64,000 nucleotides of DNA from NCBI GenBank assembly GCA_015059145.1, contig SVAZ01000003.1:12992-76991 (forward strand). Reading direction: 5' to 3'. Under the pieces are notes generated by a model that searched no databases, was not told the DNA's origin, and worked only from the letters and a program-made list of their open reading frames with translations. Shown here piece by piece: positions 1-64,000 of this stretch. Every line of letters begins with the position of its first letter. Position 1 is the first letter of the stretch. This stretch comes from Erysipelotrichaceae bacterium (GTDB taxonomy: Bacteria; Bacillota_I; Bacilli_A; Acholeplasmatales; Anaeroplasmataceae). The position numbers and the translations under genes are program-made.

Positions 1-135
1 TCAACTACTGGTTCGTCAACTACTGGTTCGTCAACTACTGGTTCGTCAACTACTGGTTCATCGACTACTGGTTCATCGACTACTGGTTCATCGACTACTG
101 GTTCGTCAACTACTGGTTCATCAACAGCTGGCTCA
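1..135. repeat. 15-bp tandem repeat coding DEPVV
   Basis: Eight head-to-tail copies of a 15-bp unit (tcaactactggttcg with a/g and c/a variants) run from 1 to 120, followed by one degenerate copy to 135. The array probably continues left of the window. The unit length is a multiple of three, so copy-number change keeps the reading frame and would alter only linker length. Confidence 0.95.
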
Positions 136-533
136 TCAGTTGATGGAACATTAGAGTTTTCCTTTTTTGCAATTGCTTCTGTAATTTCATCTCCACATGA
201 AACACAAGACTTCTTTTGTAAGCCATCTTGAGTATCAGTAGATTCTAAAACCACTTCCCACTCGCCATATGTATGACCTAAAGCGTCAACATAATCTTGC
301 TTGTAAGAATCACCACATGAACAAACAAATTCAGTATATCCCTTTGACTCACAAGTAGGTGCAATTACATTTGCAACATACATGTGCTCGTGATTAGAGA
401 CAACCTGTTGATCCTGTGGATTCAAAGAAGCTTGCTGCTTTTGATTACTGGCAACACTGCAAGTAACTGCAACCGTAATTGCAGCTATACTAACGGCACT
501 GACAATACCACCGATAATAACTCCCTTTTTCAT
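1..533 (-). CDS. Repeat-rich secreted or surface protein, N-terminal part
   Basis: Open reading frame entering from the left edge, so the C-terminus is missing. It starts at ATG 533 behind GGGGGAG. Residues 1-25 (MKKGVIIGG... then a hydrophobic run) form a signal peptide or N-terminal anchor. Residues about 55-115 hold two CxCG/CxxCG pairs with a GHTYGEW segment, a pattern common in exported Firmicutes proteins. After that comes a linker of DEPVV pentapeptides, which is the translation of the 15-bp repeats at 1-120. The acidic proline-valine linker suggests a spacer between a wall or membrane anchor and a distal domain that lies outside the window. The function is unknown. Confidence 0.8.
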   Translation of the reverse strand, partial: MKKGVIIGGIVSAVSIAAITVAVTCSVASNQKQQASLNPQDQQVVSNHEHMYVANVIAPTCESKGYTEFVCSCGDSYKQDYVDALGHTYGEWEVVLESTDTQDGLQKKSCVSCGDEITEAIAKKENSNVPSTDEPAVDEPVVDEPVVDEPVVDEPVVDEPVVDEPVVDEPVVDEPVV

Positions 534-699
534 GAAATTCTCCCCCAAAAAAATTCTAAAAAAAATAAAACCAATTTATTTTAACTTTTTTGTCGAATTT
601 TGTCAACAAATATTTTAAAAAAATATATTTTTTTCGAAATTTATGTCAAAAAAATCAATTTTTTTCGATTTTTGTTTTTAAAAATGTTAAAAATCTAAT

Positions 700-730
700 G
701 AAAAATACCCCTCGATTTTAAATCAAGGGG
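700..730 (-). terminator. Intrinsic terminator after degV/fakB
   Basis: Stem 708-718 / 720-730 (CCCCTTGATTT against AAATCGAGGGG on the minus strand, one mismatch) followed by a T-rich tract, just past the stop codon at 738. Confidence 0.8.
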
Positions 731-737
731 ATTTCTT

Positions 738-1616
738 TTAATCTTCGCTTGCCAAAGTTACCTTTTTTCCATAAAAATTAATAGTAAATGAATCAGGTCC
801 AATAGCCGAACCAATGATAGGTCCTAGGTAGCTAATATGGATATCCTTTGATATATCCTTTAAAGCTTCCTTCATATATTCAGCATCATTTGGACAATCT
901 GCATGCTCAATAAAGATTGGTGAATTTGGATGGATATTTTCCTTAACACAGTTAATAACCTCATCTAAGGATGACTTGCGTCCCTTCACCTTTTTAAATG
1001 CATAATTATTACCCTTAGCATCCTCAACAATTACTGGCTTAACTCCAAGTAGATTTCCAAAGAACGCCGCAGATGCTTTAATTCTACCAGCTCTCTTTAG
1101 CCAGTGTAATGAGCCTACTGAGCCGTATGCTTGATATTTAAGCTTTTCTTCCTCTAGGAATGCAAATGTCTCTTCAATGCTTTTACCTTCGTTTGCCATC
1201 TTACATGCAGTTAAGGCAATCATACCCTCAGCATAGTTACTTCTTAATGAGTCTAAGCATAGAATCTTATTTTTAGGATATTTCTCCTTTAATTCATCAG
1301 CGACAATCATTGCATTATTAATTGAGCCTGATAGCTTTGTTGAACATGCAATGTATAATACATCTAAGCCTTGGCTTAGGTATTTTTCAAACACCTCATG
1401 GAATGTTCCGTTTTGAACTAGTACTGTTCTTGTTGAAGCACCAGCTCTCATAGCGTCATAAAATTCCTTAGCGCTAATGCCACTCCAATCTAGACAAGCC
1501 TTATATTCCTTTTCATTTAAAGCAACCGTCATATGAGCATAATCTAGACCTAGCTCATCTCTTAGTGGCTTTTCTACATCTGATGTAGAATCTGTGATAA
1601 CCTGAAATTTTTTCAT
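738..1616 (-). CDS. fakB: DegV/FakB family fatty-acid-binding protein
   Basis: 292 residues, the usual DegV length. The family binds one fatty acid and presents it to the fatty acid kinase FakA for phosphorylation. Visible family blocks are the N-terminal ITDSTSD, the CSTKLSGS loop in the middle, a GSVGSLHWLKRAGRIKAS block, and GPIIGSAIGPDSF near the C-terminus. It is a close paralogue of the gene at 58492-59379: the WLK(R/K)AGR(I/V)KASAAFFGNLLG segments are nearly identical. Start ATG has AGGAG seven to eight bases upstream. It is a single-gene unit with its own promoter (1746-1774) and terminator. The ligand cannot be read from sequence. Confidence 0.9.
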   Translation of the reverse strand: MKKFQVITDSTSDVEKPLRDELGLDYAHMTVALNEKEYKACLDWSGISAKEFYDAMRAGASTRTVLVQNGTFHEVFEKYLSQGLDVLYIACSTKLSGSINNAMIVADELKEKYPKNKILCLDSLRSNYAEGMIALTACKMANEGKSIEETFAFLEEEKLKYQAYGSVGSLHWLKRAGRIKASAAFFGNLLGVKPVIVEDAKGNNYAFKKVKGRKSSLDEVINCVKENIHPNSPIFIEHADCPNDAEYMKEALKDISKDIHISYLGPIIGSAIGPDSFTINFYGKKVTLASED

Positions 1617-1745
1617 TATATCATTTCTCCTTTATTTGATTTATAAGCAATTATTAAAAATCCCATTCATTTAATATCATATCTATTCTATTTAGACATA
1701 GTATATTTTTTCCATTTATGTAGCGAATCGAATTTCTTATAAAAA

Positions 1746-1774
1746 ATTATATCATTTTTGACCTAAATTGTAAA
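1746..1774 (-). promoter_or_regulatory. Sigma-A-type promoter of fakB (738-1616)
   Basis: On the minus strand TTTACA (1769-1774), a 17-base spacer, then TATAAT (1746-1751). The leader to the ATG would be about 120 bases; I see no riboswitch in it. Confidence 0.6.
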
Positions 1775-1814
1775 CATTAAGGGAATGATTATTTTTAATT
1801 TACAATTGCGAAAT

Positions 1815-1845
1815 AAAAATAGAAAAAGCGTATTTCTACGCTTTT
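1815..1845 (-). terminator. Terminator of the luxS-metF-metH operon
   Basis: AAAAGCGTA / TACGCTTTT stem with a GAAA loop (1824-1845) followed by TTTTTCTATTTTT on the minus strand. It overlaps the last codons of metH. Confidence 0.85.
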
Positions 1846-4148
1846 AATTCCTTAAGCTTATTTACAAATTCTAAGGCATCCTTAGAATAATAATCAGCTC
1901 CTATTTCATTTGCAATATCAGCTGTTAAAACTGCTCCACCAACAAATATTGGGCATTTACAATCTACAGCTCTTAAGGCCTTGATAGTTTCCTCCATACT
2001 TAATACTGTTGTAGTCATTAGGGCTGATAAGCCAATTGCATCAGGCTTATATTTATTATAAGCATCTACTATCACATCAATAGGTGTATCCTTTCCTAAA
2101 TCAATGCAATTATAGCCATAGGATTCTAATACTACCTTAACTATGTTTTTACCAATATCATGAACATCGCCCTTTACAGTAGCCATGATAATAGTTCCAT
2201 TATCTACATTGTTCTTAGGGAATTTATCACTAATAACCTTAAATGCCTCCTTGGCTGCCTCAGCAGATGTAATTAATTGAGGTAGGAATAGCTTACCCTT
2301 GTCATATAATGAGCCAACCTCGTTTAATGCTTTAATTAATATTTCATTTATTACAAGCATTGGATCATTTGTTTCTAATTCCTTAATTACTAGGCTATTA
2401 ACCTCATTCTTTAATCCCTTTCTTACAGCATCGTATAAGGTCATTTCTGAAGTACTTGCTACTACCTTATTTTCAACATTTTGGAATTCCTCTATATAGC
2501 ATTCAGAATTCTTATCAATGTTTAATAATACATTATATGCCTTAATGGCATTAACCATCTCGTTATCCATTGGATTCATAATAGGCATATTTAAGCCATT
2601 AGCCATCGCAAGAGTTAGGAATGTTTTATTTAATAGTCCTCTATTAGGTAATCCAAATGAAACATTTGAAACACCTAATGCTGTTTTAACACCTAATGAT
2701 TTAACCATTCTTAAAGCATCTAGTGTTTCCTTAACTAATGCCTGCTCTGCTGATGCAGTAAGGGTTAATGTATCAATAATAATTCTTTCTTTTCTAATGC
2801 CATACTCTTGAGCCTTAGAAATTATTTTTTTAGCAATTTCATATCTTTCATTAGCTGTTTTAGGAACCCCGTTTTCATCTAATGTTAATCCTAATACAAC
2901 AGCTCCATACTTTTTAGCAATAGGGAAAATCCTATCCATAACAGCATCCTCACCATTAACACTATTAATTAGTGGAACACCATTATAATATCTAGCACCA
3001 ATTTCTAATGCTTCCTTTTTAGATGAATCTAGCTGTAATGGTAAATCTACATATTCTTGGATTCTCTTAATAGCATTAAGCATTACCCTTGCCTCATCTA
3101 TTTTAGGGACACCAACATTTAAATCTAATAAATCTGCCCCATTTTCCATTTGCTTAATTGCTTCATTTACTAGGTAATCATAATTCTCATTTAATAATGC
3201 TTCCTTAAGCTTCTTCTTACCAGTTGGGTTTAATCTTTCACCACAGATTTTAACATTTTCCAAATTGACAAGCGTGCTAGCTGAATTTATTAATGTTTGA
3301 TAATCATTATTTAATTCCTTAACAGCTAAGCCCTTGTACTTAGAAATACCTTCAATAAATGAAGGATTAGTGCCACAGCATCCACCGATGATGCTTACAC
3401 CCATATCAATATATTTTTTAATATATTCATCAAATTCATCAAATTCTAAATCATATGCAGTCTTACCATTTTTAATTTTAGGTAATCCTCTATTAGGCTG
3501 AATAATTACTGGTGTATGAGTACACTTTAATATTCTATCTATAACCTCATAAAGCTCCTTAGGTCCAAGTGAGCAATTTACACCTAATGCATCTACACCT
3601 AAGCCCTCAAGCGTATTAACCATGATCTCAGGTGTTGAGCCTGTTAATGTACGACAGCTTGAATCAAATGTCATAGAGGCGAAAACCTTCTTATCACAGT
3701 TTTCCTTAACGGCAAGCACTGCAGCCTTAAGCTCATATAAATCAGAGAATGTCTCTAATATATATCCGTCTACTAAATCCTTAGTAATATCAACTAATTC
3801 CTTAAATGCCTCATACGCCTCATCAAATGTTAATCTTCCAAGTGGCTCCAGCATCATACCAGTAGGACCCATATCAAAGAATACTAATTTGTTTGATATC
3901 CTAGCATTATTAATTGCAGCATATGCTAGCTCCTTAATTGAATAATTACCATGATATTTAATTCTATTTAATCCAAATGTATTTGTGCTAGCAAAATCAG
4001 AAGCATTATAGCTTAAATGAATTTCCTTAATTGCATCACTATGAGTAATATTTAATTCCTCTGGTACAAATCCGCCTAAGCCCTTAGCCTCAATTTCACT
4101 ACCAAAGCCACCATCAAATAGCATTATATTTTTACCTAATCGTAGCAT
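1836..4148 (-). CDS. metH: Cobalamin-dependent methionine synthase lacking the reactivation domain
   Basis: 770 residues; transfers the methyl group of methyl-tetrahydrofolate to homocysteine through cobalamin. Homocysteine-methyltransferase domain about 1-280 with zinc ligands Cys192 and Cys257-Cys258 (NCSLGP and GGCCGT). Pterin-binding domain about 295-560. Cap and B12 domain about 565-770, with the cobalt-ligating His663 in GDVHDIGKN. The C-terminal AdoMet reactivation domain of full-length MetH (about 1200 residues) is absent and is supplied by the overlapping upstream gene. I chose the ATG at 4148 because GGGAG lies eight bases before it; the in-frame ATG at 4175 has no ribosome site. 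It is the last gene of the luxS-metF-reactivase-metH operon. Confidence 0.95.
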   Translation of the reverse strand: MLRLGKNIMLFDGGFGSEIEAKGLGGFVPEELNITHSDAIKEIHLSYNASDFASTNTFGLNRIKYHGNYSIKELAYAAINNARISNKLVFFDMGPTGMMLEPLGRLTFDEAYEAFKELVDITKDLVDGYILETFSDLYELKAAVLAVKENCDKKVFASMTFDSSCRTLTGSTPEIMVNTLEGLGVDALGVNCSLGPKELYEVIDRILKCTHTPVIIQPNRGLPKIKNGKTAYDLEFDEFDEYIKKYIDMGVSIIGGCCGTNPSFIEGISKYKGLAVKELNNDYQTLINSASTLVNLENVKICGERLNPTGKKKLKEALLNENYDYLVNEAIKQMENGADLLDLNVGVPKIDEARVMLNAIKRIQEYVDLPLQLDSSKKEALEIGARYYNGVPLINSVNGEDAVMDRIFPIAKKYGAVVLGLTLDENGVPKTANERYEIAKKIISKAQEYGIRKERIIIDTLTLTASAEQALVKETLDALRMVKSLGVKTALGVSNVSFGLPNRGLLNKTFLTLAMANGLNMPIMNPMDNEMVNAIKAYNVLLNIDKNSECYIEEFQNVENKVVASTSEMTLYDAVRKGLKNEVNSLVIKELETNDPMLVINEILIKALNEVGSLYDKGKLFLPQLITSAEAAKEAFKVISDKFPKNNVDNGTIIMATVKGDVHDIGKNIVKVVLESYGYNCIDLGKDTPIDVIVDAYNKYKPDAIGLSALMTTTVLSMEETIKALRAVDCKCPIFVGGAVLTADIANEIGADYYSKDALEFVNKLKELKA

Positions 4149-4750
4149 CTTTTCTTCTCCCTTATAAATCCACATTTATCTAATAATACACATTTACCAC
4201 ATGATAATTTTTTATTACCATTATTAGCTATTATTCCAATCATAGATTTTTGTGGAATCATTAAATTAGAATCTAGCAATTCTATTCCAATCTTATCAAG
4301 CCTTAAAAGCTTTTTAGCTTGAGCTAAATCAGAAAGGCTAGTCCCCTGATAGCCTATTGCAAAGCGATAGCTTAAATCATCACCTAGGCTCTTATCAAAC
4401 TCATTTGCCTCATTTTCTAAATAAGCACTAGCACATGAATCCATTACTAGCATTCTAACTGTATCAGTAACACCAAGCATTTTAATTTTCTTATCTACAT
4501 CAATACCTAATGTATAGGCTACAATATAGTATTTTGTAGCACCCTTTAAAAATTCTAAATACGGTTCCTTATTTAAAAAATCTAAAACATAATCATATTC
4601 AACAAATAATGCTTTAAATCTAGCTATATCCTCTAATTCCTCTAAGGATTCATCTATAAGCTTATCAATATTATCATCTCTATTAATATTCTTATAGCCT
4701 AAATAATAATAAACAATATCCTTAAGCCTTGAATAATTCCTTAATGACAT
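4136..4750 (-). CDS. Stand-alone methionine synthase reactivation-domain protein
   Basis: 204 residues resembling the activation region of B12-dependent methionine synthase, which uses AdoMet and an electron donor to rescue oxidised cob(II)alamin. The protein ends in a Cys cluster, LSCGKCVLLDKCGF...RC, as seen in separate activation-domain proteins of anaerobes, where it may bind a metal or iron-sulfur centre. Position supports the call: its 3' end overlaps the metH start by 13 bases and its 5' end overlaps metF by 29. The ATG at 4750 has GAGG eight to nine bases upstream. Sequence similarity to the MetH module is moderate; operon position carries much of the weight. Confidence 0.75.
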   Translation of the reverse strand: MSLRNYSRLKDIVYYYLGYKNINRDDNIDKLIDESLEELEDIARFKALFVEYDYVLDFLNKEPYLEFLKGATKYYIVAYTLGIDVDKKIKMLGVTDTVRMLVMDSCASAYLENEANEFDKSLGDDLSYRFAIGYQGTSLSDLAQAKKLLRLDKIGIELLDSNLMIPQKSMIGIIANNGNKKLSCGKCVLLDKCGFIREKKRCYD

Positions 4751-5600
4751 TTTCTATCCTCTTACAAACTTCCTTAGCTACTCTTGCATTATTCATTGTA
4801 TATAAATGCACACCAGGTGCACCCTTCGCGATTAAATCAATAATTTGGTATGCTGCGTAATTAAATCCAATCTCCTCTAATAAAACTGGATTATCCTTAT
4901 ATCTTTCTACCATATTTCTAAAATCTAGTGGTATTGTACTACCACACATCTTTTGAACCTTCTTTAAATTACTATTTCTAGCATACGGCATAATACCAGG
5001 AATAATTGGTGATTTAATACCAATTCTTCTTGCCTCATTTACTAAACGATAATAATAAGAATTATCATAAAATACCTGAGTGATAAAGAATGTAGCACCT
5101 AAATCCTCCTTCATCTTCATATACTTTAAATCCTCATAAAGGCTATCACATTCCTGATGGCCCTCAGGATAACAGGCAGCAGCTATATTAAAGCCCTTAC
5201 CCTTCATATATTCCTGTAAGTCAGTCGCATGCTTAAAATACTTGCAATATTCAATATCAGCATCAACCGGCTTATCGCCTCTTAAGGCTAATACATTTTC
5301 AATATTTAATGATTTATATTCCTCTAATAATCTATCAATATCCTCATATGATGATGGACCAGCTGTAATATGTGCAAGAGGCTCAATACCAGCCTCATTT
5401 TTAATATATCCTGCAATTCTTGATGTGTTTTTACTATTAGATCCTAACGCACCATATGTAACACTTATAAAATCAGGATTTAATTCCTTAAGCTCATCAA
5501 TAGTTCTTAAAAGCTTATCACAATTCTCATCATTCTTCTTAGGTGGAAACACCTCAAATGATAATGTTCTTTTCTTAGCTAAAATGTCATTTATCTTCAT
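4722..5600 (-). CDS. metF: Methylenetetrahydrofolate reductase
   Basis: 292 residues, normal for bacterial MetF. Reduces 5,10-methylene-THF to 5-methyl-THF, the methyl donor used by MetH two genes on. Recognisable blocks are the N-terminal LSFEVFPPK, FISVTYGA, HITAGPSS, the ALRGDKP loop, and FITQVFYDN; together they describe the FAD-binding TIM barrel. It follows luxS after two bases and overlaps the reactivation-domain gene, so the methyl donor, reactivator and synthase are translationally linked. Confidence 0.95.
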   Translation of the reverse strand: MKINDILAKKRTLSFEVFPPKKNDENCDKLLRTIDELKELNPDFISVTYGALGSNSKNTSRIAGYIKNEAGIEPLAHITAGPSSYEDIDRLLEEYKSLNIENVLALRGDKPVDADIEYCKYFKHATDLQEYMKGKGFNIAAACYPEGHQECDSLYEDLKYMKMKEDLGATFFITQVFYDNSYYYRLVNEARRIGIKSPIIPGIMPYARNSNLKKVQKMCGSTIPLDFRNMVERYKDNPVLLEEIGFNYAAYQIIDLIAKGAPGVHLYTMNNARVAKEVCKRIENVIKELFKA

Positions 5601-5602
5601 AA

Positions 5603-6043
5603 TTAATCTCCCAAAATCTCTAAATATTTTCTTGCATAATATTTAGCCATATCTAAATTTAAATCTAAATAATTCCCACATTCTATCGCAGATTGTCCGG
5701 GAATCTTACCCTCAAACACTACAATAAATCTCATGCAATTTCTTACATAATCCTTAATATCATCACTAGATAAATTACCCTTTAATATTAAATAAAAGCC
5801 TGTCCTACATCCCATCGGACCAAAATACATAGTGATGTCCTTATGATTGCTTCTAAAATAAGTAGCGCCTAAATGCTCTATCGTATGGCATACACTAGTA
5901 TCCATTACAGGCTCAAAATTAGGTCTAGTAAATCTTAAATCAAAGGTTGTAAAATAAAACCCATCCATTTCATCTATTCTAGAAACATATAAGCCCGGCA
6001 TAAGCGTTAAATGATTAACCTCAAAGCTAGCTATTCTATCCAT
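5603..6043 (-). CDS. luxS: S-ribosylhomocysteine lyase
   Basis: 146 residues; cleaves S-ribosylhomocysteine to homocysteine and DPD, the precursor of AI-2. Metal ligands are visible as His53 and His57 in HTIEH with catalytic Glu56, and Cys122 in ECGNY. The catalytic Cys79 is in GPMGCRTGF. The ATG at 6043 is preferred because GGGAG lies eight bases upstream; a GTG three codons earlier overlaps that ribosome site. First gene of the methyl-cycle operon, giving homocysteine to MetH. No SAH nucleosidase (mtnN) lies in the window, so that step must be encoded elsewhere. Confidence 0.97.
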   Translation of the reverse strand: MDRIASFEVNHLTLMPGLYVSRIDEMDGFYFTTFDLRFTRPNFEPVMDTSVCHTIEHLGATYFRSNHKDITMYFGPMGCRTGFYLILKGNLSSDDIKDYVRNCMRFIVVFEGKIPGQSAIECGNYLDLNLDMAKYYARKYLEILGD

Positions 6044-6107
6044 CGATATCACTCCCTTATAAATTATTATAATTTATTTTATTCTTTTTTTACTAACTAA
6101 TCAATAC

Positions 6108-6653
6108 CTAATCAAAGCTCCAGCATTTAAGATTATCACTTAAATAATTAGTCATATCCTCAACACTTTCCTTCATGCCAGTTGTTAACCAATATGTAAT
6201 GGCATTAATTATACCACCACTCCATACTATTCTTTTATATTTTGATTCACTTGGTAAATCACTATCTCTTAAAACTATCTTATTCATCATATCTAAATAT
6301 TCATAAAAAAAGCCAGCATCAAACAGCAATAAAAGCTCTGGTGATTTTTCCTTAACGAACTCTATAACCTTATAATACCAATTACTATCAGTTGAATTTC
6401 TAAATGGACTACCAAGCTTATCTACTAGCTCCATGTTAATATCCAAAACAATTTTCTTAATAATATCATGTTTAGTCTTAAAATTACCATAAAAGCCCAT
6501 TCTAGAAACACCAGCCTTTTGACAAAGCTCCATAATAGTTATCTTATCATAAGGCTTTTCAGCTATAAGCTTTAATAATGATTCCTTTAAGCTTTCAATA
6601 ACAATTAAATTTGTTTCCATTCTATATTTAATTAATCCTCTAGTCTTATCCAT
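6108..6653 (-). CDS. TetR/AcrR family transcriptional regulator
   Basis: 181 residues. The N-terminal TetR DNA-binding domain (about 18-65) has the pattern ITIMELCQKAGVSRMGFYGNFKTKHDII. The C-terminal two thirds is helical and resembles the TetR ligand/dimer domains typed as TetR_C_7. It is divergent from a fakB gene across a 144-base gap that holds a 14-bp palindrome, so it probably represses that gene and itself and may sense an acyl ligand; the last point is inference. luxS begins 64 bases downstream in the same direction, so some co-transcription is possible. The AGGAG ribosome site lies in the loop of a 7-bp hairpin. Confidence 0.85.
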   Translation of the reverse strand: MDKTRGLIKYRMETNLIVIESLKESLLKLIAEKPYDKITIMELCQKAGVSRMGFYGNFKTKHDIIKKIVLDINMELVDKLGSPFRNSTDSNWYYKVIEFVKEKSPELLLLFDAGFFYEYLDMMNKIVLRDSDLPSESKYKRIVWSGGIINAITYWLTTGMKESVEDMTNYLSDNLKCWSFD

Positions 6654-6654
6654 T

Positions 6655-6673
6655 ACAAAACCTCCTGTTTTGT
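6655..6673 (-). promoter_or_regulatory. Hairpin presenting the tetR ribosome site
   Basis: Perfect 7-bp inverted repeat ACAAAAC...GTTTTGT with the Shine-Dalgarno AGGAG as its five-base loop, one base before the start ATG. It may be a small translational control element or a chance palindrome. Confidence 0.4.
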
Positions 6674-6727
6674 CATTTGAGTATTAATTAACATTGTATA
6701 AAAAACAAATATTGATATAATACATAA

Positions 6728-6741
6728 ATGACAAATGTCAT
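6728..6741. promoter_or_regulatory. Candidate TetR operator
   Basis: Perfect palindrome ATGACA-AA-TGTCAT in the divergent tetR/fakB intergenic region. It lies just upstream of a TATAAT box at 6747-6752 that would serve fakB. Further TGTCA copies occur at 6671-6675 and 6771-6775. Confidence 0.5.
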
Positions 6742-6797
6742 ATTTGTATAATAGCATTTATATAAATAAATGTCAAAAAGCAAGGAGATCTATATAT

Positions 6798-7661
6798 ATG
6801 AAAGATTTTTTAATATTTGCAGATGGCTCTGCAGACCTAGATTTAGAATTTATAAAAAAATATAATATTAATTTTATACCAATGCAGTACACATTAGGAG
6901 AGGAAAATGGATTTGTATCAGGAACAAATACTGACGAGGAAATGGTAAGCTTCTATGACGCACTTGCTCAAGGTAAATTCTCTAAAACATCTCAAATTAC
7001 ACCTTTTCAATATGAGGAGTTTTTTAGTCCTTATCTAGAAGGTGGCAACTCTATTTTACTTATCTCATTATCTAGTGGGTTATCTGGAACATATGAGTCA
7101 GCTTGTGTTGCAGCTAAATCATTAAAAGAAAAATATCCTACTGTAGATTTAATACCAGTAGATAGCTTAAACGCAACTGGTGCTGAGGGAATTTTATTAC
7201 ACAAGGCTTGCCAATATAAAAGCGAAGGACTAGATATTCTTCAAGTCCAAGAAAAGCTAAATGAATTAGTTAAAAAGCTACATACAATCGCATATGTAGA
7301 AAGCTTAACTCATCTTAAGCGTGGTGGTAGAATTTCTTCTACCTCTGCAATCATTGGTTCAATGCTAAATATTAAGCCAATGATAAAGGTATTACCAAAC
7401 GGTAAGCTAGAAAACTATGATAAGAAAATGGGTAGCAAAAGAGCCATGATTCACATGGCTGATGTATATAAGGAATTAGCTGACATGAATGAGCCAATCG
7501 TTTATATTACAGAATGTAACAACAAGGAATTTGCAGAATCCTTAGCAGCTAAATTCAAATCAATAAATCCAAACGTAGATGTTAAGATTAAGAAAATGTC
7601 TATAATCATTGGTACACATACTGGTCCAGGTTCTATCGGATTATCATTTATAAAGAAATAA
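6798..7661 (+). CDS. fakB: DegV/FakB family fatty-acid-binding protein
   Basis: 287 residues counting from ATG 6798, which has AAGGAG ten bases upstream. An in-frame start further upstream would run through the promoter and operator and is rejected. DegV blocks present: FADGSADL at the N-terminus, SLSSGLSGTY, AYVESLTHLKRGGRISSTSAIIGSML, and IIGTHTGPGSIG at the end. It is the only plus-strand member of the four FakB genes here and the only one beside a regulator (TetR), so its expression is probably conditional. Substrate unknown. Confidence 0.9.
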   Translation: MKDFLIFADGSADLDLEFIKKYNINFIPMQYTLGEENGFVSGTNTDEEMVSFYDALAQGKFSKTSQITPFQYEEFFSPYLEGGNSILLISLSSGLSGTYESACVAAKSLKEKYPTVDLIPVDSLNATGAEGILLHKACQYKSEGLDILQVQEKLNELVKKLHTIAYVESLTHLKRGGRISSTSAIIGSMLNIKPMIKVLPNGKLENYDKKMGSKRAMIHMADVYKELADMNEPIVYITECNNKEFAESLAAKFKSINPNVDVKIKKMSIIIGTHTGPGSIGLSFIKK

Positions 7662-7667
7662 AACAAA

Positions 7668-7697
7668 AGCAAACCATCAAAGGTTTGCTTTTTTATT
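7668..7697. terminator. Bidirectional terminator between fakB and rubredoxin
   Basis: AGCAAACC / GGTTTGCT stem with ATCAAA loop (7668-7689), a run of T on the plus side and TTTGTTTT on the minus side. It separates convergent genes. Confidence 0.85.
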
Positions 7698-7709
7698 ATT
7701 ATAATTATT

Positions 7710-7868
7710 CTAATCTAATTTAGAAAATTCATCTTTTCCAACATGACATAATGGACATTCATAATCATCAGGTAAATTCTCAAATTTTGTGCCTGGGGCA
7801 ATTCCATTATCAGGATCTCCTAATTCCTCATCATAAACCCAATTACATACATCACATATATATTTCAT
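7710..7868 (-). CDS. Rubredoxin
   Basis: A 52-residue protein beginning [15 protein letters not shown] and carrying the two CxxC iron-ligand pairs: Cys5/Cys8 in CDVC and Cys38/Cys41 in CPLC. The length is normal for a rubredoxin. AGGAGG lies seven bases before the ATG. It is a small one-electron iron protein of the cytoplasm. It follows the flavodiiron protein gene after eight bases; rubredoxin is the usual electron donor of that enzyme, so the two probably form an oxygen-reducing pair. Confidence 0.95.
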
Positions 7869-7876
7869 ATTTCCTC

Positions 7877-9028
7877 CTATAATTTGATTAGCTCATCTAC
7901 TAATCCTATAATGTCTATTATATTTTTTTCCTTAATAGATGATTTTATACTAACGTTTTTATCTAGAAAAATAATTTTATTTTTTGCAAATAAGTCCATA
8001 ATTATTTTATTTGACATTGGAGCCCAGCTCCCATTTTCAATTAAACCAATAATTTTATCTTTAAAATTTCTATGTATCAAGTGATGAATAAAATTATACA
8101 TATGTGGAAACAAATGTGCATTATATGTTGTTGTGGCTATTATTAGTTTTTTATATTTGAATGCCTTTGCGATAGCGTAGCTAACATCAGTCTTTTGTAA
8201 ATTTATTATTTCATAATTAACATTGTATTTATTAATTTCCTTATCTAATATCTCTACTGCTTTTCTAGTGTTTCCGTATACTGATGTATATGCAACTAAT
8301 ATCCCATCATCCTCAGATATATAATTAGCCCATTTATTATATGTATCTATGTAATATTGAATATTATTTTTTAAAACAGGCCCATGTAAAGAGCATATAA
8401 TTTTAACATCAAGGTCTGATAGCTTTTTTAATAAATTAGCAACCTGTAATCCATATTTACCTACGATTCCAAAATAATATCTTCTAGCCTCATCAATCCA
8501 ATTGCTTTCATCACTAGCTGTTCCAAATTTACCAAAGGCATCTGCTGAAAATAAAACATTGTCTATAATATCATGGCTAATAAAAACCTCAGGCCAATGC
8601 ACCATTGGTGCAGAGAAAAACCTTAGCTTATGCTTACCTAAAGAAATAATATCATCATCTTCAATCACTATTCTATTTTCTATATAATCATGATCAAAAT
8701 AATTTTTCATCATATCAAATGATTTTGAAGATGATATGATAATTATATTAGGAAATTCCTTAATAAGCTCTACTATACTTCCAGAATGATCTGGTTCCAT
8801 ATGCTGAACCACTAAATAATATGGAGTTTTATCCTTCAAAGCGCTTTTTATTTTATTTATCCATTCCTGAGCAAATTCAAAATCTACAGAATCCATAATA
8901 GTTATTTTCTCATCCATTATTAAATATGAATTATATTTCATTCCATCACTAACTGGAAACTGTCCTTCAAAAAATCTAATTTTTTTATCATCTATTCCTA
9001 CATATTTTATATCATTAGTAATATCCAC
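7877..9028 (-). CDS. fprA: Flavodiiron protein (rubredoxin:oxygen oxidoreductase)
   Basis: 383 residues; reduces oxygen to water (some members reduce NO) in the anaerobe cytoplasm. The N-terminal metallo-beta-lactamase domain has the diiron ligands His76, Glu78, Asp80 and His81 in HMEPDHSGS, His144 in MVHWPE, Asp163 in SADAFG, and His215 in LHGPV. The C-terminal flavodoxin domain starts about 245 with the FMN loop [11 protein letters not shown]. Start is GTG 9028 with GGAGG seven bases upstream. Rubredoxin is next in the operon. Peroxiredoxin and reductase remnants lie just upstream, so this was once a larger oxidative-stress locus. Confidence 0.95.
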
Positions 9029-9048
9029 AATTATTCCTCCAAAGCTAA

Positions 9049-9144
9049 TTATCGTTTAATACTCTTATTTGTTAAATCTCCATATATAGGTGTTGCAAGA
9101 CCAAAGCCTCCACCTATAATAACAACATCATAGATTTTATCCAT
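9049..9144 (-). pseudogene. Remnant of thioredoxin-reductase-like flavoprotein
   Basis: A 31-codon frame MDKIYDVVIIGGGFGLATPIYG... has the first beta strand and the GGG(x)G dinucleotide-binding turn of the TrxB/AhpF family (typical IIGGGPAGL), with internal losses. It then runs into a stop. A real reductase is over 300 residues. Its ATG overlaps the stop codon of the broken ahpC, the arrangement expected for an ahpC-reductase operon. Confidence 0.7.
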
Positions 9145-9696
9145 TATAATTGTCCTACTAAATCTAAGCTAGGCTTAAGTGTTTCTGCACCTGGCTTCCA
9201 ATTTGCAGGACAAACCTGATCACCATGTTGATGTACACCTGTACCTTACGTAATAATTCCTCAGCATTACGTCCTACATTTCCAGCTGCGACCTCATAGC
9301 CTACAATTTTTCCCTTAGGATTAATAATAAATGTCCCTCTTTCAGCAATCCCATCCTCTTCAATTAAAACCTCAAAATCCTTTGAAATTGAATGAGTAGG
9401 ATCTGCAAGCATTGGATAATTAATCTTTTTAATTCTATCAGATGCATCATGCCATGCCTTATGAACAAAATGAGTATCAGTTGACACAGAATAAATCTAA
9501 CATCCAATTTCCTTAAACTTCTCATACTTCTCTGCTAAATCCTCTAATTCTATTGGACAAACAAAAGTAAAATCAGCAGGATAAAAAAAGAATACACTCC
9601 ATTTACCTAAAATGTCATCCTTAGATACCATTTTAAATTCATTAGCATGGAATGCATATGCTTTAAATTATTGATTTCTTTATTAATCATTGACAT
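9144..9696 (-). pseudogene. ahpC: Broken peroxiredoxin gene (AhpC type)
   Basis: Pieces in two frames together spell a complete AhpC: start MSMINKEINN, FYPADFTFVCPIELEDLAE with the peroxidatic Cys, STDTHFVHKAWHDAS, YPMLADPTHSISKDFEVL, RGTFIINPKGKI, GRNAEELLRKVQ, then DQVCPANWKPG with the resolving Cys, ending DLVGQL. Three lesions are visible: a one-base deletion near 9665 (TTTAAAGCA context), an in-frame TAG near 9498 after KEIGC, and a frameshift near 9240 after LLRKVQVY. The middle stretch (9164-9487) still forms an open frame of about 107 codons, but it lacks the FVCP site. With three independent lesions and the adjacent reductase remnant, decay is more likely than sequencing error. Confidence 0.85.
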
Positions 9697-9780
9697 AGCT
9701 CCATTAAATAATTTGAGTTTTACTCAATATTAATATGAACTATTTTTTATAAATATATACCCAATCTTAAATTTATACAT

Positions 9781-10018
9781 AACAAAAAAACAAGCTCTTA
9801 CTTTAGCTTGTTTTATTACATATTAGAATATGGATTCATAAAATTAGGTGCTGTAAAGCCTTGATAAGGCATTTGTTGTTGTAAGCCTTCATTTGCTACA
9901 TTACCTTGATATTGATTAGGACTATATATCATTTGTTGGTTAATCATATTTTGATTAAACATTACAGGTTGTTGATATATAGGCTGACCTTGAACATATT
10001 CATCTATTAATACATTCT
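9781..10018. repeat. Left copy of a 238-bp direct repeat
   Basis: Matches 13091-13328 in the same orientation, at a constant offset of 3310. Only three mismatches fall in the coding part (about 203 bp); the remaining differences lie in the terminator loop and flank. The repeat comprises the 3' end and terminator of the coat-protein gene. Together the copies bound a 3.07-kb cassette. Confidence 0.95.
9816..10018 (-). pseudogene. Duplicated 3' fragment of the coat-protein gene
   Basis: Encodes the last 67 residues of the CotD-like protein (NVLIDEYVQGQPIYQQ... to NPYSNM) with a single conservative change, followed by the same terminator stem CAAGCT/AGCTTG. There is no start codon: the frame is cut at NVLID and preceded at once by an in-frame TAG. 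The cut lies three bases beyond the end of fic. It is a by-product of the duplication or insertion that created the cassette. Confidence 0.9.
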
Positions 10019-10021
10019 AAT

Positions 10022-11077
10022 CTACCATTTTGATATTAATTCATATAAAAAGGCATTCTTATATATTTTTTCTTTTCCTACTTTTTCTTCAATTAAGAAA
10101 CCAGCTTCTACTAGTTCATTCAAATATTTAGATGCTGTATTTCTTGATATATTTAAATTGGCTCTTAAATATTCATTCTTAGTATAGAAATCATAGAATA
10201 GATAGTTTATTAATTCCATAGAATGAATTTTAGGACATTTTTCTTTAATTAAAATGCTAGCTTTTTCCATTGAATTTTTAAAACTTTCAATAAAGTCAAT
10301 TGTAAATTGGCTCATTTCTTCTACACCCTTAATCATATATAATAAATAGTCTTTGATATATTTATCGTCAAGTCTCATATTATATAAACATTCATAATAT
10401 GTAGATTTTGTTTGATTTATATATTTACTTAAATATAAAATAGGTAAGCTTATTTTATTCTCTAATACTAAATATAGTACATTTAATATTCTTCCTGTTC
10501 TACCATTTCCATCATGGAATGGATGGATAGATTCAAATTGATAATGAATCATAGCCATTTTAATTATAGGATCAATATTTTCTAATTCCGGATAATTAAT
10601 ATATCTTTCTAGATTACTTAAATAATCTCTAATTTCAGATTCACTTTGTGGTGGAGTATGTAATACTTCTTTTTTCTTAGTATTTAATATAACTGTTCCA
10701 GGTATTTTTCTTATACCACCAACATTAGGTTCAATTATAGAATGTATATCAACAATCATATTTGTAGAAATATATCCATTATTAATAAGATTGGAATAGC
10801 CAGATAAAATTGCCTGTCTATAGCCTACTACCTCTTTTGAATTTACATTGTTTGTTTTTAATGTAATTTCTTTAAAAATCTCATCAAATGTAGTAACAAT
10901 ATTTTCAATTTCACTTGACTCTTTTGCTTCACCTAAAGTTACTGCGTTTAAAATAATATGCGGATTCGGTAATAGTCTAATTAATCCGTTTAATTCACCT
11001 AATTTATTATTTGCTTTAGATAATGCTTTTAGAATATCAACATCATCATAATTATAGTTAATTGGTAACTTGTGCAT
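10022..11077 (-). CDS. Fic family protein with C-terminal winged helix
   Basis: 351 residues. The Fic core has the complete active site HPFHDGNGRTGR at 185-196 (His185 is the general base), so nucleotidyl (AMP) transfer to a protein hydroxyl is expected. An inhibitory motif of the class II type, SSEIEN with Glu58, precedes the core, so activity is normally restrained. The last 80 residues look like a winged helix (ANLNISRNTASKYLNELVEAGFLIEE), and the gene's promoter carries repeated ATATGCACAA boxes, which suggests self-repression. ATG 11077 is preferred over an upstream ATG because GAGGTGAT lies just before it and the promoter overlaps the longer form. Target protein unknown. Confidence 0.9.
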   Translation of the reverse strand: MHKLPINYNYDDVDILKALSKANNKLGELNGLIRLLPNPHIILNAVTLGEAKESSEIENIVTTFDEIFKEITLKTNNVNSKEVVGYRQAILSGYSNLINNGYISTNMIVDIHSIIEPNVGGIRKIPGTVILNTKKKEVLHTPPQSESEIRDYLSNLERYINYPELENIDPIIKMAMIHYQFESIHPFHDGNGRTGRILNVLYLVLENKISLPILYLSKYINQTKSTYYECLYNMRLDDKYIKDYLLYMIKGVEEMSQFTIDFIESFKNSMEKASILIKEKCPKIHSMELINYLFYDFYTKNEYLRANLNISRNTASKYLNELVEAGFLIEEKVGKEKIYKNAFLYELISKW

Positions 11078-11136
11078 ATTATCACCTCGTGCCCAAATTT
11101 TATCATTTTTTGTGCATATCGTCAATATGTGCACAA
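11070..11136 (-). promoter_or_regulatory. fic promoter with three ATATGCACAA boxes
   Basis: Minus-strand promoter TTGACG (11120-11125), 17 bases, TAAAAT (11097-11102). Box 1 is TTGTGCATAT at 11110-11119. Box 2 is its inverted partner ATATGTGCACAA at 11125-11136, so the two flank the -35 element. Box 3 is another exact TTGTGCATAT at 11070-11079 that overlaps the start codon. The layout is typical of autorepression. Confidence 0.6.
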
Positions 11137-11161
11137 AATAAAGTTATTCTATTAATATACA

Positions 11162-11204
11162 ATTTACTACAAAAAGGGAATGAAACTCCCTTTTTGTAGT
11201 AAAT
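11162..11204. repeat. Perfect 18-bp inverted repeat
   Basis: Arms 11162-11179 and 11187-11204 (ATTTACTACAAAAAGGGA and its exact complement) with a 7-base loop. It lies between fic and the ADP-ribosylglycohydrolase gene and could act as a terminator or RNA-stabilising stem, although no clean U-run follows on either side. Confidence 0.8.
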
Positions 11205-11276
11205 CATTTTCAAATTTTCGGGGCATTTCTCATTTAGGCTCCGTTTATTTGATTTTTGAAATTATAGTAATACCTC

Positions 11277-12062
11277 TTATATTCTATCTTGAAATTCAGA
11301 TAAAATGTTTTTCATACGTTGATCCAAATAATAAGTCATTGCTATTTCTTTAATTTCATCAGGAATTCCATAATATGCTTCAGCAATCCCACCTGTAATA
11401 GCAGCTATAGTATCACTATCTCCACCTATTGATACAGCATTTCTAATGGCATCTTCAAAGCTTTCTGATTCTAAAAATGCTTCTATTGCTTGAGGTACAC
11501 TTTCTTGACAGGTTTCATTAAATTTATATGTATCTCTTATTTCATCCAAGGTGAAATTTAATGGGTAATAATTTGCTTGAATATATTCTCTTATTTTATT
11601 TATGCTATAGCCTGTCCTAGCAAGATATATAGCAACCGCAGTAGCTTCTGCACCTTTAATTCCCTCAGGATGATTATGGGTTACTTCGGTTACTTTTCTT
11701 GATAAAAGTTTTGCTTCTTCTAATGATTTAGCTAGAAAACCACAGGCACTTACTCTCATAGCTGCGCCATTACCATAACTGTTGTAAGGTTGAGGATTAT
11801 CAGAACTTAACCAAGCATTAAACATTCCACCATAATCATGATTCCAATATTTTTTACCATAATATCTCATATAATAAATTGCTTTTTCGCTTAAATCACT
11901 TTTATCAGCTTTGCAAGTTAATAAGGCCTTAGCAATTGCAATAGTCATAATAGTGTCATCTGTTATATGACTATTTTCTGTAAAAAATATAAAATTTTTA
12001 GATTTAAAATTATTCCATTCAAATCTAGATCCTACAATATCTCCTATAATTGCTCCTAACAT
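11277..12062 (-). CDS. ADP-ribosylglycohydrolase family protein
   Basis: 261 residues of the DraG/ARH fold, which removes ADP-ribose from proteins or nucleic acid, or hydrolyses related compounds, with two magnesium ions. Metal-binding motifs are present at both ends: GAIIGD...DDTIMT (Asp35-Asp36) near the N-terminus and SIGGDSDTIAAITGGIAEAYYG near the C-terminus. It overlaps the upstream small gene by seven bases, so the two are translationally coupled. Presence in one cassette with a Fic protein and a RelB-like fusion suggests a role in reversing a modification, but the partner transferase is not identified here. Confidence 0.88.
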   Translation of the reverse strand: MLGAIIGDIVGSRFEWNNFKSKNFIFFTENSHITDDTIMTIAIAKALLTCKADKSDLSEKAIYYMRYYGKKYWNHDYGGMFNAWLSSDNPQPYNSYGNGAAMRVSACGFLAKSLEEAKLLSRKVTEVTHNHPEGIKGAEATAVAIYLARTGYSINKIREYIQANYYPLNFTLDEIRDTYKFNETCQESVPQAIEAFLESESFEDAIRNAVSIGGDSDTIAAITGGIAEAYYGIPDEIKEIAMTYYLDQRMKNILSEFQDRI

Positions 12063-12379
12063 TTTCCAATCCCTTGTTTTAATTTTAACAAAAAATTCTC
12101 AATTTTCTCTAAATATTGTGCTGTCGTCATAAAATATTCATTATATCTTTTTAATGCATTAATAATTGTTCTATCACTTTTACTACCAAACTCTTGTTCT
12201 TCTCCTCCAACATCATAGCGAACACAAAGCAAATCAATTTTATCACCCAATTGTTCCCAAGACCATATTTTTTCCCTTTTCATTACTCTTTTTATAGAAT
12301 AAATATAACTTTCTCTTGTACTTTCACTATAGTTATATTTCTTTAAATAATCATAGTAATCACTTTCAAAATCAATCAT
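12056..12379 (-). CDS. Small protein resembling an integrase core-binding (SAM-like) domain
   Basis: 107 residues from ATG 12379, which has AGGTGG about five bases upstream. The first half (YLKKYNYSESTRESYIYSIKRV) has the helical look of the N-terminal SAM-like core-binding domain of tyrosine recombinases. There is no catalytic domain and no truncated remainder downstream, because the next gene overlaps the stop codon. It may be a DNA-binding accessory of the cassette. I do not recognise a named family and the resemblance is weak. Confidence 0.6.
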   Translation of the reverse strand: MIDFESDYYDYLKKYNYSESTRESYIYSIKRVMKREKIWSWEQLGDKIDLLCVRYDVGGEEQEFGSKSDRTIINALKRYNEYFMTTAQYLEKIENFLLKLKQGIGKC

Positions 12380-12405
12380 ACCTTCCACCTCATTTACAAT
12401 GATTT

Positions 12406-12972
12406 TTAATAATCAATAGTATTCTTTAAATATTTTGAGAATTTCATTCCACTTCTATTATCTTCAAAAGAAGGATCATTATATCTAATTTGTAAATCAA
12501 TTAATTCAGGCTGATCACTTCTTGTAATAAGTTGTGATTTAGAAAACGAACAGGCAGGAATGAAAAATAGATATAACTTTTTATTTATAGTATCATTTAA
12601 TATTAAACTAGTATCTACATCTAATACATAAAGAGGTGGATTAGCCCAATAATTAGCCACAGTACGGTTTTTTGAAGAAAATATAACCTTACCCTTAACC
12701 TCAATACCTTCATTAATAAACAATCTAACAGCTCTAGATTTTGTCATTTTATCATATTCAATGTTGTTAGCATTTAAGATACCATGATAATCATTTGATA
12801 CTTGAATATTAGATTCTGTAGTTTTTGGAAAAAGAAATGAAATATTTCTATCTCTAATTATACGTTTTAAAAGGACCTTATAAACCATTTCACAATCCAT
12901 TCCAAAATCATTTAATATAGAACTTGCTTCCTCTAAAACTTCATCTTCAACGTTTATATTTATTTGTTTCAT
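12406..12972 (-). CDS. RelB/DinJ-like N-terminal domain fused to an unknown domain
   Basis: 188 residues. The first 50 (MKQININVEDEVLEEASSIL then FGMDCEMVYKVLLKRIIRDR) match the ribbon-helix-helix pattern of RelB/DinJ antitoxins. Antitoxins of that type are about 90 residues, so the remaining 130 residues are an added domain; it includes IEVKGKVIFSSKNRTVANYW and a strand-rich end. I do not recognise it. No RelE/YafQ-type toxin follows; instead the next genes are the SAM-like protein and the ADP-ribosylglycohydrolase. It heads the operon behind a good promoter and AGGAGG, which fits a self-regulating DNA-binding protein. Confidence 0.65.
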   Translation of the reverse strand: MKQININVEDEVLEEASSILNDFGMDCEMVYKVLLKRIIRDRNISFLFPKTTESNIQVSNDYHGILNANNIEYDKMTKSRAVRLFINEGIEVKGKVIFSSKNRTVANYWANPPLYVLDVDTSLILNDTINKKLYLFFIPACSFSKSQLITRSDQPELIDLQIRYNDPSFEDNRSGMKFSKYLKNTIDY

Positions 12973-12997
12973 ATTTTAAACCTCCTCTTATAATTTA

Positions 12998-13026
12998 ACT
13001 ATACAATATAATTACAACATTATCAA
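12998..13026 (-). promoter_or_regulatory. Promoter of the cassette operon
   Basis: Minus strand TTGATA (13021-13026), 17-base spacer, TATAGT (12998-13003), 26 bases before the ATG at 12972. Confidence 0.6.
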
Positions 13027-13090
13027 TGTTTTTATGTATGTTTTTATGTTTTTGCAAAAACTTTAAAGATTTTGACATGTTTTCCCATTT

Positions 13091-13328
13091 AAACAAAAAA
13101 CAAGCTATCAATTTAGCTTGTTTTATTACATATTAGAATATGGATTCATAAAATTAGGTGCGGTAAAGCCTTGATAAGGCATTTGTTGTTGTAAGCCTTC
13201 ATTTGCTACATTACCTTGATATTGATTAGGACTATATACCATTTGTTGGTTAATCATATTTTGATTAAACATTACAGGTTGTTGGTATATAGGCTGACCT
13301 TGAACATATTCATCTATTAATACATTCT
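13091..13328. repeat. Right copy of the 238-bp direct repeat
   Basis: Same sequence as 9781-10018 with about eight differences in all, mostly in the terminator loop. This copy is the native 3' end of the intact coat-protein gene. Confidence 0.95.
13092..13121 (-). terminator. Terminator of the coat-protein gene
   Basis: ACAAGCTA / TAGCTTGT stem with a T-rich tail on the minus strand, directly after the stop codon. The stem is conserved in the left repeat copy (9782-9811), although the loop differs. Confidence 0.8.
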
Positions 13329-13542
13329 CACTAGATTGAGAATATACTGGTATATTAATATGCTTTTTAATACAATTATTAACTATATGAGTATGATAAT
13401 TAGTATAATGAGGCACCTCTTGAACATTACATGTTTGAACTACTTGATTACATTGTGTAGATGTGGGTATAGCTGTAGGACAGCTATCCTTACATCCACA
13501 TGACGATCCAGATGGATTCATCATTTGACCTTGATAATACAT
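13126..13542 (-). CDS. CotD-like spore coat protein
   Basis: 138 residues, rich in Gln, Asn, Tyr, Pro, Met and His. Residues 14-40 hold several Cys (SSCGCKDSC...CNQVVQTC). The central segment HYTNYHTHIVNNCIKKHINIP resembles the His-rich core of inner spore coat protein D, and the C-terminal half is a low-complexity QQP/NQ tail. Small proteins of this composition are typical of spore coats, and the germination operon at 47-50 kb shows that the organism makes spores. Start ATG has AGGAGG seven bases upstream, and that site lies in a 13-bp hairpin. Assignment to CotD is by composition and motif look, not by alignment. Confidence 0.65.
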   Translation of the reverse strand: MYYQGQMMNPSGSSCGCKDSCPTAIPTSTQCNQVVQTCNVQEVPHYTNYHTHIVNNCIKKHINIPVYSQSSENVLIDEYVQGQPIYQQPVMFNQNMINQQMVYSPNQYQGNVANEGLQQQMPYQGFTAPNFMNPYSNM

Positions 13543-13584
13543 TATTTAACCTCCTCACAATTAATATATGAAGGAGGTTAAATA
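13543..13584 (-). promoter_or_regulatory. Hairpin sequestering the coat-gene ribosome site
   Basis: Perfect 13-bp inverted repeat TATTTAACCTCCT (13543-13555) and AGGAGGTTAAATA (13572-13584) with a 16-base loop. In the minus-strand mRNA the Shine-Dalgarno AGGAGG pairs with an upstream CCTCCT, so translation should be weak unless the hairpin is opened. Confidence 0.6.
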
Positions 13585-13976
13585 TGATTTAGGCATAATA
13601 GTAAAATAAAGCACATAATATAATTAATATCTTATATACCATATAGTATAGAATTGATAATACATTACCTTACATTTTTTAGACATAATAAAAGCCTATA
13701 TATGCACTAATCTCAGTGCTATTATATAGGCTCCAATGTTTTATATAATATATTTATGAAGTGGCAAATTAACAGAAATTGCGTTTATCAATCGGTGCTA
13801 AATTAACAATGCATAACTAAGCTATAGATAAAGCCTTTGCCTTGCTAATATATATTAGAACACACTTTGTTCGCATTTTTCAATTTTTTTGATTTTTTGT
13901 AAAACTTTTTTTCTTTATTACTTCAGTAATAAAAAAATTTTAGTGTTCCTTGAAAATATAATTAAAAAACTATTTT
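13585..13976. other. Intergenic region with one strong hairpin
   Basis: About 390 bases without a convincing gene. A hairpin at 13693-13732 (AGCCTATATATGCAC against GTGCTATTATATAGGCT, two-base bulge) is followed on the minus strand by TTTTATTATG and may end transcription of the restriction operon. A second AT-rich stem is centred near 13920. I see nothing else. Confidence 0.5.
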
Positions 13977-14117
13977 CTAACAGACAGTGGAATTCACATT
14001 ATATGGTGCTAAATAGGCATCAAATTTATCAAAAACATCGAAAAATTTAAGCCTTATATTTTTTATATCTTTCTCAAAAATTTGTGTGCCATCTTTTAAT
14101 TCAATATAATTCTCCAT
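13977..14117 (-). CDS. Possible 46-residue small protein
   Basis: The frame MENYIELKDGTQIFEKDIKN... ends NVNSTVC. Its composition looks coding, with few rare or low-complexity stretches. No Shine-Dalgarno is visible before the ATG, so it may instead be a remnant or the 3' tail of an older gene beside the restriction operon. Not assigned to any family. Confidence 0.3.
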   Translation of the reverse strand: MENYIELKDGTQIFEKDIKNIRLKFFDVFDKFDAYLAPYNVNSTVC

Positions 14118-14232
14118 ATTATCATTTATTTTTTATTGCATATGAGCAAAGCCATTTCTTAATCTTCTAATATCTTTATACAAGTGAACTAATACAGTAG
14201 TACATTTACACTAAATATTACACAATCAAATA

Positions 14233-15519
14233 TCATTTAGTTATATTAAATAATTTTTCAAATTTCTCTAATGCTTCTTTTTCCTCATCATTTAATAAAT
14301 AATTATAAATTACTTTTTTCAAAAACTCTCTATCATCAACTAAATCTAAGCTATGCATTTTTCTATGACAATTAGGACAAAGTGCAACCGTATTAAAAAT
14401 GGCATCAGGTCCATTCGAAGCTAAAGTTACTAAATGATGGGTTTCTAAATATGGTACACCATATTTATCATCAAATGGAGCTTTATTTCCACATAAATCA
14501 CAAATCCCATTTGCTCTAATTCTAGTATGAGAAGTAACATCAGAAGATCTCTTTCTTCTTTTTACATACACATATGTTGAATTTTCAACTGTATCATTTA
14601 ATAGATTATTTTTATTAATATTTTTATTTTTAATCTTATCGGCAACATCTGAATTAAATTCATCGTCCACCTCATTAATATCCACTATTTTTTCCTGATC
14701 AAGGGGAAAATTGTCACAAATTATTGAATCATCATCGCATATGTCAATCTCACCAATAATGGCTTCAATTTCAGAACTATTTTTAAACATAACCTTAAAA
14801 TTGAGATTAATCGTATCTAATAATGAAAAAGCATCAGTTGTCAACTTATAACAACGCATATTATCAAATGTTCCATTATCTTCAATCAAATTTAAGGTTT
14901 TAAGTACTGTCAAAATACGATAATTAGCATTAGGTGTATATGAATCACTATCTATAGTTCTATTTCTTCCATGAAAACCATATATATCATTAACCATTTT
15001 GCAATACTTGTTTCTATCATCTATATTTGGAACTGCTCTTCTAAAATCATCAATACTTTCAGGAAAGGAAATTATATTACCAGTCAAATAACCTTCTCTC
15101 AAAGTACAAATTAATGTATTAAATAACATACAATAATTGGAAATGTTGTCACATTTTCTTATAAAATCTAAAAAATAGTTTTTACTCAACATATTACTAT
15201 TAGCTAGATTAACAAATTCTTCCGTCAGAACATAAGAGTTTTTACAAATTATTATTAGTAATCCTAATTCTCTCATGACTCGAATATTTGTATTTGTAGT
15301 ATCATTTAATTCCCTAGCATTCAAACAATTTAAAATATCATTAGCAGTTAAATTAACATTATTATTTAAAAGATAATAATTTCTAAATTTATCAATAGTA
15401 GAAAATATATCTCTAGTTATACTTTTACAAGGTCTATATTTATCATTTTCTAAAAGGACACTTCTATACTTAATATAAGCATTTTCTATATAAGAATATC
15501 TATTTTTATATGGTTGCAT
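14233..15519 (-). CDS. HNH restriction endonuclease
   Basis: 428 residues. The C-terminal 85 residues form an HNH nuclease of the McrA type: GICDLCGNK (first Cys pair), ETHHLV with the HH catalytic pair, NTVALCPNCHRKMH with the second Cys pair and final His. The N-terminal 300 residues are helical and unassigned, probably target recognition and dimerisation; an acidic stretch (about 250-300) links the two parts. The gene follows the second methyltransferase after two bases and is last in the operon, so it is the likely nuclease of this restriction-modification system. Start ATG has AGGAGA nine bases upstream. Confidence 0.85.
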   Translation of the reverse strand: MQPYKNRYSYIENAYIKYRSVLLENDKYRPCKSITRDIFSTIDKFRNYYLLNNNVNLTANDILNCLNARELNDTTNTNIRVMRELGLLIIICKNSYVLTEEFVNLANSNMLSKNYFLDFIRKCDNISNYCMLFNTLICTLREGYLTGNIISFPESIDDFRRAVPNIDDRNKYCKMVNDIYGFHGRNRTIDSDSYTPNANYRILTVLKTLNLIEDNGTFDNMRCYKLTTDAFSLLDTINLNFKVMFKNSSEIEAIIGEIDICDDDSIICDNFPLDQEKIVDINEVDDEFNSDVADKIKNKNINKNNLLNDTVENSTYVYVKRRKRSSDVTSHTRIRANGICDLCGNKAPFDDKYGVPYLETHHLVTLASNGPDAIFNTVALCPNCHRKMHSLDLVDDREFLKKVIYNYLLNDEEKEALEKFEKLFNITK

Positions 15520-15521
15520 TT

Positions 15522-16586
15522 TTATATATCTCCTTTAAAATATTCTAAAATTTTATTTGAAATTTTATATGCTAATAATGGTGGCACAGCATTCCCTACT
15601 TGTTTATATTGCTCAACTTTAGACCCGATGAAAATAAAGTCATCTGGGAAACTTTGTAATCTAGCTGATTCTCTAATAGATGGAATTCTTGGTTCAGAAA
15701 AATGAAAATATGTTCTATGTCCGGTATCAATAGTTAATGCTGGTTTATTTCTATTCATTTTTCTCAGTAAAGCATTATAATTTCTATTTCCTTTTTGTTC
15801 TAATGTTAAATCTTTTATGCTTCCACCTTCAGGTACCAATTTAATTGTTTCAATAGTTTCCTTTGAATGATTAGTAGAATTGTGATTATAAATCATCTTA
15901 GAATTTATTCGCATTATTCTTTGATATTCATTTTGAGGTTCACAAATATAATTAAATTTTTTATTAGGATCAGCAGATGTTTCATATGGTAAATCTGATA
16001 ATGCATCATATACAGATAAGTGATTATTGTTATTACTTGGGATAGGAAATATAAAGGCTCCTTTTTCTTTGATAAATATCTCTTTTATTCCAACAAAAAT
16101 TACTCTTTTTCTTAATTGTGGAACCCCATAATCTGCTGCATTTAATGTATCATAGAAAATCTTATAGCCTAAATCATTTGATCGTTTAAAAATGTCATCT
16201 TTAACAGCTCCTTTTTTATAATTCAAAATTCCAGTTACATTTTCAATCACAAAAAACATAGGATTTATCTTTTCTAAGATTTCAAAATAAACTTTATATA
16301 GTTTATTTCTAATATCATCTTCTCCTCTTTTACCAGCTGTACTAAAACCCTGGCATGGTGGTCCTCCAATGATCCCAACAATATCATTTAACCCCTCATA
16401 GAATGATGAGTCAATTTTTGTCAAATCAAAAACTTCACCTTTTTTATTTTCTCTATTATAATTATAAGTATCAATAGCCGCTTTATTAAAATCAATGGCT
16501 TTTACTATTTCAAAGCCTGCTTTTTCAAAGCCTAAACTTAAACCACCACATCCACAAAACAAATCTAACAATTTATTATTTTGCAT
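15522..16586 (-). CDS. DNA (cytosine-5) methyltransferase, second copy
   Basis: 354 residues. All core motifs are visible: I in LLDLFCGCGGLSLGFEKAGF, IV in GGPPCQGFS with nucleophile Cys78, VI in FVIENVTGI, VIII in QLRKRVIF, and X in KQVGNAVPP. The region between motifs VIII and IX, which holds the target-recognition domain, is modest. It overlaps the first methyltransferase gene by 11 bases. The two share near-identical motif IX/X regions (IRESARLQSFPDDFIF) but differ in the variable region, so they probably methylate different sequences or the two strands of an asymmetric site. Confidence 0.95.
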   Translation of the reverse strand: MQNNKLLDLFCGCGGLSLGFEKAGFEIVKAIDFNKAAIDTYNYNRENKKGEVFDLTKIDSSFYEGLNDIVGIIGGPPCQGFSTAGKRGEDDIRNKLYKVYFEILEKINPMFFVIENVTGILNYKKGAVKDDIFKRSNDLGYKIFYDTLNAADYGVPQLRKRVIFVGIKEIFIKEKGAFIFPIPSNNNNHLSVYDALSDLPYETSADPNKKFNYICEPQNEYQRIMRINSKMIYNHNSTNHSKETIETIKLVPEGGSIKDLTLEQKGNRNYNALLRKMNRNKPALTIDTGHRTYFHFSEPRIPSIRESARLQSFPDDFIFIGSKVEQYKQVGNAVPPLLAYKISNKILEYFKGDI

Positions 16587-17664
16587 TTTTCAACACCTCC
16601 AAAAGACTACAAGCTATAGCATAAGCCATTAATGGGGGAACAGCATTTCCAACTTGCTTAAATTGCTCACCTTTATTTCCAACAAAAATAAAATCATCTG
16701 GGAAACTTTGTAACCTTGCTGATTCTCTAATAGTAGGAACTCTATTAAAAACAGGATGAAAATACATATTATGGCCTGTATCTATAGTGATAGATTGAGT
16801 TTTGTAATCTAATCTTCTTAAATAGTTAGATTGTCTATTATCTCTATCAGACTTAAATAATTCTTTAGGAACTTCTCTCCAGTTAAATCCAGGTCTCACA
16901 TAACTAATCATTTTTTGAACATTTGGAGTAGGATAATACATTAAATGATTATAAAGTTTGTTATCCGAATTCTTCCTCATTAATAGTTGATAAACAGATT
17001 TTGGTTCTTTTAAGACATAATAATCTTTTTTATTTAAATCAGCAAGAACTTCGCTTTCAATCTCTGCAATATCAGAAATGGCATCACCTACTGTAACCAT
17101 TGGTTTTTCATATTTCTTTAACAAATTAAAATCATATTTTCCATATGAATCTTTAACTCCTATAAAAATTGCTCTATATCTATCTTGAGGTACTCCATAC
17201 AATGATGCTTTTACAATTGAATAAGCTACATTGTATCCTAATTTTTTTAATACTTTACATATTTCATCTTTCACATATCCATTTTTTGAAGTCAAAATTT
17301 GTTTTACATTTTCGATTAATACAATTTTGGGTTTTAATAAACCTACAAATCTCAAATATTGTTGAAAAAGCATATTTCTTGGGTCATTGCCATCTTTGTT
17401 TCTCCTATTTAAACCTGAAAAACCCTGACATGGCGGGCCTCCAATAATAACTTCAACATTACTATAAGTTTTTAAAATAAATTCATCACTAATTTCAGTG
17501 ATATCGCCACAATAATCATATTTAGACTTTATATTCAATTTATGTGCTTGAAGTGCAGCTTCATCCCATTCAACTCCGCCAACAATTTCAAAGCCAGCAT
17601 TTTTGAAGCCTAAACTAAGTCCTCCAGCGCCACAAAACAAATCTAACACTTTATACTTCTTCAT
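16576..17664 (-). CDS. DNA (cytosine-5) methyltransferase, first copy
   Basis: 362 residues with the full m5C methyltransferase motif set: VLDLFCGAGGLSLGF (I), GGPPCQGFSGLNRR with Cys79 (IV), VLIENVKQIL (VI), YGVPQDRYRAIFIGV (VIII), QVGNAVPP (X). The variable region carries WREVPKELFKSDRDNRQSN. It overlaps the controller gene upstream by 14 bases and the second methyltransferase downstream by 11, so the operon is C-M1-M2-R with the nuclease last. That order delays nuclease production until methylation is established. Confidence 0.95.
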   Translation of the reverse strand: MKKYKVLDLFCGAGGLSLGFKNAGFEIVGGVEWDEAALQAHKLNIKSKYDYCGDITEISDEFILKTYSNVEVIIGGPPCQGFSGLNRRNKDGNDPRNMLFQQYLRFVGLLKPKIVLIENVKQILTSKNGYVKDEICKVLKKLGYNVAYSIVKASLYGVPQDRYRAIFIGVKDSYGKYDFNLLKKYEKPMVTVGDAISDIAEIESEVLADLNKKDYYVLKEPKSVYQLLMRKNSDNKLYNHLMYYPTPNVQKMISYVRPGFNWREVPKELFKSDRDNRQSNYLRRLDYKTQSITIDTGHNMYFHPVFNRVPTIRESARLQSFPDDFIFVGNKGEQFKQVGNAVPPLMAYAIACSLLEVLKNAK

Positions 17665-17863
17665 TATATACTACCCTCTTAAAATCTATATGTTTTATTT
17701 TACAAAAATTTTCAAATTGAATTTCTGCTTTTCTGGTTGGATAAACTTTTCCTCGTTCCCATCTGTTTATTGTTTGAAAAGAAACATTTAGTTCTCTAGC
17801 TAAATCACATTGAGTAATATTCAATATTGCTCTAACTTGTATCAATTTATCTTTAAATTCCAT
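17651..17863 (-). CDS. XRE-family controller protein of the R-M operon
   Basis: 70 residues from the second of two adjacent ATGs (17863; 17866 is also possible), with AAGGTG just upstream. The helix-turn-helix is about 15-40 (LNITQCDLARELNVSFQTINRWERGKVYP), the classic Cro/C1 pattern with a C-terminal SxxTxNxWE recognition helix. The first gene of a restriction operon with this fold is normally a C protein controlling its own promoter. A palindrome TGTTATAACA and a near copy exactly 20 bases away overlap the promoter, in line with this. Confidence 0.85.
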   Translation of the reverse strand: MEFKDKLIQVRAILNITQCDLARELNVSFQTINRWERGKVYPTRKAEIQFENFCKIKHIDFKRVVYNEEV

Positions 17864-17880
17864 CATTCTCACCTTAAAAA

Positions 17881-17930
17881 TGTTATAACAAACTATCACA
17901 TATTATAACATTTTATAATCGTTTAGTAAA
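17881..17930 (-). promoter_or_regulatory. R-M operon promoter with tandem palindromes
   Basis: The -10 TATAAT lies at 17902-17907 (minus), with a weak -35 TTTACT about 17 bases upstream. TGTTATAACA, a perfect 10-bp palindrome, is at 17881-17890; TATTATAACA at 17901-17910 is a one-base variant centred exactly 20 bp away. Two such sites two helical turns apart resemble C-boxes of restriction controller proteins. Confidence 0.55.
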
Positions 17931-18262
17931 CCAAATAAATGCAATTATTATTTAATAAATATGTCTTTCTAATTTATTATTTAAAATTTTATGATTATTA
18001 TCCATTAACACTTAATCCTAATTCATTTAATTATATTTATTATAATTTTTAATATAAATTATAAAATTCTTACATTATTTAATTATTTCTAATTTTAACA
18101 AATTTAAATATAGTTTACATATACATTTTCTAGATAATAAGACCTATATTCTTTTTTATCTAATTACCCACCTGAAAAATATATTTCCTTAATAAACATA
18201 CAAACAACTTCTACTTTCTATATAATCCTTATAAAGACATTATTTATGTCTAAAAAAGATTT
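17931..18262. other. AT-rich intergenic region
   Basis: About 330 bases, extremely AT-rich. I find no gene, RNA or clear repeat. A small stem AGACAT/ATGTCT (18235-18252) downstream of the broken amidohydrolase gene could be a weak terminator. Confidence 0.4.
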
Positions 18263-18919
18263 TTATAAATAAATTCTCTTATTTATTTCAAGCATAATAG
18301 AAATAACCTTGTTCTTATATTTAGGATTATTAAATATAGCATTAGGTATAATGCTTCCATTATATGGGTGATCTATTTTATATGTACAGCCCTTATCCTT
18401 AATTATATTTATAATTTAATTTAATATTTCCTCATCATAATAGTCCTTTTCTACTCCTATACATATATCAGGAAAAGGAGCATTATGATGCTTAATAGCT
18501 AATTCATCTGAATAGCTATGAATGTCTAATATTAATAATTTATCCTTTTTAATTATTCTTTTAGTAATTCTATCTAATCTATTATGATATTTATCATAAT
18601 ATTTATAAACCTTATTTTTATATTTATCATCATGCTGATGAAATAAAATCCCATCATATGTATGAGTATATATAACACCCTGTCCATATTTAAACATAAA
18701 TTCCTTAGAATTATCCTTAAACTTTTCTATATCACAATATAGCCTAGAATATTTAGGCTTAATTTTTATAGCCTTAATATCACTAAATAAATAATCTACA
18801 TATATATCTGACATTTTTAAATTATATTTTCTAAATTCCTCCTTAGTAATTCTTAACCCCTTATAAAAGGCTTTAGGCACCCTTAAGCTTGTATGTGGTA
18901 TATGTAATAATATCTTCAT
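18263..18919 (-). pseudogene. N-formylglutamate amidohydrolase-like gene with in-frame stop
   Basis: The frame begins at ATG 18919 (AGGAGG nine bases before) with HIPHTSLRVP, the metal-binding start of the N-formylglutamate amidohydrolase family, and includes a LILDIHSYSDE segment with further ligands. Codon 168 is TAA (18416-18418). Beyond it the same frame continues without a shift for 51 codons with family-like sequence (HPYNGSIIPN, then IMLEINKRIYL) and stops at 18263-18265. The conserved end, including the EINKR(I)YL segment, is therefore cut off by a single nonsense codon. The truncated product would be 167 residues. It may be a recent pseudogene. An S-box riboswitch controls it. Confidence 0.8.
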
Positions 18920-18950
18920 TTTTATTTCCTCCTTATATTCCATAAAGGCA

Positions 18951-18980
18951 AAATAAAAACTCCCATCGTTAGATGAGAGT
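18951..18980 (-). terminator. Riboswitch expression-platform terminator
   Basis: ACTCTCATC / GATGGGAGT stem (18959-18980, one G-U pair) followed by TTTTTATTTT, between the S-box aptamer and the ribosome site of the amidohydrolase-like gene. Confidence 0.85.
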
Positions 18981-18994
18981 ATATAACAAATAAT

Positions 18995-19088
18995 ATAATC
19001 CCATCATTCAAGCATTAGCACCTTGCCTAATGGTAGGTTGCTGACGGCTTACGACCTTGTCTCTAACCGTTCTCTTTATGGTAATCTC
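18995..19088 (-). ncRNA. SAM-I (S-box) riboswitch aptamer
   Basis: Minus-strand sequence has the conserved S-box blocks in order: AGAGA at the start of P2, GAC-AAG-GTC inner hairpin, GCCGTCAGCAACC (consensus GCCxxGGCAACC), a short P3 hairpin CCTACCATTAGG, and AAGGTGCTAA, the SAM-I core. A closing helix forms from ACCAT and ATGGG. A terminator follows at the expected distance. The P2/P3 details deviate slightly from the consensus (CAGCAACC instead of CGGCAACC). SAM binding should favour the terminator and switch the downstream gene off when SAM is plentiful. Confidence 0.8.
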
Positions 19089-19090
19089 AT

Positions 19091-19119
19091 TATATATATA
19101 TTAATATTTTTTTTGTCAA
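19091..19119 (-). promoter_or_regulatory. Promoter of the S-box leader
   Basis: Consensus -35 TTGACA (19114-19119) and -10 TATATA (19091-19096) with a 17-base spacer, placing the transcript start at the beginning of the aptamer. Confidence 0.7.
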
Positions 19120-19129
19120 ATGATTTATA

Positions 19130-19157
19130 AAAATAAAAGACCATCGTCGATGGTCTT
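19130..19157 (-). terminator. Terminator after small membrane protein gene
   Basis: AGACCATCG / CGATGGTCT stem at 19139-19157 followed by TTTTATTTT on the minus strand; it overlaps the stop codon of the gene at 19156. Confidence 0.8.
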
Positions 19158-19512
19158 AAATCCTACATTTAAGTGATCTATATTGGTATATACACATAGG
19201 TGTCATAGATATGAATACTACTGCTTGAATTCCAAAATAGCCTTGCCATGTAAGGAAGTTAACAGTTCCTAATACTTTATATAATAATAAAGCTAATCCT
19301 AATAATGTAATAAAGAATAAAATAGTAGATATTGTTTTATAGGTTTTACCAGCCTTTGGATCCTGTCTACCATTCTTCTTTCTATTAATTATATAAAGTA
19401 TTAGGAATAAAGAGGCTCCAAGGGCTACAAACAAGCCTATAGCTATAATAGGTAATAAGACAATACCTATTAATATATATCCTAATATTCTTACAGGTTT
19501 ACTTGTTTCCAT
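19156..19512 (-). CDS. Small membrane protein of unknown function
   Basis: 118 residues from ATG 19512 (GGGAGG four bases upstream; another ATG four codons earlier overlaps that site). Three hydrophobic segments at about 10-40, 60-80 and 90-108 predict an integral membrane protein, with a basic loop RKKNGRQDPKAGK between the first and second. No family is recognised. It follows the Bax-inhibitor-like gene but is separated from it by a terminator, so it probably has its own promoter or gets read-through. Confidence 0.6.
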   Translation of the reverse strand: METSKPVRILGYILIGIVLLPIIAIGLFVALGASLFLILYIINRKKNGRQDPKAGKTYKTISTILFFITLLGLALLLYKVLGTVNFLTWQGYFGIQAVVFISMTPMCIYQYRSLKCRI

Positions 19513-19525
19513 AATACCTCCCATA

Positions 19526-19556
19526 AAAATAATAGCCTACTTTTTGTAGGCTATTT
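19526..19556 (-). terminator. Terminator of the BI-1-like gene
   Basis: ATAGCCTAC / GTAGGCTAT stem at 19531-19555 with T-runs on both sides. Confidence 0.85.
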
Positions 19557-19560
19557 TTTA

Positions 19561-20298
19561 TTAATCACGATTTAATGCTAGCATTATTACTAATCTAATA
19601 ACCTCAACATAAATATAAATTAAGCTTACCATTAATCCTAACGCAACTGACCATTCAGCTCCCTTAGAAGCTCTTGATTCAACTACATATTGTGCTTCAG
19701 CAAAATTTAATGACAATGTAATTACTCCATAAATCAATAAGAATAATTCAACTAAAATTAAAACCCATATATAAGCTTGAAGAGGAATGAATAAACCTAT
19801 TAATGAAGTAAATAGAATTAATGCGATTGCACCTAGTGAAAAACCAAACGCAAACTTTCTAAATCCATTACCTACTCTTAGAATTCCTGTTGCAAATAAA
19901 GTAAGCATAACTACAAAAATAATTAATGTAGAAAATATAGCTACTGTTGATGCACCTGGAAAGAATGATTCTGCAATAACTGTAAGACAGCCAAGAAACA
20001 ATCCCTCACATACAGAATATATAACTGAAGCATATTTTGCTGCTCTATCATTAAATCTACCGATTATAACACTAACAAATCCTACAATTGATGAAATAGC
20101 TAATGCTATATAAAATGCTCCGAAATTACCAGCCTCTATAATTGTTGGTATATAAAATGCTGTAACTGCAGCTACAATAGCTGCTATAGCTAATAAGAAA
20201 AATGTCTTTGCACATATTCCCTTATAGTTAGCACAATCTATATCATCGTAATAAGCCTCTCCTGTTTTAATATTAGAAAATAAAGGACTTTGTCTCAT
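19561..20298 (-). CDS. Bax inhibitor-1/YccA family membrane protein
   Basis: 245 residues with seven or so hydrophobic helices from about 30 to 240. The family signature is visible as AKYASVIYSVCEGLFLG in the middle and FAEAQYVVESRASKGAEWSVALGL, followed by a final helix with LIYIYVEVIRL and a short charged tail. Bacterial members are cytoplasmic-membrane proteins, some of which act as calcium leak channels; the role here is not known. It has AGGAGG nine bases before ATG and a good upstream promoter. It is transcribed separately from polC, which ends about 100 bases upstream. Confidence 0.85.
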   Translation of the reverse strand: MRQSPLFSNIKTGEAYYDDIDCANYKGICAKTFFLLAIAAIVAAVTAFYIPTIIEAGNFGAFYIALAISSIVGFVSVIIGRFNDRAAKYASVIYSVCEGLFLGCLTVIAESFFPGASTVAIFSTLIIFVVMLTLFATGILRVGNGFRKFAFGFSLGAIALILFTSLIGLFIPLQAYIWVLILVELFLLIYGVITLSLNFAEAQYVVESRASKGAEWSVALGLMVSLIYIYVEVIRLVIMLALNRD

Positions 20299-20330
20299 AT
20301 TTTCTACCTCCTTTTTAGATGCTTATAAAC

Positions 20331-20357
20331 ATTATAGCACAGAGGCTTATAATTCAA
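20331..20357 (-). promoter_or_regulatory. Promoter of the BI-1-like gene
   Basis: Extended -10 TGCTATAAT (TATAAT at 20331-20336) with TTGAAT (20352-20357) 15 bases upstream on the minus strand. Confidence 0.5.
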
Positions 20358-20401
20358 ACCTTAAATTAAATTTTTACACAATTTAACAAAATCAAGTTAA
20401 A

Positions 20402-23400
20402 TTACATAAAAGCGAATATACCATCAGTTGCTTCCTTATCATCCTCAGGAAGATCACTAAAGAAATGCATATCATTAAATTCTTCAAATAAAGTAGAATT
20501 TAATCTAGTACGTCTAGCAACATCCTTTTTAGATGTAAATGCTCTTTCATTTCTTCTTTCTACAATATCAACAGCTACAGCGTCACCAAGCTTATCAACA
20601 GCTACAAATGGAATTCTTAAATTGCCATTCTCGATTTCAAACGTTAAGGCTGCTGATTTATGAATATCAACAGGTAGGAATTTTATTCCTCTTAATGTCA
20701 TTTCTAAGGCAACCTGTAGAGCAGTGATTAAATCATCGTCCTTGACAGTTGAATTATCCTTATTTCTAAGCTCCTCTATCTTTGCATTAATTGCTAATGG
20801 TCCGCCTAAAAAGGCTTGAACATTCCATGCCTTTGCACGCTTAGAAAACCATGCGCTATAGAACAATGCAGGAGAATTAACCTTAAACCAAGCAATTCTT
20901 AATGCCATTAAAACATACGCAGTTGCATGCGCCTTAGGAAACATATATTTAATACGCTCACAAGACCAAATATACCAGGCAGGTACATTCTTAGCCTCCA
21001 TTTCAGCTCTATACTTTGTCCAAGTATCAGGATCCTTAAGAACCCTACCCTTACGAACAAACTCCATAATCTTAAACGCCATTAATGGCTCAAGACCTTG
21101 GTAAATTAAATAAACCATAATATCGTCACGACATCCAATAACATCCTTAAATTCAATATTACCATATTCAGTCTTACCACCTACTAGATCCTGAGCGTTT
21201 GTATTCCAAACGTCTGTTCCATGTGAAAGACCTGAAATCTTTACTAATTGAGCAAATGTTGAAGGTAATGTTTCAACAAGCATTTGTCGAACAAAGTTAG
21301 TACCAAATTCAGGTACCGCATACGAAGCTACCTTGCTTCCAAGCTGTGCCTCAGTTAAGCCTAAAACATCAGTTGAATTAAATAGCTTGTAAATCTTAGG
21401 GTCATCAATAGGAATATCCTGTGGATTATCAAATGGGAACTCATCCTTATGCTCATGAACATAATCCATAAAATACTTAATAATAGTAGGATCATCGTGA
21501 CCTAGTATATCAAGCTTAAGAAGATTGTTTTCAAATGAGTGATAATCAAAGTGAGTAGTTCTCCATGAATTTTCAACATTGTCAGCAGGATATTGAACTG
21601 GTGTAACATCATAAATATCCACATAATGAGGTACTACAATAATACCACCTGGATGCTGACCTGTAGAGCGTCTAACGCCTACAAGATTAGTTGCGATTCT
21701 TTCCATTTCGCAACTTCTTAAGGTGATACCAGTTCTTTCACAATATCCCTTAACATAGCCATAGGCATTCTTATCAGCTATTGTACCAACTGTACCACCA
21801 CGGAACGCATTCTCAGTACCAAATACCTCCCTAATAAACTCATGAGCCTTAGCCTGGTATTCACCAGAGAAGTTAAGATCAATATCAGGAACCTTATCAC
21901 CATCAAAGCCTAGGAATGTCTCAAATGGTATATCATGTCCATCCTTTGTAAGCTTTTCACCACATACAGGACAAACCTGATCAGGAAGGTCATATCCTGA
22001 ATCTACCGCATTAAGAAAAGACTGTAGAGGTGCCTCAGTTTCAGACACACCATATTTATTTTTTTCATCCTCATTCATCTTAAATGAGTGGAACTTACAT
22101 TTCTTACATCTATAATGTGGAGCTAATGGATTAATTTCAGTAATATCCATTAGGGTTGCAACAAGTGATGAACCAACTGAACCACGAGATCCAACTAGGT
22201 ATCCATCATTTAATGATTTAACAACCAATAGATGAGACATATAATAAACTGATGCATAGCCATTAGAAATAATAGAGTTAAGCTCTCTATCAATTCTAGC
22301 TCTTACAATTGGATGAGGATTTTGTCCATATAGCTTATCTTCATTTTCAGCTACAATTCTTCTAACCTCATCTACAATTGAAGGAACACCAATTATAGTA
22401 TCCTTAAATTCATCATCCTTAGGTGCAAACATATCCTTCTTAAATGCAGGGAATGATTCCACCATATCAGCAATAATATTTGTATTAGTAACAACTATCT
22501 CATTAGCAAGCTTGCTATCTAGGAAGCTAAATTCCTCTAGCATTTCATTAGTAGTTCTTAAATGCATAGCTGGAGATGTCTTATATCTAGCAAGACGATG
22601 CTGCCCACCACCAATTTGTGGAGATTGAATTAATATATCACGATACTTCTTTAATCTAGGTCTAGCATAGTGACAATCTGATGTAGCTACAACAAGCTTA
22701 TTCATGCTCTTGGCTACTCTAATAATCTTTTTAATAACCTCTTTGATTGCCTCCTCACCATCAAGGAAGGAATCAAAGAAATGAGCATATGCTAGTGGAG
22801 GCTGAACCTCTATGAAATCATAGTACTCCATAGCACGTCTTAAATGAGCCTCAGTCTTATTTAAGGCTGCCTCAAATACCTCACCATTAGCACATCCACT
22901 ACCTAAATATAAGCCATCCTTAAACTCCTCAATTTTAGATTTTAACGCTCTTGCATCAATACTAAAATGATTTGTTAAGGCATCAGATACAAGCTTATAC
23001 ATATTCTTATAGCCCTTTTCATTTAGAGCTAAGATATTAATATGTGGAGGAATAACTAGGCTCCAATGAACCTCTGGATCAATTAACGAATTAATATCCT
23101 TATAATTAGTGATACCTCTTTGATACAAATCTGAAAGCATTGAAATAAAGCATAAAGCTGTTACTCTAGTATCATCCTCTGCTCTATGATGCTTCTCCTG
23201 CTTAATCTTAAAATACTTAGATAAAGACTTTAAATTAAATGTCTTTGTTTCCTTATGATATCCCGCCCTAAATAAATTTAAGGTATCTATCGCAGGCAAT
23301 CTAGGATAATCAATACCTAATCTTTCAATATTACCATAAATAAAATCAACGTCAAAGCGTGCATTATGCGCAACTAATATCGAGTCTTTGGCAAATTCTA

Positions 23401-24865
23401 AAAACTGTGGTAGTGCCTCCTCTACAGTTGGAGCATTAGCTACCATATCCTCAGTAATAGATGTAAGCTCTGTAATAGTTTGAGAGATTTCTCTTTTTGG
23501 ATTAATAAATGTTTGATATGTATCAACAATAGCTCCACCACGTACCTTGCATGCAGCTATTTCAATAATCCTATCATACTCAATAGAAAAGCCTGTTGTT
23601 TCAATATCATATACAACATAGGTAGCATCCCTTAAATCTATATCTCTTTTATCAAACGTAATAAAATAATCATCATCATTTACATATGCAAGCTCCACAC
23701 CATATATAGGCTTAAAATCAGGCATACGCTCTACCTTATGCCATACATCAGGAATAGCATAAACACCATTATGGTCAGTAAAGGCCATAGATTTCCAGCC
23801 CCACTTTAAAGCTAAATCAATATATTCAGATGCGTCTGTTAAGCCATCTAGGGTAGACATCTTAGTATGAGCATGAAGCTCTACTCTCTTAATAGGAGCA
23901 TCATCTAATGTCTCCTCCTCCTTATGCTTACCTAGTGCCTCAATAGTTGAAGCCTTAATAACAACATCCTTTGCAAAAGAATCATACTCAGCCACACCAG
24001 TAATTCTTAGCTGAGAATTTACCTTAATATCGCTATCATATAGTTCCTTTTCCTTATCACTTCTTAACCATTTCTTAACAACTATAGAATCAGTTTCATC
24101 TGTAACCTTAATAGTCGCAAGAGCTGATTTTGTAGTTGTAAATGTTTTAATCTCTACGCCAAACACATAAGCATTAATAATAAATGACGGGTACCCCTTT
24201 TCATTTTGATAAATTGTCAGCTCGTTTTGAGTTGAAGGGATATCCTTAATCGCAATCTTAACTGCTTGATTGCTTCTATTACCATAATTCTTTTGATTCT
24301 TAATTTCATTATTAAATCTAGACGCAGCCATAGCCTCCTGGCGCTGCTTATCAAGCGTTTCAACTATTTCCTTATCCAAAGCGTCTATTTGTGCCTGTAG
24401 GCTCTTATTAAAATCCTGCTTAACAAAAGCCTTAACAGCTAAGCCATAGATACTAAAGGCATCTACAAGCGGCTTACATAAATCCTCCATACCTAAGGCA
24501 TCATAGGCCACCATAAAGGTAATTTCATTTCCATCAATACTTGAATCATCAATATTTAAGGAATTGAATCTTGCTGAGCCTAAAGCTAATTCATGAAGAA
24601 TAAGCTTTAAATATTCCTTGTATTCCTCGGCAGTAAGAGAATCATCCTCATAGCCTATAGAAATCTCTGGAGTAATCCCTGATGGTGTAATAAGCTCCAC
24701 CACCATTTTCTTAAGGGCGTTATAGTCATTTAGGGATAAAGCCTTATTTAACACAAGAGATATATCCAGCCTTTTACTAGCCTTTTTTAAAACAGCCGAA
24801 TCTATTCTAATATCATTATCGTTAGAAATTATTCCACTATTTTTTATTGACTCTAAAATAGTCAT
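20402..24865 (-). CDS. polC: DNA polymerase III alpha subunit, PolC type
   Basis: 1487 residues, near the usual 1430-1450 of Gram-positive PolC. Replicative polymerase with built-in proofreading. Order of parts: N-terminal domain, OB fold (about 225-315), PHP domain beginning HAHTKMSTLDGL, an inserted DnaQ-like 3'-5' exonuclease starting YVVYDIETTGFS with HNARFDVDF and HRAEDDTRV, the second half of PHP, zinc site CKKCKFHSF...CPVCGEKL, and the polymerase active site PDIDLNFSGEYQ. Start ATG follows GGAGGGG. It lies 11 bases after a membrane-protein gene that shares its promoter. Its presence supports a Firmicutes origin. Confidence 0.98.
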   Translation of the reverse strand: MTILESIKNSGIISNDNDIRIDSAVLKKASKRLDISLVLNKALSLNDYNALKKMVVELITPSGITPEISIGYEDDSLTAEEYKEYLKLILHELALGSARFNSLNIDDSSIDGNEITFMVAYDALGMEDLCKPLVDAFSIYGLAVKAFVKQDFNKSLQAQIDALDKEIVETLDKQRQEAMAASRFNNEIKNQKNYGNRSNQAVKIAIKDIPSTQNELTIYQNEKGYPSFIINAYVFGVEIKTFTTTKSALATIKVTDETDSIVVKKWLRSDKEKELYDSDIKVNSQLRITGVAEYDSFAKDVVIKASTIEALGKHKEEETLDDAPIKRVELHAHTKMSTLDGLTDASEYIDLALKWGWKSMAFTDHNGVYAIPDVWHKVERMPDFKPIYGVELAYVNDDDYFITFDKRDIDLRDATYVVYDIETTGFSIEYDRIIEIAACKVRGGAIVDTYQTFINPKREISQTITELTSITEDMVANAPTVEEALPQFLEFAKDSILVAHNARFDVDFIYGNIERLGIDYPRLPAIDTLNLFRAGYHKETKTFNLKSLSKYFKIKQEKHHRAEDDTRVTALCFISMLSDLYQRGITNYKDINSLIDPEVHWSLVIPPHINILALNEKGYKNMYKLVSDALTNHFSIDARALKSKIEEFKDGLYLGSGCANGEVFEAALNKTEAHLRRAMEYYDFIEVQPPLAYAHFFDSFLDGEEAIKEVIKKIIRVAKSMNKLVVATSDCHYARPRLKKYRDILIQSPQIGGGQHRLARYKTSPAMHLRTTNEMLEEFSFLDSKLANEIVVTNTNIIADMVESFPAFKKDMFAPKDDEFKDTIIGVPSIVDEVRRIVAENEDKLYGQNPHPIVRARIDRELNSIISNGYASVYYMSHLLVVKSLNDGYLVGSRGSVGSSLVATLMDITEINPLAPHYRCKKCKFHSFKMNEDEKNKYGVSETEAPLQSFLNAVDSGYDLPDQVCPVCGEKLTKDGHDIPFETFLGFDGDKVPDIDLNFSGEYQAKAHEFIREVFGTENAFRGGTVGTIADKNAYGYVKGYCERTGITLRSCEMERIATNLVGVRRSTGQHPGGIIVVPHYVDIYDVTPVQYPADNVENSWRTTHFDYHSFENNLLKLDILGHDDPTIIKYFMDYVHEHKDEFPFDNPQDIPIDDPKIYKLFNSTDVLGLTEAQLGSKVASYAVPEFGTNFVRQMLVETLPSTFAQLVKISGLSHGTDVWNTNAQDLVGGKTEYGNIEFKDVIGCRDDIMVYLIYQGLEPLMAFKIMEFVRKGRVLKDPDTWTKYRAEMEAKNVPAWYIWSCERIKYMFPKAHATAYVLMALRIAWFKVNSPALFYSAWFSKRAKAWNVQAFLGGPLAINAKIEELRNKDNSTVKDDDLITALQVALEMTLRGIKFLPVDIHKSAALTFEIENGNLRIPFVAVDKLGDAVAVDIVERRNERAFTSKKDVARRTRLNSTLFEEFNDMHFFSDLPEDDKEATDGIFAFM

Positions 24866-24876
24866 TCTATCCCCTC

Positions 24877-25665
24877 CTATTCTACTGGCTTTTTAACTCT
24901 AATAATCCTCGAAAAAGTAATATTTGTATAAATAAATGGTAAGCATAATGCTACATATTGTAGCCACTGTGCACTATAAATAATCGCAATTATCATTACT
25001 AAGAAATAAATTAATGTGCTATATATACAAAGCTTAGCTCTAACCTTACCTTGTATATCACCATTAATAAAAAATGAAACAACTAAGGAAATAACAAACA
25101 CAATCAAATAATAACCTAGGCATACCACTGCATCATTAGCTATTACTACTGCCGAATAGCTTGGATTAATATCTGAAAATATTTCAAACAGCAATGCTTG
25201 AAATTGCATAGTGCTTGTAATATCACCTGATTGAACCCTGCTAATAGAAAAATCATCAATGCTATAATCGCTATATGTATATGTTCCAACCACATATCCA
25301 CTATAAATAAAATCCATATTTTTTGCATTAAATCTAAACACCATCTTATTAGATGCTGAATAGTTTTCAGTAGATAAGAAATCTACAATATATGATTCAC
25401 CCTCAAACTTAGCTGATGTACCAGATAAGCTACAAGTTCTGCCATCATATTTAACATCACATTCATCACTATATAAAATTAAATTAGTAACAACCTTTGT
25501 ATCATCAAAGGTTAAATGATTAGTATTTAAAGCTATAATAACAGAAAATAACATAAAAAATGCAAATAACCCGACAAGGGCAGCTATAGCCTTTAAAATA
25601 CTATCTTTATAATACAATCCAAGTAGCCTTGGATGACAAATACAATTTTTAATTCGTTCAAACAT
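24877..25665 (-). CDS. Membrane protein (DUF1189-like)
   Basis: 262 residues from ATG 25665, which has GAGGTG six bases upstream. One hydrophobic helix at about 25-48, an extracytoplasmic domain of about 115 residues, then four helices clustered at about 180-255 and a basic C-terminus. This layout and the N-terminal FERIKNCICHPRLLGLYY resemble DUF1189 proteins, found near maltodextrin or cell-envelope genes in Bacilli. The function is unknown. It is first in the unit with polC. Confidence 0.6.
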   Translation of the reverse strand: MFERIKNCICHPRLLGLYYKDSILKAIAALVGLFAFFMLFSVIIALNTNHLTFDDTKVVTNLILYSDECDVKYDGRTCSLSGTSAKFEGESYIVDFLSTENYSASNKMVFRFNAKNMDFIYSGYVVGTYTYSDYSIDDFSISRVQSGDITSTMQFQALLFEIFSDINPSYSAVVIANDAVVCLGYYLIVFVISLVVSFFINGDIQGKVRAKLCIYSTLIYFLVMIIAIIYSAQWLQYVALCLPFIYTNITFSRIIRVKKPVE

Positions 25666-25772
25666 GGTTAACACCTCACAGTAAATTTATTATACCAAAT
25701 ACTCGACATTTTTAATAGACCCATCTTTAATTTTTCGACTAACTATTTTATAATAAAATAGAAGGTGATCAC

Positions 25773-26708
25773 ATGAGCTTAATGACTAAAGAAAAGCCAT
25801 ATAATACACTTACAGCCTATTACAAGAATAAATATAATGCTAAGGTTGCAAAGATTGCACTTAATGCTGGCTTTACCTGTCCTAACAAGGATGGTAAAAA
25901 GGGATATGGTGGCTGTACCTATTGTTCAAAGCTTGGTAGCGGCGACTTTGCAGGAAATAAGGAAAAAAGCCTTAAGGAGCAATTTAATGACATACGTGCT
26001 GTAATGGAGAAAAAATGGCCTAACATTTTATACATACCATATCTACAGGCTAACTCTAATACCTACGCGCCACTAAATAAGCTTAAGGAAATCTACGAAG
26101 AGGTAATCTCGATAATACCAGAGAAAACAGTTGCCATCTCAATTGCAACAAGACCAGACTGCCTAGAGGATGATGTAGTCGAATATCTAGGAAAGCTAAA
26201 TAATAAAATACCAGTCCAAATAGAGCTAGGGCTTCAAACCTCAAACGAGAAAACAGCTAATAAAATCAACAGGTGCTCAACCAACGAGGAATTCATTTCA
26301 GCTGTAAAGAGGCTTAGAAGGCATAATATTGAAATAGTTGCCCACATCATCAATGGTTTACCATATGAAACTAAGGAGGATATGCTAAATACTATTTCCT
26401 TCATTAATAACCTAGATATTCAAGGTATAAAAATCCATTCACTATTAGTACTGAAGGACACTAAGCTTCATGAGGAATATAAAAATGAAGGCTTTAAAAT
26501 CCTAACGCTTGAGGAATATGTAGATATTACAGCTGAGCAAATTAGAATGCTTAAGCCATCTATAATAATCCATAGGCTTCAAGCTGATGGGGTTTATAAT
26601 GATTTAGTGGAGCCTAAATGGAGCTTAAAAAAGCTTGTAGTAATGAATGAGATTGATAAGACACTAAGAAAAAACAAATACTTTCAAGGACAAAAATATA
26701 AGGATTAG
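25773..26708 (+). CDS. Radical SAM protein, YtqA/TIGR01212 family
   Basis: 311 residues. The iron-sulfur/SAM cluster motif is the extended form of this family, GFTCPNKDGKKGYGGCTYC, with the last two Cys in CxxC spacing. Further family blocks are LYIPYLQANSNTYAPL, ATRPDCL, QIELGLQT and HIINGLPYET. Members belong to the Elp3-like radical SAM group; YtqA is a widely conserved Bacilli protein of unknown reaction, thought to act on RNA or a small molecule. AAGGTGAT precedes the ATG. It is divergent from the polC unit and ends in a hairpin shared with the LeuRS-like gene. Confidence 0.9.
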   Translation: MSLMTKEKPYNTLTAYYKNKYNAKVAKIALNAGFTCPNKDGKKGYGGCTYCSKLGSGDFAGNKEKSLKEQFNDIRAVMEKKWPNILYIPYLQANSNTYAPLNKLKEIYEEVISIIPEKTVAISIATRPDCLEDDVVEYLGKLNNKIPVQIELGLQTSNEKTANKINRCSTNEEFISAVKRLRRHNIEIVAHIINGLPYETKEDMLNTISFINNLDIQGIKIHSLLVLKDTKLHEEYKNEGFKILTLEEYVDITAEQIRMLKPSIIIHRLQADGVYNDLVEPKWSLKKLVVMNEIDKTLRKNKYFQGQKYKD

Positions 26709-26728
26709 CCAGATTGCTAATCCTTTTA
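26700..26728. terminator. Bidirectional terminator
   Basis: AAGGATTAGC / GCTAATCCTT stem with CAGATT loop (26700-26725), between convergent genes; the stem includes the stop codon of the radical SAM gene. Confidence 0.8.
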
Positions 26729-28732
26729 ATTTGGCCAATCCTCATTCATTAATGAGTATTTACCATTAAATATTTCCTTATACACCTCTTCTGCTAAAAA
26801 TGGCATAATAGGTGATATTAATCTTATAAAAATAAATGTTTGTTTTTTAGATAAGCCGTGCTCTAATGCATAATTTACAATAAAATCCTCTATTGCCTTA
26901 GCATATCCTAAGACATCATATTTTTCTAAGCTACTATTGCATTCCTTAATTAAATTAAACAATGCATAATCACAGCTACCTCCATCATCCACTGGCTCTA
27001 AGAGCTTACTATAAAGCTTGCTTATATTATTATCTATATCCTCAAGCTGATATTTATTAAACATAAAAACCTCATTTGAAGGCTGAGATACCATAAACAT
27101 TCTTATCGCATCAGACGAATAAGCTGCTAATAGCTTATCAAAATCAATAAGATTATTATTTGCTCTTTTAATATCCTTATGCTGAATATCAATTATATTA
27201 TCAAATAGCTCAATTTTATTAAATAGCCTTGGAAGCCTTTTACCAGATTCTATCTCAATAATTCTATAAAAAATCATCGGCATCAAAACAGATGAAATAA
27301 GCTCACTATCTTTAATAGCTAAATAGCTAATACCATTCATTCTATTAAGCTCAGAAAATGCTTCATTTGAAAACATGGGAATAATAGATCCAATTGAATC
27401 ATATAAAACTGAAATAATAGGACACATACCCTCAGTAAACAAATTATTAATTGTACCATTCATTGTGTTACCAGCAATATCTACATTATCAATTAGCACT
27501 GGTCGCATTTTAGATGAGAAGGCATAAGGTAAATGCCCCTCAAGTGAGAAGATTTCCTTTGAATCTTTATCCTCCAAAAACGGAAATAATGGACCAAAAT
27601 TGTCAAGTGATGACAATAATATTTCCTGATGCTCATACACTATGCGAAGCTTAGCAATATCAGCATCTATAAATGCATTGATGATTGTTTCATTTGCATC
27701 AACAGGGCTCATGCCATCTAAGAAATCAGAATTAACCATCCTACCTTCCTTAACAAGCTCAATAACCTCAAGCTCCTCTTCAATAGCTAGGACTTTATCA
27801 TCCTCATCAAAGCCTGGAATTCCTAAATAAACATCACACTGAAACATTGTTGAAATGAAAATAGGTATTTCCATGCCAGTTAGAGGATTTCTAGCAAATA
27901 AGCCTGTAAAGGCAAATAGCTTTTTAGTACTTCTACCCTCTAAATAGGACATTAGGCTTTCATATTCACTTGTATCAACATAATTAATTATATCTATATA
28001 GTCGGGGTTTAAGAATATAAAGCTTATACCACCCATATATTCAGGATCATTCATAGAGACATTAAGCTTAGCTCCATTAGATACAAAAAGCTCAAAATCT
28101 AAAACCCTTTTAGGCTTAAAGCAATTAAGAAGCTTTTTCTTAATATCATCACTACAATCAATTTGATTTATATCGTCAACAATATCATCAATTAAATTAT
28201 TAACCTTTAAAACAAATGATTTATAAAAAATTGTAGGTAGCTCTTTAGAATGGACTATTGCATCATAAATCTTATTAGCCTTCTTATCATAATATACCTT
28301 AGTATCCTTATACTCAATATAGCCTCTAGAATACAAATCGAGAAATGCTTGCTGAAGATTTTGAAGGTATTCGTTATGCCTCATATCAATATGCTTTGCA
28401 TCATTAATACCAATACCAAGGCTATACATCTGCCTTGTAAATACCTCTGATATATCATCATTCAAAACATTACTAAGCTTTTTATTTTCAACAAACGAGG
28501 TATTACATAATGAATGACATCCAGTAGGAAATAAAACGTTAAAGGATTGTAAGCGCTGATATCTAGCTAAGGTATCAGCATAAATAAGTCCTCTAGCATC
28601 ACCATTCTGAAAGCCATAAAGATTCCCCTTTGGAAATGGAGTGTATATATAAGATTTCTTCTTCAATCTATCATTTTCTAAAGCGAATTGCTTATCAGCC
28701 TGCCACTTCTTTATCCAATAGTCTCTATCCAT
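26726..28732 (-). CDS. LeuRS-like paralogue without the HIGH motif
   Basis: 668 residues, shorter than LeuRS (about 800). The fold order of a class I leucyl-tRNA synthetase can be followed: YWIKKW start, TPFPKGNLYG..., LARYQRLQSFNVLFPTG, an insertion that still resembles the CP1 editing domain (FTGLFARNPLTGMEIPIFI, then IPGFDEDD for AVPAHDERD), and the DAIRMF helix after the second signature. The HIGH tetrad is replaced by YGFQ (about 39-42), so both catalytic histidines are lost. KMSKS is replaced by KDIKR (519-523), keeping the first and fourth lysines. Aminoacylation is unlikely. AGGAGG precedes the ATG. Only about 30 bases separate it from the ACP terminator, so it is probably expressed by read-through from the ACP gene. 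Confidence 0.8.
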   Translation of the reverse strand: MDRDYWIKKWQADKQFALENDRLKKKSYIYTPFPKGNLYGFQNGDARGLIYADTLARYQRLQSFNVLFPTGCHSLCNTSFVENKKLSNVLNDDISEVFTRQMYSLGIGINDAKHIDMRHNEYLQNLQQAFLDLYSRGYIEYKDTKVYYDKKANKIYDAIVHSKELPTIFYKSFVLKVNNLIDDIVDDINQIDCSDDIKKKLLNCFKPKRVLDFELFVSNGAKLNVSMNDPEYMGGISFIFLNPDYIDIINYVDTSEYESLMSYLEGRSTKKLFAFTGLFARNPLTGMEIPIFISTMFQCDVYLGIPGFDEDDKVLAIEEELEVIELVKEGRMVNSDFLDGMSPVDANETIINAFIDADIAKLRIVYEHQEILLSSLDNFGPLFPFLEDKDSKEIFSLEGHLPYAFSSKMRPVLIDNVDIAGNTMNGTINNLFTEGMCPIISVLYDSIGSIIPMFSNEAFSELNRMNGISYLAIKDSELISSVLMPMIFYRIIEIESGKRLPRLFNKIELFDNIIDIQHKDIKRANNNLIDFDKLLAAYSSDAIRMFMVSQPSNEVFMFNKYQLEDIDNNISKLYSKLLEPVDDGGSCDYALFNLIKECNSSLEKYDVLGYAKAIEDFIVNYALEHGLSKKQTFIFIRLISPIMPFLAEEVYKEIFNGKYSLMNEDWPN

Positions 28733-28754
28733 AATAAATACCTCCTTTCCTCTA

Positions 28755-28789
28755 AAGAAAAATAAATGACTGCGAATTTACGCAGTCAT
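28755..28789 (-). terminator. Terminator or attenuator after acpP
   Basis: ATGACTGCG / CGCAGTCAT stem (28766-28789) followed by TTTATTTTTC on the minus strand. The next gene starts 34 bases past the stem, leaving no clear promoter, so partial read-through is likely. Confidence 0.8.
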
Positions 28790-28796
28790 CCATTTA

Positions 28797-29030
28797 TTAC
28801 TTAACTAATGATTCAATATAGTCAACGATGTTCTTAACAGTTGAAATTGCTTCAGCGTTATCTGTATCAATCTCAATATTGAAAGCATCTTCTAAATCCA
28901 TAATGATTTGAACTGCGTCGATACTATCAGCACCTAAATCATCCTTTAGGCTAGCATCTAAAGTAACCTTATCAGCATCAACATTAAGCTCATCAATAAT
29001 GATTTCTTTTACCTTATCAAAAACTGACAT
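28797..29030 (-). CDS. acpP: Acyl carrier protein
   Basis: 77 residues, the normal ACP length. The phosphopantetheine site is Ser36 in GADSIDAVQ (usual DSLD), within the acidic helix pattern LKDDLGADSIDAVQIIMDLEDAF. No fatty-acid synthesis genes are adjacent; neighbours are homoserine dehydrogenase upstream and the LeuRS-like gene downstream. It may be the general ACP or a dedicated carrier. AGGAGG lies eight bases before the ATG. Confidence 0.9.
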   Translation of the reverse strand: MSVFDKVKEIIIDELNVDADKVTLDASLKDDLGADSIDAVQIIMDLEDAFNIEIDTDNAEAISTVKNIVDYIESLVK

Positions 29031-29091
29031 ATTTCTTTCCTCCTAATTATTTGATTTAATTATATCAAAAATTGACTTATTTGTAAACTAA

Positions 29092-30231
29092 TTAATCAAT
29101 TATTCTAGCGTAAAAAGAAATTGTACTAGAAATTTCATTAAGCTTATCACCTGTTATTTCCTTTGAAATAACCATTTTACCTAATGATTTTTCTACAATT
29201 GACATATCAAAATCATCATTAATTTTCATAATATATCTAGCTTTAACATTTACATTACCGTTAGATTCTAATGATAGTGCTGGCATAAACTTTTGTCTAT
29301 AATCAGATAATACTAGTCCTAAGTCGAAAACAATTGAATTAGCTGTAGTTGGACCTGCACCCTTACCATACATCATTTGTGTAGCACAGCCCTCACCATG
29401 ATAACGAATTAAGTTATATTCGTAATCAACATTAGCTAGTAAATCACTTTTTCTTAATGCTACTGGCTCAACTGTTATATCAATTCCACTTTCACCTAAG
29501 CTAGATGATGCAATAAACTTCAGCTTATAGTCTAGTAAGTCTATAACCTCTACTATTTCCTTATCAACATTACTAATACCATAATGATAAATATTATTTA
29601 AATCAATTTGGCTGTTATAGGCAATCATAGATAGGATAGCAATCTTTCTAACCATATCTAGACCCTCTAAATCAGCAGTTGGGTCTGCCTCGGCAAAACC
29701 CTTAATTTGAGCAAGCTTTAATGCCTCCTCAAATGAAATCTTTTCCTTGTGCATAGAAGTCAAAATGAAATTTGTTGTACCATTTAATATACCCTCAATT
29801 TTAGTGATATGGTTAAATGGTGCACTATTTAGCATTGTATGCACAATAGGAATACCGCCTCCAACTGATGCCTCAAATAATAGCTTAACCTTATTTTTCA
29901 TAGCTATTTCCTGAAGCTCAACATAATGGTTAGCGATAACCTCTTTATTTGCAGTAATTACATGCTTAGATGCAAGTAATGCTCTTTTCATATAATCATA
30001 AGAAACTAATGCACCCATCATTTCAATAACTACATCTATAGATTCATCTAATAAAATATCCTCAAAATTTGTAGTTAATAGGCTCTTATCTATTCCCTTA
30101 TTCTCTACATTTCTAACTAATACGTATTTAACATTAACCTCATAATTTTTAAATATATCTGCTTCTTTTTTAGATAAAATGTCGAAGACAGCTCTTCCGA
30201 CATTACCTAAGCCTAATAAAGCTACATTCAT
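29092..30231 (-). CDS. hom: Homoserine dehydrogenase
   Basis: 379 residues from ATG 30231 (GGTGG six bases upstream; the longer form would overlap the upstream stop). Reduces aspartate semialdehyde to homoserine, the branch point to threonine and methionine. NAD(P)-binding VALLGLGNVGRAV at the N-terminus, TANKEVIANHY with the conserved NK, GGGIPIVHTML, ILNGTTNFILTSM, the catalytic region GFAEADPTADLEGLD, and GKGAGPTTANSIV at about 300. The C-terminal regulatory ACT domain of long forms is reduced to about 50 residues. It is the last gene of thrC-thrB-thrR-hom. Confidence 0.95.
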   Translation of the reverse strand: MNVALLGLGNVGRAVFDILSKKEADIFKNYEVNVKYVLVRNVENKGIDKSLLTTNFEDILLDESIDVVIEMMGALVSYDYMKRALLASKHVITANKEVIANHYVELQEIAMKNKVKLLFEASVGGGIPIVHTMLNSAPFNHITKIEGILNGTTNFILTSMHKEKISFEEALKLAQIKGFAEADPTADLEGLDMVRKIAILSMIAYNSQIDLNNIYHYGISNVDKEIVEVIDLLDYKLKFIASSSLGESGIDITVEPVALRKSDLLANVDYEYNLIRYHGEGCATQMMYGKGAGPTTANSIVFDLGLVLSDYRQKFMPALSLESNGNVNVKARYIMKINDDFDMSIVEKSLGKMVISKEITGDKLNEISSTISFYARIID

Positions 30232-30232
30232 A

Positions 30233-30661
30233 TTATTCCACCGCAATAAGCATTACATCGATTACATTCTTTCCACGACGTAATTCATTAATAAAGCTTT
30301 GAATTGAAATGTCCATATCCATTACAGCAATTGTCAATGTAACAAATGCGATATTATGAATAGGAACCTCCTGGTTAATTGCTAATACGTTTGCGTTTCT
30401 TGAGGCGACCTCATTTAAAATATTAGATAAAGCACCTGGCTCATCTACTAGCTTAAGAGATAAAATAATATGCTTACCAACCTTCATTGAAGGACGATTA
30501 ACATAATCCTTGTATTTATAGAAGGTAGATCTTGATAATCCTACCTCCTTACAAGCATCTGAGATGTTTGTTCCTTTATTAATTATTTCCTTAATTTGAA
30601 TAACCTTTTCAAAATAATCAGGTAGTACCTTTTTATGAATTACATAATAATCATCATTCAT
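30233..30661 (-). CDS. thrR: UPF0735 ACT-domain regulator, ThrR/PheB type
   Basis: 142 residues. N-terminal helix-turn-helix-like segment (NISDACKEVGLSRSTFYKYKDYV), then an ACT domain (about 65-140: HIILSLKLVDEPGALSNILNEVA and NVLAINQEVPIHN). This is the UPF0735 layout; the Bacillus subtilis member ThrR (formerly PheB) represses hom-thrCB and thrD. Here it sits inside the threonine operon, between thrB and hom, so it is likely a local threonine-responsive repressor. Candidate operators lie at the thrC promoter. It overlaps neither neighbour; hom begins one base after its stop. Confidence 0.85.
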   Translation of the reverse strand: MNDDYYVIHKKVLPDYFEKVIQIKEIINKGTNISDACKEVGLSRSTFYKYKDYVNRPSMKVGKHIILSLKLVDEPGALSNILNEVASRNANVLAINQEVPIHNIAFVTLTIAVMDMDISIQSFINELRRGKNVIDVMLIAVE

Positions 30662-30663
30662 AT

Positions 30664-31521
30664 TTAAACCTCCCTAATTTGTACACCCATGCCAAGTGAT
30701 AATGGCATAACCTCTACATCAAAGCCCTTAAGCTTTGAAGCTATATCATAGTCATATCCTATAACAAGCATAGTAGATCCACTTCCACTTATCGCAAAGG
30801 CACAGCCCTCAGCTGTACAAATATTTTTAATTCTATCATAATTAGGAATAAGCTTACCACGATATGGCTCATGTAATCTATCATTAAACAAATCACATAA
30901 TAGCTCTAAATTACCATCACTAAATGCCTTTGGTAAATTAACTATCCTAGATAGATTATTGACGATATCCTTATATTCTAGGCTCTTAGGTAAGACACCT
31001 CTAGCCTCATGTGTAGATACCATTACAGATGGAATAACCGCCATAAATTTAAGCTTATCGCTTACAGGATAAGAAATAGAAATATACTTATCATCCTTTT
31101 TAAAGCTTGCTACTAGACCGCCATATATAGCAGGTGCTACATTATCCGGATGACCCTCAATAGCTGAGCAAATATTAAATAGCTCATCTGTAGATAGCTT
31201 ATTATTCATTATAGCATTTGCGGCAAAGACTCCAGCAACAATTAATGAGGAGCTACTCCCAAGCCCTCTAGAAACTGGGATATTGCCACTAAAGCCTATT
31301 TCCACCTTAATAGGCTCCATATTAATATATTCAAAATATTTAATATATGCTTGATATACTAAATTAGTTTCCTTCCTACAATACCTTTCCTCAAAGCCCT
31401 TAAATGAAAATTTTTCACTAGGCTCAAATGTAAATTCATTGGCCAAATCTAGTGCTAGACCTAAAACATCAAAGCCTACACATACATTAGCACTTGTTGC
31501 ATTAACTCTTACTTGAAGCAT
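30664..31521 (-). CDS. thrB: Homoserine kinase
   Basis: 285 residues, GHMP kinase family. The phosphate-binding motif is PVSRGLGSSSSLIVAGVFAAN; motif 1 is VNATSANVCVGFDVLGLAL; motif 3 is AFAISGSGSTMLVI. Phosphorylates homoserine for threonine synthase. It overlaps thrC by 13 bases, so the pair is translationally coupled. Some conserved residues vary slightly (ISGSGSTML where ISGAGPT is usual), but the ATP site is intact. Confidence 0.92.
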   Translation of the reverse strand: MLQVRVNATSANVCVGFDVLGLALDLANEFTFEPSEKFSFKGFEERYCRKETNLVYQAYIKYFEYINMEPIKVEIGFSGNIPVSRGLGSSSSLIVAGVFAANAIMNNKLSTDELFNICSAIEGHPDNVAPAIYGGLVASFKKDDKYISISYPVSDKLKFMAVIPSVMVSTHEARGVLPKSLEYKDIVNNLSRIVNLPKAFSDGNLELLCDLFNDRLHEPYRGKLIPNYDRIKNICTAEGCAFAISGSGSTMLVIGYDYDIASKLKGFDVEVMPLSLGMGVQIREV

Positions 31522-32927
31522 TTGATTACATTTACAACATAGCTCTCAGCATCGCTAAGGTCTACATTCTCCCTTACAACTAGAGGATAATTCAATACAG
31601 CTGGAATAGCTATATTAAAGCGTTCTGAAATAACATTAATTGCCTTTAAAGGATCATTACATTCAATATTAAAGGCCTCAAGTATTGCTTGTGGGAATTT
31701 ATATGGTGAAGCAGTTGAAACTACTACAGTCTTTAAATTATTTTTTGTTTCATTGGCATACTTTAAATAAGCATTATAAGCAACTGCAGTATGAGGATCA
31801 ATTAAATAATTATATTTATTATAAACGTCCTTTATTACCTCTAATGTCTTAGCCTCATCAGTGCTATAAGCATTAAAGAAATCAAATGGATTATTAAAAT
31901 CATATTGTCCATTATTCTTTAATGAATTCATTAAAGCACTAGTTTCATCCTCGTTAGAGCTTGTACCATAATATACTAATCTTTCTAAATTAGATGATAT
32001 TAAAATATCCATTGAAGGTGAATTAGTCTTAAAGAATGGTCTTCTCTTATCATATTTACCATTGTTAAAGAAATCTGTTAATACTGCGTTTTTGTTAGAT
32101 GCACAAATCAAATTATTAATTGGTAAGCCCATCATCTTAGCATAGAAGCCTGCAAATATATTACCAAAGTTACCTGTTGGTACATCAAAGTTAATCTTTT
32201 CACCATCAGCTATTTCATTTCTTCTTAAAAGCTCAACATAGCTATAAAAATAATAAACAACCTGTGGAACTAATCTTGCAATATTAATAGAGTTAGCGCT
32301 TGAAATGCTAAGCTCCTTATGATTATTAAAGAAATCCTTAACAAGATTTTGACAATCATCAAAGTTTCCTTTAATTGCTAAAACCTTAGCATTATCTCCT
32401 CTAAAGCTACACATTTGAGCTTCCTGAATTGGAGATACACCACCATCTGGATATAATACTACAATAGACACTCCATCAATACCCTTAAAGCCATTTAATG
32501 CTGCTCCACCAGTATCACCTGATGTTGCAGTTAAAATAGTTATGTTCTTCTCATATCCTAGCTTTCTTTTTGAAAGCTTCATTAATCTTGGTAAAACAAC
32601 TAAAGCTAAATCCTTAAATGCCAATGTAGGACCATGGAATAATTCTAAAAAGTATGCATTATCGCATCTCTTTAAGTCAACTACTGAATCTATATCAAAT
32701 GCTGAATAAGCCTCATCAATTTCCTTCTTAATCTCTTCAAATGTAAACTCAGGAAAAAATGCATTAATAATCTTACTAGCCATTAGCTTATAATCATCAT
32801 TTAATAAATCATGATAATCAAGCTCTGGTAGCTTATCAATAACAAATAATCCTCCATCATCTGCAAGGCCCTTTAAAATAGCCTCTGGTGATGTTAATAA
32901 TTCCTTACCTCTTGTACTATGGAACAT
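31509..32927 (-). CDS. thrC: Threonine synthase
   Basis: 472 residues from ATG 32927 with GGGAGGG seven bases upstream; the longer frame to 32984 would run through the promoter. The N-terminus HSTRGKELLTSPEAILKGLADDGGLFV is typical. The PLP lysine lies in HGPTLAFKDLALV, and the phosphate loop is TSGDTGGAAL. Converts O-phosphohomoserine to threonine. First gene of the operon, behind a strong promoter and a perfect palindrome. Confidence 0.95.
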   Translation of the reverse strand: MFHSTRGKELLTSPEAILKGLADDGGLFVIDKLPELDYHDLLNDDYKLMASKIINAFFPEFTFEEIKKEIDEAYSAFDIDSVVDLKRCDNAYFLELFHGPTLAFKDLALVVLPRLMKLSKRKLGYEKNITILTATSGDTGGAALNGFKGIDGVSIVVLYPDGGVSPIQEAQMCSFRGDNAKVLAIKGNFDDCQNLVKDFFNNHKELSISSANSINIARLVPQVVYYFYSYVELLRRNEIADGEKINFDVPTGNFGNIFAGFYAKMMGLPINNLICASNKNAVLTDFFNNGKYDKRRPFFKTNSPSMDILISSNLERLVYYGTSSNEDETSALMNSLKNNGQYDFNNPFDFFNAYSTDEAKTLEVIKDVYNKYNYLIDPHTAVAYNAYLKYANETKNNLKTVVVSTASPYKFPQAILEAFNIECNDPLKAINVISERFNIAIPAVLNYPLVVRENVDLSDAESYVVNVIKCFK

Positions 32928-32941
32928 AATTAATCCCTCCC

Positions 32942-32959
32942 TAAAACATTTATGTTTTA
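32942..32959. promoter_or_regulatory. Perfect palindrome downstream of the thr promoter
   Basis: TAAAACAT-TT-ATGTTTTA, 18 bp, between the -10 box and the thrC ribosome site. A second inverted repeat GATTT-AC-AAATC lies in the promoter spacer (32971-32982). Either could be the operator for ThrR; this is inference. Confidence 0.55.
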
Positions 32960-32960
32960 T

Positions 32961-32989
32961 ATTATAGTATGATTTACAAATCAATACAA
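32961..32989 (-). promoter_or_regulatory. Promoter of the threonine operon
   Basis: Minus strand TTGTAT (32984-32989), 17-base spacer, TATAAT (32961-32966). No T-box or riboswitch fits in the short leader. Confidence 0.7.
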
Positions 32990-33002
32990 GTGTTTTTCTA
33001 CA

Positions 33003-33038
33003 AAAAACAAAAAAAGGTAGAATACTATCTTTCTACCT
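33003..33038 (-). terminator. Terminator of the dagK-like gene
   Basis: AGGTAGAA / TTCTACCT stem (33015-33038) then TTTTTTTG on the minus strand; the stem is inside the last codons of the gene. Confidence 0.8.
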
Positions 33039-33861
33039 CTATTTCCTTAACATAATCTAAAAATTCTCCATCCCTTTGCATAATACTACACCCTTCAGCT
33101 ACAGCCTTAACATGCTTGCATCTAATAATCTCAACATGCTTTTTAATAAGTGAATGTAAGCCAAAATAAATCAAAGGGAATAAAAGTAATATTTTTCTAT
33201 AGGTTAATGAATGCACTATAACAAACTCAAGCGAATCATCATCTAATGACGCTTTAGGTGCAACCTTCATTCCACCACCCATATATTTACCATTATTACA
33301 AACAAAGAACCAAACATCATTATAATGCTTCTCTTCTCCATCAATTTCAACATCTAAATCATAGGGTCTAAATGATCTTAAGCATGACAATGCTAAGGAG
33401 AAATAATTCTTTTTAATTCCAGAGAATTTATACTGAGCCTTACTACGACACACCTCAGCATCTACACCCATACCAACACCATTTGCAAACACATAATTCT
33501 CAGTTTTATTAACGACAACCCTAGGTGCTGTCTTTACAAGCTCAGTAACATCTACTACCTTTTCCTTAAAGTTTCTAATATAGTCATTACCTGAGCCCAT
33601 CGCATGAAATATGATTTTACAGTTAGGCTCAACACCATGAATACGATTAATAAACTGGTCTAGGGTACCATCTCCACCACATAGCCAAATCGCATCATTA
33701 CTTGTGCATTGACCTAAAAATGTCTTTTCCTTATTATTAATTTCTAATAGATTAATCTTGTAGCATTCATAATGTCTTGACGTCTTTTTATATAGCTTTT
33801 CTATTCTCTTATCAACTGCAGATTTACTCTTAGGATTATACATAATATAAATCAACGTCAT
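33025..33861 (-). CDS. Diacylglycerol kinase-like lipid kinase
   Basis: 278 residues. Catalytic-domain motifs of the DagK/YegS lipid kinase family: YNPKSKSA at the N-terminus, WLCGGDGTLDQFIN (nucleotide site), HAMGSGNDYIRNF, and VAPKASLDDDSLEFVIV with the metal-site pattern. Phosphorylates diacylglycerol or another lipid alcohol at the membrane face. The start among nearby GTG/ATG codons is uncertain by one or two codons. It is one of two such kinases in the window (the other is at 50557) and follows the alanine racemase gene. Confidence 0.85.
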   Translation of the reverse strand: MTLIYIMYNPKSKSAVDKRIEKLYKKTSRHYECYKINLLEINNKEKTFLGQCTSNDAIWLCGGDGTLDQFINRIHGVEPNCKIIFHAMGSGNDYIRNFKEKVVDVTELVKTAPRVVVNKTENYVFANGVGMGVDAEVCRSKAQYKFSGIKKNYFSLALSCLRSFRPYDLDVEIDGEEKHYNDVWFFVCNNGKYMGGGMKVAPKASLDDDSLEFVIVHSLTYRKILLLFPLIYFGLHSLIKKHVEIIRCKHVKAVAEGCSIMQRDGEFLDYVKEIEVER

Positions 33862-33893
33862 CACCACCTTTTAAATGATTATAACATTAATTT

Positions 33894-34802
33894 TTATTTT
33901 AGCCACAGGAAACTTTCATATTTCGTCATATTATTGTTATCTAAAAGCTCCTTTTCCTCTATATTTTCACCTAAAAACTCAACCACATCTGATAGAGATA
34001 CATCTTCATCAACCTCTATAAAGGAATGATTCATACAAATTCTTCCTACAATATTGTAATATTTATTTTTAATAAATACTCTTCCCTTATAATGTGTCCT
34101 TAGCCCATTATAATAGCCTATATCAGTAACAGCAATTAATAGATCCTTAGGAGCCTTAAACTCTCCCTCATATCCAACCGTTTCACCCTTTAAAACCCTT
34201 TTAATTTCTAAAACCCTTCCATATAAGGAAATACTATTTTCATAAATAAGCCTTCCTATTCTTAAAGGGTAATTATGATATCCATAGGCAAGGCTACCAC
34301 CAAAGGTAAATCTCTTATTGTATTTATTACATAAATAAGCTATTTCCTTCATAGCTACAAGATTATCATCCTTAGCAGTATAAAAGTGCATATATACCTC
34401 TTCTAAATATTCATTATCAAAGAGCCTCTCATTATATTTTTTTATACCAAATCTATTCATGCCAGAGTCAAGCTCTAAAGCAAATCTTAATGAATTGTAT
34501 GTATAATATTGATAGTCCTCAATATTAATAGCTGTAGGTATAATTTTATATTTAATAAGGCTTACTATATAATCTCTAGATGGGCCTAATAATATAAGCC
34601 TTTTATCACAAATAACTCTAGCCTTGATAGCCTCATCTAAAGTATTTAAATAAAATGTATCCACATTATTCTTAATAGCTAAAGGTATAATTTTATCCAT
34701 TTTAAAGCCATATGCATCGTTCTTTAAAACTAAGCTTACCCTATTAGTTTTTAATACCCTCTTAAGATTTTCTTCTATCCTTTGATAATCTATCTTTTTC
34801 AA
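33894..34802 (-). CDS. alr: Compact alanine racemase
   Basis: 302 residues, against 360-390 for typical Alr. The PLP lysine is in LVLKNDAYGF (Lys27), the Arg of the cofactor site in YPLRIGRLIY, the dimer/substrate block in ALELDSGMNRFGI, and the second catalytic base Tyr in DIGYYNGLR, followed by VGRICMNHSFIEV. So the fold-type III racemase core is complete; the missing 60-80 residues come from loops and the C-terminal strand domain. Start is TTG 34802 with GGTGAT five bases upstream. Makes D-alanine for peptidoglycan; some members have other amino-acid substrates. Confidence 0.85.
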   Translation of the reverse strand: MKKIDYQRIEENLKRVLKTNRVSLVLKNDAYGFKMDKIIPLAIKNNVDTFYLNTLDEAIKARVICDKRLILLGPSRDYIVSLIKYKIIPTAINIEDYQYYTYNSLRFALELDSGMNRFGIKKYNERLFDNEYLEEVYMHFYTAKDDNLVAMKEIAYLCNKYNKRFTFGGSLAYGYHNYPLRIGRLIYENSISLYGRVLEIKRVLKGETVGYEGEFKAPKDLLIAVTDIGYYNGLRTHYKGRVFIKNKYYNIVGRICMNHSFIEVDEDVSLSDVVEFLGENIEEKELLDNNNMTKYESFLWLK

Positions 34803-34827
34803 TATATATCACCAATAAAGTATATGT

Positions 34828-34856
34828 TTGGAAATTTTATTTATACTTTCTATAAT
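34828..34856 (+). promoter_or_regulatory. Promoter of the small plus-strand unit
   Basis: TTGGAA (34828-34833), 17-base spacer, TATAAT (34851-34856), 24 bases before the small ORF at 34880. Confidence 0.6.
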
Positions 34857-34879
34857 TTCTGCATATATTAATAATGGTG

Positions 34880-34963
34880 ATGGCTTTGGATGATTTATTA
34901 ATTATTATTTTAGTACTTTTTATTATACTTTATTTAGTTAATAGGCTTCCAAGCAAAAAATAA
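34880..34963 (+). CDS. Possible 27-residue single-helix membrane peptide
   Basis: MALDDLLIIILVLFIILYLV followed by a basic tail NRLPSKK. One hydrophobic helix with acidic residues at the start and lysines at the end would sit across or along the membrane. It has its own promoter and an intrinsic terminator immediately after the stop, so it forms a transcript of roughly 120 bases on the strand opposite to its neighbours. The ribosome site is weak (GGTG adjacent to the ATG), which is the main doubt; it could instead be a small RNA. Confidence 0.4.
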   Translation: MALDDLLIIILVLFIILYLVNRLPSKK

Positions 34964-34990
34964 AGGACCTCTCGGTCCTTTTTTTTCTTA
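34958..34990. terminator. Bidirectional terminator
   Basis: AAAGGACC / GGTCC with TCTC loop and TTTTTTTT on the plus side, TTTATTTTTTG on the minus side. It serves the small plus-strand unit and the lipoprotein gene. Confidence 0.85.
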
Positions 34991-35521
34991 TTCAAAATTG
35001 AATTCAGTATAAATATAAGTAGCTAAAGCTGAATAATTAACTGATGAGCCATCAACAAAATGCTTAAGCTTATCATCAGTAGCTGCATCAGTAGTATCTA
35101 ATAATAAATTACCCTTATCATAAATTAATACTACTAGGTCAGATGAAATCTTACTTGGATCATTAACACCAAAAGCTTCCTTTAGCATTTTTCTATCAGC
35201 AGGCTTATTAACAAATTCAGCACAATCAATAAATTGTAGCTTACCTTCAAAGCCTAAATAATCAGCATCATCCTGTAATGTAGTCATTGTTGATGGAGCT
35301 AAAGTAGCATTTGATGAGCCTAAAACTAAAACAAATGTCTTATCCTCTTCAATCATTGCCTTTGCAGAATCTACTGTAACAACCTCAAAAATGTTTTCCT
35401 TTTCGATTTCAGCACCAGCCTTTGACCAATCACCATAAAAATTATATTCACAGCTTGCAAGCATTACAGCTGCAACTAAAATAACCGCTAAAGCGGAAAT
35501 ACCCTTAATAAACTTAGACAC
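34988..35521 (-). CDS. Lipoprotein of unknown function
   Basis: 177 residues. N-terminal hydrophobic segment and lipobox LASC (Cys24) predict export and lipid anchoring. The mature part has a TFVLVLGSSNATLAPSTMTTL segment, then DLVVLIYDKGNLLL, loosely like a thioredoxin fold with the CxxC replaced; this is a weak impression. Start is GTG 35521 with GGAGG seven to eight bases upstream. It stands alone between the FG-GAP gene and the small unit. Confidence 0.7.
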   Translation of the reverse strand: MSKFIKGISALAVILVAAVMLASCEYNFYGDWSKAGAEIEKENIFEVVTVDSAKAMIEEDKTFVLVLGSSNATLAPSTMTTLQDDADYLGFEGKLQFIDCAEFVNKPADRKMLKEAFGVNDPSKISSDLVVLIYDKGNLLLDTTDAATDDKLKHFVDGSSVNYSALATYIYTEFNFE

Positions 35522-35588
35522 GATAATTCCTCCATTAATATAAATGCCTTTTTATTATATACGAATTTTAACCATTTTTCAAGCATTA

Positions 35589-37544
35589 TCACTCTAAAGG
35601 CAATAAATATTCTCCTCTATAATTAGAAAAGCCTTCATCCGGATATTTTTCATACTCTACTGAGCTTGTAAAGCTTGAAGCCTTATAAATCCACATTGAT
35701 TTTTGATCCCAGCAAAGTATCTCATCTATACCGTCATCATCAACATCATACACCTCACTACATAATGTAGGGTGACCATCATTTGGAAAAAGGACAACCT
35801 TATCTAAATCATAATCTGCGAGTCCTCCATCCTCACCACTATGAAGTAAGATAAGTATGTGCTTACCATCATAATTAACTGGTGTAATAACATTACCATT
35901 TGAGCTTTGCTCAAACTCTGTAATTAAATTACCATTACAATCGTACATTGCAATAATTCCATCACTACCCCAAAAGGCTGTAGCACAAATTTGAAGCCCT
36001 TCAATATTATCACTATATTTAGCAACACTTATTCTTTGAGCATGACCAATATTATTATGCTTAAATATAGTGCCATCTATATTAACAATATTCATACCCT
36101 CATTACCACTTGCTAAAACCAATCTCTTAGGATGGTCCTTATGTAGCCTTGCATAGATGATCTCATCTGTATGATCTGAATTCATAGGAAGAGAGAAAAT
36201 CATTTTCCCATCATGATCAATCATATCATAGCCTACAAACATTTCATCCTTGCCATCATTATCAAAATCATAGATATATGGGAAATGACCTGTATTCTTA
36301 TTATGATATCTCCACATAAGCTCCATATTAGTATTATAGGCCCAAACATTTTGATATCTATCCTTAAGGATAAAATCTCCCTTATAGCCTAAGCCCTCAA
36401 AGTCTGCGACCCTAATTGCATCAACATTCAATCTATAAAAGGGCTCATTCTTAACTAGCTCATCACCCTTAATGATAGGTGTAGGCATTTTCTTAATAAC
36501 CTCACCAGTTAATAAATCAGCTATAATAACCTCAAAATCCATAGAATAGATTACCTCTAATCTACCATCATTATTCATATCAGCAACCTGAAATGGTAAA
36601 TCACATGAAATCAAGGTATTATCCCTTGAGCTATTCTCCTCGCCTCTTTGCCATAAAACATTACCATCATAATCAAATACAGTTAAGCATGATAATCTAG
36701 CGAATGAATCTCTAATCATTCTTTTTTGATGCTGTGCCATAAGAAATAATGGTTTACCTTGAGCATTTGCAATTCTTAATTGTCTACCTGTACCAAAGCC
36801 CTTTAGATCAATCTTATGAATTAGCTTAAGCTTTGGATATTCCTTCCTCTTATCCTCTAGCCTCTTATCATCTAAAGCCTTTAGCTTTAAATGCTTTTCG
36901 TATTCAGCATCCTCTACTCTTACATAAATATCAGAATATCTGCATGCTGATTTTGCCACACATGCAAATCTAGCACCAGCTATTAGCTTTATATCACCAG
37001 ATAAAATAAGCTCATTATCTAGATATACCTCTACATACTTTGAGACCTTAATTTTAACATTATAGGTTTTCAAATCATCAAATTCTAATTTCTTACTATC
37101 GATAATAGTAAAATCATCCTGATATCTTTTATATAAGGAAATAACATTTCCATCCATACCAACTGCATAATAATTTCTAGATGTTATATATGAAAATGCC
37201 ATTCCACATAAATGCTCAAGCTCAAATAATCTAATATTATATTCTAGTTCATAATCACAAAATAGTTTTTCATTATGAACTAATACACAATAAACATTCT
37301 CAAATGCTCCTTTTGTGTTATCTCCTCTATTTTGCTCAAGATATCTCTTATCATTATCAGATGTTATAAGCCAGCTTCCATCAAGGCTTCTCCACTGATG
37401 AAGCGGAATTGGATCATACCAATTTCCGTAATTACCAGGCTCCTTAAAATGATGATACTCACCTAAGGCTGTATGAAATTTATCATAAGGAAATTCATTA
37501 AGCTCTAAATCCTTAAAATCCTCTTTAACTAAAACCTTCATCAT
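35589..37544 (-). CDS. Intracellular FG-GAP/beta-propeller protein, PL11-like
   Basis: 651 residues, no signal peptide. Residues about 80-215 look like a concanavalin/LamG-type domain (FSYITSRNYYAVG, VKIKVSKYVEVYLDNELI). From 235 on there are repeated FG-GAP-like calcium loops: VADMNNDGRLEVIY, YDFDNDGKDEMFVG, YDVDDDGIDEILCW, the arrangement of an 8-bladed propeller. Rhamnogalacturonan lyases of family PL11 have this kind of propeller and end in a similar NYRGEYLLP tail, so a role on pectin fragments taken up by the cell is possible. It overlaps the HAD gene by four bases. Confidence 0.6.
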   Translation of the reverse strand: MMKVLVKEDFKDLELNEFPYDKFHTALGEYHHFKEPGNYGNWYDPIPLHQWRSLDGSWLITSDNDKRYLEQNRGDNTKGAFENVYCVLVHNEKLFCDYELEYNIRLFELEHLCGMAFSYITSRNYYAVGMDGNVISLYKRYQDDFTIIDSKKLEFDDLKTYNVKIKVSKYVEVYLDNELILSGDIKLIAGARFACVAKSACRYSDIYVRVEDAEYEKHLKLKALDDKRLEDKRKEYPKLKLIHKIDLKGFGTGRQLRIANAQGKPLFLMAQHQKRMIRDSFARLSCLTVFDYDGNVLWQRGEENSSRDNTLISCDLPFQVADMNNDGRLEVIYSMDFEVIIADLLTGEVIKKMPTPIIKGDELVKNEPFYRLNVDAIRVADFEGLGYKGDFILKDRYQNVWAYNTNMELMWRYHNKNTGHFPYIYDFDNDGKDEMFVGYDMIDHDGKMIFSLPMNSDHTDEIIYARLHKDHPKRLVLASGNEGMNIVNIDGTIFKHNNIGHAQRISVAKYSDNIEGLQICATAFWGSDGIIAMYDCNGNLITEFEQSSNGNVITPVNYDGKHILILLHSGEDGGLADYDLDKVVLFPNDGHPTLCSEVYDVDDDGIDEILCWDQKSMWIYKASSFTSSVEYEKYPDEGFSNYRGEYLLPLE

Positions 37545-38176
37545 TTCACCTCCGATAGAATATCCTTAACACTATTTAAAACCGGAACCTCAGCAGTTTC
37601 TAAAACATCTACTGATTGATGCCCACAGCTTACTAAGATACAGCTAACACCCATAGCCTTAGCGACCTCAAAGTCATGTAATGTGTCACCAATTAAAATT
37701 GCTTCATTAGGATTAATATTACTTTCATCCATAAAGCGAGTCGCAATACAAACCTTACTACTAGCATGAATATTATCTATACCTAAAATCTCATCAAAGC
37801 ATTCAACTATACCATAATGCCTACATTGCTCAAGTAAATTATTTCTTTCACTTGCAGATAATATATACGTCTTAATTCCTCTAGCTCTCAATTCCTTCAC
37901 AGTCTCAACTACACCATCATAAAGCCCACATAATAGGCTTTTAGGCTGATAGCTATTAACAAACTTAATAGAAAGAGATTCAAAGGATTCAATACTAAAA
38001 TCAACTCCAGCATCCCTATAATAATCTTTAATTGGAAATTTAAAAACATGCTTATACGTATCTAAATCTAAAACAGGCTTACCCTGGTTTCTTAAAATCT
38101 CATTTAGTAAATTTAAGCATAAATCAACATCATCTATAATAGTTCCATTAAAATCAAAAAACACATGCTTAATCAT
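37541..38176 (-). CDS. HAD-superfamily hydrolase with DxNGT motif
   Basis: 211 residues from ATG 38176 (GGTGGTG upstream; the longer frame enters the preceding terminator). Motif I is FFDFNGT with nucleophile Asp8; the usual second Asp is Asn10. Motif II is YILSASE, motif III has the Lys of SSKVCIA, motif IV is LIGDTLHDFEVA. The cap insertion after motif I places it with phosphoglycolate-phosphatase-like C1-cap enzymes. The DxN variant occurs in a HAD subgroup, so activity is not excluded. Substrate unknown; it is coupled to the FG-GAP gene, hinting at a sugar phosphate. Confidence 0.8.
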   Translation of the reverse strand: MIKHVFFDFNGTIIDDVDLCLNLLNEILRNQGKPVLDLDTYKHVFKFPIKDYYRDAGVDFSIESFESLSIKFVNSYQPKSLLCGLYDGVVETVKELRARGIKTYILSASERNNLLEQCRHYGIVECFDEILGIDNIHASSKVCIATRFMDESNINPNEAILIGDTLHDFEVAKAMGVSCILVSCGHQSVDVLETAEVPVLNSVKDILSEVK

Positions 38177-38186
38177 AATACACCAC

Positions 38187-38218
38187 CTAAATAAATAATG
38201 TGCCAAAAGCACATTATT
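38187..38218 (-). terminator. Hairpin between WYL regulator and HAD gene
   Basis: AATAATGTGC / GCACATTATT stem (38194-38218) followed by TTATTTATTT on the minus strand. Confidence 0.7.
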
Positions 38219-39154
38219 TTAATACATATGAGAAATATTATTTATTTCCTTTATTACATCCTCTTTCAACCATTCTGGAGATATAACCTTACAGTTTGCA
38301 CCAAACGATAAAACAAAGGTTAAAATCATTGCTTTATTTTGCATATCACACGAGAATCTAATTGTATTATCACCAATATCCTCGATACACTGATTCTTAC
38401 CATATATTCTTTCCTGCATTGCAATTTTTAAATTCTTAAGCTCTAATTCAATATGATAGTAATCACCATTTTGCTTCATACCGAATTGATCTAGATATTT
38501 AGACTCATCATAGGTTCTCATTCTAGTAAAATGCATTCTAGTCTTTTCAATTTTGTCCATTCTATTTAGCTTAAAATATCCAAAATCATTAATATTTTCA
38601 TTCCAAGCCAAAACAAACCAAGATCCATTATATACAAAAAGCTTATATGGATGAATAGTATGCTTCTTCATCGTATTTTGAGCTGATAAATAATCAATGA
38701 CACATGAATATTGTGAATTGATACAATCATCTAATACATTATATCTTTCTTGAAGTAAATTCTTATCCATCGCTAAAGGAAATCTATCATAAATAGCAAT
38801 AGGCGTGATAATTTGCTCTGATTGAAATTGAGCAGCGATCTTACCCATAGCAATCTGATAATCATCAAACTTCATGTATTCACTCTTGCTTAAAAATTCT
38901 GTTGCTTCAAATAAAGCATTCTTCTCATCCTTATTAAGCTTAGCTGATGGTAGTAAATCACTTTTACTTAATCTATATCCACCATAAACACCCTTAATAG
39001 ATTCAACAAAATAACCACAAAGCTCTAATTCCTTAATATATTCCCTAATATTTCTTGGATTAGTCTCTAATATTTCAGCTAGCTCATTAGTAGATACCAA
39101 ATCTCTACAGCTTAATATTTGAACAATCTTAATACATGCAGCGGTTTTACCCAT
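38219..39154 (-). CDS. WYL-domain (YafY/DeoR-like) transcriptional regulator
   Basis: 311 residues. Winged helix at 1-65 (VSTNELAEILETNPRNIREYIKELELCGYFVES), then a WYL ligand domain (about 140-225: VIDYLSAQ..., HPYKLFVYNGSWFVLAW, FKLNRMDKIE) and a C-terminal WCX-type extension. It is the first gene before the HAD and FG-GAP genes and is separated from them by a terminator-like hairpin, so it may control that pair. GAGGTGAT precedes the ATG. Divergent from the MocR gene. Confidence 0.88.
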   Translation of the reverse strand: MGKTAACIKIVQILSCRDLVSTNELAEILETNPRNIREYIKELELCGYFVESIKGVYGGYRLSKSDLLPSAKLNKDEKNALFEATEFLSKSEYMKFDDYQIAMGKIAAQFQSEQIITPIAIYDRFPLAMDKNLLQERYNVLDDCINSQYSCVIDYLSAQNTMKKHTIHPYKLFVYNGSWFVLAWNENINDFGYFKLNRMDKIEKTRMHFTRMRTYDESKYLDQFGMKQNGDYYHIELELKNLKIAMQERIYGKNQCIEDIGDNTIRFSCDMQNKAMILTFVLSFGANCKVISPEWLKEDVIKEINNISHMY

Positions 39155-39211
39155 TTGAAATCACCTCAATCTTATAAATATTTTACCATTTAATATAAAA
39201 TCATTCAACAT

Positions 39212-39240
39212 TTGAAACAATTACTTTTTTATAATATAAT
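39212..39240 (+). promoter_or_regulatory. Promoter of the MocR-type gene
   Basis: TTGAAA (39212-39217), 17-base spacer, TATAAT (39235-39240), about 50 bases before the ATG. Confidence 0.65.
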
Positions 39241-39291
39241 AAATTATCTGGTTCTATAAAAATTCACGAATTATTAGATTGGAGTGGTACC

Positions 39292-40578
39292 ATGGAAATC
39301 ATACTAAACAACAAAAGACCCAAATATATTCAGGTATTTGAGCAAATCTCAAAAATGATAAATTCAGGAATACTAAAAAGCGACACTAGGCTACCATCAA
39401 AAAGAACATTAGCACTAAGCCTTAATGTTAGCCTTAACACAATCGTTAATGCCTATGACCTTCTTTTAGATGAGGGCTACATATACACTATAGAGAAAAA
39501 AGGGTATTTCGTTTCTAATCAGCCAATTGTATCTATACCATCCGCTATAGATATAGCTATAGACTCTAAGGAAAATAAAATAGCCTATGACTTTACAACC
39601 CAAGCTGTAGAGGGCTTTCTTAATCCAAATTGGAAAAAATTAGCTAAGGAAATAATAGATTCATCAGACTATACTAATAACGAACCCTTTAATGGTAGCC
39701 CTAAGCTTCGTGCTATAATAGCCAAGCATCTCTATGAAAATAGAGGAATTAGCGTTAGCTATAATCAAATAATAATCGGCTCAGGAATTGAAATGTTTGA
39801 ACACATTTTAAAGGTTATTGACTGTAATTCTATCACAATGGAAAACCCAGGATATCATAAGCTTAAAATTATAGCCCAAAACATCGGTATTAAGGAGGAA
39901 TATATAGGCTTAGATAACGAAGGAGCTCTAGTGCCAAATAAAAAAACAATTCTATATACAACTCCATTTAACCAATTTCCTACTGGTGTAAAAATGAGTA
40001 TCAGTAGAAAAAAGGAATTAATAAAATGGGCAACAGAAACAAAGAGCTACATAATTGAGGATGACTTTGATGCAGAATTTAGAATAAACTCTGCACCTAC
40101 AACCTCTCTATTTACATTATCTAATGATAGAGTCATCTTCTTCTCTACGTTTTCAACAACCTTATTCCCGGGCTTAAGGCTATCATATGCAATTCTGCCG
40201 ATTAATGTATTAAATAAATATGAGGAAAAATATAATAAATATTCAAATACGGTATCATCATTAAGTCAAAAAATATTAGCTGAGTTTATAAATAGAGGCT
40301 ACTATGCTTCTCACATAAATAAGCTAAAAAGATTATATCTACGTAAGCGTGAAAAATGTATTGAGGTATTGTCAAAATATAATATAGAATATGATGGCAA
40401 AAAAAATTATTTATCTCTACTAATAAAGCTTCCTGATTTTAAAATGAAGGAGGATATTAAAATACAGTCACTGGCTAGCTATGATATAAATAATAAAAAA
40501 ACAGATGTATACATATTAGGTTATACCTCCATCCCAATTGACGAAATTGATGAAGCAATAAAGGTATTAATAAAATGA
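39292..40578 (+). CDS. MocR/PdxR-type regulator without the PLP lysine
   Basis: 428 residues. GntR winged helix at about 8-75 (PKYIQVFEQISKMINSGILK, LPSKRTLALSLNVSLNTIVNAY), then an aminotransferase class I-like domain. Conserved cofactor blocks are present: ENPGYHK, TTPFNQFPTG, IIEDDFDAEFR. The lysine block, normally GTFSKTLFPGLRLGY, reads STFSTTLFPGLRLSY, so the Schiff-base Lys is Thr289 (ACA codon). The protein cannot form the internal aldimine, and may sense another ligand, bind PLP non-covalently or be constitutive. GGAGTGG precedes the ATG. Confidence 0.88.
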   Translation: MEIILNNKRPKYIQVFEQISKMINSGILKSDTRLPSKRTLALSLNVSLNTIVNAYDLLLDEGYIYTIEKKGYFVSNQPIVSIPSAIDIAIDSKENKIAYDFTTQAVEGFLNPNWKKLAKEIIDSSDYTNNEPFNGSPKLRAIIAKHLYENRGISVSYNQIIIGSGIEMFEHILKVIDCNSITMENPGYHKLKIIAQNIGIKEEYIGLDNEGALVPNKKTILYTTPFNQFPTGVKMSISRKKELIKWATETKSYIIEDDFDAEFRINSAPTTSLFTLSNDRVIFFSTFSTTLFPGLRLSYAILPINVLNKYEEKYNKYSNTVSSLSQKILAEFINRGYYASHINKLKRLYLRKREKCIEVLSKYNIEYDGKKNYLSLLIKLPDFKMKEDIKIQSLASYDINNKKTDVYILGYTSIPIDEIDEAIKVLIK

Positions 40579-40667
40579 AAAAATCCGCTTGTGCTATGAG
40601 CCCCATTAGTCTTTCTAGATTTCTCTAGTCCAACTTTTGGGGTTAAGTACATTGTGCGGATTTTTTT
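40578..40667. terminator. Terminator between mocR and galU, with an insertion in its loop
   Basis: Stem AAAAAATCCGC (40578-40588) against GCGGATTTTTTT (40656-40667). Removing the 60-bp element and one TTG copy restores a compact AATCCGC-TTGT-GCGGATT hairpin with T- and A-runs, serving both convergent genes. Confidence 0.75.
40592..40651. mobile_element. 60-bp mini-element with IS3-like ends
   Basis: Starts TGCTATGAGCCCC and ends GGGGTTAAGTACA (TG...CA ends). Its two ends, compared as inverted repeats over 28 bases, agree at about 16 positions and share TG, CCCCA and CTAGA. The right end reads TGTACTTAACCCC and then AAAAGTTGGAC on the minus strand, a pattern like the terminal repeats of IS150/IS3-group elements. 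It is flanked by TTG on both sides (40589-40591 and 40652-40654), a 3-bp target duplication typical of that family. No transposase; probably a MITE or deletion remnant. Confidence 0.5.
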
Positions 40668-41535
40668 ACTTTCTATTATTAATAATCTCCTTCATTGCAT
40701 CAGCTAAATCAGCTCTAGCTAAAGAGAAATCTACTGTTGCCTCTAAGAAGCCTTTCTTAGATCCAATATCATATCTTCTACCATCAATAGCTAATGAATA
40801 AACATCCTCCTTAGCCATTAAGCGTAAAATAGAATCTGTTAATTGAATTTCATTACCTGCACCTCTAGTTTGGTTTTCTAAATAATCAAAAATAGCAGGA
40901 GTTAAAATATATCTACCACCAATAGCTAAATTAGATGGTGCATCCTCTAGCTTTGGCTTTTCTACAACACTTCTTAGCTTTATTAAATCACCAGTAGTCT
41001 TCTCAAAAGGCTCACAAATACCATACTTAGAAACATCGCTATCAGGAACCTCAAGTGTACCTAAAATAGAACAGCCAGTTTTTTCATATGCTTCTAGCAA
41101 TTGCTTAGTCGCAGGCTTTTCTCTACCTACATAAACATCATCACCAAGTAACAAAACAAATGGCTCACCATTAGCAAATTCCTTAGCACATAAAACTGCA
41201 TGTCCTAAGCCTAATTGCTCATATTGATATGTAAAGCTTACATTAATCTTAGAAGGTAATTCATTAATTTGTTCAATTTCAGCTGTTTTATTCTTCTCAG
41301 TTAAGAATCTTTCTAAAACCTCATTCTTACCGAAATGAGTTTTAATGCATTCCTTACCCTCATTAATAATTATTAAGAATTCAGTAATTCCACTATCCAT
41401 TGCCTCTCTAACAATATACTCAATTGTTGGAATATCAACGATAGGAAGCATCTCCTTAGGCATAGCCTTTGTAAATGGTAGGAATCTAGTTCCAAAACCA
41501 GCTGCAGGTATAACTGCCTTAGTAATCTTTTTCAT
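40666..41535 (-). CDS. galU: UTP-glucose-1-phosphate uridylyltransferase
   Basis: 289 residues, the normal GalU/GtaB length. Nucleotide-binding N-terminus AVIPAAGFGTRFLPFTKAMPKEMLP; LGHAVLCA; LLGDDVY; VEKP; GRYILTP; and GRRYDIGSKKGFLEA at the end, all typical. Makes UDP-glucose for wall or membrane glycolipids and capsule. GGAGG precedes the ATG. It lies 23 bases after the upstream membrane-protein gene, so the two are co-transcribed. Confidence 0.96.
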   Translation of the reverse strand: MKKITKAVIPAAGFGTRFLPFTKAMPKEMLPIVDIPTIEYIVREAMDSGITEFLIIINEGKECIKTHFGKNEVLERFLTEKNKTAEIEQINELPSKINVSFTYQYEQLGLGHAVLCAKEFANGEPFVLLLGDDVYVGREKPATKQLLEAYEKTGCSILGTLEVPDSDVSKYGICEPFEKTTGDLIKLRSVVEKPKLEDAPSNLAIGGRYILTPAIFDYLENQTRGAGNEIQLTDSILRLMAKEDVYSLAIDGRRYDIGSKKGFLEATVDFSLARADLADAMKEIINNRK

Positions 41536-41558
41536 AATGAACCTCCAAACAAAACGAA

Positions 41559-42785
41559 TTATTCCTTATCAGTAGTATCCGTAGCTACTACATCAATCTC
41601 TTCTTTAGCCTCTATCTTACTCTCATCTACAGGTGAGGCTTTCTCCTCAGGCTTTGAAGCCGTTTCGCTTATTTGCTTAGATGCTTGTGGCTTTGCCTCT
41701 TTTACAGGTTGAACCTTTGCATCAATTGTGTTTGACTTGTTATAAGCTCCATATCCTTTTCTATAAGTGCCGCTTCTATCCTTAAATACGATAGCCTTAA
41801 TTTGGTTAAAGTGGAATAATAATAAATATAATAGCGCTGCACAAACTAAATATAATAGAAGCATACCAATAGTAGACCAAACTAGCTTACCAGGTCTTAA
41901 ATAATCATCATCATGTCTAAATGCATTCTTTGAATCAATTTCAAAGAATGTTTTCTTAAATCCTACGGTATCATCATCACCATCATAGAATTCATTGAAT
42001 TTAGCCTCTGCTTGATCTGCTGCATCATCATCCTTTGCAACTGTTGCAGAATTATAGTCATTAATGAATGTGTTATATTCTACACTTAATGGCTCAACGT
42101 CACTAAAGAACTTTTGAGAAAAATCTAAATTGATAACAACTGTATCTACTACCTCACCATATGAATCTAAAATATCAATGCTTGAAACAGTACCATTTAA
42201 TGCCATCGCATCAATCATTGTCTTAGTTAATGTTACATTATAGAAGCCCCAATTTGAATAATTAGAAGCGATAGCTCTTTCAACATTTAAAGCAGACTCA
42301 TTAATATTAGTTGGCATTTCCTTATATTGATCAGTATTTAAGGTTGCTGAAACTGTAAAATAATAATCATAGTTTGCGCTATCAGAATTAAATCTAATAC
42401 CAGTTTTATTAAATACCTTATCAGCCACTAAATTTTCATTTTCGTACTCTGGATAGAAAATATAAAGATAATATGAGTTTTCGTAAATATAATCAGTAGC
42501 TATTTCAGCATCTGCACTATCAGATGTATAATACTTATATGTAGATAAAGTAGCTGATGGGAAAATAGCTATATCATATTTATCACTTTCATCAGAGGCA
42601 ATGCTTTCAGCATAGAAGCAACCACCATGAATCTTAGCAACCTCAACATAATCCTTACTTGTAATAGCGCTTGTAGTTAAATTTTGAATATATGTATATG
42701 AATTAGAATTATATCCAATCATATACACAAATATTGCAATTATAAACGCAAATCCTATATATAAAATTCTTAATAAATTTTTCAT
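41559..42785 (-). CDS. Membrane protein with extracytoplasmic domain, unknown function
   Basis: 408 residues. One N-terminal helix (about 5-24), an extracytoplasmic domain of about 260 residues rich in Tyr, Asp and Ser, a second helix at about 300-322 (LVWSTIGMLLLYLVCAALLYLLLF), and a cytoplasmic, probably disordered tail rich in Lys, Glu, Pro and Ser. No family recognised. It comes before galU in the same unit, which hints at an envelope role only by position. Confidence 0.65.
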   Translation of the reverse strand: MKNLLRILYIGFAFIIAIFVYMIGYNSNSYTYIQNLTTSAITSKDYVEVAKIHGGCFYAESIASDESDKYDIAIFPSATLSTYKYYTSDSADAEIATDYIYENSYYLYIFYPEYENENLVADKVFNKTGIRFNSDSANYDYYFTVSATLNTDQYKEMPTNINESALNVERAIASNYSNWGFYNVTLTKTMIDAMALNGTVSSIDILDSYGEVVDTVVINLDFSQKFFSDVEPLSVEYNTFINDYNSATVAKDDDAADQAEAKFNEFYDGDDDTVGFKKTFFEIDSKNAFRHDDDYLRPGKLVWSTIGMLLLYLVCAALLYLLLFHFNQIKAIVFKDRSGTYRKGYGAYNKSNTIDAKVQPVKEAKPQASKQISETASKPEEKASPVDESKIEAKEEIDVVATDTTDKE

Positions 42786-42868
42786 CCTCTTTTAATTCCT
42801 TTCAAGTAATAATTTTTACCCTACAGGTGTTATTGTATCATTTTTTCAAAAAAATTCAACTCTTATAC

Positions 42869-42896
42869 TTTACAAACATAAATAATTGTGTATAAT
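42869..42896 (+). promoter_or_regulatory. tRNA-His promoter
   Basis: TTTACA (42869-42874), 16-base spacer, TATAAT (42891-42896), about 30 bases before the tRNA. Confidence 0.6.
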
Positions 42897-42923
42897 ATTA
42901 AATGCACGATTAAGGGCATATAT

Positions 42924-43000
42924 GGCGCATATGGTGAAGTGGTTAACACAGCGGATTGTGGCTCCGTCATTCGCGCGTTCGAATCGCGTTATGCGCCCCA
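42924..43000 (+). tRNA. tRNA-His (GTG)
   Basis: Cloverleaf is complete: acceptor GCGCATA / TATGCGC with the extra G-1 facing C73, D arm, anticodon stem GCGGA / TCCGT with loop TTGTGGC (anticodon GTG), T arm with GTTCGAAT, encoded CCA. The G-1:C73 pair confirms histidine identity. Confidence 0.95.
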
Positions 43001-43012
43001 TTATTTACAAAC

Positions 43013-43043
43013 AAAAGGATTAAGTCTAGCTTAATCCTTTTTT
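43013..43043. terminator. Terminator after tRNA-His
   Basis: AAGGATTAAG / CTTAATCCTT (43015-43039) with TTTTTT following on the plus strand; the minus side also carries TTTTG and may end the giant membrane-protein gene. Confidence 0.85.
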
Positions 43044-43047
43044 AATT

Positions 43048-46000
43048 TTATACAATTGGAAATAGCTGCTTATATAAAGCAAAATATACCTGAAGCGTAT
43101 AAGGCTTAGAAAGCACCTGTCCATCTGTTACATCACAATAGCATGAGGTCTCTATATCTAATCCAGTATCAATATTGATTAATGTATATGTTCCAACCTG
43201 GGCATATACACTCTTAATATGATAAATACTACCATTAGATTCAAACATATCAGCTGATACCTCTTCATCTATTGTACCATTAAACACCTGTAATGCTGGT
43301 AGGGCTGTAGAGCCAATATCAGTATATCCAATGCTAGGAGTTCTTCTAATCAAATCATTAACTATAATTCTAATAATATTAGATTGTGCAATCTTATAGA
43401 TGCTTTCAGTATTCATTTGTGCTATAGCCTGAATGCTAATTGTAAGCTCGAAGCCATCCCCATTAGTTATTGCCTTAATTGCCTTAAGTGATCTTAACAG
43501 CTCAAAAGCACTAATAATTATAACATCTGTACTGTTATCATCTAAATCAGACTCATCAATTAAAACAGGTGTAACAGTACCATCTGCTGTTATTTCAATC
43601 TTTGATGTGATAGTTGCACGTATAATAGTACTATCCAATAACACCTCAAACCTTGATTCGTCCGGAAGAGAAATATTAATATTACCTATATCAATGCTTC
43701 CATCGACACCATAGCCTGCATATACAGCATTAAGGAAATCCAAGAATTCAGACTCACAGATATATTCCTTATCAGCCAAATCATTTTCCATAAAGCCATT
43801 ATAATTTGGAAGAACTAAAATATCCTCTGAAGCCTTATCCTTTAATATATTAGTAACCTTATAGCGAACAATTACTGAATCAGCCATTGCGCTAAATTTA
43901 CTTTGATTTAATGTATCAAATGTGAAATCTGTTTGTGCATCTCCACCAATATTAATAACACCTGTATCATCTGATGCTGCAGTAACTAGGCTATGCATCT
44001 CATCTACATCAATATATTTACATAGTGTATCCTCATATGCTGTTTTAGGAATATCTGATTCTAATGCCTCATCAACCTTATCAGTTAACAGCCTATGAGC
44101 TATTTTAGATTCTAGCAATTCATCGACCTTAGTCGTTGTAATACTAAATTCAGTTATATTCATATCAGTAATACTAATGCCTGTTGCCTCTGCATCATTT
44201 AGCTTAATTACACCATCAATTAAATTAGTAATCTCAAGCTTTGTAATAACAGTCTCTTCATCTATAGTTTCGCAGGCCTCAGCAGGTATCTCAATAGTTT
44301 CAGATAGCTCATTAATAATGTTTTTAGACATAGTGTAATGTAGAATTTCTGATTTAAGCATTTCTTCTATCATTGCATTAGTAATAGCTAAGCTGCTAGG
44401 GTCAAAGTTATCAATACTGATATCTGTTGCATCTAACGCATTAATTAGGTTAAGAACCTCACCATCATCCTCATGCTCTAGCCAGTTATCAACAGTTTTT
44501 AATCTATTAGGAATAGCAACGCTATCATTTGATCCTAATGTTTTAACTATAATATCCGCCATAGTAGCCTCTATTACTACACTATTTCTAATGGCATTCT
44601 TAATTTCCTCATTAGAAACAATAGAGTCAATATCTAAATCACCTTCAGCAACCGTATCCAAAATCACAGGCACACCAGCTAATATATTAGATACCTCTTC
44701 TCTTTGAACTAAGCTTATCTCATCTCTTCCCTCTACTATATAATCATCTGGAATATATAGCTTATATTCACCAAATGTAATATTGAATAATATACCAGAA
44801 ATAAGATATTCAAATATTTCAGAATCTAACGCTGCATCAAGCAGAGTTTTATCATCATCTGTTTTAACATTAAATACATCAATATATTTTTTAATACCAG
44901 CTGTACTATCATCCTCAGGTGCCTCAGCAGTAAATATAGCTCTTGCTTCATCGTTTTTAGCTATAGTCTTTAAAAGCTTTAGCATGTTATGAAGCTCACC
45001 ATATTTACTAATAGTGCCATCAGAATAATATTCATTTGAATATGAATAGGTTTGTGGCATTTTAATATTACTTGATATTGAGCTAGCCATTGATACAATC
45101 ATGTCATTTAAATAAGATGCCATAATTACGCCTAAAAGCCTTGAATCACTTATTACCTTAGTAACATTATCAAATGCTTCTTCATTTGCTTCTGCATCAG
45201 GATTATCAGGATCTAATAAATCAAATAGACCAGTTAGCATATCTCCCTCTGACTTAGCTAATGCACCATATATAGTAATAATATCTACACCAGATTCTAA
45301 AATCATTCTAATTTCTTTAATCCAGTCAACATCATCAATACTTGCCTGTGTTGATAACAAGGCTTTAGAGCTTAGCTCACTAGCCTCCTCCTTACTCATT
45401 TCCTCTTTACCTATTTCAAGTTTAGAATAAAAATGATCATAAAGCTCCTTTAGTGTTGAATTAAGCCTTGTAGTTTTTTCTGGATCATTCAAAATTGAAA
45501 GCTTAGAAATTTCAGGTAAAATAATCTTTCCATAATTAAGTATAGTACCTAAGCTATCACTCTCATCAACAGGGTTTTGCTGATTATAAGCCATTGCCTT
45601 TAATACCAATCCTGTAAGAAGCTTAATATCATCCTTTGATATTAAATCACTTACCTTAATCTTATTTTCTCCAACGAATAATATTTTCAATAAATCCTTA
45701 GTTGTAGGATCCATACTGCTAAATAAGCTGATATCCTCATCTATGTTTGCTGCAATAGAATTAATTAATGATAATCCAAAATTTAAGAAATATGAATTCT
45801 CGTTAAACTCATCTATCAGCTTATCGAAATCACTTTGGAATTCCTCCTTAGCCATTACCTTAACAACACAATCTAGTAACTGCTTATTTTCAGTATCCTT
45901 ACCATTTATAAATGCTGATATCTCAGCACCACCATGCTTTAAAATTAAATCAAAAGCGCCTGTGGCAAAATTACTATATTGACCAATTTCTCTTCTAAAA

Positions 46001-46905
46001 TAAATATTCTCATCAATACCTAAATTATCATCCTTTAAGCCACCCTGGAAAACTATATCCACTGCGAAAAGGTAAAAAGGAACATCATCCTTAGTTTTAA
46101 CAACATTTAAAATCTTATAAATACCCTCATTGCCGTAGCTTCTAAAATTCTTATATATTTCAAGATAAGTATCTACATCAGGTATACCATATAAATTCTC
46201 ATCCTCAATTTTAACATCAGAATAAATTTCATAATCAGTACTTCCGATTCCGCCACCTAAAATAAACATTAGGCTTGCAGCAAATGCTAGTCCCACAACC
46301 GCAACAACTGCACTTCTAAGTCCGCCGACTAATCCTCCTAGTAAAGCTCGCTTTCTATAGCCGTGCTCAGACTCGGCATTTTTAAATGCTCTATTCTTCT
46401 TTTTCTTATATTTTCTTTCTGAATAGGCAAATAAATAAATAATATATAAAATGAAAACTATAAATACATAAACAATCAACAATATTAAAGCTAAAATAAT
46501 ATGATATACTAAATCAACTATAGTCTTTAAGTATGCTCCATTCTCATACATTATTAATTGAAAGCCATCACCAAATCCCATTTGTTTTGGTATGAATTCT
46601 ATAAGTATTTCAGTAATACTACTGCATTCCTCATTTACGTTTAATACGCTTTGAAGTGAGCCTTGTCCAGCCTTAGATAAAATAAAATTAACAAGCTTAA
46701 GCATATTATGATCTAGCTTATCACTATTGACTAGACATAGATAAATTATCAAGCAAACTAAAAATGCTCCAGCAGCATGTATTAACAAAATTGTACTTTT
46801 TCTAAATCCTCTTATAAAGCCCATCATAAAGCCGCCTAAGATAGCAAAAGCGAAAGTAATAGTAGGTACCCACGAAAACATGAACCTAATCATTTCATTA
46901 CTCAC
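43048..46905 (-). CDS. Very large membrane protein with CvpA-like N-terminus
   Basis: 1285 residues. Four helices in the first 220 residues (about 14-35, 40-58, 128-155, 192-216) resemble a CvpA-type membrane module; a basic loop KYKKKKNRAFKN lies between the third and fourth. The remaining 1,050 residues are mostly outside the membrane, rich in Asp, Glu, Ile and Ser, and contain loosely repeated segments ending in ITDMNITEFSITTTKVDELL- or LDSTIIRATITSKI-like strings. No enzyme motif is seen. Start is GTG 46905 with GGGGGG nine bases upstream. The gene fills the space between two tRNA genes of opposite strand. Function unknown. Confidence 0.6.
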   Translation of the reverse strand: MSNEMIRFMFSWVPTITFAFAILGGFMMGFIRGFRKSTILLIHAAGAFLVCLIIYLCLVNSDKLDHNMLKLVNFILSKAGQGSLQSVLNVNEECSSITEILIEFIPKQMGFGDGFQLIMYENGAYLKTIVDLVYHIILALILLIVYVFIVFILYIIYLFAYSERKYKKKKNRAFKNAESEHGYRKRALLGGLVGGLRSAVVAVVGLAFAASLMFILGGGIGSTDYEIYSDVKIEDENLYGIPDVDTYLEIYKNFRSYGNEGIYKILNVVKTKDDVPFYLFAVDIVFQGGLKDDNLGIDENIYFRREIGQYSNFATGAFDLILKHGGAEISAFINGKDTENKQLLDCVVKVMAKEEFQSDFDKLIDEFNENSYFLNFGLSLINSIAANIDEDISLFSSMDPTTKDLLKILFVGENKIKVSDLISKDDIKLLTGLVLKAMAYNQQNPVDESDSLGTILNYGKIILPEISKLSILNDPEKTTRLNSTLKELYDHFYSKLEIGKEEMSKEEASELSSKALLSTQASIDDVDWIKEIRMILESGVDIITIYGALAKSEGDMLTGLFDLLDPDNPDAEANEEAFDNVTKVISDSRLLGVIMASYLNDMIVSMASSISSNIKMPQTYSYSNEYYSDGTISKYGELHNMLKLLKTIAKNDEARAIFTAEAPEDDSTAGIKKYIDVFNVKTDDDKTLLDAALDSEIFEYLISGILFNITFGEYKLYIPDDYIVEGRDEISLVQREEVSNILAGVPVILDTVAEGDLDIDSIVSNEEIKNAIRNSVVIEATMADIIVKTLGSNDSVAIPNRLKTVDNWLEHEDDGEVLNLINALDATDISIDNFDPSSLAITNAMIEEMLKSEILHYTMSKNIINELSETIEIPAEACETIDEETVITKLEITNLIDGVIKLNDAEATGISITDMNITEFSITTTKVDELLESKIAHRLLTDKVDEALESDIPKTAYEDTLCKYIDVDEMHSLVTAASDDTGVINIGGDAQTDFTFDTLNQSKFSAMADSVIVRYKVTNILKDKASEDILVLPNYNGFMENDLADKEYICESEFLDFLNAVYAGYGVDGSIDIGNINISLPDESRFEVLLDSTIIRATITSKIEITADGTVTPVLIDESDLDDNSTDVIIISAFELLRSLKAIKAITNGDGFELTISIQAIAQMNTESIYKIAQSNIIRIIVNDLIRRTPSIGYTDIGSTALPALQVFNGTIDEEVSADMFESNGSIYHIKSVYAQVGTYTLINIDTGLDIETSCYCDVTDGQVLSKPYTLQVYFALYKQLFPIV

Positions 46906-47006
46906 AAAGGCTCACCCCCCTTAACTTATATATTGTCATTTAATCGAATATCTATATATATATTTTACAATTATTATTGATATTTTACAATAATTTAAAT
47001 TAACAT

Positions 47007-47035
47007 TTGCAATTACATTTTTAGTGTGATATACT
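47007..47035 (+). promoter_or_regulatory. tRNA-Trp promoter
   Basis: TTGCAA (47007-47012), 17-base spacer, TATACT (47030-47035). Confidence 0.6.
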
Positions 47036-47050
47036 AATTTATGCGTAGAT

Positions 47051-47125
47051 AGGGGCATGGTGTCAATGGTAGCACACGGGTCTCCAAAACCTTTGGTACG
47101 GGTTCGAATCCTGTTGCCCCTGCCA
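47051..47125 (+). tRNA. tRNA-Trp (CCA)
   Basis: Acceptor AGGGGCA / TGCCCCT, discriminator G, encoded CCA, anticodon loop CTCCAAA (anticodon CCA), T arm GGTTCGAATC. Reads UGG. Confidence 0.95.
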
Positions 47126-47133
47126 TCTAGTAT

Positions 47134-47165
47134 TTTAAGTCTCAAATTTTTGAGGCTTTTTTATT
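47134..47165 (+). terminator. Terminator after tRNA-Trp
   Basis: AGTCTCAAA / TTTGAGGCT stem then TTTTTTATTTT, convergent with the gerC end. Confidence 0.8.
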
Positions 47166-48133
47166 TTGTTCTTTAGCTTAATTTCTATAGTATAGCTTTT
47201 ATTTATAGAATCATTATATTTTAAATTTAGAAAATCAATTTCATCATTTTTAATAATTAATTTATCTATACTACTATTAATTATATTTTTTAAATATTCC
47301 TCTTCATTATCTATATTAGAATATAAAATCTCATATTTAGAGGAAACCTTAATAACAGAATCATTATATTTAATATTAATCTTATAATCATTAAGCCTTA
47401 CTCCAATATTAGCATCACTATAATCAAAGTTCTTATGCTTCTTTAGAAAGCTAAATTCGTTATCTGTATACTTCTTATATAAATTTAATTCTCTATTATA
47501 GAAGCCAACTCCATGACAATATATAGAGTCATCCTTCTCATTCCAAATTGCCTCAGATGAAATCAAAGGAATTCCTACAGTTTGGTTATTATAATAATCT
47601 CTACAAAAATTTAAAAAATGAGGAGGCTCAATTGTTGCGTAAATATTAGTATTAGCAATTGGATCACACAAAGCACTTAAAATAACACTTTCATCATTAG
47701 GATTTTTCAAGCTATAAATATCATCAATTTTACTATCAGTGACAAAAAGATAAAAATTATAATCAAAGCTATTAGAATTTTTTACAAAATCAATTAATTT
47801 ATCAAGCTCACCTTTTTCTACCATACTATCATCTAAAACAATAGATGATATATGATTTAAATTCATTTTTAAGGTTGTAGTTAAATCTAAATTACTAAAC
47901 ACCCCTTGAAGTGTTTCTCCTTCAACCATAGCTACCTCAGCCGCTTCACCCTCACTTGACTTTTCTGTATTACCAACATCAATACTACTAGGCAAATAAA
48001 AATACCCATTATATCCTTCATTAGTTTTTTGAAGTCCTATCGATGCAATATACATATCGTAATATATTCTATTAGCAGCCTTACAGCCTGTACACGATAA
48101 GACTAATAAAATTAAAATTATTATTTTTTTCAT
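47135..48133 (-). CDS. gerC: Spore germination lipoprotein, Ger(x)C family
   Basis: 332 residues. Signal peptide with lipobox LSCTGC predicts anchoring to the outer face of the inner spore membrane. The mature part begins NRIYYDMYIASIGLQ, the usual Ger(x)C start of the first domain, and contains GVGFYNRELN, matching the family's middle block. The C subunit of a germinant receptor. It overlaps gerA by four bases. Confidence 0.88.
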   Translation of the reverse strand: MKKIIILILLVLSCTGCKAANRIYYDMYIASIGLQKTNEGYNGYFYLPSSIDVGNTEKSSEGEAAEVAMVEGETLQGVFSNLDLTTTLKMNLNHISSIVLDDSMVEKGELDKLIDFVKNSNSFDYNFYLFVTDSKIDDIYSLKNPNDESVILSALCDPIANTNIYATIEPPHFLNFCRDYYNNQTVGIPLISSEAIWNEKDDSIYCHGVGFYNRELNLYKKYTDNEFSFLKKHKNFDYSDANIGVRLNDYKINIKYNDSVIKVSSKYEILYSNIDNEEEYLKNIINSSIDKLIIKNDEIDFLNLKYNDSINKSYTIEIKLKNKIKKPQKFET

Positions 48134-49509
48134 TTCACCCTTCTCCTATAAATATTAGAAACCCTTAGCGATTCATCCCTTTTATTATTTTGTAATGATG
48201 AGGTCGATAAAAAGAATTTTTTTATCCCTCCAGCATCAAAAGGAACAAATGGATAGAAATAATGAACCCCAAAGGTCTTTTGCTTATATAGAAAAAACAC
48301 AAGAACTATCGAGGTTAAAAGGACTCCTAATAATCCAAAATAAAACGAGGATAATAGCGCTAAAAATCTAATTACACTTAAGGACATTAGAACAGTAACA
48401 TTACTACTAACAATAAATGACATTAAAAAGGAAACTGCAGTTAAGGTAATAATCAACACACCAGCAATACCACTCTTTACTAGATTATCTCCGATGATAA
48501 TACCACCAATTAAAACAACTGTAGATGAGATTGTAAGCTTCGACTGCCTAAATCCAATTAAATAAAAAAGCTCAAACAATGCAAGCACTATACAGATTTC
48601 ATAAAAAATAGGAAGTATCACTCCATTTTGAGTTATCTTAAATATCGATAAAACTCTAAGCGAAAGGGAATCACTTTGATAGGTAGAAAAACTACTTACC
48701 AGGCTTAAGAAAATAGTAGACATAAATAAGGCTACAACAATAAATAGTTTTTCAAAAAAAGAGAATATAGGAATATTCAAATTATCTATAGACATTCTAC
48801 TTGTTATAGATATTGTCACAGGTATAACTAATACACATGACACTCTATCAATTATAATTACAAATTCGCCATTATATAGTCTTCTACATGCCATATCAGG
48901 ACTACCAATGTATTGATAGGTAGGAAATAAATTTGAGCCTTGAAAATAAGACGATAAATCATCCATAGAAATAATCGCATCAATATCTATCTTTTCTAAT
49001 TCCTTTAATATTTCCTTACGTATATTTTGATTATGGATATCATCAATTGATAATAATGATACATTTGTTTTACTTCTTCTACCAATCATTAAATTATCAA
49101 TTCTTAAATTAGAATCTCTTACTCTTGTTCGAATAAGTGCAATATTTTCCTTAAAGTTTTCAACAAATCCATCTCTAGATGCAAATGCACTTTCAGCCTC
49201 AGCTATTGAATCTCCTACAGCTCTTGAAGGTGCCTTTGATAAATCAAAAGCATAATACTTAAAATTTCTATAGGCTACTAATAAGCCAGAAAAAACAATT
49301 TGCTCGACAAGCTTAAAATCCTTTTCTATCCTTTTACATATACCAGGAAAGAGCTCATCTAAATTATCCTCATACTTTTCTTCCATTCTAGGATAAAAAT
49401 CCTTCATAAATTCTAATATATTACACAAATGCTCCTGATATACTATTATACAATTTGCATTTGTCTCTTTATAGATAACATCCTTATTATCCTTAAACCT
49501 TTTTAGCAT
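48130..49509 (-). CDS. gerA: Spore germination protein, GerA family
   Basis: 459 residues, near the GerAA length. Soluble N-terminal half with AESAFASRDGFVENFKENIALIRTRVRDSNLRI, the family signature (EGPxEAFxExLxxNxxLIRRR); five or so membrane helices from about 235 to 420 and a basic tail. The A subunit of a nutrient germinant receptor. The order B-A-C with overlaps of 17 and 4 bases shows a tight operon. Confidence 0.93.
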   Translation of the reverse strand: MLKRFKDNKDVIYKETNANCIIVYQEHLCNILEFMKDFYPRMEEKYEDNLDELFPGICKRIEKDFKLVEQIVFSGLLVAYRNFKYYAFDLSKAPSRAVGDSIAEAESAFASRDGFVENFKENIALIRTRVRDSNLRIDNLMIGRRSKTNVSLLSIDDIHNQNIRKEILKELEKIDIDAIISMDDLSSYFQGSNLFPTYQYIGSPDMACRRLYNGEFVIIIDRVSCVLVIPVTISITSRMSIDNLNIPIFSFFEKLFIVVALFMSTIFLSLVSSFSTYQSDSLSLRVLSIFKITQNGVILPIFYEICIVLALFELFYLIGFRQSKLTISSTVVLIGGIIIGDNLVKSGIAGVLIITLTAVSFLMSFIVSSNVTVLMSLSVIRFLALLSSFYFGLLGVLLTSIVLVFFLYKQKTFGVHYFYPFVPFDAGGIKKFFLSTSSLQNNKRDESLRVSNIYRRRVK

Positions 49510-50506
49510 TAATAATCACCTTTATCATCCATAATAGCAAAATAAAACCAAACGAGAATAAAATTAAAACACTATATATTGTTGCCAATTCATGAAGTCT
49601 TAAAAGCTGATGAGCAATTAACGTAAAAACAAATAGGCATACATATAATATAAAATAATATATCCTCTTAGGCTCTTTTTTAAATGAGCCCTTTATAATA
49701 CTCATAAAGTATGCAAACTTAAAAACTACTGCAACCACAATCATAAGAATATATATAAAATCAAAATTTCCATTATGCCTAGAAACTGGCTCTATACCTA
49801 ATGCCTCGAAGCCAACTAGCTGATTGGCCTTAAACATTTCAGCTCCAGATGATAATGTAAGTATTCCATATTCAAAGGAAAATAAAACAAATGAGCACAA
49901 TAGCCCAACCAATAATAATTTCTTAGATAAATTAATACCCTCCTTATTAGAAATAAATAAATATAAGTTATCTAACACTGAGGTAATTATTAAAGCTATT
50001 AATATGGTATCAAGCCTAAAGCTAAAGCCTTTTGTTATAAGACTGAAGTCAAGATCTATATAATTAAATAAAAATAGAAAATAGCCTAGCATTACCGCTA
50101 TACCAAAAAGTGTAGATACCTGAATGATTTCATTTGATTTTAAGGTTGAGATTAAAATCGTTACTAACAAAATCCCACTAAGTATAACTGCATATTTATA
50201 ATCAAAAAAGAAAAGCTCATTTAAAACCATAGTGGCAGTTCCAATTCCCAAAATTACTCTTAGCATTAAAATTGGATTTATAAGCCATCTTATTTTACTA
50301 GTATTATATTTACTATTAAAATCCATTTGGTAAAAGCTTTTAGGTAATAATAGAAATAATAGAATCATTACTCCTATTATTAATAAAATATATATATTAC
50401 CATTAGTACCATAATTATCATAAATTAAAGGAAATAAAACAGCTCTAAGAAAAATATAATTAAAGCTTACTATAAAGAAAAAAAGACTAACCCTTGATAT
50501 CTTCAC
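49493..50506 (-). CDS. gerB: Spore germination permease, GerAB family
   Basis: 337 residues with about ten hydrophobic helices over the whole length; an APC-type amino-acid permease relative. In germinant receptors this B subunit forms the nutrient-binding site. Start is GTG 50506 with GGGGTGA five bases upstream. The start and ribosome site lie inside a large hairpin (50477-50547), so its translation may be regulated. First gene of the operon. Confidence 0.9.
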   Translation of the reverse strand: MKISRVSLFFFIVSFNYIFLRAVLFPLIYDNYGTNGNIYILLIIGVMILLFLLLPKSFYQMDFNSKYNTSKIRWLINPILMLRVILGIGTATMVLNELFFFDYKYAVILSGILLVTILISTLKSNEIIQVSTLFGIAVMLGYFLFLFNYIDLDFSLITKGFSFRLDTILIALIITSVLDNLYLFISNKEGINLSKKLLLVGLLCSFVLFSFEYGILTLSSGAEMFKANQLVGFEALGIEPVSRHNGNFDFIYILMIVVAVVFKFAYFMSIIKGSFKKEPKRIYYFILYVCLFVFTLIAHQLLRLHELATIYSVLILFSFGFILLLWMIKVIINAKKV

Positions 50507-50547
50507 AATATCACCCCATATCTAGTATGGGTATAGTTAGTCTTTTT
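50477..50547 (-). promoter_or_regulatory. Terminator-like hairpin spanning the gerB start
   Basis: Outer stem AAAAGACTAAC (50481-50491) against GTTAGTCTTTT (50536-50546), ending in a run of seven T in the minus-strand transcript within gerB codons 8-10. An inner stem CCCATA/TATGGG (50515-50531) pairs with part of the gerB Shine-Dalgarno. Probably the terminator of the upstream lipid kinase gene, with the gerB start in its loop. Confidence 0.5.
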
Positions 50548-50556
50548 AATTCTTAA

Positions 50557-51468
50557 TTAGTCTAAAAAGTGTTTCTTTCTAACCTTTTTAGCAACTACTA
50601 CCTCAAGGCCACTATGGATAGTCTCCACCTTTATTTCATTAGTTGCGGTATACTTTTCTCCATCAGTATTATAAGCAATCGGCATATCTGATGTTATAGT
50701 AAATGCTGAAGAATCAAAGTGAATAATATTATGCTTATATCTTTCACCAAATAGCATAAACATACCTAAATCAAATATATTAACAAGCTTCTTAGTTTTT
50801 CTAATAAGGCTTATTCTAAGGCTTCCATCATTGAGGCATACCTTTTTGCTTCTATGAAGCTTAAAGCCTGCAAGATATCTAGTGTTCAAGGCTAGAAAAA
50901 CTGAAAACTTTCCAGATATACTTTTTTTGTCAGATTCAAATTTAATATCTATAGTATTAGTTTTATTTAACAATCTTAAGGAATGCATATAATATGCAAG
51001 CTTGCCAAAGTTCTTCTTTTCCTTTTGATCGGCCTTATAGCTAACCTCAGTTAAGCAGCCTGCAGCTAAGCCATAAATAAAATACTTTTCATTTATCTTA
51101 AATACATCAATCATAGATGGCTCATTTTCAAGAATAATCTTTACTGTTTTCTTAAGATTTTTCTTTATACCTAGAGTTGCTGCTGTATCGTTACAGGTTC
51201 CAGCCGGAATGCACGCAAGCCTTGGCTTTCTAGTAAAGGGCATAATACCATTAATAACCTCATGTACAGTACCATCCCCACCAACAATGATGATCAAATC
51301 ATAAATACCATCCTTGCTAGAGATATGCTCAGTAATGCTTTTAGGATGAGTAGACTTAAAGCATTCTACTATTTCGTACTTGCTTTTAAGAGCCGTGCAT
51401 ATATATTCAATTTTTTTAGCCATTTTATTTCTAGCACTGAATCGATTATAAACTAATAGAGCTCTCAA
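50557..51468 (-). CDS. Diacylglycerol kinase-like lipid kinase
   Basis: 303 residues with the DagK pattern: VYNRFSARN start, IIVGGDGTVHEVING nucleotide site, CIPAGTCNDTAATL (the usual PxGTxND), and DGSLRISLI. Starts at TTG 51468 (TGAGGT six bases upstream). It is the second lipid kinase of the window and more like the multi-lipid kinases (YegS/BmrU type) than the copy at 33 kb. Precedes the germination operon but is separated from it by a terminator-like hairpin. Confidence 0.88.
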   Translation of the reverse strand: MRALLVYNRFSARNKMAKKIEYICTALKSKYEIVECFKSTHPKSITEHISSKDGIYDLIIIVGGDGTVHEVINGIMPFTRKPRLACIPAGTCNDTAATLGIKKNLKKTVKIILENEPSMIDVFKINEKYFIYGLAAGCLTEVSYKADQKEKKNFGKLAYYMHSLRLLNKTNTIDIKFESDKKSISGKFSVFLALNTRYLAGFKLHRSKKVCLNDGSLRISLIRKTKKLVNIFDLGMFMLFGERYKHNIIHFDSSAFTITSDMPIAYNTDGEKYTATNEIKVETIHSGLEVVVAKKVRKKHFLD

Positions 51469-51563
51469 AAAACCTCACATCCTTAAAACATAATACCAAG
51501 AAAACTGTCATTTTTTATATTATACACTAAATAATATATTCTAACAAGATAACAAAAAATTCT

Positions 51564-51592
51564 TTAAAAAAACCAATCCCAAATAGGACTGG
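51564..51592 (-). terminator. Terminator of fakB (51604-52479)
   Basis: CCAGTCC / GGGATTGG stem (51573-51592) and TTTTTTT on the minus strand. Confidence 0.8.
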
Positions 51593-51603
51593 CTAATCAT
51601 TCT

Positions 51604-52479
51604 TTATATTTTTTTAGTAACCGCCATAGCAATTGCACCATCACCAATGTGACAAGCAACTGATAATGAAAGTGGTGAGCAGTCAACATTTTCAATTCCG
51701 AACTCATCCTTAATCATTTGAACAAGCCCCTCAATTTCTTGAGTGTCAACTCCTGTATAGGCAACCTGATAATACACATTATCTGTTCTACCATCTATAT
51801 CCTTAAGGAAGCCATTAATACTTGCCTTACACGCATCAATAAGAATTCTCTTAGCATTAGCAACTGTTCTATTCATCATTCTAAACTTATCAAGCTTAAA
51901 ACCCTTAATAGTTAAGATTGGCTTAATTTTTAAAAGCTGACCAACTGCGGCAGCTGCTGGTGTAATACGTCCACCCTTTTTTAAATACTTAAGAGTGTCA
52001 ACCATAATATAAATATCTGATTGCATCTTTACTTCCATTAGCTTGTCGTGAATTTGCTTACCATCTAAGCCCTTCTTTGCAAGCTCAATAGCATCATATA
52101 CTGAACGCATTTGAGTAACTGATATTCTTTGGTTATCAACTACAAAAACCTTACCCTCATAATTTGCCTTAGCTGCAGTCATTGCAGATTGACATGAATT
52201 AGATAAACCACTAGACATTGGAATATAAACAATTTGATCATAAGACTCTAGTAATTCATCCCAAACAGATGTAACAAATCCTATTGCAGGCTGAGATGTA
52301 GAAACATCAGAGCCACTTAAAAGCTTTTCATAAAATTGCTCTTGAGTTAATGTAATATCCTCTAGGTATTCCTCACCATCAATAGTAAAAGGCATAGGGA
52401 CAACCTTAATGTTTAATCTCTTTCCTTCGTCCTGAGTAATACCACTATTACTATCAGTCATAATTGCAACTTTAGCCAT
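51604..52479 (-). CDS. fakB: DegV/FakB family fatty-acid-binding protein
   Basis: 291 residues from ATG 52479 (GAGGTGAT upstream). DegV blocks: MTDSNSGI, ISTSQPA-type region (DVSTSQPAIG), IPMSSGLSNSCQSAM, VDTLKYLKKGGRITPAAAAVG, and HIGDGAIAMAV near the end. The STSQPA form is closer to the mainstream FakB1/FakB2 type than the other three, which suggests another acyl-chain preference. It is a single-gene unit. Third of four FakB homologues. Confidence 0.9.
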   Translation of the reverse strand: MAKVAIMTDSNSGITQDEGKRLNIKVVPMPFTIDGEEYLEDITLTQEQFYEKLLSGSDVSTSQPAIGFVTSVWDELLESYDQIVYIPMSSGLSNSCQSAMTAAKANYEGKVFVVDNQRISVTQMRSVYDAIELAKKGLDGKQIHDKLMEVKMQSDIYIMVDTLKYLKKGGRITPAAAAVGQLLKIKPILTIKGFKLDKFRMMNRTVANAKRILIDACKASINGFLKDIDGRTDNVYYQVAYTGVDTQEIEGLVQMIKDEFGIENVDCSPLSLSVACHIGDGAIAMAVTKKI

Positions 52480-52542
52480 AAAAATCACCTCAAAAAAAAT
52501 AGTTACTCTTTAGAAAAATTATAACAAATATGACGATATATG

Positions 52543-53859
52543 TCAAATATAGACATCAGTTGAATTTTCTAAATAAATATCATTACCTTTAACATCATCA
52601 AGTGAGTCATCTATGTTATATTTAAACGATTTGAAATTAATAGCCTTAGCATTCTTAACATACAAAGCATTTAACGGATTACTAATAATACCATACTTCC
52701 AAGCAGGTCTTAAATCATGTGTATCCTTTTCCCAATCAGTTTTAGCTCTTATGTATAAATCAATAGAGCTAAATTCTATATTATAAATATTTATATTTTT
52801 ATCACCATGAATAAATATACCATTTTCAGAATCAATTTTTATATTACTAAAGCTAACATTTGAAATACTACCTATCCTAGAATCCTCTTTTCTTTTAACC
52901 GCTGTAATGGCAATTGGCTCAGCCTTGCCCCACCAATGAAGTGGAGAGAATCTTCTAGTTTCAATTTCGACATTATCAAATGAGACATCAGTGATATTTC
53001 CTTCATCCCTTGGCTGAAGAGAAATACCTCTATTGCTTGCAATAATTTTACAATCATGAACCTTAATGTTTTTAAAGTCACAAACAGATTCTGTACCAAT
53101 CTTAATAGCGGCACTTGTTGATATTAAGGTACAATTACAAACCTCAATATTCTCACATGCTCCATATTTTCTTGAGCTTTCTGTCGTTTTAAAAACAATA
53201 CAATCATCTGCAGCCTCAATATGACAATTCCTTATAAGCATATTCTTACAATGATCAGGATCAATTCCATCACAATTTGCTAGCCTTAAATTATTCAATA
53301 TTTTAACGTTCTCAATTAAAACGCCATCACAGCCAACTAAATGAGTTGTCCAAAAGCCACTTCTTTGTAGCGTTATATCAGTAATACTAACATCATTACA
53401 ATTCTCAAAAAATATTAAAGGAACCCTAGGATAAAAATATCCCTCTATATGCCACTTAGTAACCTTACCATAATAATTGACTTCATTACCATCAATAATG
53501 CCTCCACCTGTTATTGAAATATCCTTACATCCATAAGCATATAAAAAATACTTTGTAGGCTGACCTGAATAATCACAATTTTCATAGGTAGGTCTAGTTA
53601 CTAGCTTATCATCCTGAATTAAATCATTTTTATTAAATTCATTTAAATCATCTATGGCCATTAGCTTACTATCCTTATCTATATATAGCTCTACATTATC
53701 AAGGATAGTAATCATTCCACTTCTATAGGTGCGATTCCCATCAAAAACAACTCTTCCTCCACCATTTTTATTACAAGCTATTATAGCGCTTTGAATAGCA
53801 ATGGTATCACTGGAGCTTCCGTCACCTATAGCACCATAATCTCTAACATTAAAATCCAT
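52543..53859 (-). CDS. GH28-type parallel beta-helix protein, intracellular
   Basis: 438 residues, no signal peptide. N-terminus FNVRDYGAIGDGSSSDTIAIQSAI and the catalytic-type blocks NCDGIDPDHC and AADDCIVFK are those of polygalacturonase family GH28, with the Asp of NxDGxD and the DD pair. The family's GHG histidine block reads TSAAIKIGTES, a version seen in a bacterial GH28 subgroup, so the reaction may differ from that of classic polygalacturonase. RDEG follows. AGGAG 11 bases upstream supports the ATG. It begins two bases after the DUF308-like gene; its substrate is presumably an imported pectin oligosaccharide. Confidence 0.8.
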   Translation of the reverse strand: MDFNVRDYGAIGDGSSSDTIAIQSAIIACNKNGGGRVVFDGNRTYRSGMITILDNVELYIDKDSKLMAIDDLNEFNKNDLIQDDKLVTRPTYENCDYSGQPTKYFLYAYGCKDISITGGGIIDGNEVNYYGKVTKWHIEGYFYPRVPLIFFENCNDVSITDITLQRSGFWTTHLVGCDGVLIENVKILNNLRLANCDGIDPDHCKNMLIRNCHIEAADDCIVFKTTESSRKYGACENIEVCNCTLISTSAAIKIGTESVCDFKNIKVHDCKIIASNRGISLQPRDEGNITDVSFDNVEIETRRFSPLHWWGKAEPIAITAVKRKEDSRIGSISNVSFSNIKIDSENGIFIHGDKNINIYNIEFSSIDLYIRAKTDWEKDTHDLRPAWKYGIISNPLNALYVKNAKAINFKSFKYNIDDSLDDVKGNDIYLENSTDVYI

Positions 53860-53861
53860 AG

Positions 53862-54440
53862 CTAATTAATCTCCTCGTATTTAGCATCTATTACATCATC
53901 TCTTTTGTTTGAGCTATTATTATCACTATCATCATTGGATTTACGATTATACATAATAGCCTGAACTATTCTAACAATACCAAGTGCTAAAATAATACCT
54001 CCAAAAACCTTTACAACTATACTAAAAATCGCCTCAGCTGGAGTAAAGAATAATAACGCAGCAATAACAAAATAAATAACTTCCTTTTTAAACCTCTCCA
54101 TTTTGTCATTGGCTTGGGCTATTCTAATAATAGGTAGGGCAATTAGCCATATGGCCAAAATTACACATATAACCCAATTATGCCAAAAAATAAATACAAA
54201 ACCCACCACCACTGATATAGTGGCTAATATTGCGGGTGAAAGCATCCTTTTATCATTTGTATATGACATCCAATATAAAATACATGGGAATATATTTAAA
54301 ACTATTATAATTAATCCAATTACAGCAAATAGCATATCAACTAATGCATCATATGGAACTACTAATAATATTAACCCTGCAATAGCTAAAATAACACCAG
54401 GGAAAATACTACGACGAAAATCTATTTTTTCAGTAAACAT
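53862..54440 (-). CDS. DUF308/HdeD-like membrane protein
   Basis: 192 residues with six hydrophobic helices in three hairpin pairs, the tandem-DUF308 layout (PGVILAIAGLILLV, LSPAILATISVVVGFVFIF, ALLFFTPAEAIFSIVVKVFGGIILALG). A hydrophilic C-terminus with Asn, Asp and Ser follows. Acid-resistance HdeD is a distant relative; the function here is unknown. GAGG precedes the ATG. It lies in a run of minus-strand genes from the MBL gene to GH28. Confidence 0.7.
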   Translation of the reverse strand: MFTEKIDFRRSIFPGVILAIAGLILLVVPYDALVDMLFAVIGLIIIVLNIFPCILYWMSYTNDKRMLSPAILATISVVVGFVFIFWHNWVICVILAIWLIALPIIRIAQANDKMERFKKEVIYFVIAALLFFTPAEAIFSIVVKVFGGIILALGIVRIVQAIMYNRKSNDDSDNNSSNKRDDVIDAKYEEIN

Positions 54441-54466
54441 AAAAACCTCACTACTTCTATTAAAAA

Positions 54467-55336
54467 TTATTTGTAAAAATAAAGCTTATTATCCTTAAAG
54501 CATTTATTAATTTTCTTCTTATTAGCTAAATATGAAACATAGCTTCTAATGGTAGATGCAATTAATAAATATTTATTAAAGGTTATTTTTAATTTGTAAT
54601 GCTTAAAGACATATGCAACAATATCCTCTAATGTCTTATGAGAATCTAAGGAGTTTAATACAACATCACATATTTCAAAAATCTTTTTTCTATTAAGCTC
54701 TACTAAATCCTTTATATCATCTGTAACACAGCTATGTGATGGAACCAAAATGGTATCCTCTAATGATTCAATATAATCTAAGGAATTCAAATATCCCTCA
54801 ACATCATATATTAATAAAATGTGCTGCTTATCAACAAGCTCCTTACTACCTAATGTATCAGCAATAAAGCAAACACCATCAGATGTTTTAATACCTATCA
54901 TACCATAGTGATGACCTGGAAGCTTAACACTTCTTAATCCTCTAGGCAAATCCTTAAGGCTATATATTTCTCTTTGCTCATCAATATGCATAAGCTTATT
55001 ATCATATTCATCAAGAGGGTACCCTCCATGCAAAAAGCCAATGTCTAGCTTTGAATCTCTAAGAAACGCTCTTTCAATTTTACTTGCTAAAACCTTACAT
55101 CCTGTCATTTTCATTAAATATGAATTAGCACCACTATGATCAGCATGTGAATGTGTATTCACAATGTACTTAAGATTTAATTTATTTCTTCTAAGGACAG
55201 TCTCAATTATTGGACCCTCCATAGATGTTCCACAATCTATTAAAACAACATCCGTATTATTTAGCTTGTATACTCCAATATTTGTAGGACCATCTATATA
55301 ATACGTATTACCTTTTAAATGATGAAGATCATACAT
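54467..55336 (-). CDS. Metallo-beta-lactamase fold hydrolase
   Basis: 289 residues. Metal ligands: HSHADH in NTHSHADHSGA, a distant His in LPGHHYGMIG, Asp in FIADTLG and His in VPSHSCV. The first 210 residues form the MBL fold; the helical C-terminal part (TLEDIVAYVFKHY) resembles the extra domain in MBL proteins of the LACTB2/YtnP-like group. Probably a hydrolase for a small ester, thioester or lactone. GGGAG 11 bases upstream of the ATG. Divergent from the sensor kinase gene. Confidence 0.85.
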   Translation of the reverse strand: MYDLHHLKGNTYYIDGPTNIGVYKLNNTDVVLIDCGTSMEGPIIETVLRRNKLNLKYIVNTHSHADHSGANSYLMKMTGCKVLASKIERAFLRDSKLDIGFLHGGYPLDEYDNKLMHIDEQREIYSLKDLPRGLRSVKLPGHHYGMIGIKTSDGVCFIADTLGSKELVDKQHILLIYDVEGYLNSLDYIESLEDTILVPSHSCVTDDIKDLVELNRKKIFEICDVVLNSLDSHKTLEDIVAYVFKHYKLKITFNKYLLIASTIRSYVSYLANKKKINKCFKDNKLYFYK

Positions 55337-55394
55337 TTTTTAATCAACTCCCATAAACATTATCATTATACCACTAGAATTGTTATAAAACAAA

Positions 55395-55419
55395 TGTCGA
55401 AAAATGTAACGATTCGACA
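55395..55419. promoter_or_regulatory. Two inverted Spo0A-type boxes
   Basis: TGTCGAA (55395-55401) and its inverse TTCGACA (55413-55419), 11 bases apart, upstream of the hybrid sensor kinase gene. Both match the 0A-box consensus TGNCGAA perfectly. Confidence 0.55.
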
Positions 55420-55488
55420 AACACTTGTTTTTAATTGTAAATAAATATCTAACGTGATAAAATTAACGTGTTTGGGAGGAGTTAAATT

Positions 55489-56811
55489 ATGCTTTTTTTA
55501 TCGAATTTTATTCTATTTACATTTAGAGAATTCATAAATGAACGTCCATTTTTAATATATATATTAGTATTTGGCATAACTTGCTTATTACTAGCTTCAA
55601 TGCTAATATTTTCATTAGCAAAGTATAGAGAAATATCATTGAATGCAAGGCTAGAGCATTCTAAATTCGAAAATCAAAGAAGACAGGATTTCTTATCTAA
55701 CATGAGTCACGAAATCAGAACTCCAATGAATGCGATTATTGGATTAACAGATGTAATCAATATGTCTAGCGCAAGCCTACCACCTAGCATAAAGGAAAAG
55801 CTGGATAAGCTATATTCATCTGCTCACTATCTATTAGCACTTATAAATAATATTCTAGATATGAGTAAAATAGAAAATCAAAAAATGCTATTAGCTATAG
55901 ATCCATTTTCTATATCCTCAATGATAGAATCATTAAAGCACATGCTTGAACCAGAAGCCAAAAGATATAACGTAAACCTTGTTATAAATAGTCTAATCAT
56001 TCATGATGTGGTAATAGGTGATGAGCTAAGGCTTAAGCAGGTATTAATAAACCTAATATCTAATGCCTTTAAGTTTACTCCGTCGAATCAAAATGTTTAC
56101 CTTACTATAAAGGAACGAAATTCTGATAATAATAAAATCATCTACTATTTTGAGGTCAAGGATACTGGAATAGGTATACCACCACAAGATCAAGAGAGGG
56201 TCTTTGCTCCATTTGAGCAAATATATACCTCTACCTCAAAGAGTGCTGGTACAGGCTTAGGTCTACCAATTAGTCAAAGCATAATTAAGCTAATGGGCGG
56301 AGATATAAAGCTTATAAGTGATATTGGTGAGGGTAGTGAATTCTCATTTGAGCTAACATTTAATGCTGGACAAATTCCAGAAATTAACCGTGTTATTAAA
56401 AATAATTTTATTGATAAAAAGAAAATATTGGTTGTTGAGGATAATGATATAAATGCCGAAATAATGGTTTCATTCCTAGAGATAAAGGATGCTATAGTAG
56501 ACCGAGTTGAAAATGGTAGACTAGCCTTTGAAATATTTGAGGATAAAGGTGATAACTACTATGACTTAATATTAATGGATATTCAAATGCCAATTATGAA
56601 TGGTCTTACAGCAACAAGACAAATTAGAATGATTGATACTGATTACGCAAGAACCATACCTATAATCGCAATGACAGCTAATAGCTTTATTGAGGATATT
56701 GAAAAGGCCTATGAGGCAGGAATGAATAGATTTATATCTAAGCCAATAGATGTTAATATTTTATATGAAACCTTAAATGAAATATTTAAAAGCAAAGGGG
56801 CTAGCTCATAA
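55489..56811 (+). CDS. Hybrid sensor histidine kinase with receiver
   Basis: 440 residues. A single helix at about 22-44, no separate sensor domain. HisKA with phospho-acceptor His74 in SHEIRTPMNAI; HATPase with N box around Asn192, G1 DTGIGI (225-230), and G2 GTGLGL (254-259); receiver domain from about 311 with VVEDND and phospho-acceptor Asp364 in LILMDIQMP, and a Lys in FISKPI. The ATG has GGGAGGAG about seven bases upstream. With no sensor domain it may respond through membrane or partner proteins. Spo0A-type boxes upstream suggest a link to sporulation control. Confidence 0.95.
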   Translation: MLFLSNFILFTFREFINERPFLIYILVFGITCLLLASMLIFSLAKYREISLNARLEHSKFENQRRQDFLSNMSHEIRTPMNAIIGLTDVINMSSASLPPSIKEKLDKLYSSAHYLLALINNILDMSKIENQKMLLAIDPFSISSMIESLKHMLEPEAKRYNVNLVINSLIIHDVVIGDELRLKQVLINLISNAFKFTPSNQNVYLTIKERNSDNNKIIYYFEVKDTGIGIPPQDQERVFAPFEQIYTSTSKSAGTGLGLPISQSIIKLMGGDIKLISDIGEGSEFSFELTFNAGQIPEINRVIKNNFIDKKKILVVEDNDINAEIMVSFLEIKDAIVDRVENGRLAFEIFEDKGDNYYDLILMDIQMPIMNGLTATRQIRMIDTDYARTIPIIAMTANSFIEDIEKAYEAGMNRFISKPIDVNILYETLNEIFKSKGASS

Positions 56812-56832
56812 CGAGCTAGCCCTAATTTTTAT
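56798..56832. terminator. Terminator between the kinase and fakA genes
   Basis: GGGCTAGCTC / GAGCTAGCCC (56798-56822) then TAATTTTTATT on the plus strand; convergent genes share it. Confidence 0.85.
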
Positions 56833-58490
56833 TCTATACCAATTATATAGCTATAAATATCTTGGTCACCCTGAATAGGGTAAACCTCAATATATGAATT
56901 CAAGGTTTCAGCATATTGATGAAGCTCATTGAATTCCTCAATAGCAACATCCTGACCACATAATACAGTCAACACCTGCTTATCCTTAAAATCTGAAATC
57001 GCATTAAAAGCCTTCTTTACAGCCTCTAATCTATTCTTATCACATGAAATTAATTCATTATTATATAGACAAATGAAGTCGCCCTTCTTAATATCTATAT
57101 CATTAATAACAGTATCTCTAATTGAATAAGTAACCTCTAATGTAGATACGTTGCTGATAGCCTCTGCCTCTTCAGCTAAAATAGTATTTATATCATCGCT
57201 ATCAAAGTTAAGCATTGAAATAGCACTATAGCCCTCTGAAATAGTCTTAGTAGGAACTACATAAATATTAGCCTTATCATATGTATCAGCCGCCACATTT
57301 GCAGCCATTAAAATATTACTATTATTAGGGAATACTAAAATATTATCTGCATCAATCTTCTCAAACGCAGAAATGAAATCCTGTGTTGAAGTGTTCATAG
57401 TTTGTCCACCAGTAACAACCTCATCTACACCCATTTCCTTAAAGGTCTTTACTAGACCACTACCATTAGCTACTGCAACTAATGCATACTTCTTATGCTC
57501 CTTAGCCGTAGCCTCTGTAGCCTCTTGATAATCAGAAGACTCAGAATGTTGAACATTCATATTTTCTATTTTTAAAGTTACAAATTCACCATATTTTCTA
57601 CATTCTGTTAAAACAATACCTGGATCAAATGTATGAACGTGAACCTTAATTAAATCCTCATCCTTAAATGAAACAATTGAATTACCAATTGACTTTAAGA
57701 AATCAGTAATAATATTTAAATCAAAGCTTTCAACATTAACCTTAGAATTTTGTAGCTGTAAAATAAATTCAGTACAATATCCATAGGTTAATTCTGAATC
57801 GGCATTGAAGCCTGATGTATTAACAGCCTTAGGAGCATTATCATAAGCTGTTGGACCTTCAATAACATCTCCTGTGATAGCTCTAAGCATACCCTCAATA
57901 ATTAAAATGAAGCCAGCACCACCAGAATCAATTACACCTGCCTTCTTTAATACAGGTAATAGCTCAGGTGTTCTTTCTAGAGACGAATTTGCTGATTTTA
58001 AATAGTGAACAAGATATTCCTCCATTGTAGTTGAAGAATCCAATTTAGAATATGCTTCCTCACCAGCCTCACGCATAATAGTAAGAATTGTACCCTCAGT
58101 CGGATTAGAAACTACACTATATGCTCTTTTTGTACCTTGAATCATAGCCTCCGCAAATTGCTTAACACTTACGCTTTCATAGCCATCTAGACCAATAGAT
58201 AGACCTTTAAAAAATTGTGATAAAATTACGCCTGAGTTTCCTCTAGCACTTAAAACCATAGCTCTTGAAACAGCTTTAGAGATTTTACCGATATTAATCT
58301 CATTCAAGTTTTTACCTTCCTTTACACCACCTGAAATAGTTAAGGACATGTTTGTACCAGTATCTCCATCAGGAACTGGGAAAACATTTAAGGCATTTAT
58401 TCTTTCAAAATCTGACGCTAAATTCTTAGCACCATTATCTAGCATGGTAATGAAGTCTAGACCATTAACTAAATAATCATCCATTATCAT
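56829..58490 (-). CDS. fakA: Fatty acid kinase, FakA/YloV
   Basis: 553 residues. The N-terminal DAK2/DhaL-type ATP domain has ALNVFPVPDGDTGTNM and SRAMVLSARGNSGVILSQFFKG with the metal- and phosphate-binding Asp/Gly pattern, then KKAGVIDSGGAGF; the rest is the YloV middle and C-terminal part. FakA phosphorylates the fatty acid bound by FakB to acyl-phosphate, the substrate of PlsX/PlsY. AGGAG six bases before ATG. It follows fakB directly (start one base after its stop), giving the order plsC-fakB-fakA. This kinase presumably serves all four FakB proteins of the window. Confidence 0.95.
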   Translation of the reverse strand: MIMDDYLVNGLDFITMLDNGAKNLASDFERINALNVFPVPDGDTGTNMSLTISGGVKEGKNLNEINIGKISKAVSRAMVLSARGNSGVILSQFFKGLSIGLDGYESVSVKQFAEAMIQGTKRAYSVVSNPTEGTILTIMREAGEEAYSKLDSSTTMEEYLVHYLKSANSSLERTPELLPVLKKAGVIDSGGAGFILIIEGMLRAITGDVIEGPTAYDNAPKAVNTSGFNADSELTYGYCTEFILQLQNSKVNVESFDLNIITDFLKSIGNSIVSFKDEDLIKVHVHTFDPGIVLTECRKYGEFVTLKIENMNVQHSESSDYQEATEATAKEHKKYALVAVANGSGLVKTFKEMGVDEVVTGGQTMNTSTQDFISAFEKIDADNILVFPNNSNILMAANVAADTYDKANIYVVPTKTISEGYSAISMLNFDSDDINTILAEEAEAISNVSTLEVTYSIRDTVINDIDIKKGDFICLYNNELISCDKNRLEAVKKAFNAISDFKDKQVLTVLCGQDVAIEEFNELHQYAETLNSYIEVYPIQGDQDIYSYIIGIE

Positions 58491-58491
58491 A

Positions 58492-59379
58492 CTATTCTCC
58501 TGTTATAGTTACTGTCTTTCCATAGAAATTAACAATGATAGTATCAGGTCCTGTACATGAACCAATAATTGGACCAACATTAGTAATAACAATTTCCTTT
58601 GGATTAACTGCTTCCTTGATTGCGTTTGCAACGTATTGAGCATCATTTAAGCAATCAGCATGTTGAACAAATACTGTTTGCTCTGCTGCATTAACAATAT
58701 TTTCTTTTGTCTCCATAATGATTTCATCTAAAGAAGTCTTACGTCCCTTTACCTTTTTATAGGCATAGTTAGTACCTCTAGTATCCTGAATGATAATAGG
58801 CTTAACACCTAATAAATTACCAAAGAATGCTGCAGATGCTTTAACTCTACCAGCCTTCTTTAACCAGTTTAATGAACCAACTGTTGCATATGTACGATAG
58901 TTAGACTTTTCTACCTCTAAAATTTCAAAAGCCTCATCAATATCCTTACCCTCTTCTGCAAGCTCGCATGCCTTCTTAGCAATTAAGCCTTGGCTACAGC
59001 AGCTTCTTAATGGGTCTAGCATTCTAATCTTACGACCAGGATAGCTTGGTAATAATTCCTCAGCAACTAATTTACCATTACCAATTGAACCAGATAAGCC
59101 AGATGAACAGGCTACATATAAAATATCTAAGCCTGCCTCTAAGCCCTTCTTAAACTTTTCTTCTAGCTCCTTAGTTTGTACTAATCCTGTAGTATAAGTG
59201 CTTCCCTTTCTCATTGAATCATAGAAATCCTTAGCTGACATTTCTTCCCAATCTATATCAGCATCATATTCCTTTGTTCCCTCTCTAAAAATCATCTTTG
59301 CATAATCGAAGCCATATTGGTCACGATACACCTTTTCGATATCACATGTTGAATCTGCTAAAACTATAAATTTTTTCAT
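58492..59379 (-). CDS. fakB: DegV/FakB family fatty-acid-binding protein
   Basis: 295 residues; partner of FakA, located beside it. Blocks: VLADSTCDIE, CSSGLSGSIG, SLNWLKKAGRVKASAAFF, YKKVKGRKTS, GPIIGSCTGPDTI. It is most like the copy at 738-1616, so the pair are probably recent paralogues. It starts four bases after plsC and ends one base before fakA. Confidence 0.93.
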   Translation of the reverse strand: MKKFIVLADSTCDIEKVYRDQYGFDYAKMIFREGTKEYDADIDWEEMSAKDFYDSMRKGSTYTTGLVQTKELEEKFKKGLEAGLDILYVACSSGLSGSIGNGKLVAEELLPSYPGRKIRMLDPLRSCCSQGLIAKKACELAEEGKDIDEAFEILEVEKSNYRTYATVGSLNWLKKAGRVKASAAFFGNLLGVKPIIIQDTRGTNYAYKKVKGRKTSLDEIIMETKENIVNAAEQTVFVQHADCLNDAQYVANAIKEAVNPKEIVITNVGPIIGSCTGPDTIIVNFYGKTVTITGE

Positions 59380-59382
59380 ACT

Positions 59383-60120
59383 CTAATCCTCCTTATTATT
59401 TATTTCGTCAAGCTTAGCTTGTATTGTTTCTTTTACTAAATTACATAAACCCTTTTTATCTAAATGCTTATAATCCTCATATTGTATTGGCTTTAGAATA
59501 TGACAATAAACATCTAGTACCTTTCTATTTTGAAAATCCTCATGATAAACCTTCCATGTATCATATAAACAAATTGGGATTATAGGACACTTAGCCTTAA
59601 TAGCTGTTTGAAAGCATGGGGTATGAAATTCCTGTAGCTCATTTCTATTGTCGCCATATCCAGCCTCTGGAAATATAATAAATCTCTTACCCTCATTTAG
59701 CTCATTGACAATCTCGTTATAAACAAGCACCTGAGATCTTAAATCATCAAACTTAATTCTTTTAGCTCCCATAGCATCACATACAGTTCCAAAAAAGAAG
59801 CCATGACTTGCTTTATCAGCTATAACAAATGATGTGGCAAAATCATTAAGGGCGTGCATTATTGAAATCGCATCTGACTTTCCTTGATGGTTACCAACAA
59901 GCAAGCATCCCTTTGTGTTTTCCTTATCAATATTCTCAACTCCAGTTGTAATAACATTGACCTTCATATCTCTATGATACATATCAACAAATCTCATCGC
60001 AAAACGATAGCGTTCAGTATGTGACATCTCATTTTTCTTTATTATCTTTTTCATTTTTCTATCAAGGTTTAAAATTGTAAATATATTTTTCCTGATAGTT
60101 CTACCTAACCTTGTTCCCAT
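59383..60120 (-). CDS. plsC: 1-acylglycerol-3-phosphate acyltransferase (PlsC family)
   Basis: 245 residues. Motif I NHQGKSDA (HxxxxD), motif III FPEAGYGD (usual FPEG), motif II region KRIKFDD. Adds the second acyl chain to lysophosphatidate, at the membrane. Start ATG 60120. The first gene of the plsC-fakB-fakA unit, so fatty acids taken up and phosphorylated by Fak can go directly to phospholipid. The N-terminal 40 residues are basic and amphipathic, suitable for membrane contact. Confidence 0.9.
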   Translation of the reverse strand: MGTRLGRTIRKNIFTILNLDRKMKKIIKKNEMSHTERYRFAMRFVDMYHRDMKVNVITTGVENIDKENTKGCLLVGNHQGKSDAISIMHALNDFATSFVIADKASHGFFFGTVCDAMGAKRIKFDDLRSQVLVYNEIVNELNEGKRFIIFPEAGYGDNRNELQEFHTPCFQTAIKAKCPIIPICLYDTWKVYHEDFQNRKVLDVYCHILKPIQYEDYKHLDKKGLCNLVKETIQAKLDEINNKED

Positions 60121-60242
60121 AATTTTCTCTCCGAAAAAACAAATACGGTCTAATTATAGCATTATATGCTAAATTGTAAATTATTATGCCGAAAAAAATT
60201 TGTAGCGAGAAAGTAGAATGCCAAATATAGGCAAATATAAAA

Positions 60243-60270
60243 TTAATAAAACCGACTAAAAAAGTCGGTC
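60243..60270 (-). terminator. Terminator of the DUF3137 gene
   Basis: ACCGACT / AGTCGGT stem (60251-60269) followed by TTTATT on the minus strand. Confidence 0.75.
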
Positions 60271-60276
60271 ATTTAA

Positions 60277-61212
60277 TTAATTTTTATTTGAATACTTTTC
60301 ACTTGATAATTTTAATAAATCAACTAGCTTATGGACACAAGAATATCTAAATGTATAGCCGTCAAATCTCTTTAATAATGACTGGCTTAAAAGCCCCTGG
60401 CTATATCTTTTACCATTCATTATAACCTCTCCTGTATAAGATCCCTTAGAATCAGTAGTAATAGCAACGATAACCTTTCCATCCTTATAAGCTATATTAA
60501 TTTTACCATCATAATTTTTAGCAAGCTCCACCAAATTCTCAATAATTATAGGAGTTAAAAAATAGAAGGCTTGATGTGGGTCATCTGCATATATTTCAAA
60601 CATTGCATTAAATGCACCACTTTCAGTTTGAACCTTTTTATAATCATTTAATGAAACAAAATATGGCTTTTGACCATAAAGAAGCATATCTCCCTTTTTA
60701 TCCTTTTCATAATCTAAGATATATACAAGCCCACTAAAAACTGTTCTTGTATGTGTCCTACCATTCTCGTTATACCTCTCTACTAAATCTAAATCTGCAA
60801 ATTGATACTTAACTCCATTATATTCACCAATAAAATTATTAGTTTGCTTACAAACATTAAATTTATTAAATAGCTTTGTATCATTTAATTCCTCTTCATT
60901 TAAATCCTCATCTACTCTTTTAGCCTCTGGCAATTCATTTTTAAGAGTCTTTTTTATTGCCTTTTTAATTACACCCGTCTTATCTAGCTTTTTAGAAAAA
61001 CGGCTAATTACATTTCCACCAACCACTAAAAATAAACCACATAACACAAGTGGTATTCCTGCTAGAATTCTTGTATCTCCCTCTAATTTAAAAAATAGAA
61101 CAAAGATACTAATAAAACATATTAATCCAATAATAATACATAAATTAAATATTACCTTACATACCTTTCTTTCCTTTTCTAGCTGTTCTAATTGTTCCCT
61201 AAGCTTTTCCAT
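60277..61212 (-). CDS. DUF3137 membrane-anchored protein
   Basis: 311 residues. An N-terminal coiled-coil-like stretch (EKLREQLEQLEKERKVCK), two helices at about 20-42 and 48-66, then a cytoplasmic domain with YNGVKYQFADLDLVERY, RTVFSGLVYILDY and FDGYTFRYS, the DUF3137 pattern. Function unknown. It stands between tRNA-Glu and the plsC unit. Confidence 0.75.
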   Translation of the reverse strand: MEKLREQLEQLEKERKVCKVIFNLCIIIGLICFISIFVLFFKLEGDTRILAGIPLVLCGLFLVVGGNVISRFSKKLDKTGVIKKAIKKTLKNELPEAKRVDEDLNEEELNDTKLFNKFNVCKQTNNFIGEYNGVKYQFADLDLVERYNENGRTHTRTVFSGLVYILDYEKDKKGDMLLYGQKPYFVSLNDYKKVQTESGAFNAMFEIYADDPHQAFYFLTPIIIENLVELAKNYDGKINIAYKDGKVIVAITTDSKGSYTGEVIMNGKRYSQGLLSQSLLKRFDGYTFRYSCVHKLVDLLKLSSEKYSNKN

Positions 61213-61299
61213 ACTCTTCTCCCTATATCATTTATAATAAATTTCCAAATATATTTATTTTATTATAACATATAGAGAAATTTAAAAAAACTAAAAATA

Positions 61300-61327
61300 A
61301 AAAGGCTCGATACAATATATCGAACCT
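61300..61327 (-). terminator. Terminator after tRNA-Glu
   Basis: AGGTTCGATA / TATCGAGCCT stem (61303-61327) followed by TTTTTATTTTT on the minus strand. Confidence 0.85.
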
Positions 61328-61338
61328 ATAATATCAAA

Positions 61339-61414
61339 TGGTGACCTGTACGGGATTCGAACCCGTGAATGTCGCCTTGAGAGGGCGATGTGTTAACCGT
61401 TTCACCAACAGGCC
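61339..61414 (-). tRNA. tRNA-Glu (CTC)
   Basis: Acceptor GGCCTGT / ACAGGTC, D arm TTGGTGAAACGGTTAACAC, anticodon stem TCGCC / GGCGA with loop CTCTCAA (anticodon CTC), T arm with GGTTCGAATC, encoded CCA. The D-arm pattern is that of bacterial tRNA-Glu. CTC reads GAG only, so a TTC tRNA-Glu must exist elsewhere. It lies 58 bases after gltX on the same strand. Confidence 0.93.
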
Positions 61415-61472
61415 ATATTATTATATGAGCTTACGCACATATAATAATATCATATTTAAAATTTTTTTCAAG

Positions 61473-63137
61473 TTAAATATTTGCTAAAGTTTCATTTATT
61501 CTTGAAACTACCTTTTCTTTTCCAAGAATTTGAATTACACAATAAAGGTTAGGAGAATTCTTTTTGCCGCTTAAAGCAATTCTTAAGAACTCAGAAACAT
61601 CACCAACGTGACCCTTATAAGCCTCCTTGTCCTTCTTCCATTCCTTAATGTTATCCGCAAATCCATGACGAGCTGCTAATGCCTTAATAGAATTAAACCA
61701 ATCCTCTTCAGATAATGATAAATCCATTGTATTAATATAATCTGTTAATACAGCCTTAATATCAGCCTTATCCATTTGAGGATTCCATTCTAAATTAGCC
61801 TTATCGATTTGGTTATAAACATCATCATAGAAGAAAGAAATAATTGGATAAATATCAGAATACTTAGCATAATCCTTTCTAGGCTTTTCCTTCTCACGCT
61901 CAATATTTAAAATTGATGTGAAGAATGCTTCATCAGCAATAATCTTATTATAAAATGCCTCATCATAGCTCTTAGCCCAAGCCTTAACCTCTTCACATAA
62001 TACAGAAGCCTTCTTATAAGCCATTCTTTCCTTAGAAATATTTGCTACCTTTGCAATATCAAACAAAGCCCCATCTAAGCTCATCTTATCAAACGAAAGC
62101 TTAAAGTCATAGAAATCCTTATCTAGATTTTGATCTCTCCAAGCCTCATAGTTTGAATTTGCAATAGTTAATAAATACTCAATAAATCCATATTTAGGAT
62201 AACCTTGCTCAAGGAAATAGCTTACTGCTGCTTCCTCATCCTTACGTTTAGAAAGCTTTCTTCTATTTCCATTTTCAACCTTCATAATAACAGGTAAATG
62301 TGCATACTTAGGTCTTTCATATCCCATAGCATCAAAAAGCTCTAAATGGATAGGAAGGCTTGATAACCATTCCTCACCACGAGTAATATGTGTAGTTCTC
62401 ATAAAATGATCATCAACTAAATGAGCGAAATGGTATGTTGGAAGACCATCACCCTTTAGAATTACTATATCCTGATCGTTTTCTGTTAGCTCTAAATCAC
62501 CCTTGATCTCATCATGGAATGATACCTTATTATTATGATCACCCATAGACTTAAATCTAATAATATATGAATCACCATTATTAATTCTAGCTATTGCCTC
62601 ATCAACAGGTAAATCTCTATACTTTGCATACTTTCCATAATATCCTGGAATTTCCTTATTAGCCTCTTGCTCAGCACGTAATTGAGCTAATTCCTCTGCA
62701 CTACAAAAGCATGGATATGCTCTACCTATAGATATTAAATGCTTGATAACAGTATTATAAATTTCTGATCTTTGTGATTGCTTATAAGGACCATAGTTTC
62801 CAACCTCCTTAGAATCAGAAATATAGCCCTCATCTGGAATTACATCAAATACTGCTAATTGCTCAATTAGTGATTCACCTGAGCCTGCAATTTCTCTTTT
62901 AGTATCTGTATCCTCAAGTCTAATATAGAATACACCACCGCTTTGCTTAGCATATCTAGCTGATACTAATGATGTAAATAAGCTTCCTGTATGTAAAAAA
63001 CCTGTAGGAGATGGTGCAAACCTAGTAACCATTGCTCCCTCTGGTAAATTTCTCTTTGGATAAATATTTTCTAAATCATCAATCGTCTTTATAATATTAG
63101 GAAATATTAAATTTGCTAAATCAGTATAATTTGCCAT
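61473..63137 (-). CDS. gltX: Glutamyl-tRNA synthetase
   Basis: 554 residues, somewhat longer than common bacterial GluRS (about 480). HIGH equivalent in FAPSPTGFLHTGSL, KMSKS equivalent in RRKLSKRKD, glutamate site YIRLEDTDTKRE, and HLVDDHFMRTTHITRGEEW. The N-terminal 35 residues before the catalytic fold (YTDLANLIFPNIIKTIDDLE) are an extension. Charges tRNA-Glu, one copy of which follows. GAGG precedes the ATG. Confidence 0.96.
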   Translation of the reverse strand: MANYTDLANLIFPNIIKTIDDLENIYPKRNLPEGAMVTRFAPSPTGFLHTGSLFTSLVSARYAKQSGGVFYIRLEDTDTKREIAGSGESLIEQLAVFDVIPDEGYISDSKEVGNYGPYKQSQRSEIYNTVIKHLISIGRAYPCFCSAEELAQLRAEQEANKEIPGYYGKYAKYRDLPVDEAIARINNGDSYIIRFKSMGDHNNKVSFHDEIKGDLELTENDQDIVILKGDGLPTYHFAHLVDDHFMRTTHITRGEEWLSSLPIHLELFDAMGYERPKYAHLPVIMKVENGNRRKLSKRKDEEAAVSYFLEQGYPKYGFIEYLLTIANSNYEAWRDQNLDKDFYDFKLSFDKMSLDGALFDIAKVANISKERMAYKKASVLCEEVKAWAKSYDEAFYNKIIADEAFFTSILNIEREKEKPRKDYAKYSDIYPIISFFYDDVYNQIDKANLEWNPQMDKADIKAVLTDYINTMDLSLSEEDWFNSIKALAARHGFADNIKEWKKDKEAYKGHVGDVSEFLRIALSGKKNSPNLYCVIQILGKEKVVSRINETLANI

Positions 63138-63191
63138 AATTTTCTACCTCAATTCCTTTTCTAATTATATACAAATTACAATTCAAAATCA

Positions 63192-63216
63192 AGAAAAAAA
63201 GGGCTTATAAAGCCCT
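63192..63216 (-). terminator. Terminator of the htrA-like gene
   Basis: AGGGCTT / AAGCCCT stem (63200-63216) with TTTTTTTC on the minus strand. Confidence 0.85.
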
Positions 63217-63218
63217 AA

Positions 63219-64000
63219 TTATATTGAATAGATAAATTGTTCAACCTCACATTCAATATTAATAGATGAACCATCTCTATAAATATTAAATATTATTTTA
63301 TCATTAAGCTTAATATCACTAGAATAAATAGCTGATAATAATGTAGATGAGCTTATACCAAAGGAAATAGTTATATCCTCCATAGTCTCATCAGCATAAT
63401 CAATCATTGCAGCTTGAATGATATCTTCAGCTCTAAGCTGTAACGCTCCTACACTCGTAATATTTGATGAAACTGAATAAATATAAACTACAGGCTGACC
63501 AAAATAATAACCACTAGATATTGTAACACCTAGCTCCCAATCACCCTCATAGTAGCCTTCCTTCCATTCCTTATTAGCTATGTCGTATTGAGCAGTTTCA
63601 AAAATATTTTCAATAACATCACTAACAGTATTAATCGGAATCGCAAAGCCTAAGCCCTCAATTGCCTCATCAGCATATTTAGCATTTACTATACCAATTA
63701 ACGCTCCACTAGTATTAAATAATCCACCACCTGAGTTACCAGAGTTAATGGCTACATCTGTTTGAAGAAGCTCCATAGTTGTATAGGTATCAATTTGTAT
63801 CTCTCGATTGATATATGAAAGATAACCACTTGAAATACTACCAGGAAGTGTGCCTAATGGATTACCAATACATACTACCTGACTTCCAAGCTTAAGCGAA
63901 TCAGAATCAGTAAAAAGCTTAGCATATGTCAATTCAGTTGCCTCAATAGACAAAATTGCAAGGTCCTGATCTCTATAGCCTCCAACAACTAATGCTGGAT
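63219..64000 (-). CDS. HtrA/DegP-like trypsin-fold serine protease, C-terminal part
   Basis: Runs off the right edge, so the N-terminus, including the catalytic His, is missing. The visible part begins PALVVGGYRDQDLAIL with the catalytic Asp, and contains the nucleophile in DVAINSGNSGGGLFN and GLGFAIP, typical of HtrA. The last 90 residues are a PDZ-like domain (GVTISSG..., ALQLRAEDIIQAAMID). Membrane-anchored in most Gram-positive forms; quality control of exported proteins. Any TTG or ATG inside the window is internal. Confidence 0.9.
   Translation of the reverse strand, partial: PALVVGGYRDQDLAILSIEATELTYAKLFTDSDSLKLGSQVVCIGNPLGTLPGSISSGYLSYINREIQIDTYTTMELLQTDVAINSGNSGGGLFNTSGALIGIVNAKYADEAIEGLGFAIPINTVSDVIENIFETAQYDIANKEWKEGYYEGDWELGVTISSGYYFGQPVVYIYSVSSNITSVGALQLRAEDIIQAAMIDYADETMEDITISFGISSSTLLSAIYSSDIKLNDKIIFNIYRDGSSINIECEVEQFIYSI

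Follow-up and report, generated by a model that had tools for sequence, protein, structure and literature searches.

A degenerate leucyl-tRNA synthetase behind an acyl carrier protein gene: probably a displaced native enzyme kept as a non-catalytic protein

Why does a bacterium with a working leucyl-tRNA synthetase (LeuRS) keep a second LeuRS-like gene, stripped of its catalytic signatures, directly behind the gene of an acyl carrier protein (ACP)? The question is raised by a stretch of 64,000 nucleotides (here called the window) of contig SVAZ01000003.1 from an Erysipelotrichaceae bacterium (GenBank assembly GCA_015059145.1). On its reverse strand, an open reading frame of 668 codons (26726–28732) starts with ATG behind GGAGG and contains no internal stop; by eye, its ribosome-binding site is AGGAGG at 28741–28746 on the same strand. 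An ACP gene of 77 amino acids (28797–29030, reverse strand; from the ORF list and locus comparison) lies directly upstream, as an earlier note on this DNA had stated. The canonical leuS that the note proposed to look for is present elsewhere in the genome (G000:C15); it is full-length, encodes 797 amino acids, and retains both HVGH and KMSKS.

By profile, alignment and predicted fold, the window gene is a member of the LeuRS family. Its product matches the NCBIfam profile leuS_bact (TIGR00396) with an E value of 2.5e-37 and 128.5 bits, below the curated cut-off of 548.4. The Pfam families Anticodon_1 (the anticodon-binding domain and top-scoring match), tRNA-synt_1g and the LeuRS editing domain are over their cut-offs, and tRNA-synt_1 is marginally under its own. 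The AlphaFold2 model of the protein has a mean pLDDT of 91.6; in a structure search it resembles solved LeuRS structures across residues 1–668, and the predicted fold is that of a class I LeuRS whose catalytic domain carries CP1 as an insertion. Profiles, alignment and model together back the earlier statement that the LeuRS layout, including CP1, can be traced.

The catalytic signatures themselves are lost. In an alignment with 19 working LeuRS, HVGH falls on codons 42–45 (QNGD; 28598–28609, reverse strand), just after the YGFQ formerly taken for its counterpart, and KMSKS falls on codons 520–524 (DIKRA; 27161–27175, reverse strand), one residue away from the KDIKR first proposed; both losses hold, and only their exact places had to be corrected. 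Both HVGH histidines are missing in all 33 aligned copies from the family of the window, and neither RQRYWG nor the GGPEHAVGH block is retained in the degenerate copies, from which the motifs of the leucine and ATP pocket are gone. The CP1 (editing) domain, residues 166–362 (27647–28237, reverse strand), whose boundaries we set from the alignment, is shortened, and the site of its T-rich loop TTRxDT, codons 227–238 by alignment (28019–28054, reverse strand), here reads MNDPEYMGGISF. The protein stops after the stem/anticodon-binding helical domain (residues 536–668; 26729–27127, reverse strand; Pfam and alignment), and the C-terminal domain of LeuRS is missing. An alignment-free motif count detected H.GH in none of 46 copies from the family and none of three copies from two other families, compared with 19 of 19 working LeuRS. 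Likewise, TTRxDT and the motif of the C-terminal domain occur in 0/46 family copies, and a KMSKS-like motif in one (G031, with KLSKT at the aligned place). The working enzymes themselves vary: KMSKS was counted in 15 and the T-rich loop in 16 of the 19, the sites being altered in four (KMGKR) and three, respectively.

The four enzymes with KMGKR in place of KMSKS are the working LeuRS of G003, G008, G018 and G034 (L054, L055, L062 and L057), which retain HAGH; in the first three, TTCIET also replaces TTRxDT. Judged by these motifs, they are apparently a divergent but working subtype.

The motif losses give good support to the view that the window protein would form neither leucyl-adenylate nor Leu-tRNA by LeuRS chemistry. 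Without the adenylation motifs, it is not expected to activate leucine, and because the copies are acidic and lack the C-terminal domain, they are not expected to charge tRNA-Leu. The median isoelectric point of the family copies is 4.78, compared with 5.70 and 5.66 for working LeuRS. The suggestion that such a paralogue might charge a carrier protein is unlikely in the form of leucine transfer to ACP by LeuRS chemistry, because H.GH, KMSKS-like and leucine/ATP-pocket motifs have been lost.

Among 60 relatives searched, 33 of the 36 that belong to the family of the window (f1) carry the degenerate gene, and it was found again in 13 of 14 further genomes of that family, or 46 of 50 in total. 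The genomes without it are G005, G022 and G303 (78, 84 and 89% complete) and G032 (97%), in which the contig stops shortly past the ACP gene. A contig scan by alignment yielded nine full-length relatives, six of them in Acholeplasmatales MAGs and one of those from goat rumen; the scan with the single window protein as query gave no matches. Reduced or altered copies exist in two more families. One f2 copy (G036) has 703 amino acids and retains a longer CP1, and the other (G040) has 615, with a stop inside the helical domain, and may be decaying. The f4 copy, of 517 amino acids, retains the N-terminus, CP1 and the helical domain and is missing most of the second catalytic half; it is not acidic (isoelectric point 5.64), and its model, built from a mixed alignment, has a pLDDT of 81.3, with CP1 among the best parts.

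In G032, an inverted-repeat-like stretch seen by eye (L203 8050–8141; G032:C9) directly follows the ACP gene and is followed by the contig end. It is possibly the end of an insertion sequence, and the leuS slot there may be disrupted.

Is the gene, then, a functionless relic on its way out? Its evolution is faster than that of working LeuRS, its promoter has been lost (see below), one f2 copy contains a stop, and the f4 copy has shrunk. Against this, full-length frames persist in 46 of 50 f1 genomes despite identities down to 22% between copies, ribosome-binding sites are retained, and the predicted fold is confident. Furthermore, dN/dS is 0.117–0.321 in seven of seven close pairs of degenerate copies; this is two to five times the value of the working enzyme (0.049–0.099 in five of the same genome pairs). 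The degenerate copies evolve faster, yet purifying selection on them throughout the family is well supported, and the earlier claim that an unbroken frame of 668 codons is under selection stands. With dN/dS of 0.12–0.32 and intact frames opposing a pseudogene, we consider the relic quite improbable.

The position behind the ACP gene had been read as a sign of recruitment, and this reading fails. Thirty-five of 36 degenerate copies (33 from f1, two from f2 and one from f4) start 47–286 bases behind the same ACP, the exception being G034, where the gene lies away from it. In the sister families f3 and f5, which have one LeuRS, a normal leuS occupies this slot, 101–165 bases behind the same ACP, in 14 of 20 genomes; in the other six, the ACP gene is 1.8–2.9 kb upstream (three genomes) or on a different contig (three). 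The adjacency is therefore inherited: the acpP–leuS order is ancestral. The convergent radical-SAM gene (25773–26708, forward strand; Pfam and locus comparison) is one of the syntenic genes by which the ancestral leuS locus can be recognised, and six of seven f3/f5 loci compared share it, together with PolC further down, as in f1.

The genes further upstream of the ACP differ between genera. The nearby hom and thr genes pointed out in the earlier note are indeed present in the window, but they are no general trait: thrB/thrC occur in 13 of 21 neighbourhoods compared, all 13 from the window's genus, hom occurs in five of the 21, and the eight neighbourhoods from other genera have neither. A role in threonine or homoserine metabolism was rejected on this distribution. 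Beside hom and thrB, the window encodes a 142-amino-acid protein (30233–30661, reverse strand) that combines a helix-turn-helix at its N-terminus with an ACT domain at its C-terminus and is likely an amino-acid-responsive regulator. Elsewhere in the window, two adjacent genes resembling DNA cytosine-5 methyltransferases by eye (15522–17899, reverse strand; 354 and 362 amino acids) adjoin a small helix-turn-helix protein.

Which of the two enzymes is the older resident? Eight f1 copies were compared by BLAST with a set of working enzymes, and each of them matched the same single f5 LeuRS best. The LeuRS tree includes eight of the 33 f1 copies, leaves out the f4 copy as too gappy, and has long branches, on which the program issued a warning. 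In it, one clade (97/100) unites the f3/f5 LeuRS with the f1 copies and the two f2 copies. The working LeuRS of f1 and f2 cluster with LeuRS from other families of the class (97/100); that of f4 clusters with Clostridia (100/99), that is, it is of Clostridia type. A constraint that joins the f1 copies to the working f1/f2 LeuRS was rejected by the AU test (p-AU 0.017), and more strongly with the f2 copies added (p-AU 0.0017), in groups that were named after the tree was seen and that have long branches. The phylogeny proposed in the earlier note as a check on a paralogue thus sets the copies with the f3/f5 LeuRS and apart from the family's working enzyme. Outside f1, the best matches of the working f1 LeuRS are to other families of the class (70–73% identity; G154, G171, G140 and G063), compared with 50–60% to the f3/f5 LeuRS of its own order, with other families of the class also ranging lower. 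This difference argues that the native LeuRS was displaced.

These comparisons support well the view that the degenerate gene represents the order's native LeuRS, still in the ancestral acpP–leuS slot, and that the working LeuRS of the family is a newcomer from another family of the class. Taken jointly, native origin and loss of catalysis are very probable. Two members of the LeuRS family in one genome would also be expected if the working LeuRS had recently been duplicated and the copy had moved behind acpP, but synteny, the best-match pattern, the tree and the AU tests all oppose this; we have rejected this candidate as highly improbable. Of the original description as a LeuRS paralogue without signatures, the kinship and the motif loss remain, and a displaced native enzyme fits better than a copy of the working one. 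In unrooted trees of PolC and of the radical-SAM protein, f1 forms one group and f3 plus f5 another, with f4 (and f2) placed between these groups or next to them; the trees would accommodate one to three events of displacement or catalytic loss in f1, f2 and f4.

A second LeuRS was found in 44 of 46 carriers, full-length in 37 and partial in seven, several of these at contig ends. The other LeuRS is absent from the draft assemblies of two carriers, G014 (99% complete) and G023 (95%). Because leuS is fragmented at contig ends in a number of relatives, we take these absences as presumed assembly gaps; otherwise they would count against displacement. In five drafts (G001, G004, G006, G021 and G025), no more than fragments of the working leuS were found, most of them at contig ends; this points to a repeat near the gene or to some other obstacle to assembly there.

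How the displaced gene may be expressed was examined in 35 loci (32 from f1, two from f2 and one from f4; G034, with no ACP there, was excluded), the ACP end being recognised in 33 for the hairpin count and in 34 for the promoter count. A hairpin scan of the window revealed a terminator-like hairpin with a T tract between the ACP and LeuRS-like genes (28754–28792, reverse strand). Such structures occur in 30 of 33 ACP–gene gaps (29/30 in f1, 1/2 in f2 and 0/1 in f4), whereas shuffled gaps gave 1.25 of 33 on average. All 14 adjacent f3/f5 loci have TATAAT 21–28 nucleotides ahead of the leuS start, behind the ACP terminator; the best promoter-like site has TATAAT in two of 35 degenerate copies. 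A looser rule (nine of 12 matches) recovers promoter-like sites in 13 of 14 f3/f5 leuS genes (shuffle mean 4.1) and in nine of 35 degenerate copies (shuffle mean 7.2). The median gap has shortened from 90 bases in f3/f5 to 53.5 in the degenerate copies. From the hairpin, the lost TATAAT and the shorter gap we infer read-through: the degenerate gene appears to lack a promoter of its own and to depend on the acpP transcript, and it seems to live on acpP read-through. At G034, TATAAT is seen by eye just upstream of the degenerate gene.

An Rfam search of the window for leader RNAs found three tRNAs and one SAM riboswitch, none of them at the LeuRS-like gene. The SAM-I/IV riboswitch match (18969–19086, reverse strand; score 41.5, gathering score 41.1) lies upstream of a 175-amino-acid ORF (18416–18943) that by eye resembles N-formylglutamate amidohydrolase.

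What, then, has been kept? Residues invariant in the 33 f1 copies include D53, F130, K198, P243, G277, N282, D312, S335, P384, P402 and R544. D312 (27797–27799, reverse strand; by alignment) has an aligned Asp in 19 of 19 working LeuRS, which we take to be the Asp of the LeuRS editing site. At the old editing pocket in CP1, new motifs are conserved: PEYLGG (at the place of TTRxDT), NPLTG and NSDFL. Of 54 near-invariant columns, 22 fall in CP1, 11 in the N-terminus, five in the helical domain and four in the KMSKS half; all regional departures are weak (p 0.048–0.074), including the excesses in the N-terminus (p 0.048) and CP1 (p 0.074).

This pattern bears on whether the protein could be a tRNA-Leu binder without catalysis, comparable to the archaeal LeuRS-I and LeuRS2, that buffers tRNA-Leu or acts upon either LeuRS or the ribosome. 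In favour, the top Pfam score belongs to the anticodon-binding domain, and the LeuRS fold extends over the full length; however, conservation in the helical domain, which makes up 20% of the length, is among the lowest in the protein, all 46 copies lack the C-terminal domain, and the median net charge is −31, against −20 and −18 in working LeuRS. Such a role is unlikely. Since the N-terminal core and CP1 with its new motifs persist, we favour a non-catalytic binding or regulatory protein, with a role centred on CP1 as a plausible but tentative refinement.

A carrier-protein enzyme that loads, unloads or proofreads cargo on the co-transcribed ACP, its CP1 pocket acting on a thioester, would account for the 35 of 36 copies that stay behind the ACP while genes further upstream change, for the apparent tie to the acpP transcript after loss of the promoter that relatives have, and for D312 in 33 of 33 copies. 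Amino acid:carrier protein ligases have a class II synthetase core with an adenylation site, and the SerRS, AlaRS and GlyRS behind them are class II synthetases; here, the predicted fold is that of a class I LeuRS, and no adenylation motif is left. A carrier gene is nearby in 35 of 36 cases, but that adjacency was inherited from a normal leuS, still found there in 14 of 20 f3/f5 genomes, and the gene of G034 lies apart from the ACP. Moreover, the protein is acidic like ACPs, with no obvious basic docking face in its sequence, and the ligases given in Table 1 of a 2022 review (PMC9437257) stem from SerRS, AlaRS and GlyRS. A carrier-protein enzyme is distinctly unlikely, although the lost promoter and apparent dependence on acpP would keep a link with the ACP alive.

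The best explanation overall, which we consider probable, is that of a displaced native LeuRS kept as a non-catalytic protein. An acquired LeuRS would have displaced the native one, which stayed in the acpP–leuS slot and lost HIGH, KMSKS, the amino-acid-pocket motifs, the T-rich loop, the C-terminal domain and its promoter. Transcription past the acpP terminator would supply small amounts of the resulting pseudoenzyme, which would act through its N-terminal core and remodelled CP1. The amino-acid-sensing or regulatory role raised in the earlier note would be close to this reading. Retention would be explained most simply by a second job of the native LeuRS, other than charging, for which the newcomer was no substitute. 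In a more speculative version, to which we give only a small chance, each displacement (in f1/f2 and separately in f4) stripped the old protein down to that job. The job may concern the ACP, because the gene is tied to the acpP transcript; the CP1 pocket would bind or hydrolyse ACP cargo and so link lipid and amino-acid metabolism.

The top structural match of the window protein is AgnB2, which is presumably an active synthetase conferring immunity to a LeuRS inhibitor. That assumption fits the abstract of PMC5059758, on this self-immunity LeuRS of Agrobacterium radiobacter K84 (PDB 5ah5); AgnB2 is likewise a second LeuRS, but the window protein is without catalytic motifs. It differs from bacterial LeuRS (TIGR00396), too, in the absence of HIGH, KMSKS, the T-rich loop and the C-terminal domain. 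As the 2022 review of synthetase duplications describes them, LeuRS-I of Sulfolobaceae and LeuRS2 of Halobacteria are also extra LeuRS beside a working one, with a role outside translation suspected (PMC9437257). In that account, LeuRS-I, with its CP1 disrupted, can still form leucyl-adenylate, and some activity remains in LeuRS2; here, in contrast, the protein has lost the synthetic site and retained CP1, and the motif loss argues against leucyl-adenylate formation of the LeuRS-I type. Furthermore, the review treats both as duplications, whereas the extra copy here would be a displaced native gene. HisZ and SLIMP, as presented there, are likewise non-charging proteins in which a synthetase fold serves as regulatory subunit or as binding partner, but they derive from HisRS and SerRS, not from LeuRS (PMC9437257). 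Table 1 of the review gives no paralogue function for LeuRS, and the literature searched yielded no description of the protein studied here.

Synthetase-like proteins without catalysis are already known; what is new is a probable pseudoenzyme of LeuRS origin that arose by displacement and not by duplication. Duplication is the usual origin story for synthetase-like proteins; in the present case, synteny allows the course of events to be reconstructed. Throughout one family, a displaced native enzyme would have stayed at its locus, and reduced copies occur in two others. Whether non-translational duties of synthetases may hold obsolete genes in genomes is a general question that becomes testable here, with concrete starting points in the conserved residues and the apparent coupling of expression to acpP.
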